Shown here: in pieces, positions 1 to 64,000 of the stretch
Layout of the letters: the number at the start of each line of letters is the position of its first letter
Position numbering within the stretch: position 1 is the stretch's first letter
NCBI RefSeq assembly: GCF_023051145.1
Contig: NZ_JALKFS010000005.1
Location: 3,613,733 to 3,677,732 of the forward strand
Origin: Williamsia sp. DF01-3
GTDB taxonomy: Bacteria > Actinomycetota > Actinomycetes > Mycobacteriales > Mycobacteriaceae
Reading direction: 5' to 3'
DNA: 64,000 nt
Notes under the pieces: generated by a model
Seen by the model: the letters and a program-made list of their open reading frames with translations, nothing else
Database searches by the model: none
What the model was told of the DNA's origin: nothing
Program-made: the position numbers and the translations under genes

Positions 1-143
1 GGCGATCGTGTTCACCACGATCTGAAAGCGCGCGTGCTCACATTAGCCCAAAAGCTCTCGCAGTCCTACCATTGCCGTGATTTGTCGTTAACTTAAGTCG
101 CATCGGCGGTGATCCGCGCGGGCAACCTCATGGACGCGCGGGG

Positions 144-1934
144 GTGACCACCACGGCGCCGACGATGGATAGCACCTACGGTTTAGAGGTGACCTCTCTA
201 CCGGTATGGGCGCCGACGGCGCAGCAGATGCGAGTGACGATCGACGGCGACATCCATTCGATGCGCGAGACCGGGGACGGCTGGTGGGAAAGTCCTGTAC
301 CTGCGTCGCCCGGCGCCCGCTACGGCTATCTCATCGACGACAGCACCGACCCACTCCCCGACCCTCGCTCACCGCGACAACCCGATGGCGTCCACGGACT
401 GTCCCAGGTGCACGAGATCGACCCAGACATCTGGTCTGATTCGGACTGGCAAGGCCGGCCCGTCGCAGGCGCAGTCATCTATGAATTGCACGTCGGCACG
501 TTCACTCCGGACGGCACCCTCGATTCGGCGATCGCCAAACTGGACCATCTGGTCGACATCGGCGTGGATTTTGTCGAGCTGATGCCGGTCAACACCTTCA
601 ACGGCACCCACAACTGGGGCTACGACGGCGTCGGCTGGTACGCGGTGCAAGAGACCTACGGAGGTCCCGACGCCCTCGCGCGGTTCGTCAATGCCTGCCA
701 CCTGCGGGGGCTCGGCGTGATCATCGACGCGGTGTACAACCATCTCGGCCCGTCGGGCAACTACCTTCCCAACTACGGCCCGTATCTCACCGAAGGTGCC
801 ACCTCGTGGGGACAGTCGGTGAACCTGGACGAAGCCGACTCCGACGAGGTCCGCGAGTTCATCCTGGGTTCGGCGCTGCGCTGGCTCGAGGTGTTCCATG
901 TCGATGGACTGCGCCTCGACGCCGTGCATGCCCTGGTCGACCGCACCGCGCTGCACCTCCTCGAGGAAATGCAGATGCGTACCGACGCTTTGTCACACCG
1001 GGTCGGCAGGCCGCTGTCCTTGATCGCGGAGAGCGACTTGAACGATCCCAAACTCATCACCTCCCGCACCGACGGCGGATACGGCCTCGCCGCCCAGTGG
1101 AGTGACGACGGCCACCACGCGATCCACACCACCGTGTCGGGGGAACGACAGGGTTACTACGCCGACTTCGGCAGTCTCGAATGCCTGTCGAAGGTTCTGC
1201 GAGAGGGCTTCTTCCACGCCCTCACCTACTCGTCCTTCCGGCGGCGCAGGCACGGCAGGCCCATCAACCATCAACGGGTGGTCACCACCTCGCTGGTGGT
1301 CTACACCTGCAATCACGACCAGATCGGTAACCGCGCGATCGGCGACCGACCCTCGCACTACCTCGATCCGGGCCAACTGGCCGTCAAGGCTGCGCTGGTG
1401 CTCACCTCACCGTTCACGCCGATGCTCTTCATGGGTGAGGAGTGGGCAGCCAGCACCCCGTTCCAGTTCTTCACCTCCCACCCCGAACCCGAACTCGGTG
1501 AGGCCACCGCAAACGGCCGCAAGGCCGAGTTCGCCGAACACGGGTGGGATGCGGCCGACGTGCCCGATCCTCAAGACCCGGAGACCTTCTCGCGGTCGAA
1601 GCTGAACTGGGACGAACTCGCCGAGCAGCCACACGCCGCGTTGCTGGGGTTCTATCGCGATCTGATCACGCTTCGCAAGAGTCAGCTCGAGTACTCCGAC
1701 GACGACTTCGACTCGGTCGCAATCGATTTCGACGACAGCAACACCTGGTTCGCCATGCACCGTGGAGCACTCTCGACGATCGTGACCCTGACCGAGGCGC
1801 CCGCGGAACCACCGTTCTCTGGCACCGTTCTACTCGCATTCGAGAACGGCGCGTCCAATGGGATCGAACCGGGCAGGAACGTCACGTCACCGACCCTGGC
1901 CGGGCACAGTGTGCTGATCATCCGGCGCGACTGA
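144..1934 (+). CDS. treZ: maltooligosyltrehalose trehalohydrolase (TreZ)
   Basis: A 596-residue GH13-family enzyme that releases trehalose from the reducing end of maltooligosyltrehalose, the last step of the TreX/TreY/TreZ route from glycogen to trehalose; cytoplasmic. An N-terminal beta-sandwich (about 1-95, with VWAPTAQQMRV) precedes the barrel. Visible motifs are GLRLDAVH with the likely nucleophile D259, LIAESD with acid/base E296, and CNHDQIGNR with D392. Full length for the family. The start is a GTG at 144. No treX or treY is visible; the 143 bases upstream hold no recognisable gene, so either treY lies further upstream or treZ has its own promoter. Confidence 0.93.
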   Translation: MTTTAPTMDSTYGLEVTSLPVWAPTAQQMRVTIDGDIHSMRETGDGWWESPVPASPGARYGYLIDDSTDPLPDPRSPRQPDGVHGLSQVHEIDPDIWSDSDWQGRPVAGAVIYELHVGTFTPDGTLDSAIAKLDHLVDIGVDFVELMPVNTFNGTHNWGYDGVGWYAVQETYGGPDALARFVNACHLRGLGVIIDAVYNHLGPSGNYLPNYGPYLTEGATSWGQSVNLDEADSDEVREFILGSALRWLEVFHVDGLRLDAVHALVDRTALHLLEEMQMRTDALSHRVGRPLSLIAESDLNDPKLITSRTDGGYGLAAQWSDDGHHAIHTTVSGERQGYYADFGSLECLSKVLREGFFHALTYSSFRRRRHGRPINHQRVVTTSLVVYTCNHDQIGNRAIGDRPSHYLDPGQLAVKAALVLTSPFTPMLFMGEEWAASTPFQFFTSHPEPELGEATANGRKAEFAEHGWDAADVPDPQDPETFSRSKLNWDELAEQPHAALLGFYRDLITLRKSQLEYSDDDFDSVAIDFDDSNTWFAMHRGALSTIVTLTEAPAEPPFSGTVLLAFENGASNGIEPGRNVTSPTLAGHSVLIIRRD

Positions 1935-1950
1935 CGTCACGCGGCCTCAT

Positions 1951-1973
1951 CTGACTGCCCGACAGGCGGTCAG
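1951..1973. terminator. hairpin between convergent treZ and ilvA
   Basis: Nine-pair hairpin (CTGACTGCC, loop CGACA, GGCGGTCAG, one G-T pair) lying between the ends of treZ and ilvA and overlapping the ilvA stop codon. There is no T-run, so its role as a bidirectional terminator is inferred from position only. Confidence 0.4.
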
Positions 1974-3334
1974 GTGAGGTAGCGGTACGCCGGCGAACCC
2001 GGTTCGAGCCGTTCGCATTTGAGTCGCGAAGCGTCCATCCGGGCGAGCAGCGGGCCAAGACCTTCCGGTGCCCCGAGCTCGACACCCACGAGCGCGGCTC
2101 CGGTCTCACGGTTGTTCCGTTTGACGTACTCGAACAGGGTGACGTCGTCGTCGGGTCCGAGGACTTCGTCGAGGAACCGGCGAAGGGCACCGGGCTCCTG
2201 CGGGAAGTCGACCAGGAAGTAGTGCTTGAGGCCGCGGTGGACCAGTGAACGTTCGATGATCTCGCCGTACCGTGACACGTCGTTGTTGCCGCCGGACAGC
2301 AGGCACACCACGGTCCAGCCGGGTTCGATCGGAAGATCCTCGAGTGCTGTTGCCGCGAGTGCACCTGCGGGCTCGGCGATGATGCCCTCGTTCTGATAGA
2401 GCTCGAGCATCGCCGAACAGATCGCACCCTCGTCGACGTGGGTGATGTGTGTGGCTCCGGCTGGCAGTTCCTCGTGTCCTCGATGCACTGTGCCGGACGG
2501 TGGCAGATCGGGATGCTGGGCCACCGTTGCGCCGGCGTCCGCCATCACCCGATGACCCAGTGCGCCAATGCGTTTGACAGCCGCACCATCGACAAAAGGG
2601 TCGATGTCGGTCAGGGTGACCGGGCCGCCCTCGACAAGAGCGGCCGACATCGATACCGCACCGGTGGGTTCCACCCCGACGATACGGACCTCCGGGCTGT
2701 GCGCACGCAGGTAGGTCACCATGCCTGCGAGCGCCCCACCACCGCCTACGGGTATCACCACCAGGTCAGGGGTGGCGCCGAGTTGCTCGACGATCTCCTT
2801 GGCGATGGTGCCTTGACCTGCGGCCGTACGAGTGTCGTCGAACGCGTGGATCCAGGTCGCACCGGTCTCCAGCACATCGGCCTGCGCAGCCGCAGCGGCA
2901 GCATCGTAGGTGTCCCCGACCGCGATCAGTTCCACGAAATCGCCTCCGTGCCAACGGATACGGTCGCGCTTCTGCTTTGGCGTGTTGGTGGGAACGTAGA
3001 TCCGGCTGTGGATCTGCATCGTGCGCGCTGCGTAGGCGACGCCCTGGGCGTGATTGCCCGCGCTCGCCGCCACCACACCGGCTGCACGCTCGGCCTCGGT
3101 GAGAAGCGACATCACGTTGTAGGCACCGCGGATCTTGTACGAACGGACCGACTGCAGATCTTCACGCTTGAGGTAGACCTGTGCGCCCGTGTTCGCCGAC
3201 AGACGCTCGCTGAGCTGCAGCGGGGTCGCCACCACCACATTGCCGATTCGCTCCGCCGCCGCCTCGATCGCATCGGCGTCGAGGTCGGGAGCGGTGGCGT
3301 GCGGAGTCGGATCAGCTGTGTGTCGTGTGGTCAC
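1970..3334 (-). CDS. ilvA: threonine dehydratase (IlvA)
   Basis: PLP enzyme converting L-threonine to 2-oxobutanoate plus ammonia, first step of isoleucine synthesis. 454 residues. The PLP lysine is K67 in RSYKIRGA; SAGNHAQG (91-98) and a PVGGGG loop bind substrate and cofactor phosphate. The C-terminal portion (about 365-454, beginning HYFLVDFPQEPGALRRF) is a single ACT-like regulatory domain, as in the short corynebacterial and mycobacterial enzymes rather than the two-domain E. coli form, so allosteric control by isoleucine is likely. GTG start. Convergent with treZ. Confidence 0.93.
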   Translation of the reverse strand: MTTRHTADPTPHATAPDLDADAIEAAAERIGNVVVATPLQLSERLSANTGAQVYLKREDLQSVRSYKIRGAYNVMSLLTEAERAAGVVAASAGNHAQGVAYAARTMQIHSRIYVPTNTPKQKRDRIRWHGGDFVELIAVGDTYDAAAAAAQADVLETGATWIHAFDDTRTAAGQGTIAKEIVEQLGATPDLVVIPVGGGGALAGMVTYLRAHSPEVRIVGVEPTGAVSMSAALVEGGPVTLTDIDPFVDGAAVKRIGALGHRVMADAGATVAQHPDLPPSGTVHRGHEELPAGATHITHVDEGAICSAMLELYQNEGIIAEPAGALAATALEDLPIEPGWTVVCLLSGGNNDVSRYGEIIERSLVHRGLKHYFLVDFPQEPGALRRFLDEVLGPDDDVTLFEYVKRNNRETGAALVGVELGAPEGLGPLLARMDASRLKCERLEPGSPAYRYLT

Positions 3335-3366
3335 GGTCCCTATGGTCTCACTGGACTTCCAGCGAT

Positions 3367-3804
3367 TTACTCAGCGGGTTCGAGCACGAACACCGGGATC
3401 GCCCGGTCGGTCTTCTTCTGGTAGTCGGCGTAAGGCGGGAATGCCGCCACGGCGCGCTCCCACCATTCGGCCTTCTCGTCGCCGGTGACCTCGCGGGCGA
3501 TCATGTCCGTGACCACCGGGCCATCGCGCAGCTCCACGTGCGGGTTGGCCACCACGTTGTAGTACCACACAGGGTTCTTCGGTGCGCCACCCAGCGAGGC
3601 AACAGCGGCGTACTTACCCTCGTTCTCCACGCGCATCAGCGGCGACTTGCGGAGCTTGCCGGACTTGCGCCCCACCGACGTCAGGACCACCACCGGCATA
3701 CCGTTGAGTTCGTTACCCTCGGTTCCGCCGGAGGCCTCGATCTTCTCGGCCTGCTCGCGCGCCCAATCGCTGGTACTCGGTTCGTACTCGCCCTGAAGTG
3801 GCAT
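3367..3804 (-). CDS. Ddn-like F420-dependent nitroreductase-family protein
   Basis: 145-residue protein of the deazaflavin(F420)-dependent nitroreductase (Ddn/split beta-barrel) family. Typical features are [19 protein letters not shown] and the stretch [17 protein letters not shown], which is the family signature for F420 binding. Ddn relatives reduce quinones and nitroaromatics with F420H2; the substrate of this one cannot be told. It sits between dnaE1 and ilvA, all on the minus strand. A second, more distant member lies at 19786-20247. Confidence 0.85.
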
Positions 3805-3890
3805 CGGTTCTGCTTCTTTCCGCTGGAGTGACGTTCGGTTCGATCAGCTACAACCCCGGGGTCGCCCGAGCCTATTCCGTACGAGCAACC

Positions 3891-6800
3891 TCAGGTGGCC
3901 AGGCAGGAGGGCCCCAACAGCGCCTTGAGGTCACCCATCAGGGCCGACGTCGGGTTGACCCTCAATTGGTCGTCGAGTTTGAGGGTGGTGGCCTTGTCGC
4001 CGCTGATCAGGCGCACATGCACATCGGCGGTGCCGGGATGGCGCACCAGTACCTGCTTGAGCGCACTGACGCGGTCCGCTGTACACAACCGGGTGGGCAT
4101 CGTCAGGGAGATCGGCTTCCCGACGCCCACGTGAGACAGGTCCGGAACCGCGAGGTCGTTGGCTGAGATCATCATGCTGTCGTCGCGCAGATTGACCCGT
4201 GCCTTCACCAGCACCACCGCGTCGGAGGCGATGTCCATGCCGTACGCCTGGTAGGCGCGGGGGAAGAAGTAGACCTCGACCCCACCGACCATGTCCTCGA
4301 TCTGCACCACCGCATACGACTCGCCCTTTTTGTTGACGCGTCTGGTCACTGCGGAGATGATGCCGCCGATCACGATCTGGGCCCCGTCCTTGACGTTGCC
4401 CTCCAGGAGCGAGCTGATCGAAGTATCGGTCTGGGCAGAGATGACGTGCTCGACCCCGTTGAGCGGGTGCCCGGACACATACAGCCCCAGCATCTCTCGC
4501 TCCAGGGCGAGCTTGTGCTTGGTGTCCCATTCCTCGTCGGGGACCTTGACGGCGAAGGCGTCGTCGGTCATCGCACCACCGTCACCGCCGGCGTCGCCGA
4601 ACAGGTCGAATTGGCCGACGGCTTCGGCCTTCTTGGTACCCAGGACAGCGTCGACCGCATCGGCGTGGACCAGGAACAGCCCTTTACGGGCGTGACCGAG
4701 CGAGTCGAAGGCGCCTGCTTTGATGAGCGACTCGGTGACCTTCTTGTTGCAGGCCGTGACGTTGATCTTGGCAAGGTAGTCCGAGAAGCTCGAGAAGTTC
4801 GATTTCTCCTCCCGCGCAGCGAGAATCGAGGCGACCACACCTGTTCCGACGTTGCGCACCGCGGCGAGTCCGAACCGGATGTCGTCGCCGACAGCCGCAA
4901 AGTTCTGCTGAGAGTGGTTGACATCGGGTGGCAGCACCGTGATGCCGAGGCGCCGGCAGTCGGCCAGGTAGATCGCGGCCTTGTCCTTGTCGTCGGCCAC
5001 CGACGTGAGCAGACCGGCCATGTACTCGGCCGGGTAGTTGGCCTTGAGATAGGCGGTCCAGAACGAGACCAGTCCGTAGCCGGCTGCGTGCGACTTGTTG
5101 AAGGCGTATCCGGCGAACGGGAGGATGGTGTCCCATAGTGCCTTGATCGCGGCCTCGGAGAATCCGTTGTCGAGCATTCCCTGGCGGAAACCGGCGTACG
5201 CCTTCTCGAGTTCGGACAGCTTCTTCTTACCCATGGCCCGACGGAGCAGGTCGGCCTGTCCGAGCGAGTAACCGGCGACCTTCTGGGCGATCTGCATGAT
5301 CTGCTCTTGGTAGACGATCAGGCCGTAGGTGTCGGCCAGGATCTCCTTGAGCGGGTCTTCGAGCTCGGGATGGATGGGGGTGACCGGCTGCCTGTTGTTC
5401 TTGCGGTCGGCGTAGTCGTTGTGGGCGTTCATGCCCATCGGTCCGGGGCGGTACAGCGCGAGCACTGCAACGATGTCGCCGAATCCCGTGGGCTGCATAC
5501 GCTTGAGGAGCTCACGCATCGGCCCGCCGTCGAGCTGGAACACCCCGAGGGTGTCTCCCCTGGCGAGCAACTCGTAGGTCTTGGGATCATCCAGCGGCAA
5601 CGAATCCAAGTCGAGATCCATGTTGCGGTTGAGCTTGAGGTTGTCGATCGCGTCGCCGATGACCGTGAGGTTGCGCAACCCCAGGAAGTCCATCTTCAAC
5701 AGGCCGATGGCCTCACACGAGGGGTAGTCCCAGCCGGTGATGATGGCGCCGTCCTGCGGGCGCTTCCATACCGGGATCGCCTCGGTCAGCGGCTCGGACG
5801 ACATGATCACCGCGCAGGCGTGCACACCGGCGTTGCGGATCAGCCCTTCGAGCCCCAGTGCGGTGTCGTAGATCTTCTTGACATCGGGATCGGTCTCGAT
5901 GAGCTGGCGGACCTCGCTGGCCTCTTTGTACCGATCGTGCGTGGGATCGGTGATTCCCGCGATCGAGATGTCCTTGGCCATGATGGGCGGCGGCAGCGCC
6001 TTGGTGATGCGGTCGGCGATGGCGTATCCGGGCTGACCGAACTGGACGCGGGCGGAGTCCTTGATCGCGGCCTTGGTCTTGATGGTTCCGAAGGTGATGA
6101 CCTGGGCGACCTTGTCGCTGCCCCACCTCTCGGTGGCGTAACGCACCATGTCGCCGCGGCGACGGTCGTCGAAGTCGATGTCGATATCGGGCATCGACAC
6201 ACGCTCGGGGTTGAGGAATCGCTCGAAGAGCAACCCGTACGGGATCGGGTCGATGTTGGTGATGCCCAACGCCCAGGCCACCAGCGAACCGGCGGCCGAA
6301 CCACGACCGGGCCCCACCCGGATCCCGACCTCGTTGGCGTGCCTGATGAGGTCCCCGACCACCAGGAAGTACGCGGGAAAGCCCATCTGGATGATGACGT
6401 CCAGCTCGTAGTTCGCTCGCTCGAGGTATTCCTGCGGCACCTCGCGGTCCGGGAACCGCCGGGTCTTGAGACCTTGGGCCACCTCTTTGCGCAACCATGT
6501 CTGCTGCGTTTCGCCCTCGGGCACCGGGAACACAGGCATCCGGTCACGGTGTTCGAACACCTCGGCGTAGCTCTGCACCCTCTCGCCGATTAGCAGGGTG
6601 TTGTCGCAGCCGCCGGGCACCTCCTTGTCCCACAACTCGCGCATCTCGGCGGCCGACTTGAGGTAGTAGCCATCGCCGTCGAACTTGAAGCGTGTGGGAT
6701 CGGACAGGGTCTTGCCCGTCTGCACACAGAGCAGGGCCTCGTGGCTCGCCGCGTGGCCCTTGGTGACGTAGTGGCAGTCGTTGGTGACCAGGGGTGGGAT

Positions 6801-7439
6801 CCCGAGCTTGCGGCCGATCTCCAGCAGCCCGTCGCGGACCCGGCCTTCGATCTCGAGGCCGTGTTCCATCAATTCGAGGAAGAAGTTCTCTTTCCCGAAG
6901 ATGTCCTGCCATTTGGCGGCGGCTTCGAGTGCCTCGCGCTCGTGACCGAGACGCAGCCGCGTCTGCACCTCGCCGGACGGGCAGCCGGTGGTCGCGATGA
7001 TGCCCTCGGCGTGAGCTGCGATCAGCTCGGCGTCCATACGCGACCACTTGCCGAGCTGGCCTTCGATGGAGGCCAGCGACGACAGCTTGAACAGGTTGCG
7101 CAGACCGGCGGCGTTCTCGGCCACCATCGTCATGTGGGTGTAGGCGCCCGAACCCGAGACGTCGTCGCCCTTTTGCTCACGACTTCCCCAGAGCACCCGC
7201 TTGGTGTTGAAGCGCGACTCCGGCGCGATGTAGGCCTCGATACCGATGATGGGCTTGACCCCCATGTCGGTGGCGACGTTGTAGAACTCGCTGCCGCCGA
7301 ACATGTTTCCGTGGTCGGTCATGCCGATCGCGGACATCTCCAACCTCGTGGCCTCGGCGATCATCGGTTTGACCTTCGCCGCCCCGTCAAGCATCGAGTA
7401 CTCAGTGTGGTTATGCAGATGCACAAACGAATCCGACAC
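3891..7439 (-). CDS. dnaE1: DNA polymerase III alpha subunit (DnaE1)
   Basis: Replicative DNA polymerase, 1182 residues from the chosen start. The N-terminal PHP domain begins with [13 protein letters not shown] (H7, H9), as expected for actinobacterial DnaE1 with proofreading PHP activity. The catalytic motif PDIDIDFDD gives D418 and D420. Fingers motif [10 protein letters not shown] and a C-terminal OB fold (about 1000-1090) follow. The reading frame is open to 7505, but the GTG at 7439 ([10 protein letters not shown]) gives the usual N-terminus and length; the extra upstream residues are arginine-rich and not family-like. Confidence 0.95.
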
Positions 7440-7595
7440 GCGTCGCCTCTCATTTCGAACTCTCGAGCGCCTGCGCCGCCACCGGAGACGGGGGCCGTGA
7501 CGCAAGGTCTTCAGTCTAGGCGGGGGTACCGACGCCGACGGGCAGGCGCGTCCGACGCCTCCCGGAGTGGTGACGCATGGTGCTGATGTGACAAC

Positions 7596-8897
7596 TCAGG
7601 CCACGAGCAGGATGGCGATCAGTATCGCGATCGCCACCACCACCAGTCCCACGAGCAGCGCGATCATCACCGCATTGGAACCCGACGGCGCACCGGTGTT
7701 GTGTCCGGCAGCGCCTTGGCCTGCCTGCGGGTGCACGGACCTTCCATGAGCCGTGGGGGCCGGGGTGTGCTGAAATCCCTGACCGTACTGCTGGGAGACG
7801 AGATGCTGCGGGGTCGGTGACGGCTGAAACCGCTGGTGTGTCGGGGGCGTTCCTGCGTCAGGACGTGCGACGGGCATCGGCGGTGGCGTGGAGGTGACGG
7901 GTCGGCGTGCCGCCTGGGCCGGGTATCCGACAGTCCCGTTTGCTTGCCGCAACGCGGACTGCAACGCGTCGGTGAACTGCCGGCAGTTGGCGAATCGGTC
8001 ATCGGCTTCTTTGGCCATGGCCTTCGCGATCACCGAGTCCACGGCAGGCGGCACCGACGGAACCAGTTCCGAGAGCTTCGGGACCGGCTTGCTCAGATGA
8101 CCGCTGATCGCGTCGGCCGTGCTGTCGCCACGGAACGGCACTCGGCCTGCAATCAGATGAAAGACGGTGGCGGCCAGCGAGTACTGGTCGGTGCGCGGAT
8201 CGACGGGCTGACCCTTGAGTTGTTCGGGCGAGGCGTACGACAGAGTCGCGAGGACGGTGCCCACCACCGTTAGCGACTCGGTTTCGTTTGCTGCCTTTGC
8301 CACACCGAAATCCGTGAGCAGCACGCGCTGCTCGTCATCCTGGAGTGAGTACCGGCGCTCGATCCCGTCGCCGTATTCGTCGCTCTCCACCTCTGAGAGG
8401 AGAATGTTGGCCGGTTTGATGTCCCTGTGCAGCAAACCCTTGCGATGCGCGTAATCGAGTCCTCTGGCGATCTCACCCGCGATCCGCACCACGCGCTCAG
8501 GGGGCAGACCGACGTCCGACCCGGCCTTTTCCTGTGCCCGATGCAGTTCCTGCGCGCAGTCGGTGCCGGGGACGTACTGCATCGCGATCCACAGCATGCC
8601 GTCGTTGCGGCCGCGGTTGTAGATGGTGACGATGTTCGGATGGTCCAGTCCGGCCGCGACTTCGGCCTCGCGCAGGAAGCGCTTGCGGAACTGTTCGTCG
8701 GCGCCGACCTGTTCGCCGAGGACCTTGATGGCATCGCTGCGGGGAAGTTCGGGGTGTTTGGCCAGGTAGACGGCGCCCATGCCGCCACTACCGAGAGCGC
8801 GCTCCACCCGGTACCCCGCTATCCAGGATCCCGGCTGCAACATGATCTCCCCTAACCGGCCTCCGTCCACCGAAGGGCCGTCTTCGGAAGACACCAT
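7596..8897 (-). CDS. tail-anchored Ser/Thr protein kinase
   Basis: 433-residue Hanks-type kinase. Glycine loop GSGGMGAVY, ATP lysine K58 (AIKV), catalytic HRD with D159, DFG with D196, and a SPEQ in place of the APE motif. Between the catalytic loop and DFG there is an acidic insertion of about 20 residues (EVESDEYGDGIERR). After the kinase (to about 300) comes a Pro/Gln-rich linker and a single hydrophobic helix at the very C-terminus (about 409-433) with nothing beyond it, so there is no extracellular sensor. A later ATG at 8843 (MLQPGSW), 3-4 bases after GGGGAG, is an alternative start. Ligand and targets are unknown. Confidence 0.88.
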   Translation of the reverse strand: MVSSEDGPSVDGGRLGEIMLQPGSWIAGYRVERALGSGGMGAVYLAKHPELPRSDAIKVLGEQVGADEQFRKRFLREAEVAAGLDHPNIVTIYNRGRNDGMLWIAMQYVPGTDCAQELHRAQEKAGSDVGLPPERVVRIAGEIARGLDYAHRKGLLHRDIKPANILLSEVESDEYGDGIERRYSLQDDEQRVLLTDFGVAKAANETESLTVVGTVLATLSYASPEQLKGQPVDPRTDQYSLAATVFHLIAGRVPFRGDSTADAISGHLSKPVPKLSELVPSVPPAVDSVIAKAMAKEADDRFANCRQFTDALQSALRQANGTVGYPAQAARRPVTSTPPPMPVARPDAGTPPTHQRFQPSPTPQHLVSQQYGQGFQHTPAPTAHGRSVHPQAGQGAAGHNTGAPSGSNAVMIALLVGLVVVAIAILIAILLVA

Positions 8898-8905
8898 ATA
8901 ACGAC

Positions 8906-9583
8906 CTAGGCGGCCGGGACCTCGCCATCGTCGGGCCCCGGACCGACCACCGTGGTGGCCGAGGGCAGCAGCGGGATGACGGTCAACAAGCCGGCGAGCG
9001 CATCAGGGGGCAGTGCCTGGACCGCGCGGACACCCGGTTCCCCGGCGATCGATCGGAGTTGCCCGACATCTGCCCGCACGACGATCCCGATCAGGCATGA
9101 GCAGCTCGCCCGCAGCCGTCGGGCCGCGACGTCGTTCACCTGCTCGGCCCTCGGCGTACCGGGTGTCCGACTCATCACGGCCTGAGCGCCCACCTGCACC
9201 GACGCGGAGAACGACTCGCTGGTGTTGCCGGTCGGCACCACCACGGTGGGCGTCTGCACGCGATCGATCGGCACGTTGAAGATGTTCTGCGACAGCATGA
9301 CCCGTGGCCTGGAACCGACCAGATCCCACGCTGCACCGACACTCACCGGCGCCGACAACGACACCAGGGCCCAGCGTGCCGAGTTCGGGGAGGTCGTCCC
9401 CTCGAGCGAACGCGTGGCCCGAGCGATGTAGTCCGACACCTGCTCGCCGTTCTCCGGACCCAAGATGTCGGTGGTGACGGGGGCGGTCGGCGCAGGGTTG
9501 AGCCGCCCGACCACATAGAGGCCGCCGACGACGAACACCAGGACGGCGACCGCCACGACGGTGGTGCGAGCTGCGACCTTCAC
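8906..9583 (-). CDS. hypothetical membrane-anchored exported protein
   Basis: 225 residues with one N-terminal membrane segment (about 8-27) and an otherwise exported, Ala/Val/Pro-rich domain without recognised motifs. Two cysteines adjacent in sequence (CSC, near 170) are the only ones in the exported part. It lies 3 bases from the pseudouridine synthase gene stop and just downstream of it, ahead of the kinase gene, so it is probably cotranscribed with lspA and the synthase. Function not recognised. Confidence 0.6.
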   Translation of the reverse strand: MKVAARTTVVAVAVLVFVVGGLYVVGRLNPAPTAPVTTDILGPENGEQVSDYIARATRSLEGTTSPNSARWALVSLSAPVSVGAAWDLVGSRPRVMLSQNIFNVPIDRVQTPTVVVPTGNTSESFSASVQVGAQAVMSRTPGTPRAEQVNDVAARRLRASCSCLIGIVVRADVGQLRSIAGEPGVRAVQALPPDALAGLLTVIPLLPSATTVVGPGPDDGEVPAA

Positions 9584-9586
9584 CTG

Positions 9587-10513
9587 CTAGCCGGCACGCA
9601 ATTCATCAAGCGCATGCTGCAAGTCGTCGGGGTATGGGCTGGTGAACTCGACCAGACGACCGTCGGAGGGGTGGGCGAACGACAGTGCGCGGGCGTGCAG
9701 CCATTGGCGCTCCAGCCCCAGCCGTTTGGCCAGTACCGGATCGGCACCGTAGGTGAGGTCGCCGCAGCACGGATGATGCAGAGCCGAGAAGTGCACTCTG
9801 ATCTGGTGCGTCCTCCCCGTTTCCAGATGAACGTCGAGAAGGCTTGCCGCGCGGAACATCTCGATGGTGTCGTAGTGGGTGATGCTGGGCTTGCCCGCCG
9901 CGGACACCGTGAACTTCCAGTCATTGCCGCGACTGCGACCGATCGGGGCGTCGATGGTGCCGGTGGGCGGGTCCGGATGACCTTGCACCACAGCGTGATA
10001 GCGCTTGTCCACAGTTCGCTGCTTGAACGCCCGTTTGAGCAGTGTGTAAGCCCGTTCCGACGTGGCGACAACCATCACCCCGGATGTTCCGACGTCGAGG
10101 CGGTGCACGATGCCCTGCCGTTCGTGCGACCCCGATGTGGAGATCCGGAAACCCGCGGCTGCCAGTCCCCCGATCACCGTCGGTCCGGTCCATCCCACCG
10201 ACGCGTGTGCCGCGACGCCGACCGGTTTGTCGACCACCACGATGTCGTCGTCGGAGTAGATGATTTCCATGCCCTCGACCGGCTGGGCCTCGATGGTGAG
10301 CACGCGGGCCGGTGCCGGTAACAGCACCTCGAGCCATTGCCCACCGACGAGCTTGTGGGACTTGCCGACCGGCGAGCCGTCGACGCTGATGTCCCCATCG
10401 TCGGCGAGTTGAGCCGCCACTGTCCTCGACAACCCGAGCATGCGGGCCACGCCGGCGTCGGTGCGCATCCCGTCGATCCCGTCCGGGATCGGCATCGACC
10501 GTGATTCACGCAT
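9587..10513 (-). CDS. RluA/RluD-family rRNA pseudouridine synthase
   Basis: 308 residues, matching the family member found after lspA in mycobacteria (Rv1540). An N-terminal S4 RNA-binding domain (about 16-70) precedes the catalytic domain with [10 protein letters not shown]140 is the expected catalytic aspartate. Isomerises uridine to pseudouridine in RNA, probably 23S rRNA; the exact site is not deducible. The ATG at 10513 overlaps the end of lspA by 8 bases, indicating an operon. The frame is open upstream to 10726, but that part is a shadow of lspA. Confidence 0.88.
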
Positions 10514-11207
10514 CGGGTGCCTGACGGTCGCTCTTTGCCGAGCCGGTCGCGTCCTCGGAGTCGGTCCGGGCGGGGTCGTCGGCGTCTTTCGCTCCACCCG
10601 AACGCGTTCCGTCGAACTCGAATCCGAAAAGGGTGAGCACCACCAGACCGATCGCGCCGCACACCACGGCGGAGTCGGCGACGTTGAACACAGGCCACCA
10701 GCCCACCGACATGAAGTCGACCACATGGCCGCGCAGCTGGCCTGGGGCCCGGAAGATGCGGTCGATCAGGTTACCGAGAGCACCGCCGAGCACAAGACCG
10801 AGACCGAGCGCCCACCAGATCGAGCCGAGCCGATGGCTGTAGCGGATGATGCCCGCGACCACGGCGAGCGCGATCAGCGTGAGGATCCACGTATAGCCGG
10901 TGGCCATCGAGAATGCGGCGCCGCTGTTCCGTACGAGCTTGAAGGTGACGGTGTCGCCGATGATCTCCACCGGGTCGCCGGGTTCGATCAGGGCGACCGC
11001 GACGATCTTGGTGATCAGGTCGGCAACCAGCACAGTGACCGCCACGACCAAGAGGATCAGCCACATCCTAGAACGGGTGGGGTTGCCCGACGTGCTGTCG
11101 GCCGGGTTGCCCGACGTGCTGTCGGCCGGGTTGTCCGCCGGGGAGGGCGTGGGCTCGTTCGACGGCCGGGGTTCGCTCGACGGTCTGGACCCTTTCTCGC
11201 TTGTCAC
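10506..11207 (-). CDS. lspA: lipoprotein signal peptidase (LspA)
   Basis: Signal peptidase II, an aspartic protease of the inner membrane that cleaves prolipoproteins before the lipidated cysteine. 233 residues from the GTG at 11207. About four membrane helices. Catalytic aspartates are D149 in LIDRIF and D178 in [20 protein letters not shown] is a family signature. The N-terminal cytoplasmic tail has a Pro/Ser/Asn-rich low-complexity stretch made by a perfect 24-bp tandem duplication. Both ends carry charged extensions compared with enterobacterial LspA. Divergent from a lipoprotein gene 39 bases away. Confidence 0.93.
11080..11127. repeat. 24-bp perfect tandem duplication in lspA
   Basis: Two identical adjacent copies of GGGTTGCCCGACGTGCTGTC+GGCC (11080-11103 and 11104-11127), followed by a partial third copy beginning GGGTTGTCC. 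In frame, it gives a duplicated eight-residue Pro/Ala/Asp/Ser/Thr/Gly/Asn unit in the cytoplasmic N-terminus of LspA. Confidence 0.9.
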
Positions 11208-11246
11208 CTGTCCATCATCCACGACCCGGTCGATACGCTGGCTGCC

Positions 11247-12230
11247 GTGTCCCATCCAGCCCTGGCCCGCGCCACCTTCGGCCCCCTGTCGTCCCGTCTG
11301 CTCAGCACACCGGTTGTGATCTCCGCGGTGACGGTTGTGGCAATCGGGCTAGCCGGTTGCGGTTCCGATGACGAACCGCCGCCTCCCCCGCCATCGGGGT
11401 GCGCCACCGATTCGACGGCCGGTTCCAGCTCTGCGGCGCTCTTGCCGGTCCCGCCGGCGAAGGTCACGGTGGAGACCAACGGCACCGAGCCCAGGTCGGT
11501 GCCGGTCGCGGGATTCGATCGCGGGACCGCGCAGTCGGCGACGTTGGTCACCACGTCGACGTTTGCTTCTGCGACCGGACAGCAGGATGCCGAGTCGGGC
11601 GCGACCACGGTGGATCTGCCGATGACGGTGAGGGTCAACTGCACCGACGCAACCGACATCGATCTCCGGATCGGGGATGCAGGTTCCCCCGACACTGCCT
11701 TGGACCAGGCGCTCGAGGCCCAGAACGGCTCGCGCGCGGGCATGAGCATCGGGCCCGGCGTGGCGCCCATCTCGCTGCGGATACTGCCGACCGAGAAAGC
11801 CGACGACAGTGCCCGTCAGGCTGTCGAAGAAGCGCTGGTCGCGACGCTGCAGCGGTCTGTGACCCTTCCGACTGAACCGATCGGGGTCGGGGCGCGCTGG
11901 CAGGCCGTTCGGACCGTGAACGCCGGGGCGACAGTGCGTCAGACGATCACCGCCACGCTCGCCGCCCGCGAGGGCGAGCGGCTGACCATCGACTACAGCA
12001 TCGACGAGTCGCCCACCGACTCTGCGTTTCGGCTCCCCGACGGTGGGGTGTTGACCATCGACGCCTACTCGATGACCGGGGCGGGTTCAGTGGTGATCGA
12101 CCTGGCCAGGGGTGTGCCGATTTCGGGCCAGCTGAAGATCTCTGGTGGCCGGACCCTCGTCGGCGCCGAGGGAGCACAACCGTTCAGTCAGCTGCTCGGC
12201 TTCGATTCGGCGTGGTCGCCGGCCAACTGA
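11247..12230 (+). CDS. DUF-type secreted lipoprotein
   Basis: 327 residues from a GTG at 11247. N-terminal signal with lipobox LAGC (C38) following a hydrophobic stretch, then Pro/Ser-rich linker and a beta-rich exported domain. It is probably lipidated and cleaved by LspA, whose gene is divergent. The exported part contains repeated ITATL/LTIDY-type strands but no family I can name. The long frame open from 10440 is a shadow of lspA upstream of this start. A strong terminator follows. Confidence 0.75.
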
Positions 12231-12243
12231 CGTCCACACGAAA

Positions 12244-12277
12244 AAGCGCCGCAGACGGCATGTCGTCTGCGGCGCTT
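12244..12277. terminator. bidirectional intrinsic terminator
   Basis: Perfect 14-bp inverted repeat (AAGCGCCGCAGACG, loop GCATGT, CGTCTGCGGCGCTT) between convergent genes, preceded by AAAAA and followed by a short T-containing tail. It can terminate the lipoprotein gene from the left and the MTB12-like gene from the right. Confidence 0.88.
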
Positions 12278-12296
12278 CTAGTTCTGATGTGGGGTG

Positions 12297-12842
12297 TCAG
12301 CTAGTTGCTGGGCACATCGGGCTCTTCTCGTTGGCTCCGCTGAGCAGCAGGCACACCGTCGTCTTCGACAGCTTCCAACGTCCTTCGTTATAGGCGATCA
12401 GCGCCTCGACCTGCGTCTGCGGCTGGTCAGGGAAGTTGATCTTCACGTTGGCCTTGGCCTGGTTGGCTCCGGCGGGCCGCACGGGAGCGACGATCTCGTA
12501 GGTGACGTCGGGGTTGGCCTTCATACCCGCGATCAGCTTGTCGAAGATCTCCGGATCCGCATCCGACCCCTCGACCAGTTCGGTCTTCTCCGTATTCGGG
12601 ATGTTGGGATCGAGGGCCACCGTCAACATGTCATTGAGCGCGGCGGCCGTCGGCGGCTTCTTGGGGTCGGTGAGTACGGGGTCGACGCCTGGGGCGGCGG
12701 TGGAGCCACTCGACCCGGTGTCCGTGGTGGTGGTGGTCGTGGTCGGTGTGGGGTCGTCGCTACCGCCGTCGTCTGAACAGGCAGCGATGGAAACAAAGGC
12801 GCATAGTGCGACGCCGGCGGTCACGAACTTGCGAAGCTTCAA
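12297..12842 (-). CDS. MTB12/CFP-2-like lipoprotein
   Basis: 181 residues. Signal peptide with lipobox SIAAC (C22), then a Thr-rich linker, then a domain resembling the low-molecular-weight antigen MTB12 (CFP-2): PTAAALNDMLTVALDPNIP and a TELVEG turn match the family start. Unlike secreted MTB12, this protein is predicted to stay lipid-anchored. Probably LspA-processed. Function of the family is not established. Upstream lies a 147-base divergent region shared with the asparaginase gene. Confidence 0.8.
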   Translation of the reverse strand: MKLRKFVTAGVALCAFVSIAACSDDGGSDDPTPTTTTTTTDTGSSGSTAAPGVDPVLTDPKKPPTAAALNDMLTVALDPNIPNTEKTELVEGSDADPEIFDKLIAGMKANPDVTYEIVAPVRPAGANQAKANVKINFPDQPQTQVEALIAYNEGRWKLSKTTVCLLLSGANEKSPMCPATS

Positions 12843-12989
12843 AATCCGTCCTTACTCATTGTCACCGCCACCACCGAAATGGAGGCAGTGAGAACTAGTC
12901 GGTCGGCCGCTTGGGCCGTCGGTCCTGCCCCACTATGCCAAAAACATGTCGAGTTGACGCATAGCGGTGAAGCCGTCGAAGCTGACGGC

Positions 12990-13922
12990 GTGGTCAGAAC
13001 ACAACCTCTGGTGTCGATTCTCACCACTGGTGGCACCATCGCCAGTCGCCGATTTGCCGATGGCGCGCGTCCGGCGCTGGCCGCTGAAGAGCTGGTGGCG
13101 GGCAGTGCCGAAGCGGGTGTCGCGCTTCGGACCCGCGAGGTGCTTCACCTCGATTCCTCGTCTCTGTTGCCGGAGGACCTCGACGCAGTGCGGTCGGCGG
13201 TGGTCGCCGAGCTCGATGATCCATCGGTGACGGGCGTGGTGCTGACCCACGGCACCGACACCATGGAGGAGACGGCGATGCTCATCGATCTGATGCACGC
13301 CGATCCCCGGCCGGTGATCATGACCGGGGCCCAGCGTCCGGCGGATTCACCTGACGCCGATGGTCCGGCGAACCTGTCTGCTGCCATCGCTGCGGCGGTT
13401 GATCCCTTGTCTCGCGACCGCGGGGTTCTCATCGCGATGGGTGGCACGCTGGTACCGGCTCGTGGCACCGCCAAGTTCGACAGTGCCGCCGATGCACCTT
13501 TTGCCACCGTGCGCGCCGATCTGCCGCGGCCTCTGCTCACGCCGACTCCCATCGCCGGCACGCGGGTGGACATCGTGATGTTGTATCCCGGCGTCGACCC
13601 CTCGATCATTGGCTGGTGCGCGGGCGCGGGCGCGACGGGAATCGTGTTGGTAGCCACGGGTTCCGGCAACACGCACCCGCGGGTGGTGGATGCGGTGGCC
13701 GATGCCATCGGCCGTGGCGTTGTGGTGGTCGTGTGTTCCCGCGTTCCGCGCGGAGAGATCGTCGCGACGTATGGCGGCGGCGGTGGCGCTGTTGATCTGG
13801 TCGCCCGTGGCGCGATCATCTCGCCGTGGTTGCGGGGGCCTCAGGCGCGGATTGCCATGCAGGCGTTGCTCGCCGGTGGCGCAGGGCATGCCGATGTCGC
13901 GGCGTTTTTCGCCGCCGAGTAG
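12990..13922 (+). CDS. ansA: L-asparaginase
   Basis: Hydrolyses L-asparagine to aspartate and ammonia. 310 residues from the GTG at 12990; the frame is open to an ATG at 12879, but family similarity begins at VSILTTGGTIAS. Active-site motifs: TTGGTIAS with nucleophile threonine (T13) and HGTDTMEET with T89-D90, the same spacing as E. coli AnsB. No convincing signal peptide, so probably cytoplasmic like M. tuberculosis AnsA, which also neighbours lspA. Start choice is uncertain. Confidence 0.9.
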   Translation: MVRTQPLVSILTTGGTIASRRFADGARPALAAEELVAGSAEAGVALRTREVLHLDSSSLLPEDLDAVRSAVVAELDDPSVTGVVLTHGTDTMEETAMLIDLMHADPRPVIMTGAQRPADSPDADGPANLSAAIAAAVDPLSRDRGVLIAMGGTLVPARGTAKFDSAADAPFATVRADLPRPLLTPTPIAGTRVDIVMLYPGVDPSIIGWCAGAGATGIVLVATGSGNTHPRVVDAVADAIGRGVVVVVCSRVPRGEIVATYGGGGGAVDLVARGAIISPWLRGPQARIAMQALLAGGAGHADVAAFFAAE

Positions 13923-13986
13923 ACGTCTGGCCCCCGGAGCTCGTGCGCCGACGCCTTATGTGCGCTTGGGCCGCTTAATTCTCGGA

Positions 13987-15552
13987 TCAATTCGTTGAAT
14001 CGTCGCAGTCACCCGTGTCGTCGCTGTCTGGGTTTGCCACCGACTCGTCAGTAGTCTGATGCCGGACCTGCATCCGTTCTTCGCGTTTGTTGAGTGCTGC
14101 TTGGCGTTCGGCGATGATCTTCTGCCATGCCGCCTCGATGGTGTGGTCGGTGTGGTGGGCCCGGTTGATGCGTGGTTGCTGGTCGGGGTCGATGTATTTC
14201 GGTGGGATCCACGCCACCCGTCCGGCGTCGGGGCCGTCGCGCAGCATGATGGTCTGCCACTGGTCCTCGCCGGGTCCGATCATCGCGTGATGAGGAATGC
14301 ACGCCGGGGCCAGCTCATCGATGTCGGTGCGTCCGCCGTCGACCCAGGCAGTGGTGTGATGAATCTCGCTCCAGGAGATCGGGTTACGACAGCCCGGACT
14401 GGTGCACCCTCGGTCTTTGGCGAACAACGCCATCCGTTGGCCTTGCTGGGCAGTGCGTTTGGCGCGGGCGAAGTAGAGGACGTCGGCGGAGTGGTTGGCG
14501 AACACTGCCAACGACCACTCCGCCCGCGCCGCCAACTCCAGCGCATCCTTCACGGGTACATCGACGCCCGACGCGGTGTGGGCGATACCCGCGGCCTCAT
14601 CAAGCTGCTGCTTGGTCATGGTGATGATCACCTGCACCGGCAGGCCACGATGGGAGCTACCCAACAGCTTGTACTCCAGAATGGTCTTGAGGATCGCCTT
14701 GAATGCATCGTGCTGACGTTGGGCACGCGAACGGGTGTCACGCCCGGCCGCGGCTTCCACCACCGCTGGATCCATGCTCGGGTCGTCTGCGGCCCCGGTG
14801 GGTGAGTTCGGGTCATCGGGGTTGTTCATACCCGGTGCGGCCCACACGTCCATCACCGTCCGAAACAATGCCAACGTCTGTGGGTCGAGATTGCCGGTAA
14901 TTTTGGCCATCATGTCCAACCCTTGGGGACCGTCGGATAAACCCCGGTTGCGTTTGCGGTCGGCGTCATCGGTGAGCGATCCGTCCGGATCGACCCGGGC
15001 CAACACTTCCCGCCCACACACTTCGAGCTCAGTCGGAGTCGACGTGCGGGCGTTGTCGGTCAGCCACGTATCGACCACGTCATACACTTCCGGCGCTGAC
15101 TTGTGCGGGATTTTGTCACGCACTTTGAGCATCACATCCATATGCGCCAACCCAATCGCACCCTCGGCCAACGCTTCCGCCGCGGCCGGACATTTCGGCG
15201 GCAGCACTTCGCCCTGCATCGACAACAACACACCGGCAGCATCAAGTGCTTTCAACCGCGACGACGCATCGCCACGAGAGACCCGCAGTTCACTCATCAC
15301 AAACCGGTGCAACGTCGAATGACCAGCCCTACGAAACAAACCCCGATCATTCACCTCCTGCAACCGCTTGAGGCCCTGAAACGTCAGTGCCCGAACCACT
15401 CTCTCGTTCACCCGCACCAACTCAGCAACCTGCACATCATCAACATCAGTTGCTGACGCCCCAGCAATCCGCTGCAGCACCGCATCAAGATCGCGATACA
15501 ACCCCACCAACACCGGCATTGACGGTGGATCCACCGTCACCGAATCAGTCAT
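13987..15552 (-). CDS. DUF222 / HNH endonuclease-domain protein
   Basis: 521 residues from the ATG at 15552. The N-terminal two-thirds is DUF222, the family known as 13E12 repeats in mycobacteria; the C-terminus carries an HNH module: C-x4-C zinc ligands in CTSPGCRNP, SEIHHTTAW with H398-H399, and a later ACIPHH. Such genes are common, multi-copy and often beside mobile elements in actinomycetes; their activity is not established. An IS element lies immediately upstream. The frame extends to 15684 but that part is not family-like. Confidence 0.85.
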   Translation of the reverse strand: MTDSVTVDPPSMPVLVGLYRDLDAVLQRIAGASATDVDDVQVAELVRVNERVVRALTFQGLKRLQEVNDRGLFRRAGHSTLHRFVMSELRVSRGDASSRLKALDAAGVLLSMQGEVLPPKCPAAAEALAEGAIGLAHMDVMLKVRDKIPHKSAPEVYDVVDTWLTDNARTSTPTELEVCGREVLARVDPDGSLTDDADRKRNRGLSDGPQGLDMMAKITGNLDPQTLALFRTVMDVWAAPGMNNPDDPNSPTGAADDPSMDPAVVEAAAGRDTRSRAQRQHDAFKAILKTILEYKLLGSSHRGLPVQVIITMTKQQLDEAAGIAHTASGVDVPVKDALELAARAEWSLAVFANHSADVLYFARAKRTAQQGQRMALFAKDRGCTSPGCRNPISWSEIHHTTAWVDGGRTDIDELAPACIPHHAMIGPGEDQWQTIMLRDGPDAGRVAWIPPKYIDPDQQPRINRAHHTDHTIEAAWQKIIAERQAALNKREERMQVRHQTTDESVANPDSDDTGDCDDSTN

Positions 15553-15666
15553 CGACAAGCCCCCCAGCCCTCGAACCCCTTTCACCAAGTCTACCAACAG
15601 AATACGACAATGTCGAACATCCATGGCACTACTGACGTTATTGTGGGTTGTTGCGCGCCTATAGGA

Positions 15667-15731
15667 CGCAACGCCCTGTCTCACATAGGGTTTGGTTTGC
15701 GAAGACTAAACCGAAGGAGCAGGGCGTTGCG
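15667..15731 (+). promoter_or_regulatory. 12-bp inverted repeat in front of transposase start
   Basis: Perfect inverted repeat CGCAACGCCCTG (15667-15678) and CAGGGCGTTGCG (15720-15731), ending one base before the transposase ATG at 15733 and spanning the AAGGAG at 15714-15719. In a transcript entering from outside the element the hairpin would cover the ribosome binding region, the known strategy that protects IS elements from read-through activation. Mechanism is inferred. Confidence 0.55.
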
Positions 15732-15732
15732 C

Positions 15733-16962
15733 ATGAGAAGCCTACTGCATGAGTTGCTGGGCGTGGAAGAGTTGGTAGTCCTCGACGGGATCTTCGAGGA
15801 CGGGGTCGACGGGCGGGTGTTCGTGGCCTCAGTCCGGGCACTTAAGGCAACTCGGTCCCGTTGCCCGAAGTGCCAAAAACGTTGTCCCGGTTACGATCGA
15901 GTGTCCAGTGTGCGTCGTTGGAGGCACGTGGACGTTGGTCCGTGGAGGTGCTATCTCCAGGCGTCGGTACGACGGGTGGAGTGCGGTGAACATGGCGTTT
16001 TAACTGAGTCTGTTCCGTGGGCTCGCCCGGCAGCCAGGATGACCAGGGCCTTTGACGACCAGGTGGCATGGTTGGCTGCACATAGCCCGGCCTCTGCGGT
16101 AAGTGAGTTGATGCGGGTGTCGTGGCGTACGGTGCAGCGGATTGTGCAGCGGGTGGTCGCCGACGCAACCGGTACCGTTGATCGCCTTGATGGATTGCGG
16201 CGCATCGGGATCGACGAGATGGCCTACCGCAAGGGCCATCGGTACGTGACAGTAATCGTCGACCACGACACGGGCCGGCTGGTCTGGGCGCGTGAAGGCG
16301 CTAGGAAGCAGACACCGCGCATGTTTTTCGACGAGCTCGGTGTCGAGCGAACCAACGCGTTGACGCATGTCAGCACTGATGGTGGCAAGTACATTGCAAC
16401 CGTTCTAGCTGAGCGAACACCACAAGCCATCTGGTGCATGGACCCATTCCACGTCGTGCAATGGGCGACTCGAGCGATGGACCGATGACGAATGCGGTTG
16501 CTGCATAGGGTTTCCGGTCTCTCTGATGCGGATCGGCGCCAGTTGCGCTGGGCGCTGTTGAAGAATCCCGAGAACCTCAACGCCAGACAAGAGCGCGCCA
16601 GACGAGCGCTAGTGCGCAGTACCAATACTGAACTCGCGGCCGCCTATCAGTTCAAGGAGGAGCTACGGCACTTGTTCGCTGGGCGATACGTGAAACCGTG
16701 GCCGACGCTACTGCGGTGGATCAAACGTGCGGAGTCCTGCGGCATTGTGGAGATCGTAGGTCTGGCCAGATCAGTTCGGGCGCAACAAGTACAGATCTAC
16801 AATGCAATTACCGTCGGGCTATCGAACGCCCGCGTTGAAGCGACCAACACCCACTTACGAGCAATTACCAAAAGGGCGTACGGTTTCCACTCCCCAGAGG
16901 CACTCGTCGCCATGGCGACACTTACACGCGGGGGCACGTGTCCTGCTCTGCCACAACGATAA
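15733..16962 (+). pseudogene. ISL3-family transposase with in-frame TGA
   Basis: Two pieces in the same frame separated only by a TGA at 16486-16488: 251 residues (15733-16488) and 156 residues (16492-16962). Together about 409 residues, the normal ISL3 size. The first piece has the N-terminal zinc finger (CPKCQKRCPGYD), an HTH and two DDE aspartates (GIDEMAY and CMDPFHVV); the second has the catalytic glutamate (SNARVEATNTHLR). Neither piece alone has a complete active site. The stop is followed by C (TGA-C, a context known to favour read-through), so low-level full-length product is possible but unproven. Confidence 0.85.
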
Positions 16963-17065
16963 TCACGTACACCCACTACAAAGTAGTAGGACCAAATCCC
17001 ATTCGAACCCATTTCGAGCCCGCACCCGTCGCGGAAGAGAATCAAGTGTGTTGGCAGAGGAACAT

Positions 17066-17725
17066 TCACGCAGCGCGCTGCGTGTAGCTGTCGACATACT
17101 GCTGGCCCGACAATCGCGAGAGGGTCGCCATCAGATGGTCCGTGGCCTCACGGACATCCGTTGGACTATCAGCCGAGAACCTCGACAAAGCAAGGGGCTG
17201 CCCGACTACGACGTCCACTTTGCCGGGCCGCCATAGCCGCGCGCCAGGAGGGTTCACGCGGTCGGTTCCCCTGAGTGCCAATGGCAAAACCGGCGCACCC
17301 GTCGCCAAGGCGACACGCATCACGCCGGTTCTCCCCCGGTGCAGCAGCCCATCTCTCGATCGCGAGCCCTCGGGATGGATGCCCCACACGCCGCCGGCAC
17401 CGACGATGGCAACAGCTTCATCGAGTGCGGAAACGCTTGCGGCACCCCCTCGGCGGTCAATGGAAAGTTGCCCGGTGGCCGAGAAGAACCACCGCTGCAC
17501 ACAGCCGCGAATCCCCGTGCCCGTGAAGTACTCCTCCTTGGCGACAAAGGTGACCCGGCGCGGCAACACGAGAACCATCACCAGAGAGTCGACCACCGCC
17601 AAGTGATTCGCCGCCACGATCACAGGTCCGGTCGGGGGAAAGTTCGACAACCCGACAACGTGTGGACGGGCGACGAGCCGTAGGAAGGGCCCGATCAGGA
17701 CATATTTGAAAAGCCAGTACCACAT
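17066..17725 (-). CDS. 1-acylglycerol-3-phosphate acyltransferase-family protein (paralogue 1)
   Basis: 219 residues starting MWYWLFKYVL at the ATG 17725. PlsC-type motifs NHxxxxD (H41-D46) and PEGSRSRDG are present. It is a paralogue of the gene at 61782-62489: both open with MWYW(L/V)FKYVL, share EYFTGTG and end near LSGQQYVD. The housekeeping copy is likely the latter; this one sits beside an IS and is divergent from a TetR gene with shared operators, suggesting acquired or inducible lipid remodelling. Acyl donor and acceptor are unknown. Confidence 0.85.
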   Translation of the reverse strand: MWYWLFKYVLIGPFLRLVARPHVVGLSNFPPTGPVIVAANHLAVVDSLVMVLVLPRRVTFVAKEEYFTGTGIRGCVQRWFFSATGQLSIDRRGGAASVSALDEAVAIVGAGGVWGIHPEGSRSRDGLLHRGRTGVMRVALATGAPVLPLALRGTDRVNPPGARLWRPGKVDVVVGQPLALSRFSADSPTDVREATDHLMATLSRLSGQQYVDSYTQRAA

Positions 17726-17742
17726 AGATCGCGCCTCCTCCT

Positions 17743-17779
17743 GTAGACAATGTCTACACCGCTGGTAGACACTGTCTAC
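17743..17779. promoter_or_regulatory. two tandem TetR operators
   Basis: Two nearly identical 15-bp palindromes, GTAGACAATGTCTAC (17743-17757) and GTAGACACTGTCTAC (17765-17779), centres 22 bp apart, filling the space between the divergent acyltransferase and TetR genes. The second abuts the TetR ATG at 17780. Palindromic arms GTAGACA/TGTCTAC are typical of dimeric TetR sites; 22 bp is two helical turns, so two dimers could bind one face. Binding by the adjacent regulator is inferred. Confidence 0.85.
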
Positions 17780-18352
17780 ATGGCGGATCCTCATGATACA
17801 AGAGCGCTCATAGTGCAGGCAGGCACCGAACTCGTCGACACTGCGGGTCTCGCTTCTGTCGGACTCAGATCGATCGCGCGACACGCGGGTGTGTCACACG
17901 GAGCACCAAGGCGCTATTTCCCCACTCACCGGAGCCTGTTGTCGGCGATCGCAGCGGTCGGCCTGAACGATCTGAAAACAGCTATGGCGGAGTTAGATTT
18001 GGAGCCGTCTAGTTCACCGAACACAACACTGTCAGCGATGGCTCGCGCTTACGTCGATTTCGCCGCACGCCGACCCGGGATGTTCGAACTGCTGTTCCGC
18101 CACGATCTGCTCGAAGGTGGAGGCGAAAACCTGCGCGACACGACGATCCCCATGCTCACGACCGTGGAGGGGCTGGTCGCGGCCGTTCTCGGGCGGGACC
18201 AGGCGAGCAGCCGAGCCTTGTTGCTGTGGGCGTCGATACACGGAATTGCCATGCTGACCGCGACCCGCGCGCTCGACGTGTTCGAGACAGACCTCGAGGC
18301 CCTGGTGACCGACGCCGTGTTTATCCACCTGCATGCAGCCGCCGAGCAGTAG
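17780..18352 (+). CDS. TetR-family transcriptional regulator
   Basis: 190 residues. N-terminal HTH (about 28-50, LRSIARHAGVSHGAPRRYF) and an all-helical ligand-binding domain. I chose the ATG at 17780: the earlier in-frame ATG at 17750 lies inside the first operator. There is no Shine-Dalgarno before 17780 and operator 2 touches the start codon, suggesting a leaderless mRNA. Probably represses itself and the divergent acyltransferase gene. The gene stops 4 bases from the convergent dinB stop. Confidence 0.85.
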   Translation: MADPHDTRALIVQAGTELVDTAGLASVGLRSIARHAGVSHGAPRRYFPTHRSLLSAIAAVGLNDLKTAMAELDLEPSSSPNTTLSAMARAYVDFAARRPGMFELLFRHDLLEGGGENLRDTTIPMLTTVEGLVAAVLGRDQASSRALLLWASIHGIAMLTATRALDVFETDLEALVTDAVFIHLHAAAEQ

Positions 18353-18356
18353 CCGC

Positions 18357-19757
18357 CTACTCATCCTCGTTCGCGAACCGGAGATGTTCTTCCGGCCAAT
18401 CCAGGCTGAGCAGTGGATCCGCCACTTCCAACTGTGGATCGTCCAGCGAGAACGTCTTGGCGAATCCCGGACCGCGACTGCGTGTCTCGAATCGAACGGT
18501 GACGCGACCGTGTCCGCTGCCCTGAACCCACCCGTGCCCGAACTCGGAATGGTGCACATCGTTGCCGGTGGTCCAACGCAGGCGGTCGGCGTTGGGGTCG
18601 CGACCGCCCGGGTGGTACATCTCCTCCGATGTCGATTCCGCGCTTGACTCGGGGGCGTCGAAGGTGGAGTCGAGTTCTGGGAACATAGCAAACTGCTGCA
18701 CCGCCGTCAGTCCCGAAAAGCCAACGCCGACAAGACGGATGGGCCCGATCTCCTGGGGATCCAACGCCAGTCGCTGCGCGGCAGCAGCGAGTACCGGCAG
18801 TTCGGTGGTCGCAGCCGCAAGTGTGGTCGACCTGGTCAGCACCGACATGTCCGACTTCTTCAGCTTGACCACCACCGTGCGCGAGCCCCGCCCATCGGCG
18901 AGCAGTCTCCGATGCGCGGACGTCGCAGCCCGCTCGACAGCACCGCGCAGATGCCCGAGGTCGGTGATGTCCTCGGCAAACGTCGATTCGGCGCTGATCT
19001 GCTTGGCCGATGCGCGCTCGGCGACCGGCCGGTCGTCTATCCCCTGAGCCAGCAGGTGCAACCCGGGCCCGACGGTGGCACCGAGAACCGACGACACCTC
19101 CAGCGTCGACATTCGCGCGAGGTCTCCGATGGTGTCGATTCCCAAGCGCTGCAGTCGTTCCCCGGCGACCGGGCCGATGCCCCAGAGTTTGCGCACGGGC
19201 AGCCGGGCGAGGAACTCGCGCTGCTCCCCCGGCGTCACCACCACCACACCGTCCGGCTTTGCCATTCCCGACGCGATCTTTGCGATCTGCTTGCCACTCC
19301 CGAAGCCGACCGAGGCAGCCAGACCCAGCTCGTCCCGAATACGGGCCCGGAGGCGCTCGGCAAAAGCTGCGGCGACATCGGCCGACGCGCCTGCGAGTTC
19401 GACAGGCTCGGCGAAAGCCTCATCGAACGACAACATCTCGATGACAGGAACCTGGGCGCGAATCAGGCCGAAGACCCGCAGGCTCACCGCCCGGTAGACG
19501 GATCCGCGGGGCGGGAGGACGACGGCGCCCGGACCGACCAGTCGGCGCGCTTGGTGCATCGGCATTGCCGAGTGTGCACCGAAAACCCGCGCCTCATAAC
19601 TGCAGCCGGCGACAACTCCTCGGCCGCCCAGTCCCCCGACCAGCACCGGGCGGCCTCGAAGTGTTGGACGGGTGAGCTGCTCGACAGATGCGAAGAACGC
19701 ATCCATGTCGATATGCATCACCCACCGGGAACTGATGTTCCCGTCCTGCACCCGCAC
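18357..19757 (-). CDS. dinB: DNA polymerase IV (DinB, Y family)
   Basis: Translesion polymerase, 466 residues. Catalytic carboxylates: HIDMDAFF with D17, and SFDEAF with D112-E113. Palm, thumb with helix-hairpin-helix [13 protein letters not shown] and little-finger domain are complete. VQQFAMF after the little finger resembles a beta-clamp binding peptide. A C-terminal extension of about 95 residues (from about 370) beyond the clamp peptide has aromatic and basic residues and no assigned function. Its place next to ileS matches mycobacterial dinX. Confidence 0.92.
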
Positions 19758-19785
19758 ACAGTGATGGTATGCCTCGCCGGGCGAT

Positions 19786-20247
19786 TCAGCGGACAGGCAT
19801 CGGCGTCAGCTCGAAGACGGGAATCACGGGGCCCGCTGCGGTCAACTCGCTGTCGCTCGAATCGGCGGATATCTTCACCGGCATCAACGACGCAACCTCC
19901 CAGCCCCAGCGCTTGAGATACGGGCGAAGCACCGGCAGCTTGTCCGCATCGGCCAGCTCGGTGACGCGGTAGGTCGTCGAAGTCCGGCCACCACGCAGCG
20001 TGCACTCCCCCGACGCCCGCACATTCCTCGCCCACTGTGTCTCACCGCGAGCACCGATCAGGAATGTCCGGCCGTCCAGACGCAACGGGTTGACCGGGAT
20101 GCGCTGGATCGCACCGGTCTTGCGACCCCGGACCTCGAGCGTGCGGGCGCCGGCGAGAGTGATCCCACGGTCGGCCATCCAGGCAACAACCGAGTTGAAC
20201 ACGGCAACGGACTTACCAGGCTTGTTGTAGTGGGTCGCGGCGGTCAT
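19786..20247 (-). CDS. Ddn-like F420-dependent oxidoreductase
   Basis: 153 residues from the ATG at 20247. Deazaflavin-dependent nitroreductase family: [37 protein letters not shown] and a C-terminal LTPM. The divergent gene is a TetR regulator and two palindromes lie between them, so expression is probably controlled by that regulator in response to its ligand. Substrate unknown; relatives reduce quinones, nitro compounds or biliverdin-like molecules. The frame is open upstream to 20655 but covers the divergent gene. Confidence 0.85.
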
Positions 20248-20273
20248 GGTGACTCCTGAGGGTCTCGAGTTAC

Positions 20274-20339
20274 GAGAGCACTGCTCTCTGTTTCTTCGAG
20301 TGTGCGCCCCCACCGTCAAAAATGCAAGAGCACTGCTCT
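20274..20339. promoter_or_regulatory. pair of palindromic operators between oxidoreductase and TetR genes
   Basis: The 13-bp palindrome AGAGCACTGCTCT occurs twice (20275-20287 and 20327-20339), with centres 52 bp apart, in the divergent intergenic region. The first copy is 27 bases from the oxidoreductase start and the second 21 bases from the TetR start, consistent with one operator per promoter. Recognition by the adjacent TetR protein is inferred. Confidence 0.85.
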
Positions 20340-20360
20340 CTTTTGTGTGAGGATGGACGG

Positions 20361-21104
20361 GTGCCCCCGCAATCGCCTCACCGAGAAAAGACCGCGACGG
20401 AGTCGACACCGCGCGCGATGGCCCGCGCCCGTACCCAGGAACGCATCCTCGAACTCGGCCGCGATCATCTGGCTCGGTATGGCGCTGCGGCGCTGTCGCT
20501 GCGTGCCATCGCACGCGACCTCGACGTGGTCTCGTCCGCCGTCTACCGGTACGTCGCCAACCGCGACCAGTTGTTGACGCTGCTGGTGGTGGATGCGTAC
20601 ACCGAGTTGGCAGATCACGTGGTGGAAGCCCACGAATCGGCCGCCCCGGACGCATTCCGGGAACGACTGATGGTCAGCTGCCAAGCTTTCCGACAATGGG
20701 CAGTGGCCGAACCGGCCCGCTATGCACTGCTTTACGGCAGCCCCGTGCCCGGCTACCAGGCACCCGCGGATTTGACCACCGAGCCGGGCACGCGCGTTGT
20801 CGGCCTGCTGCTGAAGACGTTGCAGCAGGCGGCATCTGCGGGGCGGATCGGAGATCAACCGAGCTATGGCGACCTACCAGGTGCCGGCTTCGCGCCGATC
20901 AGAGACGAGTTCGCCCTCGACATCGACGACGAGCACGTTCATACGGCGATCCTGCTGTGGGCCACCACGGTTGGGCTGACGAGCCTGGAAGTGTTCGGCC
21001 AGTTCGGATCCGAACCGCCGACCGATCTGGAGGTCCTGTTCGACCTCCAGATCGGCGGCGTACTCGATCGGATCGGACTTGGCCGCGACCCAGCAGACGG
21101 GTGA
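20361..21104 (+). CDS. TetR-family transcriptional regulator
   Basis: 247 residues from the GTG at 20361, preceded by AGGA at good distance. HTH in the segment LSLRAIARDLDVVSSAVYRYV. The C-terminal domain is larger than usual and contains FRQWAVAEPARYALLYGSPVPGY, typical of the subgroup with a C-terminal TetR_C domain that often controls oxidoreductases. Divergent from a Ddn-like gene and flanked by two palindromes. An earlier frame start at 20322 is excluded because it would lie across operator 2. Stop codon directly abuts the convergent ileS end. Confidence 0.88.
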   Translation: MPPQSPHREKTATESTPRAMARARTQERILELGRDHLARYGAAALSLRAIARDLDVVSSAVYRYVANRDQLLTLLVVDAYTELADHVVEAHESAAPDAFRERLMVSCQAFRQWAVAEPARYALLYGSPVPGYQAPADLTTEPGTRVVGLLLKTLQQAASAGRIGDQPSYGDLPGAGFAPIRDEFALDIDDEHVHTAILLWATTVGLTSLEVFGQFGSEPPTDLEVLFDLQIGGVLDRIGLGRDPADG

Positions 21105-24100
21105 TCAGCCGACCGTAGAGGCCTTCACCAGCGTTGCCTCCACACCGTCGCCCAAAGCCACCCACTCGCCGGCGGCGTTACCGTCGTGACCGGCCACCAG
21201 GTCGAGCTCGACCGCAAGAACTTCCCCGGCGATCAGATCGCGGTGCCGCCGCGCCCACTCGACGTGGTTGTCGGGCACCGCGAGTGTCACGCGGATGCGG
21301 TCGGACACGTCCAGACCTGCCGCACGACGCGCTTCTTGCAGTTCGCGGATGCGGTCCTTGGCCCAGCCCTCGGCCTCGAGTTCCTCGGTGACGGACGTGT
21401 CCAACACCACCAGACCCGCCCCGGCAGGCAGCTCTGCGGTCGACTCGGGCTGCACTGCAACGAGTTTGCGGGTGTACTCACCTTCGAGCAGCTCGATGCC
21501 GTCGGCGCTGACCACATCGACACCATCACGCTCGTCGATCGTGACGTTGCCGGCCTTGACCGCCTTGATGACGCGCTGGACGTCCTTGCCCAGACGAGGT
21601 CCGGCAACTCTGGCGTTCACCGCGAGCTCGACACGACCGTATTGGTCCGCATCGTCGGTCAGACGCACCGACTTCACGTTCATCTCGTCGGCGATCAGAT
21701 CGGAATACGGCCGCAACCGCTCGGCATCGGCGGATGCGACGGTCAACGACGGCAGCGGGAGGCGCACCCGGAGCTTGTTCGCCTTACGCAGGCTCGAGGC
21801 CACCGAGCAGACGGCCTGCACATCGTCCATCGCCGCAACCAGATCAGAATCGGCCGGCAACTCGTCGTCGGCCGGCCAATCGGTGAGGTGCACCGAGCGA
21901 CCTCCGGTCAGGCCCCGCCAGATCGCCTCCGTGGCGAGCGGCAGGAGCGGTGCCGCCAGGCGGCAGGCCACCTCGAGCACGGTGTACAACGTGTCGAAGG
22001 CCTCGGGCGCATCGTCCTGGCCCGCCCAGAAACGCGAACGCGACCGGCGCACATACCAATTGGTCAGCGCATCGCAGAAGTGACGGAACTCGTCGCACGC
22101 CCCCGCGATGTCATATGTCTCCATCTGCCCGGTCATCACATCGCGAGTGGCGGCTGCCTTGGCCAGGATGTACCGATCGAGCACATTGGTCGAGCCGGTA
22201 CTCCACTGCGCAGGCCGGTCCGCATACAACTGCAAGAAGCTGTAGGCGTTCCACAGCGGTAGCAACGCCTGCCGGACTCCCTCGCGGATGCCGCGCTCGG
22301 TCACCACCAGGTTCCCGCCACGCAGGATCGGAGACGCCATCAGGAACCACCGCATGGCATCACTGCCGTCACGGTCGAACACCTCGTTCACGTCGGGGTA
22401 GTTACGCTTCGACTTCGACATCTTCTGCCCGTCGTCGCCGAGCACGATGCCGTGGGCGGCAACGGTACGGAACGCCGGGCGGTCGAACAGTGCGGTCGAC
22501 AGGACGTGCAGGTTGTAGAACCATCCGCGCGTCTGCCCGTTGTACTCGACGATGAAGTCGCCCGGACTGTGGCCCGGTAGAGAGTCCGTTCCCTCGAACC
22601 AATCGGTGTTCTCGAACGGATAATGCACCTGGGCATACGGCATCGAACCGGACTCGAACCAGCAGTCCAGCACTTCCGGAACCCGACGCATCGTCGACTT
22701 ACCGCTCGGGTCATCAGGATTGGCGCGGGTGAGCTCGTCGATGAACGGGCGGTGCAGGTTGTCGGGACGCACGCCGAAGTCGCGCTCGAGCTCGTCGAGA
22801 CTGCCGTACACGTCGACCCGCGGGTACTCGGGATCGTCGGACACCCACACGGGGATGGGCGCACCCCAGTACCTGTTGCGGCTGATGTTCCAGTCCTTGG
22901 CCCCTTCGAGCCACTTACCGAATTGGCCGTCCCGGATGTGCTCCGGCGACCACTCGATCTGCTTGTTGAGCTCCACCATCCGGTCGCGGAATGTGGTGAC
23001 CGCGACGAACCACGAGGGCACGGCCATGTAGATCAACGGTTTCCCCGACCGCCATGAATGCGGATAGGAGTGCTCGATGGTCTCGTGGCGCAGGATCTTG
23101 CCCGCGGCTTTGAGGTCCTTGATGATCACCGGGTTCGCGTCGAAGACCTGCAGGCCCTCATAGGGAGCGACCAGGCTCGTGAATCGCCCGCCTGCATCCA
23201 GCGGTTGCACCACCTCGATGCCGTACGCGGTCGCGAGCTCCATGTCCTCTTCACCGAAAGCCGGTGCGAGGTGGACGATTCCGGTGCCGCTGTCGGTGGT
23301 GACGTAGTCACCCAGCAGAACACGGTGCGCCCCCTCGTGACCCGCGAAAAAGTCGAACGGCGGGGTGTAGTGCACGTTCTCCAGTTCGGCACCCCGGTAG
23401 GTCCCCAGAACCTCGGGCTCCGAACCCAACTCACGTGCGTAGCTGCCGAGCAACGCGGTGGCGAGCAGGTACTGCTGCCCGTCCTCCCCGCGAACGTGAC
23501 TGTATTCGAACTCCGGATTGACGGCGATGGCGAGGTTCGACGGCAGTGTCCACGGTGTGGTCGTCCAGATCAGCGCTTCCACCCCGTCGAGCGCGGCAGG
23601 ACCGGTATCGCTGGGGCGCAAGGTCATCCGCACCGTGACAGCCGGATCCTGGCGCATCTTGTAGGCGTCGTCGAGCTTGCTCTCCTGATTCGACAACGGA
23701 GTCTGCTCGTACCAGGAGTACGGCAGCACGCGGTAACCCTGGTAGATCAGGCCCTTGTCATGGAGCGCTTTGAACGCCCACATCACCGACTCCATGAAGT
23801 CGATGTCGAGGGTCTTGTAGTCGTTGTCGAAGTCGACCCATCGGGCCTGGCGCGTCACGTACTCCCGCCACTCGTCGGTGTAGCGCAGCACCGATGCGCG
23901 GCAATAGTCGTTGAACTTCGCGACGCCCATGGTCTCGATCTGGGACTTGTCGGTGATCCCGAGCTGGCGTTCGGCCTCCAGTTCGGCAGGCAGGCCGTGG
24001 GTGTCCCAGCCGAAGCGGCGATCGACCTTCTTGCCTCGCATGGTCTGGAAACGCGGAACGAGGTCTTTCACGTAGCCGGTGAGGAGGTGACCGTAATGCG

Positions 24101-24335
24101 GCAGCCCGTTGGCAAAGGGGGGCCCGTCGTAGAAGACGAACTCAGGCGCATCGGCGCGGTTGTCGATCGAGGCCCTGAACGTGTCGTCGGCCTGCCAGTA
24201 GTCGAGCACTCGCTTCTCGACCTCGGGAAACGACGGCGCTCCGGCCTTGGTTCCCCCGGTGAGATCGACCAGTGGGTACACGCGAGTTGCTGAGCCACTC
24301 GTCGATGGGGCTGATATCGGGTCCTGTGTGGTCAC
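21105..24335 (-). CDS. ileS: isoleucyl-tRNA synthetase (IleS)
   Basis: 1076-residue class I synthetase charging tRNA-Ile. HIGH-type motif PHYGH (79-83), KMSKS at 638-642, and the editing domain in between ([10 protein letters not shown] region and TTPWTLPSN). The sequence type (long C-terminal domain, ending without the zinc finger of the E. coli form) fits the eukaryote-like group often resistant to mupirocin; resistance is an inference. GTG start at 24335 with GAGGAG upstream. A T-box leader precedes the gene, so expression should respond to uncharged tRNA-Ile. Confidence 0.95.
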
Positions 24336-24344
24336 TACCGTCTC

Positions 24345-24562
24345 CTCGTGCGTCGGCTTTGCTGCCTGGCACGGGGACGAACCGATGAATCATCGGCCGC
24401 GGTACCACCCCGCTTGCGTCCGTGGGACGCCACTCGGTCGACCTGCCGGCGAGACGCCGGTAATCGTCGAGGCGTTGACGGGCCTCACCCGCCCGGTTCT
24501 ACTGGGAACCGCCAGGGCGATCCTGTTCTTCCGAGAGCTCCCCGGTGATGGCCGGATCAACG
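24345..24562 (-). promoter_or_regulatory. T-box leader of ileS
   Basis: On the minus strand the leader contains the hallmark T-box sequence GGGGTGGTACCGCGG (24397-24411). A stem I base is formed by CGTTGA (24557-24562) with TCAACG (24473-24478). Two ATC triplets in stem I (near 24520 and 24548) are candidate isoleucine specifiers. The element runs to the ribosome binding site GAGGAG without a T-run, so control is probably by sequestering the ribosome site, the translational type known in actinobacteria. Confidence 0.88.
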
Positions 24563-24574
24563 CTGATGACAAGT

Positions 24575-24931
24575 CTAACGCGGCTTGTCGAGATGTATTT
24601 CCTCGGTGGGCGGGTCATCGTCGTACCGGTGACCATGCGCATCCGAGTGACCCTGTGCATTCGCGTCCTGCTGATGCCCGCTCTGGTCTCGCACCTGATC
24701 GGCGGACCCGGGGTCTGCGTGGTCGTCCACGCCCGAGTCTGGCTGGGCGTCGTGGTCGGCCTGATCAGAGTCCGGCCGGCGGCCGAGCCCGATCAGGTCT
24801 GCCAGCAAGAATCCGACTCCGATCACGCACACCACGATGCACGCGACCGCGAGCCAGAGGATTCCGCTGATCAGCGCCGCCACCAGCAGGACGAATCCCA
24901 CCAAGGTGGCGCCCAGCGCCAGCACCAGCAC
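24575..24931 (-). CDS. small membrane protein (Rv2144c-like)
   Basis: 118 residues: two hydrophobic helices (about 2-22 and 25-45) followed by a long acidic, His/Asp/Gln-rich cytoplasmic tail. It follows wag31 by 20 bases on the same strand, the position and size of Rv2144c in M. tuberculosis. Function unknown; proximity suggests the polar growth machinery. Confidence 0.65.
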   Translation of the reverse strand: MLVLALGATLVGFVLLVAALISGILWLAVACIVVCVIGVGFLLADLIGLGRRPDSDQADHDAQPDSGVDDHADPGSADQVRDQSGHQQDANAQGHSDAHGHRYDDDPPTEEIHLDKPR

Positions 24932-24951
24932 AGATCAGACCCCGACGAAAA

Positions 24952-25776
24952 TCAGTTGTTCGGCTTGCTGAATCCGCCGGAGTTGGTGAATCCACCGTTG
25001 CCGGGATCGGACGAGAAAGCGTCGCCACCACGTGCGTTGTCCACCGGTGCGGCGCTTCCACGCTGCTGCAACTCTTCGAGCTGGGATTCGAGGTACGTCT
25101 TGAGCCGCGTGCGGTACTCACGCTCGAACGTCTTGAGCTGTTCGATTCGACCCTCGAGTACCGAGCGCTGCTGGTTGATCGTGCCCATGATCTCGGTGTG
25201 CTTGCGTTCGGCGTCGGCCTGCAGAGCGTCGGCCTTCTCCTGCGCCTGGCGGGTCTGGGTCTCGGCGCGCGACTGCGCATCGGCCAGAATTGCCTCGGAA
25301 CGCTGACGGGCATCGCTGAGCATTGCCTCGGACTTCGAGCGGGCGTCGCCGACGAGGGCATCGGCACGTGCGCGTGCGTCGGCAACCATGGCCTCGGACT
25401 CGCTGCGCGCGTTGTTGGTCAGACGGTCCGCGGTCTCCTGCGCCAGGCCCAGCACGCGGGCTGCCCGGATGCTCTGGTCCTCGTTGGAGGACTGCTGCGG
25501 CTGCTGCTGCGCCACCGGCTCGGGGGCCGTTGGCTGCTGCTTGGCGAATGTCTGTGTCGCCGGCTCTTGCGCGGGCGCAGCCTTCTTGGCCTGATCCACC
25601 TCGCCTTCGAGCTCCTCGACGCGCTGCTTCAAGTCGGAGTTCTCTTCGATCAGACGCGCCAGTTCAGCTTCTACGAAGTCGAGGAACTGATCGACTTCGT
25701 CCTCGTTGTAGCCGCGCTTACCGATCGGCGGTTTGCTGAACGCGACGTTGTGCACATCAGCTGGTGTCAGCCGCAT
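24952..25776 (-). CDS. wag31: DivIVA-family polar growth protein (Wag31)
   Basis: 274 residues. The N-terminal DivIVA domain (1-65; [21 protein letters not shown] then [10 protein letters not shown]) binds curved membrane; a Pro/Gln-rich linker follows (about 75-105), then a long coiled coil (about 110-245) with repeated [14 protein letters not shown] heptads, and a Gly/Asn-rich tail. Organises apical peptidoglycan growth in Mycobacteriales. AAGGGGA lies just ahead of the ATG. In mycobacteria it is a kinase substrate; kinase genes occur at 7.6 and 56.6 kb in this window. Confidence 0.95.
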
Positions 25777-26114
25777 TGGTCGGTCCCCTTATACCTTGTG
25801 TCGAACATTGGTCTACTTGTCTGGAGGTGCTGGCTGGCGTAGTCACCGCCCATGAATTCCACTTCTGACGCGACCCAGATCATGGATCAGTCAGCCGTAT
25901 TATTCACGATCGACATCTAGCCTGTAACTGGCGTCCATCCTGTCACACTAGAACCGTTCGTCGCACCCTTTGGTTGCTATGTCGAAATCAAACGGGTGTC
26001 AAAACGCACTATTTACTCCGGCGCGTCCCGAGTTTGTGACCCGTTCGTTATCAACCTACTCGATACTAATGCCCCCGCTTGCCATCCGGGGGTACGACCC
26101 GCAGTCGAATCCGA
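25777..26114. other. 338-bp wag31 upstream region
   Basis: No gene seen. Relatively AT-rich for the window, consistent with the wag31 promoter, but I cannot place -35/-10 boxes with confidence. Near its far end (26073-26095) CCCCCG and CGGGGG could form a six-pair hairpin after yggT; it has no T-run and is only a weak terminator candidate. Confidence 0.5.
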
Positions 26115-26396
26115 TCAGGCGGCGACCAACGACATCGCGATGAGCACCACGATCATCGTGATCATCAGCGAGAGGTCCAGGCGGACCGGTCCGAGCGGGA
26201 TCGGCGGCAGGATTCGGCGAAGGGCCTTGATGGGAGGGTCTGTCGTGGTGAAGACAGTTTCGATGACCACCACCGAGGCTCCGGTGGGTCGCCACTCCCG
26301 GGCGAAGGTTCGCACCAATTCGATCACCAACCGACCGAGCAGAAGCAGCCAGTAGATGAAAAGGAGGTAGTAAATAATCTCGCGTGCGATCGTCAC
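26115..26396 (-). CDS. yggT: YggT-family membrane protein
   Basis: 93 residues with two membrane helices (about 8-28 and 72-92) and the family motif PPIKALRRILPPIPLGPVRLD between them. YGGT proteins cluster with sepF and divIVA across Gram-positive bacteria and are thought to act in division-site or envelope organisation; molecular role unknown. Lies between sepF and wag31 as in mycobacteria (Rv2146c). Confidence 0.88.
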   Translation of the reverse strand: MTIAREIIYYLLFIYWLLLLGRLVIELVRTFAREWRPTGASVVVIETVFTTTDPPIKALRRILPPIPLGPVRLDLSLMITMIVVLIAMSLVAA

Positions 26397-26462
26397 GCCA
26401 CAACTCTGCCCGATTTCGGTCCCGGATGTGAAAACGACAGGCCGGTAGGCCTGTCGGCCGAC

Positions 26463-27188
26463 CTACTGGTGGTTGTAGAAACCGGTTTCGGCGATCTTCT
26501 TGCGATCCTCGGGCGAGACGTCGATGTCGGCAGGAGCCAGCAGGAACACCTTGGTGGCCACCTTGTCGAACGAGCCGTGTAGCGCGAACGCGAGACCGGC
26601 GGCGAAGTCGACGAGTCGTTTGGCGTCGGCGTTGCTCATCTCCACGAGATCCATGATCACGGGGCTTCCGTCGCGGAACCGCTCGCCGATCGTGCGCGCC
26701 TCGGCGTAGCTGCTGGGCCGCAGGGTGGTGATCTTGCCGAGCGGGTTGCCTTCTTCGAAGACCCGGTCGAGTTCTGCGCGCGGATCGATGGCGAGGGCAC
26801 CGCGGGTGGAGGGGCCACCAACTGCGGAGGGCCGGGTGCCGACCGTGCGTGTGGCGAGCGGTTCGAGGCGGCCCGTCATCCGTGCGGGCGCGGGGGCGGC
26901 AGCGTAACGGTCGATCGATTCGAACTGCGGGCGCCGGGCGCCGGCGTAGGCGTACTCGGGAACGCGCTCGTATTCACCGTCACGGAAGTCGGCTTCGCGG
27001 TAGTCGCGGTCGTCCACGTCGTCGCGGTACTCGGCGCGGTAATCGCCTTCGCGGAAGTCTGGCTCGTCGCGGTAGTCGCGCTCGTAGCGGCGCGACCGCG
27101 CCGGAGCGGGATCGTCCAGGTAGTCGTCTTCGTAGTCACCGGGAGGGACCATGCCGAAGTACGCCTTGAACTTGTGGATGGTGCTCAT
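26463..27188 (-). CDS. sepF: cell division protein SepF
   Basis: 241 residues. An N-terminal amphipathic membrane-targeting helix (MSTIHKFKAYFGM), a long central Arg/Asp/Tyr/Glu-rich disordered region (about 18-75) with repeated DYR units, and a C-terminal SepF domain (about 150-241; ITTLRPSSYAEARTIGERF). SepF anchors FtsZ to the membrane and is the main Z-ring anchor in actinobacteria lacking FtsA. GAGGA precedes the ATG. In operon order after yggS. Confidence 0.93.
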   Translation of the reverse strand: MSTIHKFKAYFGMVPPGDYEDDYLDDPAPARSRRYERDYRDEPDFREGDYRAEYRDDVDDRDYREADFRDGEYERVPEYAYAGARRPQFESIDRYAAAPAPARMTGRLEPLATRTVGTRPSAVGGPSTRGALAIDPRAELDRVFEEGNPLGKITTLRPSSYAEARTIGERFRDGSPVIMDLVEMSNADAKRLVDFAAGLAFALHGSFDKVATKVFLLAPADIDVSPEDRKKIAETGFYNHQ

Positions 27189-27285
27189 CGCAATTCCTCT
27201 TTCAGCCGCGGCCGGTACTCGACAACTCCTGCAGTCCTGTTGCCACTGTTAGTCATGTTGTCGCTGTTACTGATGTGACTAACCG

Positions 27286-28047
27286 TTATGGCGAGATTAG
27301 CGGCCTGTCCCCCATGATCGCGGTACCGACACGCACGCAGGTTGATCCGTGTTGCACTGCGATCTCCAGGTCTCCCGACATACCGGCGGACAGCTCTCGC
27401 GCCTCGGGGTGGTGCGCCACGAAATCGCGGTGGATGCGTGCCGACTCTGCCATCCAGCGGTCCGCCGAACCGTGCAGCGGAGCGATGACCATCAGCCCGC
27501 ACAGCACCAGGTTGGGCAGTTCGGCGATCGACTCGGCCAGCCCGGCGAGGTCGCTTTCCGCCACTCCCCCACGGCCTTTCGCCTCGTCGTCGTCGAGGCC
27601 GACCTGAATCAGCACCTCCAACGCGGCAGCGCGGTCGCCATTGTCTAGAGCGACGCCGGTGGCGCGGTCGAGGGTTTGCGCCAACTTCAGGCTGTCCACC
27701 GAATGCACTCGATCAGCCCAGCGCGCAACGGACTTGGCCTTGTTGCGCTGCAGTTGACCGATCATGTGGAAGCGCAGATCCGTGCGGCCGGTGGCGGTTC
27801 GCACATCTTCGGCCTTCCGGCCGGCCTCGGGTTCCCGCGACTCACCGAACTCGGTGGCACCGGCCTCGACCAGCGCCAGCACGTCCGCCGCAGGGAAGAA
27901 CTTCGTCACCGGCAGCAGTGCGACATCGGCGGGAGAACGACCGGCCGCGACACACGCCTCGTCCACGCGCCGGCGGACGCCGGCCAGACTGGCCGCCAGT
28001 TGCGACGCCCGTGCAGGGGACACCGACTCCTGATCAGGCACTGCCAC
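27286..28047 (-). CDS. yggS: YggS-family PLP homeostasis protein
   Basis: 253-residue PLP-binding protein with a TIM-barrel fold; the PLP lysine is K49 in LPVTKFFP. Signature HMIGQLQRNK and SVDSL follow, and SMGMS-like LSAGMSGDLEIAVQ near the end binds the cofactor phosphate. Maintains free PLP and amino-acid pools; no catalytic reaction is known. The GTG start overlaps pgeF by 14 bases, a conserved ftsZ-pgeF-yggS-sepF arrangement. Confidence 0.92.
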   Translation of the reverse strand: MAVPDQESVSPARASQLAASLAGVRRRVDEACVAAGRSPADVALLPVTKFFPAADVLALVEAGATEFGESREPEAGRKAEDVRTATGRTDLRFHMIGQLQRNKAKSVARWADRVHSVDSLKLAQTLDRATGVALDNGDRAAALEVLIQVGLDDDEAKGRGGVAESDLAGLAESIAELPNLVLCGLMVIAPLHGSADRWMAESARIHRDFVAHHPEARELSAGMSGDLEIAVQHGSTCVRVGTAIMGDRPLISP

Positions 28048-28753
28048 TGTCCATCCAGATCACACAGGCCAGCCGGCCGGTGGGATTGTCGCGACGATGA
28101 CTGAAGAGCGCCGGATCCTCGATGGTGCACCGCGGGTCCTCGGCCACCGCCGAGACGCCCGAGGACAGGAGCTGACGGCGAATCCCGGCACGCAGGTCCA
28201 GTCCGGGAGTCCCCTTGGCGGTGCGGGTGGCGCTACCGGGGAGGTGCTTCTCGACATCGGCCTGCATCTGCGCGGGCACCTCGTACTGACGACCGCTGGC
28301 GGCGGGGCCGAGGAACGCACCGATCCGGCTGACCTTGGCGCCGGCTTCCTCCATGGCCTCGAGCGTGCGGGGAATGATCCCTATGCGCGCTCCGACCCGG
28401 CCGGCATGCACCGCGGCGATCACACCCGCCGTCTCGTCACTGAGCATCACCGGCACGCAATCAGCACTGAGGACGGCCAACGCGAGGTCGGGCGTGGTGG
28501 TGATCAACGCATCGGTGGCAGGCACTGCGCCCGTCACCGGCTCGTCTACCCGGGTCACGTTGCGGCTGTGGATCTGCTCCATCCACACCATGCGCGCCGG
28601 GTCCACGCCGATCTTCTCGGCGAGGCGAAGCCGATTGCGGCGCACCGCATCCGGATCGTCGCCCACATGATCACCGAGATTGAACGACGCGTACGGACCG
28701 GTGGAGACACCACCGGACCGGGCGGTGACAACCCGCCTGATCCGTATCCCCAC
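28034..28753 (-). CDS. pgeF: peptidoglycan editing factor (PgeF/YfiH, multicopper-type domain)
   Basis: 239 residues of the YfiH/laccase-domain family. Conserved metal-site segments: MEQIHSRNV, LSADCVPVML and AAVHAGRVG. In E. coli PgeF removes L-Ser-containing UDP-MurNAc dipeptide mistakes made by MurC; relatives also have purine nucleoside phosphorylase or laccase activity. Located 8 bases after ftsZ in the cell-division operon, which supports the peptidoglycan-editing role. Confidence 0.9.
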   Translation of the reverse strand: MGIRIRRVVTARSGGVSTGPYASFNLGDHVGDDPDAVRRNRLRLAEKIGVDPARMVWMEQIHSRNVTRVDEPVTGAVPATDALITTTPDLALAVLSADCVPVMLSDETAGVIAAVHAGRVGARIGIIPRTLEAMEEAGAKVSRIGAFLGPAASGRQYEVPAQMQADVEKHLPGSATRTAKGTPGLDLRAGIRRQLLSSGVSAVAEDPRCTIEDPALFSHRRDNPTGRLACVIWMDSGSA

Positions 28754-28761
28754 TGCGGGGC

Positions 28762-29961
28762 TCAGCGCTTCATGAACGGTGGGACATCCACCTCGTCGTC
28801 GGCCTCGTCGAGACCGTGAGCCGGACGCGACGAGCCGTTGCGTGACGAGCGATCGTCGGCGAAGGGGTCACCGGCGGGCACCTGCGCGAACAGCGGATCA
28901 CGCCGTTCGGTGGTGTTGCCACCGGTCGACACCGACCCGGCGCGGGCCGAACCGACCGAGCCACTCGTGCGTGCGGCAGCAGTCGCGGCAGATTCGACGG
29001 GTTTGCGTGCGGGCGAACCACTGTCGAAGCCGGCGGCGATCACCGTCACCCGCACCTCGTCGCCGAGGTTGTCGTCGATGACCGTGCCGAAGATGATGTT
29101 CGCGTCGATGTGTGCGGCTTCCTGCACCAGCGTCGCTGCCTCATTAATCTCGAACAGGCCGAGATCGCTTCCGCCGGCGATCGAGATCAGCACGCCGTGA
29201 GCACCTTCCATGGAGGCCTCGAGCAGCGGCGAGTTGATCGCCGACTCGGCGGCCTTGGTCGCCCGCGACTCGCCCCGCGCCGAACCGATGCCCATCAGGG
29301 CACTGCCTGCATTGCTCATCACGCCTTTGACGTCGGCGAAGTCGACGTTGATCAGACCCGGCGTGGTGATCAGATCGGTGATGCCCTGCACACCGTTGAG
29401 GAGAACCTCGTCGGCGCTGCGGAAAGCATCCATCAAACTGACTGCGGCATCACCCATCTGGAGCAACCGATCGTTCGGGATCACGATCAGGGTGTCGCAT
29501 GATTCACGCAGTGCGGCGATACCGACCTCTGCCTGGCCACCACGACGCTTTCCCTCGAAGGAGAACGGGCGGGTCACGACACCGACCGTGAGTGCACCCA
29601 GTTTGCGTGCGATGCTCGCGACGACAGGAGCGCCACCGGTTCCGGTACCGCCACCCTCACCCGCGGTCACGAACACCATGTCGGCGCCCTTGATCAGTTC
29701 CTCGATCTCATCTTTCGCATCTTCGGCGGCGCGGCGTCCCACCTCGGGATCGGCACCGGCGCCGAGGCCACGCGTGGAGTCGCGGCCGACGTCGAGTTTG
29801 ACGTCGGCGTCGCTCATCAGCAGGGCCTGCGCGTCGGTGTTTATCGCGATGAACTCGACCCCCTTGAGGCCTTGTTCGATCATGCGGTTGACGGCATTGA
29901 CTCCGCCGCCGCCAATACCGACGACCTTGATCACGGCAAGGTAGTTGTGCGGGGGCGTCAT
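28762..29961 (-). CDS. ftsZ: cell division protein FtsZ
   Basis: 399-residue tubulin-like GTPase that forms the Z ring. GTP-binding tubulin signature GGGTGTGG (103-110), T7 loop NVDFADVK for GTP hydrolysis across the interface, disordered linker (about 320-385) and the conserved C-terminal peptide DVPPFMKR that binds SepF and FtsW. AAGGAAGG precedes the ATG. A 203-base gap separates it from ftsQ and probably holds an extra promoter, as in mycobacteria. Confidence 0.96.
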
Positions 29962-30164
29962 AGCGCTCGCCTTCCTTTTGTTTCGATCCGAACCATCTGG
30001 CTCTGCTGCTCGCAGCCACCGGGACGAAAACCCTCAACCTAAACCACAGGCTTAGAGTTATGTCAAGTAGTCACGTGCTGGGGGAAACGCTAGGCACCAT
30101 CGGACTGTGGAGCCAGCAAGCGCTGCGGCGTGTCGCCAAGAACCGAAGAAATCGGGCTCGAAAG

Positions 30165-31154
30165 CTACTTGAAGGTCGGATTTTGCGGGCTCGACACGTT
30201 GTACTCGGTGCCTTCCTGCCCCAGAACGTGCCGGAGTGTCTCCGCCTTTTCACCGTTGCGTTGGTCGTCGCCCCACACCACGGTGCGATTGTCCTTGAGC
30301 TGCAGCACGATGTTCACCGGCGAGGTGACCTCGATACGGGCGACCTGATCGGCCACATAGGCGGGGACCCCGGTCATCACACTGAGCGCCGCGCGGGTCG
30401 AAGGATCTCCGGAGCCGGGATTCGACGTGACCAGTTCGGCCAGGCCCGGTGGTGGATCCTGTTGCGCGAACTCGAAGCCCAACTTGTCCATCAGGTAACG
30501 CTTGCCGTCTCGCTCGGTGAACACCACCGGCCGGCGTTCGACCACGGAGACGGTGATGGTCGATGGATACTCGCGCTTGACCCGCACCGTGGCCACGCGC
30601 GGGATCATCGACACCCTCTGGGCCGCAGCTGCGGTGTCCACCTGCATCAGCGGTTCGCCTTTGGAAAGTGCTGCCGCGGCAACGATCTCCGGTGACTGCA
30701 CGATGGAGTTACCCGTCACCTCGATGTTTCGAACCGACATCAGAGGAGAGAAATAGGCCACCGCCGTCAGTGCGATCACCACCACGATGGCCCCCACTGT
30801 GAGCAGCAGTAGTCGCAGCCCACTGACACCCCGTGCGCGACGGGATGCTCTGGCCCCTCGGCGAGCTTTGCGCCCGCTCGCACCGGATTGGTCCGAGTCG
30901 ACCGGCTCGACCGGCTCGTCGGGGTCGACCGGGTCACCGGGTTCGCTGCCGCTTCCACCACCGACCGTCACGTCGACCAGGTCGGTGAGGTCATCGGGTT
31001 CGAACTCATCGGGCGCGGAGCGGTCATCGGGCTCGGTCAGGTCGTCAGGGTGCGACTGCCCCTTCGGGTCCACCGGAACGCCGCGCGGTCCCTTGGCATC
31101 TCGATGATCGCCACGTCTGCCGCTACCCCGGTGGGGCCGGCGCCGCTCGCTCAT
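30165..31154 (-). CDS. ftsQ: cell division protein FtsQ
   Basis: 329 residues. Long acidic, Asp/Pro-rich cytoplasmic N-terminus (1-95), basic patch, one membrane helix (about 112-135), an extracytoplasmic POTRA domain (about 138-208; [12 protein letters not shown]) and the FtsQ domain. Part of the FtsQLB complex that activates septal synthesis. Start ATG overlaps the murC stop (ATGA). Confidence 0.93.
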
Positions 31155-32671
31155 CGGCCACCTTTCGGCGTCCCGCCATCAGCTCGGTGATGCCCCCGAT
31201 CACGCAGAGCCCCCACGATCTCGGTGGCCTGCATCGTCACATCGCCGGCGCCGATGGTCAGGATCACGTCGTCGGGAGCTGCCATGTCGGCAACCTGACC
31301 GGGCAGCGCCGAGACATCGGGCTGAAAGGCAACGGGTTTGGTGATCTGGTCGGCGATGGTCAGACCCGAGATGCCCGGGATCGGTTCCTCCCGAGCACCG
31401 TAGACGTCGAGCACGATCACCTGGTCGGCCAGACTCAGCGACTCGGCGAACTCACGGGCAAAGGTTTCGGTGCGCGAATACAGGTGCGGCTGGAATATCG
31501 CCACCACGCGACCACCGTCTGCATCCACCATGTCCCGGGCCGCGGTCAGCACAGCGCGTACTTCGGTGGGGTGATGGGCGTAGTCGTCGAAGACGCGTAT
31601 GCGTCCCACTCGGCCACGGAGCTGGAAACGACGGTGTACTCCGGCAAAACCCTCGACACCCTCGATGACGCCCGAAACCGGCGCCCCCAGACACACACCC
31701 GCGATCATCGCGGCGATCGCGTTGAGCGCCATGTGTTTGCCGGGAACGGTGAGGATGATGGACCGCTCCTGCACATCGCCGTCGACATCGGTGAACCGCA
31801 CCTTCGCGATGCCACCGCTGGCCCGGCTCTGCCATTCGAGCAACTGGACGGTGAGTCCCACACCACCGGCCAGGTGCGCCTGGGTACCCTCGCCGTATCC
31901 GAGCACGGACACCCCACGCTCGGCCATCCGCGCAGCCACCCTGCCGGCCAGCGCAGCCGAGCCGGGATCGTCCAGGCACACGATCAAAGCGCCACCGGGG
32001 TGGATCCGGTCGGCGAAGTCATCGAAGACCTGCACGTAGGCCTCTGTGGTCCCGAAGAAATCGAGATGGTCGGACTCCACATTGGTCACGACCGCGACGT
32101 CCGGGCTGTACTGGAGCAGCGAGCCGTCGCTCTCGTCGGCTTCGGCGACGAACACGTCGCCCGAGCCGTGATAGGCGTTGGTACCGGACTCGTTCAGCTC
32201 GCCCCCGACGGCGAAGGACGGCTCGAAGCCGCAGTGCTGCAACGCGACAACGGCCATCGAAGTGGTGGACGTCTTCCCGTGGGTGCCCGCGATGAGCAGG
32301 TTGCGATGGCCTTCCATGAGCGTCGCCAAGACCGCCGGCCGCAGCAACACAGGGATATCCAGTTCACGCGCGGCGACGAGTTCGGGATTTGTCTTCGGGA
32401 TCGCCGCGAAGGTCGTGACGACCACGGTGGGCCCACCCTCGAGCAATTCGAGTGCCGACCGGTCGTGACCGATCTGAATCTTGGCGCCGCGGGTCCGGAG
32501 ATCGATGACGGCGCGTGACTCCTTGGCATCGCTACCTGACACCTGTCCCCCGCGCGCCAGCAGGATGCGGGCCAAACCGGACATTCCGGCCCCACCGATA
32601 CCGACCATGTGCACACGTGAGAGTTGCGGTGGCAGAGCTTGTTCGACACCGGTGGTCGAGGTCTCGTTCAT
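31151..32671 (-). CDS. murC: UDP-N-acetylmuramate--L-alanine ligase (MurC)
   Basis: 506 residues; adds the first amino acid of the stem peptide. N-terminal Rossmann motif [14 protein letters not shown] loop [10 protein letters not shown] (about 128-137), EADESDGS and a C-terminal domain with [10 protein letters not shown]. Complete three-domain ligase. ATGA overlap with murG upstream and with ftsQ downstream. Confidence 0.96.
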
Positions 32672-33829
32672 GTCGACCCACCCGAGCGATGCGTCTGCGC
32701 GAGCTCGATGCCGGCCCGAGCCACGGCCTGGGCCGCACCCCGAGCTCCCGCGCCCGCCGCGGCCTTCGACATCGCCGCCAGCCGCTGGGATCGGTCAGCA
32801 GGGGTGGAATGGTGCGGGCCACATAGTCAGGCGTGAGATCGGCGTCGTCGACCAAGATCCCGCCACCGGCCGACACCAATGGTGCCGCGTTCAACCGCTG
32901 CTCCCCATTGCCATGTGGCAGGGGCACGTAGACCGCGGGGAGTCCGGTCGCCGACACCTCGGCAACCGTCATCGCCCCCGATCGGCAGATCGCCAGGTCT
33001 GCGGCGGCGTACGCCAGATCCATCCGCGAGATGTACGGCAGCGCCACGTACGGACACTCGCCCTCGAACGGTTCGAGCGTGTTCTTCTTGCCGTAAGCGT
33101 GCAACACACCGATCTTGTTGTCCGCCAACACCTGAGCGGCTCCCCGCACCGCGGTGTTCAAACTCAGGGCGCCCTGCGATCCACCGAACACCAACAGGGT
33201 CGGCGCATCGGGGTCGAGCCCGAAGAACTCACGGGCCTGCGCACGAAGACCCGCGCGGTCCAGATCCGAGATGGATGCCCGCACCGGAATGCCGACGACT
33301 TCCGCATCCAAACCCGAGCCGGGTACGGCGGCGAGCACTCGCTGTGCCAGCCGAGCGCCGACCTTGTTGGCCACACCTGCACGTGCGTTGGCCTCGTGGA
33401 TGACCACCGGCACCCGCCGCGAACGCGGGCGCATCCGGGCAGCGATATAGGCGGGTAGCGCCACGTATCCGCCGAATCCGATCACCACATCGGCGTTCAC
33501 CTCGTCGAGAACTCGACGGGTGGCCGCCACCGAAGCGCGAAGCCGTAGCGGCAGCCTGGCCAGATCGGCGTTGGGCTTGCGGGGCAACGGGACGGGGGGA
33601 TCAGTTCGAGCCGGTAGCCGCGCTCGGGGACCAGAGTGGTCTCCAGACCGCGAGCGGTGCCGAGCGCTGTGACCTCGATACTCGGATCGAGGTCGCGCAC
33701 GGCATCGGCAACAGCCATCGCCGGCTCGATGTGTCCGGCGGTCCCACCGCCTGCGACCACGATCGACAACGGACGGGTCGACTCACTCACTTCGGGTACC
33801 GCCGCAGATGCGGGTCCGGTCACCGCCAC
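32668..33829 (-). pseudogene. murG: MurG (lipid II synthase), broken by two apparent 1-base deletions
   Basis: Undecaprenyl-PP-MurNAc-pentapeptide GlcNAc transferase, family GT28. The N-terminus ([20 protein letters not shown]) is read in one frame up to LELIPP; the bulk ([17 protein letters not shown] to [11 protein letters not shown]) in another; the tail ([18 protein letters not shown] to HRSGGST) returns to the first. One extra C in the run at 33594-33599 and one at 32787-32789 (plus-strand G runs) would restore a single 387-residue protein ending in ATGA overlap with murC. Start is the GTG at 33829, overlapping ftsW, or a GTG 15 codons later. MurG is essential, so sequence error is the likeliest cause. 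Confidence 0.88.
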
Positions 33830-35664
33830 CGTTCCGGATCCCGGTATCGCGGTGCCGGGGTGCTCCCACGGCGAGGATCTTGTTGCTGACGCTGTCGGGC
33901 ATACGGGTCATTCTTGCGCAGGGGCCGGGCCCGTGTCTGCGGTGGGCTGGCGGCCGAGGCATCTGCAGGGTTGCGCAGGGGCCGGGCCCGTGTCTGCGGT
34001 GGGCTGGCGGTACCGCCATATCCCCAGTCCTGCTGCCTCGGGACCCCGCGCCCGCGCCTGGTCCGCTGTGGTGGCGGGTAACTGCGTGGCGGCTGCGTAC
34101 CGCGGGTCCGACGTCGAGCGGGTTCGGCGACCGCGGCCCTGCGGGCACGGGTGACCGGGCGTGAATCCTGCTTCCCCCGGCGACGATCGAGTCGTTCGCG
34201 GAGCACCTCGGCGCGGGTTTGCGAATACGGGACCGGATTGGGCAGTCGCAACATCCGGCCGAAACGGCCATCTCCCCCGGCAGCCAACGCCGCAACCGCC
34301 TCGGGTTCGTGTCGTGCTGCGTTGGCGAGCAGGCCGAACATCACCAACGTGGTGAACGTCGAGGTGCCACCGGCCGACAACAGGGGCAGCTGGATACCGG
34401 TGACCGGCAGGAGGCCGACAACGTAGCCGATGTTGATCAGTGCCTGGGCAGTGACCAACACGGTGATGGTTGCGGTCAGCAGTCGCAGGAACGGGTCTAC
34501 CGAGCGCGTAGCGATGCGCAGACCCACGTACGCGAGAAGTCCGAACAGGAGCAGGACGACAACGCCACCGATAAGTCCGAGCTCTTCACCGATGATCGCG
34601 AAGATGAAGTCGTTGTGGGCGTTCGGGAGATAGTTCCATTTGGCGCGACTCTGGCCGAGTCCTTCACCGAAGACACCTCCATTGGCGAGGGCGTAACCTG
34701 CCTGTCGCGCTTGATATCCCGCGCCCTGCGGGTCGTCGATGTGTCCGAGGAAGCTCTGCACGCGTTGACTTCGGTACCCGGCGGTCATCGCCAGGACACC
34801 GGCCGCGACCACACCGGTGGCGGCGAATGACAAGAACACCTTCACCGGCAGGCCGGCGAACCACAGCAGCGCTCCGACGATGACCGCGATGGTGATGGTG
34901 GTACTCAGGTTCGGCTCGAGGATGATGAGCACGCAGACCAAGAAGGAGACCGGAATCAGCGGGACCAGCAATTCGCGAAGCGAGGCGTTGTCACGCCGAC
35001 GCGACGCCAGCAGATGAGCGCCCCATACACACAGGGCCACCTTGGCGAGTTCCGACGGTTGGACCGACAAGCCACCGACGGTGAACCACCGCCGTGAACC
35101 CTGGACCAGGCTGCCGATGCCCGGCACCAGAACGAGCATGAGCATGATCGTCGCGACGATCATGGCGGGCGCAGCCAACCTGCGCATCAACCTGATCGGC
35201 ATCCGGACGGCGAAATAGAACAGCACCACACCGAGCGCGGCGAACACCAACTGCGTGGTGAACAGCCCATAGGACGATCCGGTCTTCGAATACCCCTCGA
35301 CCGACGAGGCCGACAACACCATCACCAGGCCGAACGAAGTCAACAGCACGGTCAGCGTGACAATGAGATGGAATGAGGCGAGCGGGCGGCTGAGGACTCC
35401 GGAGATCGCCGTGACCACGTTTCCGATGCCCTCAGCGAACGTGATGACCCTGCGTTCGGGACGACTGCGGATAGTCGATGCACCGACCGCCGGCTTGTCG
35501 TCGGCAACCGAAGCCGTTCCGGCAGAATCTTTCTCACCGGTCGCTGAATCCGACTGCGTGCCATCGACATCGGCGGCCTCGTCGAACGCCGAGTCGTCGG
35601 CAGCCTGATCGTCAGGCGACAGCCCGGTTGTTGTGGGTTCTTCGGGATCGAGTCCGCGCGGCAT
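33820..35664 (-). CDS. ftsW: peptidoglycan glycosyltransferase FtsW
   Basis: SEDS-family septal glycan polymerase, 614 residues. N-terminal cytoplasmic extension rich in Asp/Ser (about 1-95), about ten membrane helices (about 98-470) with the SEDS signatures [38 protein letters not shown] and LLSAGGTS, and a long basic C-terminal tail (about 485-614). The tail carries a duplicated 13-residue unit ([12 protein letters not shown]). In mycobacteria this tail binds FtsZ and FtsI. Start overlaps the murD stop (TGATG). Confidence 0.94.
33914..34010. repeat. 40-bp direct repeat in the ftsW tail
   Basis: Two identical 40-bp copies (33914-33953 and 33971-34010), 57 bp apart start to start, both in frame and encoding the same Pro/Arg-rich unit in the cytoplasmic tail of FtsW. 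A perfect repeat at DNA level implies a recent duplication or recombination. Confidence 0.92.
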
Positions 35665-37145
35665 CAGGATGCCCCCAACACACGCGCACCCGGCAGGGCG
35701 CGAGCGCTGGTGGCAAAGGCATCACCACGGACCCCGTAACCGGCGAACATGTCGAGTGAGGCCGCGGCGGGAGCCAGCAGGACCGCGTCCGGTGTGTCCG
35801 GGTCGGCAACGCACATCTCCCAGGCGGCGCGCACCGCCCTGGCCATGACGGCAGTGGGGTCAGCAGTGTTCACCGCCCCATCTTCCCCTGTTACTACTGT
35901 GACTGTTGGTACCAGAGGGGCGTGTCGTGTCATTGCGTCGGCAATGATGTCGCGATCGGCTCCGATGATCACCACCCCGGCCAGCCGATCGCGAACCGCG
36001 ACGACGAGGTCGTCCACCGAAGCCCCTTTGAGGAGCCCTCCGGCCAGCCATACAACACGGCGATGTCCCCTGATGGACGCGAGCGCAGCGTGAGGGTTGG
36101 TGGCCTTGGAATCGTCGATGAAGGTCGTGGAGTCGATGACCGCGACCGGTGTGCTGCGATGGCCGCCGACGGTGAACGATTCGAGGCCCGCTTCCACTGC
36201 CTCTGGTCCGACACCGATGGCCCGGCACAGCGCTGCGGCGGCCAGAGCATTCAACTGTCCCGATGGCCCGGTCGGCCGGACCTTGTCCAAGGCGATCAAC
36301 GCGACAACAGAGTTGTCGCCGCTCTCGTCCCAGTCCACCCGGTCAACGAGTTGCCCGTTGGAGACCCCGAGTTCGCCGGGGTGCGGGGTGCCGAGCCGGA
36401 ACCCCACGGTCCGTGCACCTTCCGAGGTTGCGGCGAGGATGCCGGCGACAGGGTCGTCGAGCCCCACAACGGCAATCGGCCCGGACAACGCAACTGACTT
36501 CGCCTTGATGTAGGCCGACATGGAACCGTGCCAGTCGAGGTGATCTTCGGCGATGTTGAGCACGGCACCTGCGGTTGGCTGCACCGATGGCGCCCAGTAC
36601 AGCTGGAACGACGAGAGTTCAACCGCCAGGACGTCCGATCGCGGCTCGGCCATCAGGGCGTCGAGCACCGGCAGACCGATGTTGCCGCACGCGCTCACCG
36701 CCGCGCCCGCCGCGGTCATGATGGCCTCGACCATGCCGGTGGTGGTGGTCTTGCCGTTGGTCCCGGTCACCACGAGCCACTGCCGCGGCGGCCCGGTGAT
36801 CCCGGACCGATCGACCTGCCAGGCCAGTTCGACCTCACCCCACACGGGTAGACCGGCATCCGCCGCGGCGACCAGCATCGGGTTGTCAGGACGAAAGCCC
36901 GGAGAAGTGACCACAAGATCGAAGTCATCAACCCACGCGTCCCGCGCCAAGATCTCGTCCACCGTGGATGCCGCGGCTCCGAGCTCCACGAGCGGACGTG
37001 TGGCCTTGCTGTTGTTGTCGCACACCGTCACCGATGTGCCCTGGCCGAGCAGGAACCGGACAGCGGAAGCGCCGGCAATTCCGGCGCCTGCCACCAGGAC
37101 ACGTTGTCCCCACGGCGTGCCGGTGCCGGAGACGGGCACGGTCAT
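35664..37145 (-). CDS. murD: UDP-N-acetylmuramoylalanine--D-glutamate ligase (MurD)
   Basis: 493 residues from the ATG at 37145. N-terminal Rossmann [15 protein letters not shown] loop [22 protein letters not shown], and C-terminal [12 protein letters not shown]. Adds D-glutamate to UDP-MurNAc-Ala. The frame is open upstream to 37703, but that part is an Arg/His-rich shadow of mraY. Overlaps mraY (ATGA) and ftsW (TGATG). Confidence 0.95.
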
Positions 37146-38230
37146 CCTCCGCTGGCCGCCAGGAACTCGCTGTAGAACAGCGACAATCCCAAGGCACAGG
37201 CGATGGCCGTGAGCAACCAGAACCGGATGATGACCGTTGTCTCCGCCCACCCCGACAGTTCGAAGTGGTGGTGGAACGGCGCCATTCGGAACACTCGTCT
37301 CCCGGTGGTCCGGAACACTGCGATCTGGATGACAACCGAGATGATCTCGGCGACGAACAATGCGCCCACCACGACCATCAGCAGTTCGGTGCTGGTGGTG
37401 ATGGACAACCCGGCCAGCATGCCTCCGAGGGCAAGTGATCCGGTGTCGCCCATGAATATCTTGGCCGGAGCGGCATTCCACCAGAGGAAGCCGAGACAGG
37501 CGCCACCGCCGGCGACCGCGATCAACGCCAGGTCCAGGGGGTCTCGCACCGTGTAGCAGCCGGGTTCGGCCGTCTTGGGTCCACCCACGCAGGCATTCCG
37601 GTACTGCCAGAACGTGACCAGCACGTACGAGCCGAGGACCATCGCCATCGATCCTGCGGCCAGACCGTCGAGACCGTCGGTGAAGTTCACCGCGTTCGAC
37701 CACGCCGACACCACCAGCCAGCAGAAGACGACAAACAACACCGAGCTCATCGTGATGGCGTCGATGTCACGCACATACGACAGCTGGGTGCTGGCGGGCG
37801 TATAGCCGGCTTCGTTGCGGAACTGCAGTGCCAGGATGCCGAAGAGCAGGGCCGCGATCAGCTGGCCGACCGACTTGGCTGTCTTGTTCAGGCCCAGGTT
37901 GCGTTGCTTACGGATCTTGATGAAGTCGTCGAGGAAACCGACGACGGCCAGGGTGGTCGCGAGCGACAGCACGAGCACACCAGAGGCTGTCGGTCCGCTC
38001 CCATCGGTCAGGAGACCGACGAGATGAGCGCCCCAGTAGCCCGCCCAGAGTGCCGCGACGATGGCGACGCCGCCCATCGAGGGCGTACCGCGTTTGGTCT
38101 GATGGCTCTTGGGGCCCTCGACCCGGATCTCCTGGCCGAACCCCTGCCTCGAGAAGACCTTGATCAACACCGGCGTCAGCAGAATCGCCACAGCCAGCGA
38201 GATCACGCCCGCAATCAGGATCTGCCTCAC
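37142..38230 (-). CDS. mraY: phospho-MurNAc-pentapeptide transferase (MraY)
   Basis: 362-residue polytopic membrane enzyme making lipid I from UDP-MurNAc-pentapeptide and undecaprenyl phosphate. About ten helices. Catalytic and substrate motifs [39 protein letters not shown] and the HHHFE loop are all present. Begins 32 bases after the MurF-domain gene. Confidence 0.95.
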
Positions 38231-38262
38231 CTATAAGTCCTCACCTGTTCGAATGCCATCAG

Positions 38263-38721
38263 TTATTCGGACCCTTGTCGCATCAGGAGTTTGTCGGCCG
38301 GGACGTGCTCGTCCAACGCCTCGACCAGCCCCGACTCGCGTCCACCCATCACCAGCACCACGTCGTGCTCGCCGAGTTGAGCGTCCAGTATCTCCATCGC
38401 CTGCTCCGTTGCCGACACCAGGACCGCTTCGGAGCCCCACGATCCTTCCATGACCGCACCCTGGTGTAGGCCGTGCATGGCCCGGGATGTCCCCACACAG
38501 ATGATCTGACCGATGTCCAGACGCACGGCCAGCCGTCCCAATTCGTCGTGGGCGACAACCCAGGACGTCATCGCCGCTCGATTGTCGGGGTCGAAGTCGG
38601 CAGGTTTGTCGAGTTCGCCCAGCACGGCCCAGCTGCGCCGACCGGGTGCCGCATGCACGGCATCGGCGAGCTGTCGCAATCCCGCCCGCACGCTTGCGGT
38701 GTCAAAGGCACCTGATGTCAT
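38263..38721 (-). CDS. stand-alone MurF C-terminal (ligase domain III) protein
   Basis: 152 residues located exactly where murF belongs. It matches only the third domain of MurF (GRRSWAVLGEL, HDELGRLAVRLDIGQ, GAVMEGSWGSEA, GEHDVVLVMGG). The substrate-binding domain and the ATP-binding domain with its GTxGKT loop, about 350 residues, are absent. The ATG overlaps the murE stop (ATGA), so the small gene looks properly coupled, not like a random fragment. It is also diverged: the usual NANP segment before the conserved RAGL is missing, the KxS-type loop near the end reads MGGRESG, and there is a short insertion after LGEL. Alone it cannot be a ligase. Complete MurF activity must come from elsewhere, or the assembly lost a segment. 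Confidence 0.82.
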   Translation of the reverse strand: MTSGAFDTASVRAGLRQLADAVHAAPGRRSWAVLGELDKPADFDPDNRAAMTSWVVAHDELGRLAVRLDIGQIICVGTSRAMHGLHQGAVMEGSWGSEAVLVSATEQAMEILDAQLGEHDVVLVMGGRESGLVEALDEHVPADKLLMRQGSE

Positions 38722-40349
38722 GACCCACCTCCCGGAGGTGCATCCGGCCGGATGACGAGGTCGTCGATGGCCTCGGCCAACACCTGCCGGTCGTCGAACG
38801 GGTACTTGACGCCATCGATCTCCTGCCCCGCCTCATGACCTTTGCCCGCGATCAGAACCACGTCGCCCGGTTCGGCCCAGGCCACCGCAAAGCGAATTGC
38901 CTCACGCCGGTCCCCTATGTCGCGCACCGGCGCGGCGCCCGGCGGCCGTTCGGCGTCTGCCACTTCATGAGCCCCCGCCAGCACCTGGGCGCGGATGTCG
39001 TCGGGACGTTCTGTGCGCGGATTGTCGTCTGTGATGACAACGAGTTCGGCGCCACGAACCGCAGCTGCGCCCATCAACGGCCGTTTCCCGGTGTCCCGGT
39101 CACCGCCTGCCCCGACCACGACGGCCAGCCGCCCGTCGATCTGGCTCCGCAAGGTGGCGATCACCGCCTCGAGCGCCGCGGGCTTGTGGGCGTAGTCCAC
39201 GACGGCCAGAAACGCCTGGCCACGATCCACCTTCTCCACCCGCCCGGGCACCGAGACTCCGGCGATGGCGTCGATCACCGTCCGGACCGAGATGCCGATG
39301 TGGTCGCAGACAGCCAGCGCGGTCAACGCGTTGGCGACGTTGTAGCGCCCAGGCATCGGGACCGTCATGGAATAGGTATCGCCGGACGGACCGGTGACGG
39401 TGACGCTCTGGCTGCCGTCGGCGGCGACCTGTGAGTCGGACGCATGCCAGTCGGCCGCGACACCGGTGGTCGACAGGGTGATCGCGTCAGGCCCGGCAAC
39501 GCCGGCCATCTCTCTGCCCCACTCGTCGTCGACACACACCACCGACCGCAGGGCGCGCACCGGTGAATCAGGCTGGAAAAGCAGAGATTTCGCGTTGAAG
39601 TAGTCTCGCATCGTCGGATGGAAGTCCAGATGATCCTGCGACAAGTTGGTGAACGCGCCCACAGCGAAGGCACAGCCGTCGACGCGGCCGAGTGCCAGCG
39701 CGTGGCTGGACACCTCCATCACCACCGAGTGCACCCCCTGCTCCACCATCGCGGCGAGAAGGCCCTGCAGTTCCGGTGCTTCCGGGGTCGTCAGGGCACT
39801 CGGCTGGCGGATGCCCGCGATCCTCGTCTCGACCGTTCCGATCAATCCCACCGACTGCCCGGACGCCATCAACGCTGCTTCCGTCAGATAGCTGGTGGTG
39901 GTTTTGCCAGAGGTCCCGGTGATCCCGATGACGGTCAGACGCCGCGACGGTTGCCCGTAGATCCGGGAACTCAGATCGCCGAGAACCTGCCGCGGATCGG
40001 GGTGTACCAGCACAACACAGTCCAGCGGGCCGTCGAGACCCTGGATGATCGCGCTGCCCGCCGGATCGGTGAGCACAGCGGTGGCGCCGGCCGCCAGCGC
40101 ATCTGCGGCGAACTGGGCGCCATGGAAGCGGTTGCCGGGCAACGCCGCGAACAGATCTCCACGACGCACATCCTGGGCACGCAGGGTGACCCCGGTGACC
40201 GGCGTCCGTTCGTCGACCGAACCGATCAGATCCATCCGTGCGTGGCAGGCGGCGGACAGCACCGACACTTCGGTCGGGGCGACCACGGCAGGGCGCAGCA
40301 CCGAGTCATCGGAAGAAGACATTCGATCAACATACCGCCGACGGGTCAC
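38718..40349 (-). CDS. murE: UDP-MurNAc-tripeptide synthetase (MurE, meso-DAP type)
   Basis: 543 residues. ATP loop GITGTSGKTTTSY, TTPEAPELQ, SSHALALGRV, and DNPRTERP: the DNPR tetrad is the meso-diaminopimelate specificity motif, so the cell wall is A1-gamma type. The GTG at 40349 overlaps the pbpB stop (GTGA); an ATG at 40322 (MSSSDDSV) is the alternative. Ends in ATGA overlap with the MurF-domain gene. Confidence 0.95.
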   Translation of the reverse strand: MTRRRYVDRMSSSDDSVLRPAVVAPTEVSVLSAACHARMDLIGSVDERTPVTGVTLRAQDVRRGDLFAALPGNRFHGAQFAADALAAGATAVLTDPAGSAIIQGLDGPLDCVVLVHPDPRQVLGDLSSRIYGQPSRRLTVIGITGTSGKTTTSYLTEAALMASGQSVGLIGTVETRIAGIRQPSALTTPEAPELQGLLAAMVEQGVHSVVMEVSSHALALGRVDGCAFAVGAFTNLSQDHLDFHPTMRDYFNAKSLLFQPDSPVRALRSVVCVDDEWGREMAGVAGPDAITLSTTGVAADWHASDSQVAADGSQSVTVTGPSGDTYSMTVPMPGRYNVANALTALAVCDHIGISVRTVIDAIAGVSVPGRVEKVDRGQAFLAVVDYAHKPAALEAVIATLRSQIDGRLAVVVGAGGDRDTGKRPLMGAAAVRGAELVVITDDNPRTERPDDIRAQVLAGAHEVADAERPPGAAPVRDIGDRREAIRFAVAWAEPGDVVLIAGKGHEAGQEIDGVKYPFDDRQVLAEAIDDLVIRPDAPPGGGS

Positions 40350-42358
40350 TCGGCTCGCAGCACCAGCGGCGGCGTCGGCTGCGCCGACATCGGCACCTGC
40401 TCGCGCTGCAGCATCCAGGACGCAATGCTCTGGAACAGCGGAGCAGCACTCTGGCCGCCGGTGCCGTCACTGCTGCGGGAGGGGGCGTCGAGCATGATCC
40501 CGATGACGTACCGGGGGTTGTCGGCCGGGGCTATGCCGGCGAACGTGATGTTGTAGCTCGACTGCGAGTAGCAACCGCAATCGGGGTCGACCTGTTGGGC
40601 GGTACCCGTCTTCCCGCTGATCTGATAGCCCGGCACCTCGGCTTTGGCGCCGGTACCCATCTGAACGCCCATCGGGTCGTTCTGGATGGTCGCGCGGAAC
40701 ATGTCCCGCACCGTCCGAGCCGTTTGCGGGCTCACCACCTGCACACCCTCGGGCGCCGGCAGCTGTCCGTCCTGGCCTGTCCCCTCGATCGACTTGATGA
40801 TGCGGGGCGGAATGCGCAGACCGTCGTTGGCGATCGCCTGGTACATCGCCGTCATCTGCAGCAAGGTCATCGTGAGGCCTTGTCCGATGGGCAGATTGGC
40901 GAAAGTGCCTCCCGACCACTGGGACCGTGCCGGCACCACGCCGGCACTTTCGGCGGGGAGCCCGACGTCTGATCGCTGACCGAGGCCGAATCGCTTGACC
41001 ATGTCGGCGAATCGGTCCTCACCCACCTCATCGGCGAGCATGAGTGTTCCGACGTTCGACGACTTACCGAAGATTCCCGTGGTGGTGTAGGGCTCGACAC
41101 CGTGCGCCCAGGCGTCCTTCACCGTGACATCGGCCATGTCGATACTGCCCGGCACCTGATGCACCTCGGTCGGGTTGGTGATCCCGTATTCGATCGCGGC
41201 AGCCGCCGTGACGATCTTGTTCACCGACCCCGGTTCGAAGGGCGACGTGATCGGCAGGTCGCCGAGTTGCGCGCTCTCCTGCTCGTCGAGAGGCTTGGCA
41301 GGGTTGAAGGTGCCGTCGTTCGCCATCGCGAGGACCTCGCCCGTCTTCGCGTCGAGCACCACAGCCGACGCGTTCTTGGCCTTGGACAGCTTCTTGGCCT
41401 TCTCGACCTCGTTCTGGACGTACCACTGGATGTCGGAGTCGATGGTGAGTTCGACGGTGCCGCCGTCGACCGATGGATGCAGGTTCCTCGAGCTGCCGGG
41501 AATCACTGCGCCATCGGAGCCGCGATCGTAGGTTCGCGATCCATCGGTGCCCGAGAGGATCGAATCCATGGACGACTCCAGCCCGATGAGACCGTTGCCG
41601 TCGAAGTCGACGTCGCCGACGATGTTCGCGGCCAGTGACCCACCCGGGTAGAGGCGCACGTCCTGTCGCTCGGACCCCACCTCCGGGAACTCGTCGATGA
41701 TCTTGCCTGCCGCCTCGGGGCTGATGGCCCGCGCGAGATACACAAAGTTCTCGTTGCTGCGCAACAGCTCTTTGATCGAATCCTGGTCGTACTCACTACC
41801 CAGTTCCGCGCTGATGCCCGCCGCGATCTGGTCGATGCGTTCGTCGACGCCGGGCAGGCTCGGGTTCTTCTTGTTCGCCTCTTCGATCTCCTTGCGGACC
41901 TTCACAGGCTGAAAGGTCAAGGCACGGGCGTCATCGGTGTACGCGATCGCCTTCCCGTTGCGGTCCTCGATCGCGCCGCGCTTGGCTGGGAGCACCTCGG
42001 TGACGGCTCGCTGACTCGCCGCCTCCGCGGACAACCCCGAGGCATCCACGACCTGGAGCATCACCATCTTGATCGCGACCACCGCCACGATCAGGACGAT
42101 CACCAAGCTGGCGAGGCGATGCCGCACCAAGAATTGGCGCCCGGCCCGAAGTGCCTGTTGATTCGAATGCTGGGAACCACCGATCGGGAAGCCGGACCGA
42201 GTTGCCGCCGACCGTCCCGCCGCCACATTGTCGCCCTCGCGGGCACCGGCTCCACTCTTGCCTTGCCGACCCCGGGGCCGCCGCGCCGCGCCGGCGCGGT
42301 CTCGACCGGTGGCCCGCTGGCGGGCGCGCCGATCGTGATCGCGTGTGGGGCGCGTCAT
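40346..42358 (-). CDS. pbpB: class B penicillin-binding protein (PbpB/FtsI)
   Basis: Septal transpeptidase of 670 residues from the ATG at 42358. Basic N-terminal cytoplasmic region, one membrane helix (about 82-102), a pedestal domain and the transpeptidase domain with S378-V-N-K381 (SxxK), SSN (GKSSNVG) and KTGT (SGKTGTAQQ). Two cysteines in DPDCGCYS after KTG resemble the pair seen in mycobacterial FtsI. The frame is open upstream to 42583, overlapping ftsL, but that part is not family-like. Confidence 0.95.
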   Translation of the reverse strand: MTRPTRDHDRRARQRATGRDRAGAARRPRGRQGKSGAGAREGDNVAAGRSAATRSGFPIGGSQHSNQQALRAGRQFLVRHRLASLVIVLIVAVVAIKMVMLQVVDASGLSAEAASQRAVTEVLPAKRGAIEDRNGKAIAYTDDARALTFQPVKVRKEIEEANKKNPSLPGVDERIDQIAAGISAELGSEYDQDSIKELLRSNENFVYLARAISPEAAGKIIDEFPEVGSERQDVRLYPGGSLAANIVGDVDFDGNGLIGLESSMDSILSGTDGSRTYDRGSDGAVIPGSSRNLHPSVDGGTVELTIDSDIQWYVQNEVEKAKKLSKAKNASAVVLDAKTGEVLAMANDGTFNPAKPLDEQESAQLGDLPITSPFEPGSVNKIVTAAAAIEYGITNPTEVHQVPGSIDMADVTVKDAWAHGVEPYTTTGIFGKSSNVGTLMLADEVGEDRFADMVKRFGLGQRSDVGLPAESAGVVPARSQWSGGTFANLPIGQGLTMTLLQMTAMYQAIANDGLRIPPRIIKSIEGTGQDGQLPAPEGVQVVSPQTARTVRDMFRATIQNDPMGVQMGTGAKAEVPGYQISGKTGTAQQVDPDCGCYSQSSYNITFAGIAPADNPRYVIGIMLDAPSRSSDGTGGQSAAPLFQSIASWMLQREQVPMSAQPTPPLVLRAE

Positions 42359-42425
42359 CGCGGGCATCCGGGGCCACGACGCCCGTCGGGGGTGGCGTTC
42401 GTCGCTCGGGAGCACGTCATGGTTG

Positions 42426-43298
42426 TCAATTCTCTGCTCCGCTAACGGGTTTGCCCCGAATTGAGCCCGGCGCGCCGCCGGTTGGGGGAAGAACGTTGGT
42501 GAATCCGGGTGTGGTGGCCGGATTTGCCGGAGTCTGAGGCTGGGCCGGTAGGGGTCCGCTGGTCGACTCCTCCGGCAACGCACCGTTCACCGGGGCACCC
42601 TGCTCGACCGGAGCGCCTTGCTGAATCGGGGTTCCTTGCTGAACCGGGGTACCCTGCTGGCCCGGTATCGGGGCAGGTGACGTCGGCGATGGATCCGAGT
42701 TCGCCGGGGAGGTCGAACGCGGAGTGTCGTTGAGCGAGGGCGCTTTTGGTCCATCAGCCGGTGTGATGTCACCGACAACCGTTGATCTGCCGTCGGTGCC
42801 GACGACCAGGCGCGGTACATCCGTCACGGGGATCATCCCGAGACGCCCTGCCTTGTCCGACAATTCGGGCGCGGAATCGCCTGACTCGTAGGTCTTGACG
42901 AGTGCGTTGAGACGGTCCGACAGCTGCTCGTTCTGTTCCCTCGCCACACCGAGTTGATACGAGTCCTGAGCCGATTTTGTCGACAGCCACAAGGTGAGGG
43001 CCAGACCCGCCAACAGCAATCCGACCACCACCACCGCAAAGGGGATCCGCCGTGCGGCACTGATCGGTGACGTGACGAGGCGAGCGACAAGATTCGAATC
43101 TCGTTCGTTCGCAACGGTTTCACCCGTCGCCCGCAAGGCGTCGCGTCGGTCACGCGACCGCACTGGCGCATTCGGCTCGCGCACAAGGCGTTTGCGTCGA
43201 CGCTCGAGGGCCCTTTGCGCGGCCGCCGAACGCTGCCGGGTACCGGACTCGGCCGTGCGACGACTCCGGGCACCGGGCTGATCATCGACTACGGTCAC
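42426..43298 (-). CDS. ftsL: FtsL-like division protein (Rv2164c type)
   Basis: 290 residues. Basic cytoplasmic N-terminus (1-84), one membrane helix (about 86-106), a short coiled coil (about 107-145) and a long Pro/Gln/Thr-rich exported tail. The tail holds four successive six-residue units ([24 protein letters not shown]). Position between rsmH and pbpB and bitopic topology identify it as actinobacterial FtsL. GTGA overlap with rsmH. Confidence 0.88.
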
Positions 43299-44278
43299 GG
43301 ATTCCTCCTGGCGATTCGTTCGACTGCACGTACCCGCACCGAGGCCGAGCGTGGATTCTGTTCGATCTCGGCATCCGAGGCACGCTCTGCTCCGCGCGTG
43401 ATGAGCTCGAATTCGGGTGCGGTACCGGGCAAATCGACGGGCAGCCCGCGCGGCGACGTCGATGTGGTTCTGGCGACGAACTCACGTTTGACGATCTTGT
43501 CCTCGAGTGACTGGTAGGACATGATGGCCAGCCGGCCTCCGACGGCCAAGTTGTCCAAGGCGGCAGGCAGCGCATTGCGTAGCGACGTCAACTCGCTGTT
43601 GACCTCGATCCGCAATGCCTGGAATGTGCGTTTGGCGGGGTGTCCACCGGTTCTGCGCGTTGCTGCCGGGATGGCGCGGTACAGCAGTTCGACGAGCCGT
43701 CCGCTTGTCGTGAACGGCTCAGTTTCCCGCTCGCGCACGATGGCCGAGGCGATCTTGCCTGCAAACCGTTCATCGCCGAATTCGGAGAGTACGCGCGCGA
43801 TCTCCCCGTGTGAGTACGTGTTGAGCACATCGGCGGCGGTGAGGTCGTCGGACGGGTTCATCCGCATGTCCAAGGGCGCGTCAACCGAGTAGGCGAACCC
43901 ACGTTCGGGTTGATCGAGCTGCATGGAGGAGACACCGAGATCGAACAATCCCGCGTCGTACGATTCGGCACCCGCCTGCCGGAGCGCTTCGGCAACGGCG
44001 TCGTAGCGCTCGTGAACAAAAGTGATGCGGTCACCGAACGCCGACAGTCTGTCTCGGGCGAGTTCGAGAGCATTCTCGTCTCGATCGATCCCGATGATCG
44101 CAACACCGGGAAAGGTCTCGGCCACGAGTTCGGTGTGGCCACCGGCTCCGAGGGTGCCGTCCAGATAGGTCGCGCCTGTGCCGTCGTCGTGATGACGGGT
44201 GAGTGCGGGAGTGAGGAGTTCGACCATTCGCGTCGCCATGACCGGGACATGCCCGAATCGGCCCTCGACGTGATCCAC
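43295..44278 (-). CDS. rsmH: 16S rRNA m4C1402 methyltransferase (RsmH/MraW)
   Basis: 327 residues from the GTG at 44278 ([13 protein letters not shown]). SAM-binding [55 protein letters not shown] and [13 protein letters not shown] are diagnostic. The frame continues upstream to 44614 into non-conserved sequence. Methylates N4 of C1402 in 16S rRNA. Second gene of the dcw cluster; the 209 bases between it and mraZ show no gene. Confidence 0.94.
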
Positions 44279-44487
44279 GGTACTGCTGCCCTTCGTGCGG
44301 TGTGGGTACCGGAAGGACCGGCACCGCGGCGTCGATGGAATGCCGAACTCCGCGTAGAGCCGAAGCTCGAGTGGCGGGTGGATCCTGGTCCCTGCCCGAT
44401 CGGCGAACCTGGCGCTGGGGAAGTGCGTCAGGGTCGGATCGGGCAGAGGCCTCGATGCACCCACGTGAGTTCTCTTCTGGTCCCGGC

Positions 44488-44931
44488 CTACAGAACCGTG
44501 TCCAGAGCGTCGAACCCAACGCTCGAATAGTTCTCCTCGTGCTCGTCCTGGTAGTCGCGCCAGGTCTGCGCGTCCCAGATCTCCAAGTGGCTCATGTTGC
44601 CGATCACCACACATTCTTTGGCCAACCCCGCATATCTGCGGTGGTCGACCGACAGGGTTATCCGGCCCTGCCCGTCGGGGCGTTGCTCATCGGTCGCCGA
44701 ACTGAGTTGCCGCTGGAAGGCCCGGGCAGCGGGATCGTTCTTCGAGGCGGCCAGAACTCGTTTGGCCAACTCGTAGAAGTCATCTCGCAGGTACACGGCA
44801 AGGCTGCGGTCTTGACCTTTTGTGATCATCACGCCTCCTGCCAGTACGTCTCGGAACTTCGCGGGCAACGTGAGCCGCCCCTTGTCATCGAGCTTGGGCG
44901 TGTAGGTGCCGAGGAACATAGCGTCAGCCAT
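44488..44931 (-). CDS. mraZ: transcriptional regulator MraZ
   Basis: 147 residues with two SpoVT/AbrB-like halves, each with a DxxxR motif ([14 protein letters not shown] and DGQGRITLS). MraZ represses its own promoter and tunes the dcw cluster. GGAGGT lies 6 bases before the ATG at 44931; the internal ATG four codons later gives the classical [11 protein letters not shown] start. First gene of the dcw cluster, with repeated TGG boxes upstream. Confidence 0.95.
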
Positions 44932-44971
44932 GTCGACACCTCCAGCCCGAGGTCAGTGGGAAAGTCCGGTT

Positions 44972-45013
44972 CTCTCCCACCAACGATCACCACTGTACCC
45001 CACAACACTCCAC
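44972..45013 (-). promoter_or_regulatory. MraZ-type operator: four TGG repeats at 10-bp steps
   Basis: On the minus strand TGG (CCA on plus at 44980, 45990-type step: 44980, 44990, 45000, 45010) recurs four times exactly every 10 bp, in TGGAG, TGGGG, TGGTG and TGGTG contexts, about 50-80 bases upstream of mraZ. Known MraZ operators are direct TGGG(A/N) boxes about one helical turn apart, so this is a likely autoregulatory site. Confidence 0.7.
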
Positions 45014-45181
45014 TTTCCACCCCAAAGTCCGCGCCTAACCCGACTGCTCGCCTAAAACTGCAGGTAAAAACCAGATCAACGGTGGGGCATGAAACCTGCC
45101 ATGGCGTGTCAGCGCCGGTTGACCAGCTCTAGAGCGCGACACAGGTGCCCCTCCAGTCACAACTGCAGGAGAAACCGGCCA

Positions 45182-45217
45182 TGGTGGGAGAAAGTGGGGA
45201 ACGGGGTGGAGAGTGGG
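45182..45217 (+). promoter_or_regulatory. second cluster of TGGG boxes, opposite orientation
   Basis: TGGGAGAAAG and TGGGGAACGG follow each other at a 10-bp step (45185 and 45195), then TGGAG and TGGGC out of phase. It shares TGGTGGGAGA (45182-45191) with the minus-strand cluster near 44973-44982, forming a widely spaced inverted pair. Function unproven. Confidence 0.35.
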
Positions 45218-45241
45218 CGCTCAGCCCTTTTGGACAAACAA

Positions 45242-45273
45242 AAACCGCGTATCGCTGATGCGATACGCGGTTT
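45242..45273 (-). terminator. intrinsic terminator of the DUF3040 gene
   Basis: Perfect 14-bp hairpin (plus strand AAACCGCGTATCGC, loop TGAT, GCGATACGCGGTTT). Read on the minus strand it is followed by TTTTTGTTTGT, a clear T-run. It lies 27 bases after the DUF3040 stop and insulates the dcw promoter. Confidence 0.9.
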
Positions 45274-45299
45274 GAGAGGTCTGTCGAGGGGCTTGCGGC

Positions 45300-45713
45300 C
45301 TACTCCTCTTCGAACCGACGATTGAAACGCTCTTCCATCCGCTCGGAGAACTTCCTCCCCCGTTGCTCACGTCCGGACGAGCCACCACGTGGCGACTGGG
45401 GTCCTGAAGCAGCATCCCGAGTCGGAGTTGATCCGGCACGCGATCCCCAGAGAGCCAACAGTCCGGCACCGAACATCACGAGGAAGCCGATCAGACTGAT
45501 GATGGGGAACCCGCCGAGTCGAACCTCGACGACAACTCCGCCGATCAGCAGGAACAAGCCCACCAGGAACAACACAGAGGCCTGTAGACGACGCCGAGCA
45601 GTGGAACCGCCGAAGCGACGCGACCGTACGTTCGAAGCAAACTTTGGGTCTTCGGCGTACAGAGCGTTTTCGATCTGTTCGAGCATGCGCTGCTCGTGCT
45701 CTGAGAGTGGCAC
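45300..45713 (-). CDS. DUF3040 membrane protein (Rv2169c-like), internal start
   Basis: 137 residues from the GTG at 45713, which has the strongest ribosome binding site in the area (AAGGAGG, 5-base spacer), so independent translation is likely even if the longer frame is also used. Starts PLSEHEQRMLEQIENALYAEDP, the DUF3040 signature, followed by two membrane helices (about 45-85) and a basic Gly/Arg-rich tail. Function unknown; sits beside the division cluster in all Mycobacteriales I know. Confidence 0.82.
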   Translation of the reverse strand: MPLSEHEQRMLEQIENALYAEDPKFASNVRSRRFGGSTARRRLQASVLFLVGLFLLIGGVVVEVRLGGFPIISLIGFLVMFGAGLLALWGSRAGSTPTRDAASGPQSPRGGSSGREQRGRKFSERMEERFNRRFEEE

Positions 45714-46364
45714 CCGCCCCTCCTTCAGCACATGGTTTCGGTAGGGCTCACGGGGAGGCAGATTCCGGTTGCCCGAGTCCACTGTGGTGGGCTCACCTGA
45801 AATGATACGAGGTGTTGGGATTCTCGACCACCATTCCCTGGCACGAGTTGGTGAAGAAGGCTCTGAACGGCCGAAATTTGCGACATCAAGCCGCTCCCGC
45901 CGGCAATTTGACGACTTTCCTTGCTCGCGACGCACGATTTCCATCTCGACAACGTGGAGGAACTCGTCGACACGGACGCGCAGCTCGTCGATCTGGGCCG
46001 AATCGACGGCCCGGATGCCGGCTTCAGCGTCAGCGCGCAGCCGCGACAGACCCGCGAAGTAGGTTGCCCAACCGGCCATCTCCGGGAGGGCATGCGGCAG
46101 ACGGGACCAGGCGCTGCGTGAGCCGCGACGACGGGTGGGCCGTTCGGCCACGGCGAGCGCGGCGCCGGCGCCCCGGAGAGCGGCTTGATAGAGGGCACTG
46201 AACTCGTCGGTGGGATCTGTGACGATGTCGGACTCGCGCAGCCGAACCTCGGCGCGCTCCAGGAGATCGCGTGCCGCGATGATCTGCGACGGCTCGAGCT
46301 TCGACGCTTCGGACGTCCGGTTGCGAGCTGCGCCACGTGAACGCTGGGCGGTTGTCGGCGACAT
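45300..46364 (-). CDS. SAV_6107-type HEPN ORF reading through into DUF3040
   Basis: 354 residues from the ATG at 46364 (GGGAG upstream). Residues about 20-145 resemble the SAV_6107 HEPN-domain family (LLERAEVRLRESDIV, ALPEMAGWATYFAGLSRLRA, VDEFLHVVEMEIVRRE). About 70 residues of Ser/Arg/Pro-rich, AT-richer, non-conserved sequence follow, and then the complete DUF3040 membrane protein in the same frame. In mycobacteria the two are separate genes. Either the HEPN stop codon has been lost (true fusion), or a base error in the linker hides it. HEPN proteins are often RNA-binding or RNases, but the usual RxxxxH is not obvious here. Confidence 0.6.
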   Translation of the reverse strand: MSPTTAQRSRGAARNRTSEASKLEPSQIIAARDLLERAEVRLRESDIVTDPTDEFSALYQAALRGAGAALAVAERPTRRRGSRSAWSRLPHALPEMAGWATYFAGLSRLRADAEAGIRAVDSAQIDELRVRVDEFLHVVEMEIVRREQGKSSNCRRERLDVANFGRSEPSSPTRAREWWSRIPTPRIISGEPTTVDSGNRNLPPREPYRNHVLKEGRVPLSEHEQRMLEQIENALYAEDPKFASNVRSRRFGGSTARRRLQASVLFLVGLFLLIGGVVVEVRLGGFPIISLIGFLVMFGAGLLALWGSRAGSTPTRDAASGPQSPRGGSSGREQRGRKFSERMEERFNRRFEEE

Positions 46365-46539
46365 CTGCTCTACTCCCTTCTCCCGGAGGTGAACTGTGGA
46401 GGGTTCGGTCCGATGGCCCACGCTTCCCTCGTCGACCATCGGACCGTCCTCACGTCGTGCGGGCAACGATGCGGCGTAGCCTTTGCGGAGGTTGAAGCCT
46501 CGAACACCCGTTCGACATATTCAATATACCTACGACGGT

Positions 46540-47154
46540 GTGAACCCTCAAGCGAAGAAGGCGGAAACTTCAGTGGCCATCCGGCTCGTGGACCTCGCGG
46601 CCCAAGATGCTCGGACGTGGCTCCCCGACGCCCTGACGGTGTATGTCACGGCGATGAACTATCCCCCCGGCACCGAGATGCAGCGTTCTCCGCTGTGGGA
46701 AGACCACGTGCACCGGCCCGGGTGGAAAGCGGTCGCTGCCGTCGACTCACCCGAACGTGCCGGAGCCCGCGACAGGTTGGTCGGCATCGCATACGGATAC
46801 CGCGGTGCACGAGACCAATGGTGGAACCAGCAGGTACGTTCGGGGCTGGCCCGGGCCGGTTGCAGTCCAGAACGGATCGAAGCGATCACCGGCGACTATT
46901 TCGAACTGACCGAATTGCACGTCCATCCGTCTGCCCAAGGGCGGCAGCTGGGAGAAGCCATGTTGTCCCGACTCCTGTCCGACCGGCCGGAACCCCAGGT
47001 CCTGCTGTCCACCCCGGAGGTGACCGAGGAGAACAACCGCGCGTGGCGGCTCTACCGACGCCTCGGGTTCGTGGACGTGTTGCGCAGCTTCACCTTTTCG
47101 GGAGATCCCAGGCCGTTCGCGGTACTCGGCCGAACCCTCCCCCTCGGCCGATGA
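46540..47154 (+). CDS. GNAT-family N-acetyltransferase (Rv2170-like)
   Basis: 204 residues from the GTG at 46540; a GTG at 46573 (AIRLVDLAAQDARTWL) is equally possible and neither has a good Shine-Dalgarno. Acetyl-CoA loop in ELHVHPSAQGRQLGEAML and the C-terminal NNRAWRLYRRLGFVDV are GNAT hallmarks. Same position as Rv2170 of M. tuberculosis, reported to act on small amines or lysine; substrate here unproven. Stop overlaps the next start (ATGA), so it heads the carotenoid-gene operon. Confidence 0.85.
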   Translation: MNPQAKKAETSVAIRLVDLAAQDARTWLPDALTVYVTAMNYPPGTEMQRSPLWEDHVHRPGWKAVAAVDSPERAGARDRLVGIAYGYRGARDQWWNQQVRSGLARAGCSPERIEAITGDYFELTELHVHPSAQGRQLGEAMLSRLLSDRPEPQVLLSTPEVTEENNRAWRLYRRLGFVDVLRSFTFSGDPRPFAVLGRTLPLGR

Positions 47155-48758
47155 CCGCCGGCATGATCGACACGGTCGTCATCGGCGCCGGACACAACGG
47201 ACTGATCGCGGCGTGCTACCTGGCCGCGGCCGGACAGCGGGTCGTGGTGCTCGAACGCGACAGTGTGCCCGGGGGTGCGGTGTCCACCGTGGAGCGATTC
47301 CCCGGCTACAAGGTCGACCGCGGGTCGTCGGCACACCTGATGATCCGCCACACGCCGATCATCGACGAGCTGGGTTTGGCCGACCACGGACTGCGCTACG
47401 TCGACTGCGATCCGTGGGCGTTCTCCCCCGGGACCGCGGACGGGCCGCCGATCGTCTTCCACCAGAGTCTCGACCGGACGTGCGCGTCGATCGAGGCGGC
47501 GTGCGGAGCGGCTGACGCCGATGCCTACCGGCGCTTCGTGGCCGTGTGGGGGCCCAGGTCGGACGCGATGATGTCGGCGTTCACCTCCTCGCCTTCTCCG
47601 ATGGCCTTGGGTCGGGCCTTCTGGGGACTGACCGGCCGGATACCGGGCGGAGGCGGAACAGCCGGCATCGGCCTGTCCCAGGAATTCCTGATGTCCGGGA
47701 ATGCGTTGCTGGACAACTGGTTCGAATCCGAGCACCTCAAGGCCGCGCTGGCTTGGTTCGGGGCACAATCCGGGCCTCCGATGAACGAGCCCGGAAGTGC
47801 ACCGATGGTCGGCTTCTGCGCTGCGATGCACACCATTCCGCCCGGCCGGGCCATCGGTGGCAGCGGGGCACTGAGCGAGTCACTTCTGCGCAAACTCGAC
47901 TCCGATGGCGGCCAGGTGTTCCTGTCCGCTGCCGCAACGGCTCTGGAGCCCCGCGGCGACGGCTGGCTGGTCCGCAGCGCCGACGGCGGCGAGCACCGCA
48001 CCAGATCCGTGGTGAGCGCCTGCCACGTACTGACCACGCTGGAGTTGTTGCGGGCCGGCGGTTTCGACCGCACAGCGCTGGATCGCTGGCGATCGCAGAT
48101 CCGGATCGGCAACGGTATCGGGATGGCCGTGCGGCTCGGCGGCACGGACGTACCGGCCTACCCGGGCCTGCCTGCGGACACCGACGTGCATGCCGCGCTC
48201 GGCCTGCTGGTCACCGACCGGGGGCATCTCGCGCGGGCGTACGCGGACGCCTCCGCCGGCGATCTCCCCACGCGCCCGGCCCTCATCGCGATGAGTTACT
48301 CCGCGATCGACCCCACGCTGGCACCACCGGGACGCCACATGACCAGCCTCTGGGCACAGTGGCACCCCTACCGGTTGTCGGGTGGGCGTAACTGGGCCGA
48401 CCACGCCGACGAGGCCTCCGACGCGATCATCGCCGAATTGGAACGCCACGCACCGGGTTTCACCGACTCGATCGAGCATGTCCATGTCCAGACACCCGCA
48501 GATCTCGAGTCCGAGCTCGGCCTGACCGGCGGCAACATCATGCACGTCGAGATGTCGCTCGACCAGATGATGATCTGGCGCCCCCATCCCGAATTGGCCC
48601 GTCACCGGGTACCCGGTGCGGCCGGAATCTTCCTTGCAGGCGCCTCGACCCATCCGGGCGGCGGTGTCTGCGGCGCAAGCGGCAGGATCGCGGCATCTGC
48701 CGTACTCGTCGATCGACGGTCGCCCCTCGCGAGGATCACTCGCGGCCGATGGGGATGA
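47151..48758 (+). CDS. CrtI/CrtO-family carotenoid oxidoreductase
   Basis: 535 residues, FAD-dependent. N-terminal dinucleotide-binding motif VVIGAGHNGLIAACYLA (G12, G14, G17) and C-terminal GIFLAGASTHPGGGVCGASG are typical of the phytoene desaturase superfamily. The length and NGL variant are nearer to CrtO/CrtD-like members than to classic CrtI. Coupling to cruF (ATGA) suggests it acts on a carotenoid psi end, for example desaturation next to the hydrated bond, or ketolation. No second desaturase or cyclase is in the window, so its exact step is open. The frame is open to 46389, a shadow of the acetyltransferase gene. Confidence 0.8.
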   Translation: MTAGMIDTVVIGAGHNGLIAACYLAAAGQRVVVLERDSVPGGAVSTVERFPGYKVDRGSSAHLMIRHTPIIDELGLADHGLRYVDCDPWAFSPGTADGPPIVFHQSLDRTCASIEAACGAADADAYRRFVAVWGPRSDAMMSAFTSSPSPMALGRAFWGLTGRIPGGGGTAGIGLSQEFLMSGNALLDNWFESEHLKAALAWFGAQSGPPMNEPGSAPMVGFCAAMHTIPPGRAIGGSGALSESLLRKLDSDGGQVFLSAAATALEPRGDGWLVRSADGGEHRTRSVVSACHVLTTLELLRAGGFDRTALDRWRSQIRIGNGIGMAVRLGGTDVPAYPGLPADTDVHAALGLLVTDRGHLARAYADASAGDLPTRPALIAMSYSAIDPTLAPPGRHMTSLWAQWHPYRLSGGRNWADHADEASDAIIAELERHAPGFTDSIEHVHVQTPADLESELGLTGGNIMHVEMSLDQMMIWRPHPELARHRVPGAAGIFLAGASTHPGGGVCGASGRIAASAVLVDRRSPLARITRGRWG

Positions 48759-49591
48759 CCTCCGGCGACGACACCCCGAAGCGGGCGTCGACTCCGGGCG
48801 CCGCACTGCTGTGGCTGTCCACCGCATTGCTGGCCACATCCATAGCCGCCCAGATCGTCTACCCCCTGGTGGAGGGCACCGGCCGCGACCGCGCGACCGT
48901 GGTGGTGGTGTTGGCCTCCGCGGCAGCCATGATCGCCCATTCGGCCGCCCGGCTGGGGGCACTGCGCACCGTGGGTGTGTTCGCGGCCACCGCCGGTGTC
49001 GGCTGGACGGCCGAGATCCTCGGCACCGCAACATCGTTCCCGTTCGGGGCGTACGAGTACGCAACCGGGCGCATCGGCCCGTCCGTTCTCGACGTACCGA
49101 TTGTCATCGGCCTGGCCTGGACGGCCGGCGGCTACTGCATGTGGTGGATCAGCTCGCTGGTGACGTCGAACCCGGCGTTGCGGATTCCACTCGCGACCGT
49201 CGGGATGGTGGGCTGGGACCTCTATCTCGATCCTCAGATGGTCAGTGCCGGCTTGTGGACGTGGGATGACCGCGACAGCGGGCTACCCGGAGTCGACCAG
49301 ATCCCACTGACCAACTATGCGGGTTGGGCGGGCGTGGCGGCGCTGATGTTCATACTGCTAGCCACACTCGATCGCGAACCCGTCGACACCACGCCGCCGG
49401 CCCCCATCACCCCGGTCGGTTGGTTCTGCTGGACCTGGCTCGGTTCGGCCCTGGCCTTTCTGGTGTTCCTCGATGATCCGGACCTGCCACCTGCGGTGCC
49501 CTACGGATTGATCGTGATGGGAGTACTCGGTGTGCCTGCCGGGTCGGCTCTGTGGCAGCGGACGCGAAACCGTTCGCGGGACACGCTGTGA
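48755..49591 (+). CDS. cruF: CruF-type carotenoid 1',2'-hydratase
   Basis: 278 residues, about seven membrane helices. Matches the carotenoid biosynthesis protein family (DUF422/CruF): TAEILGTATSFPFGAYEY, GWDLYLDPQMV, GLWTWDD and IPLTNYAGW contain the conserved acidic and aromatic residues. CruF adds water across the 1',2' bond of the psi end of acyclic or monocyclic carotenoids. ATG at 48755 overlaps the previous stop. Confidence 0.88.
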   Translation: MTSGDDTPKRASTPGAALLWLSTALLATSIAAQIVYPLVEGTGRDRATVVVVLASAAAMIAHSAARLGALRTVGVFAATAGVGWTAEILGTATSFPFGAYEYATGRIGPSVLDVPIVIGLAWTAGGYCMWWISSLVTSNPALRIPLATVGMVGWDLYLDPQMVSAGLWTWDDRDSGLPGVDQIPLTNYAGWAGVAALMFILLATLDREPVDTTPPAPITPVGWFCWTWLGSALAFLVFLDDPDLPPAVPYGLIVMGVLGVPAGSALWQRTRNRSRDTL

Positions 49592-49645
49592 GTGCAAATG
49601 GCGCACCGGTGCCCAGATGCACCGGCCTGATGGAAAGATGATCGC

Positions 49646-50374
49646 GTGCCTGTGATCCAAACCCGCCCCCGTGGTCGCCGTACCGGCGGCCTCACGCTGG
49701 TCATGCTGCTGATGGCCCTCGTCGGGGCCCCACTCCTGGCGGCGTGTTCGGACTCCCCCGCCCAGTTCGGCGACCGCATGTGGGGCGCTCTTGTGCTCGC
49801 GGAGAAGGATGTCGGCCAGGAGAAGGGCCCTCAGATCGACGTGCCCCAGTCACTGGAGACCGTGGTCAGCGCGACCGAATTCAAACGCGACGGACTGATC
49901 GGCACCCGCGCCACATTCACCGAGGCGACTCTGGGCCAGTTCACCCAGCTGGGTGAACTGGTCGAAGATGCGTATCCCGACGCAGCCGTGGCCATGGACC
50001 TGCAGGCGCAGCGTCGCGGCGACGCGGTCACGTTCCGCGGTACCGCCGACCTGCTGGGTCTGGCGCCCGGCCGGGACTATGTCGAGTTCTCGGTCCAGTT
50101 CGCCGGTCCGGTCAGCGCCACCAACGGACAGCAGGATGGCGACGACGCGGTGTCGTGGAAGCCGGAGATCGGCAAGGCCTCTCCGATGACCGCGGAAGCG
50201 CGCTACGACGAACCCGGAACGGCGGCCTTCACCGGCTGGACCGGCCTGATGGCCGGCATCGCCCTGGCGGTGACCGTTCTCGTCGTCGCCCTGGCCTGGG
50301 TCAACCGGGACCAGTCCCCCCGTCCAGGTGCCCCGGCCAGGAGACCACGCGACAAACAGGGATCATCCCGCTGA
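49646..50374 (+). CDS. lppM: LppM-family lipoprotein
   Basis: 242 residues. Signal peptide with lipobox LLAAC (C33), a beta-rich exported domain (about 36-190) and, unusually for a lipoprotein, a C-terminal membrane helix (about 198-220) with a basic tail. This is the LppM architecture of Rv2171, implicated in mannosylated lipid surface exposure and phagosome trafficking in M. tuberculosis. It lies between cruF and cruG although not a carotenoid enzyme. GTG start. Confidence 0.85.
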   Translation: MPVIQTRPRGRRTGGLTLVMLLMALVGAPLLAACSDSPAQFGDRMWGALVLAEKDVGQEKGPQIDVPQSLETVVSATEFKRDGLIGTRATFTEATLGQFTQLGELVEDAYPDAAVAMDLQAQRRGDAVTFRGTADLLGLAPGRDYVEFSVQFAGPVSATNGQQDGDDAVSWKPEIGKASPMTAEARYDEPGTAAFTGWTGLMAGIALAVTVLVVALAWVNRDQSPRPGAPARRPRDKQGSSR

Positions 50375-50394
50375 TCGGCAACCTCGCGGCGGCG

Positions 50395-51489
50395 GTGTCC
50401 ATCGTCAATCTTGCTCTGACAGTGGTGAACACCCGACGGTTCACCGATCTCGCAGACGACGCCGACCCGGTCGTCGGGGTGGTGTGGGTGTGTGTGCCGG
50501 CACGCGACGAGGCCGAGCGGATCGCCGACCTGGTGGATGACCTGAAAGTCCAGCACGGAATGCCGGACCTGCGCGTCCTGATCTGTGATGACGATTCCAC
50601 CGACGGCACCGCGGAGGTCGCCGTCGCAGCAGCGGCCGGGGATCCGCGTTTCACGGTGGTCCGCAATCAGCAGCCGCCACCGGCCGGATGGACCGGCAAG
50701 AACCATGCCCTGGATCTCCTGACCGCCCAGATCACCGACGGAACCCTGGTGTTCGTGGATGCCGACGTGCGTCTGGGCCGTACCGCATTGCACCGCGCGA
50801 TCGGCACACTGGTCAGGTCGGGCGGCGGGCTGCTCACCGTGTGGCCGTCGCAGCAGGCCGGATCCCTGCTCGAGTACCTGGTTCAGCCCCTGCTCAGCTG
50901 GTCCTGGCTCAGCTCGGTGCCATTGGCGATCTCCGAGCGTCTGCTACCCCGGTCGATGGCCGTGGCAAACGGGCAGTTCCTGGTGACGTCGCTGGATGAC
51001 TACCGCCGCGCCGGCGGCCACAGCGCGGTTCGCGCCGACATCACCGAGGATCTCGCGTTGGCCCGCCGCTACCGCTCCGCCGGGATGTCGTCGGCGATAC
51101 GCAGCGGTCGTGGGGTCGTCTGGTGCCGGATGTACGACGGTGCGGCAGACACCTGGGGCGGATACCGGCGGTGGCTGAGCACCGAGTTCGGAAGCCCTGC
51201 AGGCGCGAGCATCGTCGCCATGGTCGCTGGTGCCGTCTATGTACTGCCGGTGGTGGACCTGGTCCGGGGGCGACGACGGTCCCGTGCGTTGCTGTCGCTG
51301 GCTGCGGCGTCTGCGTCCCGAATGGTCGCTCGACACGCCGAAACCGGAGCGCTCGGCCCGGTCGACATCGTCTCGGCCATCGCACATCCGGTATCCACCG
51401 CACTGGCCGTCGCAGCGGTGGGCGACTCACTGCGGGCCCGCCGGCGCGGCACACTCGACTGGAAAGGTCGCGGTCTCACGCCACGCTGA
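50395..51489 (+). CDS. cruG: CruG-type carotenoid glycosyltransferase (GT2)
   Basis: About 364 residues. GT2 motifs: VPARDEAERI, CDDDSTDGT (65-71), VFVDADVRLG, and ITEDLALARRY for the catalytic base; C-terminal hydrophobic helices anchor it. Family members (CruG) glycosylate the 1'-hydroxyl made by CruF, and their genes are usually linked, as here. Start is uncertain: no ATG is available, the GTG at 50395 truncates the first helix, and a CTG at 50371 would overlap the lppM stop (CTGA) and give the full helix. Confidence 0.8.
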   Translation: MSIVNLALTVVNTRRFTDLADDADPVVGVVWVCVPARDEAERIADLVDDLKVQHGMPDLRVLICDDDSTDGTAEVAVAAAAGDPRFTVVRNQQPPPAGWTGKNHALDLLTAQITDGTLVFVDADVRLGRTALHRAIGTLVRSGGGLLTVWPSQQAGSLLEYLVQPLLSWSWLSSVPLAISERLLPRSMAVANGQFLVTSLDDYRRAGGHSAVRADITEDLALARRYRSAGMSSAIRSGRGVVWCRMYDGAADTWGGYRRWLSTEFGSPAGASIVAMVAGAVYVLPVVDLVRGRRRSRALLSLAAASASRMVARHAETGALGPVDIVSAIAHPVSTALAVAAVGDSLRARRRGTLDWKGRGLTPR

Positions 51490-51513
51490 TCGACGGACGA
51501 GCCGGTCGGACTG

Positions 51514-52448
51514 TCAGGCAGCCATCACGTTCATACCGAGGCGCTCGAGCACCTCGCTGGTGGCCTTGGCGAAGTTGAGACTGCAGAAGTGCAGGCAAGG
51601 CACGCCCTCATCGATCAACCGCTGGGCCATCTCCGTGGCGAGGTCGATCCCGACGGCCCGCACAGCTTCACGGTTCTCCTCCGAACCGTCGCCCGCAGCC
51701 GCGGCGAGCCTCCGGTCGACGGCCTCGGGCAGCACCGATCCCGACAGCTCGACCATCCGCCGCACCGACGCCAGTGACGTGATCGGCATGATCCCGGGAA
51801 TCAGCGGCTTGGCACCCTGTTCGGGGTCCATGGCGGTGACCCGGTCGCGCAGCCGCAGGAAGTCATCGACGTCGAAGAACATCTGCGTGATCGAATACTG
51901 GGCTCCGGCGCGGAGTTTCGACACCAGATATTTGGTGTCGTGGTCGAGGTCCGGCGCCCGGTGATGGCCTTCCGGGAACGACGCGACACCGACGTTGAAG
52001 TCGCCGAGTTCCTGCACGAGCCGCACCAGTTGCTCGGCGTACTCGACGCCCTCCGGATGCTTGACCCACTCGCCGAGCGGATCGCCCGGGGGTCACCGCG
52101 CAACGCGAGGATGTTGGTGATGCCCTTGTCCGCGTACCCGCCGATCATCGCCCGCAGTTCGGCGACGCTGTGCCCGACCGCGGTCAGGTGCGCCACCGGC
52201 AGCAATGTGGTCTCCCGGGCGAGCTGACCGGTGATACGCAACGTGCGGTCGCGGGTGGACCCACCCGCCCCGTAGGTCATGGACACAAAAGCGGGGCCCA
52301 TTCGTTCGAAGATCCGCACCGTACGCCACAGACGCGCCTCGGCCTGCTCATCGCGGGGCGGGTAGAACTCGACCGAAAACGGCACCGGCCCCGGATGTGG
52401 CTCGGCCAGCCGCTGCACGATCGACGGGTGGGATTGCTGCGAACTCAC
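51514..52448 (-). pseudogene. metF: methylenetetrahydrofolate reductase-like protein, one apparent frameshift
   Basis: MetF-family protein (Rv2172c position). N-terminal half from a GTG at 52448 (FSVEFYPPRDEQAEARLW, SMTYGAGGSTRDRT, NILALRGDP) and C-terminal half (YLVSKLRAGAQYSITQMFFD, GIMPITSL, HFCSLNFAKAT) are in different frames. Adding one base to the five-G run at 52088-52092 (CCCCC on the coding strand, after GAC) joins them into a 311-residue protein. FAD/folate residues of both halves are present, so the gene looks functional apart from this point. Convergent with cruG. Confidence 0.85.
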
Positions 52449-52552
52449 CTGACAAGCATACGGTCGGCGCCGTGGTCGAGACCATGTGGTGCCACAGACA
52501 TGGTCAACCCGCGACAACACGACGCCTATCGCGCCACCGCTAAGGTGAAGCC

Positions 52553-53629
52553 GTGGCAATCGAGTTCCTGCGCGACGTCCCGATGGCGACCACCGAGTTG
52601 TTGCGGCAGGTCTTCGAAGATCGCAGGCCCACGGTGACTGCCATCTCCCCGGGTTTCGCCGAAGCGGTGGATGCGATGGAGGCTTTTGTACTGCGCGGCG
52701 GTAAACGGGTCCGGCCCACCTTTGCCTGGGCCGGCTACCGCGCCGCCGGCCCGGCCCGGACACTTCCCGACGAGATGCTGACCGTGTGCGCGGCCCTCGA
52801 GCTCGTACAGGCCTGCGCCCTGATCCACGACGACATCATCGATCGTTCCGACACCCGCCGGGGTCACCCCACCATCCACCGCCAGTTCGAAGAAGGACAT
52901 CGGGCTGCCGGCTGGCTCGGCGCGGCGGACCACTACGGCGAAGGCGCGGCCATCCTGCTCGGCGATCTCGCACTCGCGTGGGCGGACGATCTCCTCGCCG
53001 GCGCCGGATTCGCCCCCGACGTGTTCGGCCAGGTCACACCAGTGTGGTCCGGGATGCGGACAGAGGTACTGGCCGGGCAGCTGCTGGACATCCGGACCGA
53101 GGCGTCGGGGGACGAATCCCCCACCGCCGCTCATCGGGTGATGCGGTTCAAGACGGCGGCGTACACCGTGGAACGGCCGTTGCAGCTCGGTGCCGTGATC
53201 GGTGGCGGCGATGACGCCCTGGTGGATGCACTGCGCTCGTTCGGCACCGACATCGGCGTGGCGTTCCAGCTTCGCGACGACCTGCTCGGGGTGTTCGGCG
53301 ATCCATCGGTGACCGGTAAGCCGGCAGGCGACGACCTCCTGGCGGGCAAGCGCACCGCACTGCTGGCCGCCGCACTCGATTCCGCCGACACCAACGATCC
53401 GGTTGCCGCACAGAAGCTTCGGGACGGGATCGGGCACGACCTCGGTCCAGCGGACTTGGCGGAGATCACCGGGATAATCGAGAACAGTGGTGCAGTGCAG
53501 GCTGTGGAGCAGCAGATCGACGGTCTCGTCGACTCGGCTCTGACGACCTTGGCCGCCAGCAACGCGACCCCGGCCGCCAAATCCGAGTTGACGGACCTGG
53601 CAACGGCCATGACCCGGCGGCAGACCTGA
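52553..53629 (+). CDS. idsA2: polyprenyl (GGPP-type) diphosphate synthase, IdsA2-like
   Basis: 358 residues. First aspartate-rich motif DDIIDRSDTRRG (D93, D94, D97) and second FQLRDDLLGVFGD. KRVRP binds diphosphate. Makes short-chain prenyl diphosphates (GGPP, C20) by adding isopentenyl units. In M. tuberculosis idsA2 (Rv2173) sits here; with crtB two genes on, the product is probably GGPP for phytoene. Stop codon is directly followed by mptA. Confidence 0.9.
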   Translation: MAIEFLRDVPMATTELLRQVFEDRRPTVTAISPGFAEAVDAMEAFVLRGGKRVRPTFAWAGYRAAGPARTLPDEMLTVCAALELVQACALIHDDIIDRSDTRRGHPTIHRQFEEGHRAAGWLGAADHYGEGAAILLGDLALAWADDLLAGAGFAPDVFGQVTPVWSGMRTEVLAGQLLDIRTEASGDESPTAAHRVMRFKTAAYTVERPLQLGAVIGGGDDALVDALRSFGTDIGVAFQLRDDLLGVFGDPSVTGKPAGDDLLAGKRTALLAAALDSADTNDPVAAQKLRDGIGHDLGPADLAEITGIIENSGAVQAVEQQIDGLVDSALTTLAASNATPAAKSELTDLATAMTRRQT

Positions 53630-55186
53630 ATGGCTCGCTCTGGCACCGCACGTCCGCGCACGTCGGTGGGCGACAACATTCGTCGGCTGCGTGAGTTCGG
53701 TGCGACGGCGATCGGCGGATCCGTCCTGCTCGGTTTCGCCGGATCATTGCTCGTCACCATCGGGAGCTTCGGAGTCGGCGACATCCCGCGGAACCAGACC
53801 TCACTGCAGGATCTGGGATTGTCGTGGCTGTCGTTCGGACACGGGAAAACACTGGCGGGGATGTCGTTCTGGCTGGGTGTGGCAGTGATGGTGGTCGCCT
53901 GGGTGCGGGTGGGCCGCACCCTCCGCGCCGCCACGCCGGCCGACGGGGCCGCACGCACTGTCGGATGGGCAGCCATCGCGTGGTCGGCGCCCCTGATGGT
54001 CGCCGTGCCGCTCTACAGCCGGGATGTGTACGCGTATCTCGCCCAGGGGGCGTTGTTACGCGACGGATTCAACCCGTATGCCGATGGACCTGCCGTACAG
54101 CCAGGGGCCCTGCTCGACTCGATGGCCCAGGTATGGGCGACCACCACAGCTCCTTATGGTCCCGCGTTCATGTCGCTCACGGGCGCGGTCACACGGGTGA
54201 CCGGCGACGAACCCGTCGTGGGTGTGCTGGTCATGCGGCTCGTCCTGGTGCCCGGGCTGTTCTTGACGTTGTGGGCGCTTCCGAAGCTGGCCAGGCATTT
54301 CGGCACCGACCCCGCTCTGGCCCTCTGGCTCGCCGTCCTCAATCCTCTTGTGCTGGTGCACCTGGTGGGGGGACCGCACGTCGAGCTGCTGATGATGGGC
54401 GTCCTGATCGCCGGGGTCACGCTCGTGGTGACACGCAGACACGTTGCCGGCGTCGGCGTTCTCGCCCTCGCCATGTCGATCAAAATCACCGCCGGTGTCG
54501 CCATCCCCTTCGTGTTGTGGATCTGGTTGTCCCACATCCGCGACGAGCGTGACGTCCGTGCCAAGGACGTGGCTCGCGTTCTCGCCTGGATCATCGGGGT
54601 GTCCGCGGCCGTCTTCGGACTGCTGACGTTGCTCGTCGGCCACGGGTTCGGCTGGCTGCTGGGACTGACGTGGGCGGCAAAGATCATCAATTGGCTTACA
54701 ATTCCCACCGCGGTGGCGCACCTCATCACCTTTGCCGCATCACCTTTCACCGCCTTGCCGCTGTTACCGGTGCTCGAGGTGACGCGCGCGGTGGGGTCGG
54801 TTGTCCTGGCGCTCACCCTGGTGGGTCTCTGGTTGTGGTTCCGACGAGGTGAGCGTGCCGCGGTCACCGGGATGGCGTGGGCCATGCTCGCCGTCTTGTT
54901 ACTCGAACCGTCTACGCTGCCCTGGTATTACACCTGGGCGCTTGTGCTGGCTGCCGCCTTCACCATCGAGCGATGGGCGGTCGTGGCCATCGTGTTCTAT
55001 TCGGTGTTCCTCCTCCAGGTGTTCGGGCCGGACGACGAGATCTTCATGTACAAGCTGACCGATGTGGTTGTCGCCGTTGCCCTCTCGGCACTTGCGGGTT
55101 GGTCGTTGATCCGCGAGGACCCCTTGCGTCTGCGCCGGGTGACCCGTGGCCCTTCCCCGGCCCCCATCAGCGGAGCGACCGCATGA
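53630..55186 (+). CDS. mptA: alpha-1,6-mannosyltransferase MptA
   Basis: 518 residues, about 12 membrane helices, GT-C fold. The lipid-sugar dependent aspartate region YSRDVYAYLAQGALLRDGFNPY and PYGPAF match MptA/MptB, polyprenol-phosphomannose-dependent enzymes that extend the mannan core of lipomannan and lipoarabinomannan. Position after idsA2 (as Rv2174) favours MptA over MptB. Coupled to crtB by ATGA. Confidence 0.88.
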   Translation: MARSGTARPRTSVGDNIRRLREFGATAIGGSVLLGFAGSLLVTIGSFGVGDIPRNQTSLQDLGLSWLSFGHGKTLAGMSFWLGVAVMVVAWVRVGRTLRAATPADGAARTVGWAAIAWSAPLMVAVPLYSRDVYAYLAQGALLRDGFNPYADGPAVQPGALLDSMAQVWATTTAPYGPAFMSLTGAVTRVTGDEPVVGVLVMRLVLVPGLFLTLWALPKLARHFGTDPALALWLAVLNPLVLVHLVGGPHVELLMMGVLIAGVTLVVTRRHVAGVGVLALAMSIKITAGVAIPFVLWIWLSHIRDERDVRAKDVARVLAWIIGVSAAVFGLLTLLVGHGFGWLLGLTWAAKIINWLTIPTAVAHLITFAASPFTALPLLPVLEVTRAVGSVVLALTLVGLWLWFRRGERAAVTGMAWAMLAVLLLEPSTLPWYYTWALVLAAAFTIERWAVVAIVFYSVFLLQVFGPDDEIFMYKLTDVVVAVALSALAGWSLIREDPLRLRRVTRGPSPAPISGATA

Positions 55187-56097
55187 TCGGCGACGGGCGA
55201 CTCGAACCCGCCTACGAGCACTGCCGCAAGCTCACCGCCACCCATGGCCGCAGTTACTACATTGGTACGCAACTGCTTTCGCGGCGACAACGTGCCGGGG
55301 TCTATGCGCTCTACGGCTTCGCGCGCATGGTCGACGACATCGTCGACACGGGATCGGGGCAACACCGATTGTCCGCACTCGACGCGATCGAGGCCGACCT
55401 GCACGCGGCTCTGTCCGACCCGGGACATCTCCCCCGCCGGCCCGAAGTGCTGGCCGTCGCGGACACCATCACCACTTTCGACATCGACCACCGGTACTTC
55501 GACGCGTTCATGCGCTCCATGAGGATGGACATCCCCGACAGCGACATCCACGTCGCGCGGTACCGGACGATGGCTGAACTGCGCGCCTACATGTACGGGT
55601 CGGCAAGCGTGATCGGATTGCAGATGTTGCCGATACTGGGCACGGTGGTCGACGGGGATGTCGCCATCGCGCCCGCCCGGGCGCTCGGCGACGCGTTTCA
55701 GCTGACCAACTTCATCCGGGACGCCGGCGAAGACCTCGATCGCGACCGCATCTATCTGCCGACCGACGAACTCGCGGCCTTCGGGGTGGACGAATCCATG
55801 CTGCGGCGGTGCCGACGTACAGGTCAGGTACCGGGTGAACTCCGGCGCGCCCTGGCACACCTGATAGCGGTGACACGTGCCGAATACCGTCGCGCCGAAC
55901 CGGGAATCGAGATGCTGTCGCCGTCGAGCCGGCCGGGTATCCGAGCAGCATTCACCATGTACCAAGCGATCCTCGACGAGGTCGAACGTAGCGGCTACCG
56001 GGTACTCACCGAACGCGCGCGAGTGTCGACACCGGCCCGCCTCGGTCACGTCGCCCGGGCCGTGAGCACCCGGGGCCGCACGTTTAATCGGTCCTGA
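55183..56097 (+). CDS. crtB: phytoene synthase (CrtB)
   Basis: 304 residues; condenses two GGPP to phytoene, the first committed carotenoid step. First Asp motif MVDDIVD (D51, D52, D55), second NFIRDAGEDLDRDRIYLP, and HGRSYYIGTQLL near the start are diagnostic. The ATG at 55183 overlaps the mptA stop, so idsA2, mptA and crtB form one operon, an insertion relative to mycobacteria where this position is followed by Rv2175c. Confidence 0.93.
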   Translation: MIGDGRLEPAYEHCRKLTATHGRSYYIGTQLLSRRQRAGVYALYGFARMVDDIVDTGSGQHRLSALDAIEADLHAALSDPGHLPRRPEVLAVADTITTFDIDHRYFDAFMRSMRMDIPDSDIHVARYRTMAELRAYMYGSASVIGLQMLPILGTVVDGDVAIAPARALGDAFQLTNFIRDAGEDLDRDRIYLPTDELAAFGVDESMLRRCRRTGQVPGELRRALAHLIAVTRAEYRRAEPGIEMLSPSSRPGIRAAFTMYQAILDEVERSGYRVLTERARVSTPARLGHVARAVSTRGRTFNRS

Positions 56098-56133
56098 GCA
56101 CCGGTACCCGACCGGCCCGATCAGTGGGACTGG

Positions 56134-56499
56134 TCAGAACGCTTCTGCCTGGGCCCGACGCACCATCTCACGGGCCTGATGCCCGTGCAGTGCCTGAGCC
56201 GGGGTGATGTCGAGGTCATCGTGAGGCGTGAACAGCCACCGCAAGGCCTCGTCGCGGCTGAAGCCGCCGTCGAGGAGGACATCGATGAGCCCGGGAAGAT
56301 GTTTGGTGATCTCAGGGCCGTCCAAGAACAGGGCCGGGATGGCCACCTGCCCGTCACGACGAACCGCGAGCAATTGGTGGTCGGTGATCAGGTTGAGGAT
56401 CTTGCTGTTCGAGAATCCCATTCGGGAGGAGACCTGCGACACCGACAACACCTCGACGTCAGCAGGCAGCGTGTCTTCGGAAAGCGGTACGGAACCCAC
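56134..56499 (-). CDS. winged-helix DNA-binding protein (Rv2175c-like)
   Basis: 121 residues from the GTG at 56499; the frame is open to 56589. An HTH (VSQVSSRMGFSNSKILNLI) and the C-terminal ITPAQALHGHQAREMVRRAQA match Rv2175c, a PknL substrate in M. tuberculosis whose DNA binding is lost on phosphorylation. It is divergent from the PknL-like kinase gene 146 bases away, so the substrate-kinase pairing is likely conserved. Confidence 0.85.
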   Translation of the reverse strand: MGSVPLSEDTLPADVEVLSVSQVSSRMGFSNSKILNLITDHQLLAVRRDGQVAIPALFLDGPEITKHLPGLIDVLLDGGFSRDEALRWLFTPHDDLDITPAQALHGHQAREMVRRAQAEAF

Positions 56500-56645
56500 G
56501 GTGACGAGGGTACCCAGGCGATGGTCGACGCGTCGAATCACCGGTCCGGGCGCAGGCGCCGCGCATGTTCCGTGATCTTTTCTCGACACTCCATCGCTAG
56601 GGTGGACTCGTTGTTCGTATCCCGTCCTGCCGAGAAAGGCTCAAG

Positions 56646-58883
56646 TTGGTGAACGCCCCGTCCGACGTGTTGCTCGGTGTCCTGATCGAGCGTCGCTATC
56701 GGATCGATGCGCTGATCGCCCGCGGCGGGATGTCGAGTGTGTACCTGGGCATGGATCTGCGCCTCGATCGTCCGGTGGCGGTCAAGGTCATGGATCCGCG
56801 TTTCTCGGCCGACCCGCAGTTCCTTGCCCGCCTGGAGTTCGAGGCCCGGTCGGTTGCCCGGCTGAAGGACCCCGGCCTGGTCGCGGTGTACGACCAGGGC
56901 GCGGACGGCGACTACGCATTCCTGGTGATGGAACTCGTCCAGGGCGGCACCCTGCGCGAATTGCTGCGTGAGCGCGGACCGATGCCACCCCATGCGGTCA
57001 CCGCGGTCGCGGCGCCGGTCCTGGGAGCACTCGGTGCCGCACATCGTGCCGGGCTTGTGCACCGCGACGTCAAACCCGAGAACGTCCTCATCTCCGACGA
57101 CGGGGAGGTGAAGGTCGTCGACTTCGGGTTGGTCCGGGCGATCGCTGCCGCCGGGATCACCTCCAACAGCGTGATCCTCGGAACAGCTGCCTACCTCTCC
57201 CCCGAACAGGTGGAAACCGCGTCGGCCGATGCTCGTTCCGACGTGTACTCAACCGGCATCCTGGTGTTCGAGATGCTCACCGGCCGAACACCTTTCACCG
57301 GCGATACCGCCCTTGGCCTGGCCTACCAGCGGCTGCACAACGACGTCCCGCCGCCGGGTTCGGTGATCCCGGGTGTGCCCCGCGAGTTCGATGAGTTCGT
57401 CCTCACCGCGACCGCACGCAACCCTGCGGATCGCTATCGCGACGGACATCACATGCGCCAGGTACTCGACGAGATCGCTGACGATCTGCAACTGCCCGCG
57501 TTCACCGTCCCGGCGCCGACCCGCTCCGCCGAACGCGAGACCATGGTCGCGTTCCGCGACCGTCAGCAACACCGTCCCGGGGCCGCCGTCGACCCGGACC
57601 TCACCGACCCGTTGCCGGCCAGAGCCGCCGCGCAACCCGACGTCCGTAATCCGACTCGTGTGCAGACTCTTCCACCGGACACCCGGCATCCCGAAGGGCA
57701 CGGACCGCCTCAACCGCCGACGCCCCCACCCGCCTACGCCCAGGGCCCGCCGCCCGGCTCGCCCATGTTGCTGTCGCATGCCGCCGAGTTCGAGGAACGC
57801 CGGCGCAAGTCGCGCCGCAATGCGCTGATCTGGGTGCTCGTGGTGGTGCTGCTCGCCGCGACGCTCGGCGTCGCCGGATGGTGGCTCGGGTCGGGTCGAT
57901 TCACCACCGTTCCGGAACTGAACGGGATGGACCGCGTGGCAGCGACCGAGGCGATCGAAGACGCCGGACTCGACGTGGTGGACAAGCCGACCTACGACAA
58001 CGAGCTGCCCGTCGACCAGGTGATGGCCGTCGAACCCGCGCCCGGCACGCGCGTCAGCAGATTCTCGGACGTCGATCTGTCGTATTCGGTGGGACAGCCC
58101 AAAGTCCCGGACCTCTCCTCGGGTGATCCGCTGGCCGTGGTCGAGAAACGTCTGCGCGACCGCACTCTTACGCCCGTGGTTGCACGCCAGCAGTACAGCG
58201 CCACCGCCCCGAAGGGCTCGGTGGTCTCACTCAGTCCCAGTTCGGGCACCACGGTCGCGGTCGGCAGCGAAGTGCAGATCATCACCAGCAGAGGCCCTGA
58301 GCCGATCTCGGTGCCCGATGTGGCAGGGCGCGATCAGGACGACGCCACCGCGCTGCTCAAGACGGCGAAACTCAAGGCCGGCACCGTCCGCAAGGAATTC
58401 AGTCCGGATGTCGACGGCGGCAAGGTGATCGGTACCGACCCCGGCGCGGGCACACTCGCCGAGCCGGGCAGCACCGTCACACTCGTGGTGTCCGACGCGA
58501 TCAAGGTGCCGGACCTGTCCGGCAAGACCCCCGACGAGGCGCGGCGGGTCCTGCAAGACGCGGGGCTGATCGCGCAAGACGGCGGCACGTCCACCGATGG
58601 TGATGCGAAAGCGGGCACCATCACCACCGCCAGCCCCGCCTTCGGGGCGAGGGTGGACCCCCGTGACCCGGTCGTGCGCATCTTCGTATCCGACGGCGTC
58701 GATGTCCCGAACGTCACCGGCGACACGGTCGGGACCGCGAAGAGCAAGCTCGAGGCGGCCGGCCTCTCCGTGGACAGCCGGGGCCTGACGCGCTCGAGTG
58801 TGTCGCTCGTGGTTGGGCAGAATCCGGGTGGCGGCACCCGGGTGAAGCAGGGCAGCACGGTGCAGATCACCTCGTTCCCCTGA
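56646..58883 (+). CDS. pknL: PASTA-domain Ser/Thr protein kinase (PknL-like)
   Basis: 745 residues. Kinase domain (about 17-280): ARGGMSSVY, K47, HRDVKPEN with D141, DFG, SPEQ. Pro-rich juxtamembrane linker, one helix (about 392-414), then five PASTA repeats starting near 418, 482, 553, 618 and 684 (VPDL/VPDV/VPNV starts). PASTA domains bind muropeptides or lipid II. M. tuberculosis PknL lacks them, whereas corynebacterial PknL has them, so this is the long form. Start TTG 56646 or GTG 56649. Confidence 0.92.
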   Translation: MVNAPSDVLLGVLIERRYRIDALIARGGMSSVYLGMDLRLDRPVAVKVMDPRFSADPQFLARLEFEARSVARLKDPGLVAVYDQGADGDYAFLVMELVQGGTLRELLRERGPMPPHAVTAVAAPVLGALGAAHRAGLVHRDVKPENVLISDDGEVKVVDFGLVRAIAAAGITSNSVILGTAAYLSPEQVETASADARSDVYSTGILVFEMLTGRTPFTGDTALGLAYQRLHNDVPPPGSVIPGVPREFDEFVLTATARNPADRYRDGHHMRQVLDEIADDLQLPAFTVPAPTRSAERETMVAFRDRQQHRPGAAVDPDLTDPLPARAAAQPDVRNPTRVQTLPPDTRHPEGHGPPQPPTPPPAYAQGPPPGSPMLLSHAAEFEERRRKSRRNALIWVLVVVLLAATLGVAGWWLGSGRFTTVPELNGMDRVAATEAIEDAGLDVVDKPTYDNELPVDQVMAVEPAPGTRVSRFSDVDLSYSVGQPKVPDLSSGDPLAVVEKRLRDRTLTPVVARQQYSATAPKGSVVSLSPSSGTTVAVGSEVQIITSRGPEPISVPDVAGRDQDDATALLKTAKLKAGTVRKEFSPDVDGGKVIGTDPGAGTLAEPGSTVTLVVSDAIKVPDLSGKTPDEARRVLQDAGLIAQDGGTSTDGDAKAGTITTASPAFGARVDPRDPVVRIFVSDGVDVPNVTGDTVGTAKSKLEAAGLSVDSRGLTRSSVSLVVGQNPGGGTRVKQGSTVQITSFP

Positions 58884-58942
58884 CGTTGTTCGGCGGGCGC
58901 GCACGCCCGGTCTCCCCCGAGCGGCCCGGTGTGATGTGATTG

Positions 58943-59023
58943 CCGGTGACACGGGGTGCCGAACACGTCGGCTGAGATCAGACCCGCTGTACCTGACCAG
59001 GTAATGCTGGCGGAGGGATGTCC
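58943..59023 (+). promoter_or_regulatory. TPP riboswitch (THI element)
   Basis: All conserved aptamer parts are readable: ACGGGGTGCC (58951-58960), GCTGAGATCA (58971-58980), GACCCGCTGTACCTGACC (58981-58998), AATGCTGGCGGAGGGA (59003-59018). The final conserved GGAGG is also the only Shine-Dalgarno for the next gene, and P1 (GACA with TGTC) would enclose the ATG at 59018. Thiamine diphosphate binding should therefore directly block translation, the mechanism known in actinobacteria. Confidence 0.93.
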
Positions 59024-59026
59024 ATC

Positions 59027-59827
59027 GTGAATTCAGTTGCGCCCGAGAACGATTCCGATCACCGGCCACTGTCCGAGCAGATCGTCCTGGTGACCGGCGG
59101 GGCCCGTGGACTCGGCGCCGCCATCACCCGGGCGTTCGCCCTCCACGGCGCGCGGGTGGTCATCAACTTCCACCGCAGCCAGGCGGCCGCCGACGCGCTC
59201 GCCGACGATTTGGGGGCCGGCCGATGCCTGGCCGTGCAGGCAGATGTCACCGATCGGAACGCCGTGCTGGACATGCTCGCAACCGCCCGTGCGCATTTCG
59301 GAGCTCCGGTCACCACCGTGATCAACAACGCGCTGATCGATTTCTCGTTCAACGGCGATGCACGGCCGACCGTCGACGCCATCGAATGGCAGGCGTTCGA
59401 CGCCCAACTAAGGGGAAGTGTTGCCGGCGCCCTGCACACCACACAGGCAGCTCTGCCCGGGATGCGCGAGGCGGGATTCGGCCGCATCGTCACCATCGGG
59501 ACCAACCTCGTCCAGAACCCGGTTGTGCCCTACCACGACTACACCGCGGCCAAGGCTGCACTACTCGCACTGACGCGGACACTGTCGGCCGATCTCGGAC
59601 CCGAGTCGATCACCGTCAACATGGTGTCCGGTGGCCTGTTGCGGACCACCGACGCCAGCGCCGCCACCCCCGAGGCGGTGTTCGATCTCATCGCCCAGAG
59701 CACACCCCTGCGACGGGTCACCACTCCCGCCGAGTTCGCCGACGCTGTTCTGTTCTTCGCCTCACCGTGGGCACGGGCCGTGACCGGGCAGAACCTGGTG
59801 GTCGACGGCGGCTTCGTCAAGGACTGA
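59027..59827 (+). CDS. short-chain dehydrogenase/reductase under TPP control
   Basis: 266 residues from the GTG at 59027, 10 bases after GGAGG; an ATG at 59018 is in frame but too close to that site. Classical SDR: TGGARGLG (23-30), NNAL (100-103), YTAAK with Y172 and K176. At the catalytic serine position 13 before the tyrosine there is T159. Closest in style to 3-oxoacyl-ACP reductases. It is alone behind the riboswitch, with no thi genes near. THI-regulated reductases of this family have been noted in comparative studies (named oarX, as I recall); substrate unknown. Confidence 0.88.
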   Translation: MNSVAPENDSDHRPLSEQIVLVTGGARGLGAAITRAFALHGARVVINFHRSQAAADALADDLGAGRCLAVQADVTDRNAVLDMLATARAHFGAPVTTVINNALIDFSFNGDARPTVDAIEWQAFDAQLRGSVAGALHTTQAALPGMREAGFGRIVTIGTNLVQNPVVPYHDYTAAKAALLALTRTLSADLGPESITVNMVSGGLLRTTDASAATPEAVFDLIAQSTPLRRVTTPAEFADAVLFFASPWARAVTGQNLVVDGGFVKD

Positions 59828-59851
59828 ATCACCGACCACGTCGCCCGCCGG

Positions 59852-61264
<1,413 letters not shown>

Positions 61265-61774
61265 CTAATGCCCCGCGCGATCGAGCTGCCCCTCACCTCG
61301 GAACGCCTCGATGGCCAGCCACTTGTTCAGGTTGTGCCGGGCGTCGGCGAGCGCGTCGTGGGCGTCGTCGGGGGCCGGAGGCAGTTCGGGACGGCCGCTC
61401 AATTCCCAGTGTTGGCGCAGCTCTCGGGTGTACCTCGGCATCGACCGGGGCAGGGCGGTCATCGGTCCCCACAATTGGCATAGCACCACGTGGTCGTAGG
61501 CGCCCACCCAGGCCCACAGCTCGATGCGGCCTTCCCCGGCGGTCAGGAACTCCAGCAGGTCGTCGCGGATGCGCGCGCGGCTACGCCATGCCTTGGACGC
61601 AGGCGACGGCAGCTTCGGCAGAACCTGTGCGCGCACCCACTGGCCTGCCCGGTCGGGATCGAACTCGGTGGACACCGCGTAGAACTCACGTCCGTCCTCG
61701 GCGACGACCCCGATCGAGACCAATTCGATCGTTCGTCCGTCCTCGATGAACTCGCAGTCGTAGAAATAACGCAC
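61265..61774 (-). CDS. RNase AS, 3'-5' exoribonuclease (Rv2179c-like)
   Basis: 169 residues of the DEDDh exonuclease fold: D6 and E8 in YDCEF, D94 in GAYDHVV, and H139 and D144 in HDALADARHN. Rv2179c of M. tuberculosis prefers adenosine-rich 3' tails (RNase AS). Small stand-alone enzyme; ends 10 bases before the aroG start side of the operon. Confidence 0.88.
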   Translation of the reverse strand: MRYFYDCEFIEDGRTIELVSIGVVAEDGREFYAVSTEFDPDRAGQWVRAQVLPKLPSPASKAWRSRARIRDDLLEFLTAGEGRIELWAWVGAYDHVVLCQLWGPMTALPRSMPRYTRELRQHWELSGRPELPPAPDDAHDALADARHNLNKWLAIEAFRGEGQLDRAGH

Positions 61775-61781
61775 CGGCGGC

Positions 61782-62489
61782 TCAGGCGGCCGGCGATGTG
61801 TTGGCGGCGGGCGGCTGACCCTGCTCCTTGAGCGAGGCGGCGTACACGTCCACGTATTGCTGGCCGCTCAGGTGCATCAACTCGTACATGATCTCGTCGG
61901 TGACGGCGCGCTCGATGAAACGGTTGCCCTCCATCCCCTCGTAACGACTGAAGTCGAGAGGCTTGCCGATCTTGACGGTGATGCGGCCGAACCGCGGGAT
62001 CGTCGTCCCGGGCGGGTTGAGTTCGCTTGTGCCGATCATGGCCACAGGGATCACCGGGACACCGCATTCCATCGCGATCCGCGCGAGGCCGGTCTTGCCC
62101 TTGTACAGTCGCCCGTCCGGCGACCGCGTTCCCTCCGGATACATCGCCATCAGGTCGCCGGTGTCGAGCTTGCGTTTGGCCGCCGTCAGGGCTCCGGCCG
62201 CGGCGTCGGCACCGGTGCGGTCGATGGGGATCTGGCTCGAGGCGTTGAAGAACCACCGCTGGAAGGCGCCCTTGGCGCCCGTTCCGGTGAAGTACTCGCT
62301 CTTGGCGAGGAAGTACATCCGCCGCGGCACCATCAGCGGCAGATAGAAACTGTCGACCACCGCAAGATGATTACTCGCCAGGATCGCCGGGCCCTTGGCC
62401 GGAAGGTTCTCCAGCCCTTCGACTTTGGGGCGCCCCAGCACTCGCAGCGCCGGCCCCATCAGGACGTATTTGAAGACCCAGTACCACAT
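61782..62489 (-). CDS. plsC: 1-acylglycerol-3-phosphate acyltransferase (paralogue 2)
   Basis: 235 residues. NHLAVVD gives H41-D46; YPEGTRSPDG is the second PlsC motif. Same position as Rv2182c of M. tuberculosis, which acylates lysophosphatidic acid, so this is the likely housekeeping PlsC. Closely related to the TetR-controlled copy at 17066-17725. Seven bases upstream of the RNase AS gene on the same strand. Confidence 0.9.
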   Translation of the reverse strand: MWYWVFKYVLMGPALRVLGRPKVEGLENLPAKGPAILASNHLAVVDSFYLPLMVPRRMYFLAKSEYFTGTGAKGAFQRWFFNASSQIPIDRTGADAAAGALTAAKRKLDTGDLMAMYPEGTRSPDGRLYKGKTGLARIAMECGVPVIPVAMIGTSELNPPGTTIPRFGRITVKIGKPLDFSRYEGMEGNRFIERAVTDEIMYELMHLSGQQYVDVYAASLKEQGQPPAANTSPAA

Positions 62490-62579
62490 GTCTTCCCACT
62501 CTCCGACGAATCACTTCCGACCGCCACTGTCACCGACACCACATACGCACAAAACCTTACCCACCCCGCTGCGGTGGCG

Positions 62580-63572
62580 TCAGCGCCTGGCCTCGGTCCT
62601 CGCGATCTGGGCTGCGCCGATCATCCCGGCCGCCTCACCCAGCTGGGTCCCGCGGATTCGCGCCATCCTCCGGTGTCCGGCACCGGTGAGCAACGCCGAG
62701 TAATGTTCGCGCGCCTCGTCGAGGAACAGGCCCGAGGACGAACCGACACCGCCTGCGAGTACCACGAGGTCGGGGTCGAACACGTCACAGCACATCGCCA
62801 GCCCCAGACCCAGCCATCGAGCGAACTCGGCGAACGCCGCCAGCGCCAGCGCATCGCCTTCGTGCGCCGCCGCCGCTATCCGCCGTCCGGTCAGCGAGCC
62901 GGGATCGTCGGCGATGTCGCGGGCGAGTTTGCTGTTCCACATCCCACCGTCGGCGATCAGCTCGACCACCGTGTCGACCAGAGCCGTTCCGCTGCAATAC
63001 CTTTCCCAACACCCGAACTTGCCGCACGAACACGGCCGGCCGTCGGGCATCACCCGCAGATGGCCGAGTTCGGGGGCCACACCGAAGCTACCGCGGTAGA
63101 TCTCGCCGTCGAGCAGCAAACCCGCTCCGATACCCGTGCCGATCGCGATGACCAATGTGTTGTGACCTCGCGCGGCCGCGCCGAAGTGATACTCGGCGAC
63201 AGCGGCGGCGTTGGCGTCGTGTTCGCAGACCACCGGCAGTCCGATCCTGCGCGACATCTCCTCGGCCACACGCGCCTCGCGCCAGGGCAGATGTGGCGAG
63301 AAGCGGATGACCTGACGATCACTGGTGAGGAACCCGGCGACGGCGACACCCACCCCGATGACGTCCCAGCGTGCGGTCAGTTCGGCGACGGTGCGGTCGA
63401 GGCACGTCTCGAGCGCCGACACCGTCGTGGGGGTCTGAGCCCGCACCGTGTCGTGCACCTGACCCTGCTCGTCGACGATCGCGGCACGGATGCTGGTGCC
63501 CCCGATGTCGATACCGATCGCCATGTCCCCGCGCTGGCCCTGACGGTTCGGCGTCGACTCGCGGGCACTCAC
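62580..63572 (-). CDS. ROK-family glucokinase
   Basis: 330 residues. ATP phosphate loop DIGGTSIRA, catalytic D119 in CEHDANAAA, GTGIGAGL, and the zinc-binding ROK signature with H171 and C181, C183, C188 (CSCGKFGCWE). Phosphorylates glucose, possibly with polyphosphate or ATP; donor not deducible. The GTG at 63572 overlaps the preceding gene's stop (GTGA); an ATG at 63524 (AIGIDIGG) is an alternative start. Confidence 0.88.
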   Translation of the reverse strand: MSARESTPNRQGQRGDMAIGIDIGGTSIRAAIVDEQGQVHDTVRAQTPTTVSALETCLDRTVAELTARWDVIGVGVAVAGFLTSDRQVIRFSPHLPWREARVAEEMSRRIGLPVVCEHDANAAAVAEYHFGAAARGHNTLVIAIGTGIGAGLLLDGEIYRGSFGVAPELGHLRVMPDGRPCSCGKFGCWERYCSGTALVDTVVELIADGGMWNSKLARDIADDPGSLTGRRIAAAAHEGDALALAAFAEFARWLGLGLAMCCDVFDPDLVVLAGGVGSSSGLFLDEAREHYSALLTGAGHRRMARIRGTQLGEAAGMIGAAQIARTEARR

Positions 63573-64000
63573 GGTTCACCCCGCGGGACGTCCCCCACCG
63601 GCTCGAACAGCACGGTGATGGGCTGATAGGTGGCGGCCCGGGCACTCGTGCCCGGCGGGCGCCGCGGCCCGGGTTCTGGACGCGCGCCGATGACCTGCTC
63701 CAGCGCCTGCTGAACGGCCTCGAGGATGGCGATCAGCTGACTGAGGAGCTGCCACAACAGATCTCCGGCCTCGTCGATGATCGTGTCGAACGCCAAACGG
63801 GCCTGACCGGCGAAGTCGGTGGCCACGAACGAGCCGTCATTCCCTGCCGCGCCGTCGCCCGCCCGTCTCGCAGCCGTCCCGTTCTCGTCGAGCAGCACGG
63901 ACGCAAAGTGGTCGACTCGCTCGAGGACACCGAGGACGAGGGTGCGCCAGGCCTCGGCATCGCCTCCTGACCGGGCGCCGCTGGGCCCACCTGCGGCCCT
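63569..64000 (-). CDS. hypothetical protein, 5' end beyond the window
   Basis: Open for 143 codons from the window edge to a stop at 63569. Mostly helical, with the amphipathic stretch LLWQLLSQLIAILEAVQQALEQ in the middle and a Pro/Arg-rich tail. Coupled to the ROK gene (GTGA). No family recognised. Start is outside the window. Confidence 0.6.
   Translation of the reverse strand, partial: RAAGGPSGARSGGDAEAWRTLVLGVLERVDHFASVLLDENGTAARRAGDGAAGNDGSFVATDFAGQARLAFDTIIDEAGDLLWQLLSQLIAILEAVQQALEQVIGARPEPGPRRPPGTSARAATYQPITVLFEPVGDVPRGEP

Follow-up and report, generated by a model that had tools for sequence, protein, structure and literature searches.

A lone MurF domain III is retained between murE and mraY after displacement of the native MurF in Gordonia, Williamsia, and Jongsikchunia

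RESULTS

The window analyzed here, a 64,000-nucleotide stretch of the Williamsia sp. DF01-3 genome, carries at 38263-38721 on the reverse strand an intact open reading frame of 152 codons, which starts with ATG and sits between murE and mraY. The murE frame (38718-40349, reverse strand, taken from its first possible start) encodes a full UDP-MurNAc-tripeptide synthetase (NCBIfam NF001124, 616.9 bits), and its stop shares 4 nt with the start of the 152-codon gene in an ATGA overlap at 38718-38721 on the same strand. On the other side, the gene at 37142-38230 (reverse strand), which we take to be mraY from its homology and its place, starts 32 nt past the stop of the 152-codon gene. Because murE overlaps and mraY is only 32 nt away, domains I and II of a MurF cannot fit at this locus. 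A search for an RNA element under the gene returned no Rfam match in 36500-41000.

The 152-residue protein matched the murF model TIGR01143 only at positions 316-411 of 418, with 29.3 bits (E 4e-7), which is below that model's whole-protein cut-off, and it scored 26.3 bits against Pfam Mur_ligase_C, slightly below the 28.4 cut-off. The single sequence had no match in the PDB at E<=1, while a family profile built from it and its relatives hit seven distinct entries among the PDB sequences (E<=0.01), each of them a MurF. AlphaFold2 modeled the domain confidently (pLDDT 90.6, pTM 0.87). A Foldseek search of this model against the PDB gave no match at E<=0.001, and methyltransferases, whose TM-scores were modest, filled most of the top rows; 3mvn, a domain of a Mur-type ligase, ranked fourth, and MurF 4ziy ranked tenth with a probability of 1.00 and a TMq of 0.55, the highest among the listed rows. 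Sequence profile and predicted fold together identify the protein as a Mur ligase domain III, and 38263-38721 does not qualify as a three-domain MurF since only the domain III part is present. An earlier sequence-only reading had described the gene in these terms, as a lone domain III at the murF locus, intact and joined to murE by ATGA, where MurF normally measures about 500 residues. Our results bear out this description, and the native MurFs that we collected measured 439-538 aa (92 rows).

The closest named records for the protein came from Williamsia muralis (97-98% identity), and most of the local matches listed against native MurFs of the family fell at ~40-56% identity. The gene was found in all nine searched genomes of its own genus. 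We also observed a second MurE-like gene in the same genome (L003:1387-2933, reverse strand, at ~3170 kb of G000:C5). Its residues 51-90 lie in one frame and 90-531 in another, with the switch near L003:2685, so this gene is either broken or carries a sequencing error.

A genome-wide search, as the earlier reading had advised, located a full MurF elsewhere. This protein, hereafter MurF2, is complete at 439 aa (G000:C5:747079-748395, in a 442-codon open frame) and scored 375.9 bits against a cut-off of 288.6, which no other match in this genome exceeded. Across this genome and its relatives, a MurF over the cut-off was present in 60 of 61, and in 14 of them it lay apart from a murE-linked domain III (nine g1 genomes, G014, G016, G019, G023, and G025). 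MurF2 itself occurred in 41 of 251 family genomes at 65-100% identity to that of the window's genome: nine in g1, eight in g18, 21 in g9, plus G014, G019, and G023. Another 205 family genomes matched MurF2 at E<=1e-40, with identity no higher than 52% among the matches listed, and the remaining five fell short of that E-value. Group g9 is Gordonia, G019 is Jongsikchunia, and G025 (g18) is Williamsia sp. CHRR-6. Within g9, the second contig of G549 matched a Gordonia bronchialis DSM 43247 plasmid without a difference over 9000 bases, and the second contig of G554 was identical to a Gordonia hongkongensis plasmid; a third g9 plasmid comparison gave transposase matches in other genera only, with none in Gordonia.

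In all 41 genomes, MurF2 was full length (437-446 aa) and carried NANP. A tree of full-length MurFs (21 native, 18 further, and 14 of the 41 MurF2 rows) placed MurF2 in its own clade (support 100), apart from native and class-level MurFs. This separation indicates that MurF2 came from another lineage and rules out a relocated native gene. Our donor search across 296 class genomes found nothing above 53% identity outside the branch among the matches listed. A g22 genome held a second MurF (L205, G244:C42:52065-53420), 50% identical to MurF2, beside its native-type MurF.

A gap of 20 nt separates the MurF2 start from that of an opposite-strand gene, Ddl2, which scored as a D-Ala-D-Ala ligase (421.7 bits, cut-off 262). 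Ddl2 was matched at all 40 of the other MurF2 loci, and the head-to-head order held in each of the 10 genomes compared by coordinates. Compared with the Ddl2 of nine other genomes in the branch, its identity was 65-75%; for six family members outside the branch, the best Ddl reached 42-51%. This closeness within the branch and distance outside it, read from identities rather than from a tree, suggests that ddl and murF were replaced together. The genome carries another Ddl-like gene at G000:C5:600210-601226, with 40% identity to Ddl2, and G205 also has such a second gene. The presence of vanHAXRS has been reported for Williamsia marianensis (PMC8698665).

A domain III between murE and mraY, either lone or fused to MurE, accompanied MurF2 in 41 of 41 genomes. 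The 43 rows behind this count include two named records (L059 and L054) that are seemingly the same as G145 and G156, given zero branch length on the MurE tree, and the other 210 family genomes were covered by the matches listed rather than by reading each dcw locus. The domain was fused to MurE in six branch genomes and a separate gene in the other 35, of which 34 had its start codon overlapping the murE stop by 4 nt as NTGA. Other family members had open frames of ~500 codons at the murE-mraY place. Since MurF2 is of another lineage and the domain is found in every MurF2 genome, we conclude that MurF2 displaced the native MurF, of which domain III was retained. We note that a record named Kitasatospora arboriphila NRRL B-24581 (L045) has a Williamsia-type locus at 97% identity and grouped with Williamsia; it is probably mislabeled or contaminated.

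To describe what the retained domain has lost and kept, we aligned 92 native, 41 MurF2, and 43 lone or fused rows, adding 18 further lone or fused rows for motif counts (61 in total, with G551 and G547 not included). The native set holds genome G036 twice and leaves out, as short, the Mycobacterium case L090 described below. Three motifs common to both kinds of full MurF were absent from all 61 lone or fused rows: NANP (native 92/92, MurF2 41/41), whose loss the sequence-only reading had already noticed, MxELG (92/92 and 38/41), and VK[AG]S (90/92 and 40/41). In the window, RSWAVLGELD (38608-38637, reverse strand) forms the MurF core's first strand, where the native MxELG is lost, and VLVMGGRESGL (38326-38358, reverse strand) stands in place of the full-MurF VKAS/VKGS motif. 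Judging from these losses, the lone domain is not expected to act as a ligase.

By contrast, GA[VIL]xEGSWG was found in 84 of 92 native and 58 of 61 lone or fused rows but in none of the 41 MurF2 rows. It belongs to a retained block at residues 58-98 of the lone domain (HDELGRLAVRL ... VGTSR ... HQGAVMEGSWGSE; 38428-38550, reverse strand) that is common to native MurFs and largely missing in MurF2. Of its 41 residues, 23 positions were kept at >=85% in both native and lone rows; MurF2 is gapped in the middle of the block, though it has a few single residues in common with it. Among columns at least 95% conserved in native MurFs, 22 of 32 shared with MurF2 were lost in lone domains, whereas 11 of 12 absent from MurF2 were kept (Fisher p 0.0005, with seven middling MurF2 columns set aside). 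At a 90% cut-off, 22 of 35 were lost vs. 14 of 22 kept (p 0.06, 11 set aside); these p-values are guides, since columns cannot be treated as independent and some genomes appear in more than one row. In the alignment, then, the best-surviving part of the lone domain is what MurF2 lacks. GAxxEGSWG also occurred in 15 of 28 further MurFs (26 of the 28 from the class-level search), which makes it an old actinobacterial trait, though not a universal one there.

We estimated dN/dS by the Nei-Gojobori method in 19 chosen pairs. Values for the lone domain ranged from 0.05 to 0.39 and those for MurF2 in the same genomes from 0.06 to 0.21, with the lone domain higher in 17 of the 19 pairs. By this estimate, the lone domain is under purifying selection, weaker than that on MurF2 in those 17 pairs, which indicates that part of the domain drifts. 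Together with the gene's presence in all nine genus genomes and, fusions included, in all 41 branch genomes, these values show that the reading frame is not a chance one. In a domain III tree (27 of the 92 native, eight class-level, 14 MurF2, and 41 lone or fused rows), a branch with an SH-aLRT of 100 set the lone and fused domains apart on one side, and the domain III of MurF2 formed a separate group (SH-aLRT 99). The earlier suggestion that the lone domain has evolved on its own thus agrees with our data, given a full MurF elsewhere and a separately evolving domain.

The domain was present in all 59 Gordonia genomes searched. DNA was read in 41 of these, and the other 18 were judged from open-frame length alone (175-238 codons, too short for a fusion). 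Over the 63 loci read (61 genomes, some of them single-contig), 18 had the domain fused in frame to the C-terminus of MurE, all of them in Gordonia. The 17 fused chains measured were 674-705 aa and consisted of MurE and domain III only, so they are not bifunctional MurE-MurF proteins with both ligases complete on one chain. On the MurE tree, the fused state changed five times, with at least three changes forced by well-supported branches, indicating that fusion or fission was repeated. In a predicted structure of one natural fusion (G205; pLDDT 91.4, pTM 0.79), ~5 residues link the last MurE helix to the first strand of the domain, which would thus begin close to MurE. In one Gordonia genome nested among fused relatives (G555, L273), the domain was unfused and its frame overlapping, which probably reflects a fission, or else a sequencing error. 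We caution that a single indel can fuse overlapping genes, so fusion alone is no proof of joint work.

A comparable reduction was found in Mycobacterium sp. MYCO198283 (L090), in which a lone 139-aa domain III lies between murE and mraY, with an ATG that overlaps the murE stop and without NANP, MxELG, or VKAS. Its 41-residue block was identical at 34-37 of 41 positions to nine Mycobacterium-type MurFs, a level seen between three native MurF pairs over the same block (33-37 of 41). The rest of the domain was only 34-46% identical to those MurFs, vs. 70-78% between the native pairs. A tree of MurE and MraY placed MYCO198283 within Mycobacterium (100) and apart from Gordonia/Williamsia (98), and for this reason the reduction looks independent, perhaps a second occurrence outside the branch. 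However, in the domain III tree, the MYCO198283 row was not among the Mycobacterium natives and shared one branch side with the lone rows (94/94, not a starred branch), which would also allow a single shared origin of the reduced domain. Lone rows without MYCO198283 formed a group as well (99/95), and shared losses may draw the two together in this tree.

The best MurF candidate in MYCO198283 (L280:1045-2568) is a Mur ligase that scored 191.8 bits, below the cut-off, and has a hydrophobic N-terminus in the position expected for domain I. A Ddl-like gene (30% identical to Ddl2) follows it at ~2606-3550 of L280. Of 60 relatives of MYCO198283, 54 matched its domain, all in open frames of at least 462 codons. 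The lone domain of MYCO198283 itself lies in a 593-codon open frame; an open frame is not a gene length, and these frames are therefore no proof of full MurFs. The case consists of one draft genome.

DISCUSSION

We think it reasonably probable that the lone domain is a pseudo-domain that preserves a non-catalytic docking or regulatory function of the actinobacterial MurF at MurE. On this account, MurF2 displaced the native MurF of the dcw cluster in the common ancestor of Gordonia, Williamsia, and Jongsikchunia, and the old gene lost domains I and II along with the catalytic residues of domain III. Domain III itself would have survived for the sake of another, non-catalytic role of MurF, one that resides in the HDxxGRLAVRL...VGxxR...HQGAVMEGSWGxE block, most of which is missing from MurF2. 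Produced together with MurE through the NTGA overlap, and in many Gordonia within the MurE chain, the pseudo-domain may dock on MurE and recruit or regulate the next partner, whether MurF2, MraY/MurG, or the divisome. Binding to MurE, the identity of the partner, and the use of the block as a binding surface are what we infer here, and the block might instead be needed for folding. A broader proposal, which we regard as evenly balanced, is that the actinobacterial MurF is bifunctional, combining a ligase with an important docking role at MurE via the domain III block, and that this role was kept when the ligase was displaced, perhaps twice.

The main rival, though an unlikely one in our estimation, is that the domain is a ligand sensor rather than a scaffold, keeping part of the substrate pocket, binding a precursor or dipeptide, and controlling MurE or the flow through the pool. 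In Mur ligases, the loop that follows the second core strand faces the active site, and the retained block includes this loop; the location of the domain with MurE would suit a sensor as well. Against a sensor stands the loss, from all 61 rows, of NANP, MxELG, and VK[AG]S, which both kinds of full MurF conserve.

It is less probable still that the frame is a decaying relic or a translational spacer, carrying ribosomes from murE to mraY while its protein is idle. Such a role would fit the NTGA overlap in 34 of 35 unfused genomes, the missing catalytic parts, and a dN/dS that exceeds the MurF2 value in all but two of the 19 pairs. But dN/dS stayed at 0.05-0.39, 23 positions of the 41-residue block are held at >=85% in native and lone rows alike, the domain is fused to and maintained in MurE, and the same block is kept in a Mycobacterium domain that has otherwise diverged. 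The dN/dS range, the kept block, and the MurE fusions also led us to set aside a plain pseudogene. The earlier reading had offered a full MurF elsewhere with the domain as a remnant or regulator; the full MurF is there, but "remnant" is too weak a word given purifying selection, MurE fusion in 18 of 63 loci, and the Mycobacterium case.

Two further explanations from that reading fare poorly. A split MurF, in which the lone domain would act in trans with N-terminal and central domains encoded elsewhere, draws on the modeling of domain III as a complete folding unit. We consider it very improbable, because the genome's single MurF over the cut-off is complete with its own domain III rather than an N-terminal plus central-domain partner, full-length MurF2 is present in 41 of 41 genomes, and the lone domain is without the near-invariant NANP, MxELG, and VK[AG]S. 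An assembly deletion of ~1 kb of normal murF, which the ~500-codon frames at the same place in other family members might bring to mind, is next to impossible, since 63 loci in 61 genomes have the same structure or a MurE fusion, with degenerate motifs.

Returning to a pseudo-domain at MurE, this branch offers a natural experiment in which the catalytic part of an enzyme that is essential and an antibiotic target was split from another apparent role, and it suggests that MurF has a second job besides ligation. The separation points to an exact 41-residue stretch and to a likely neighbor, MurE. The organization of the cytoplasmic Mur enzymes could be tested directly here, in laboratory actinobacteria, through a 152-aa protein or a removable C-terminal tail of MurE. 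There is also a warning for annotation: in Gordonia and Williamsia, the ligase is not what the MurF-like gene of the dcw cluster encodes.

The lone domain shares its fold, its sequence, and its gene place between murE and mraY with the domain III of MurF, but it differs from MurF in standing without domains I and II and without NANP, MxELG, and VK[AG]S. Pseudoenzymes are kept as scaffolds or regulators when catalytic residues are lost while fold and surface remain, and if our inference holds, the lone domain would work like a scaffold pseudoenzyme. To our knowledge, no known pseudoenzyme is a single domain orphaned after the displacement of an essential Mur ligase. Among the papers listed by our searches of the open-access literature, none dealt with a lone MurF domain III, with MurF displacement in Gordonia/Williamsia, or with a fusion of MurE and domain III.

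Extra murF genes in actinobacteria have been described near vanHAX, that is, near a D-Ala-D-Lac ligase gene (PMC8698665). The MurF2/Ddl2 pair differs in that it spans the whole branch and Ddl2 scores as a D-Ala-D-Ala ligase. Another parallel is the MurE-MurF fusion of Bordetella, reported to interact with MurG, for which a scaffold role has been proposed (PMC6420597). It likewise carries MurE and MurF sequence on one chain, but the Bordetella fusion is bifunctional, whereas all that the Gordonia fusion adds to MurE is the domain III of a MurF, its catalytic motifs gone. Unlike in Bordetella, MurF activity in fused Gordonia is expected from a separate gene. Still, the binding of MurG by the Bordetella MurE-MurF makes a docking role plausible for the lone domain, by analogy rather than by test.
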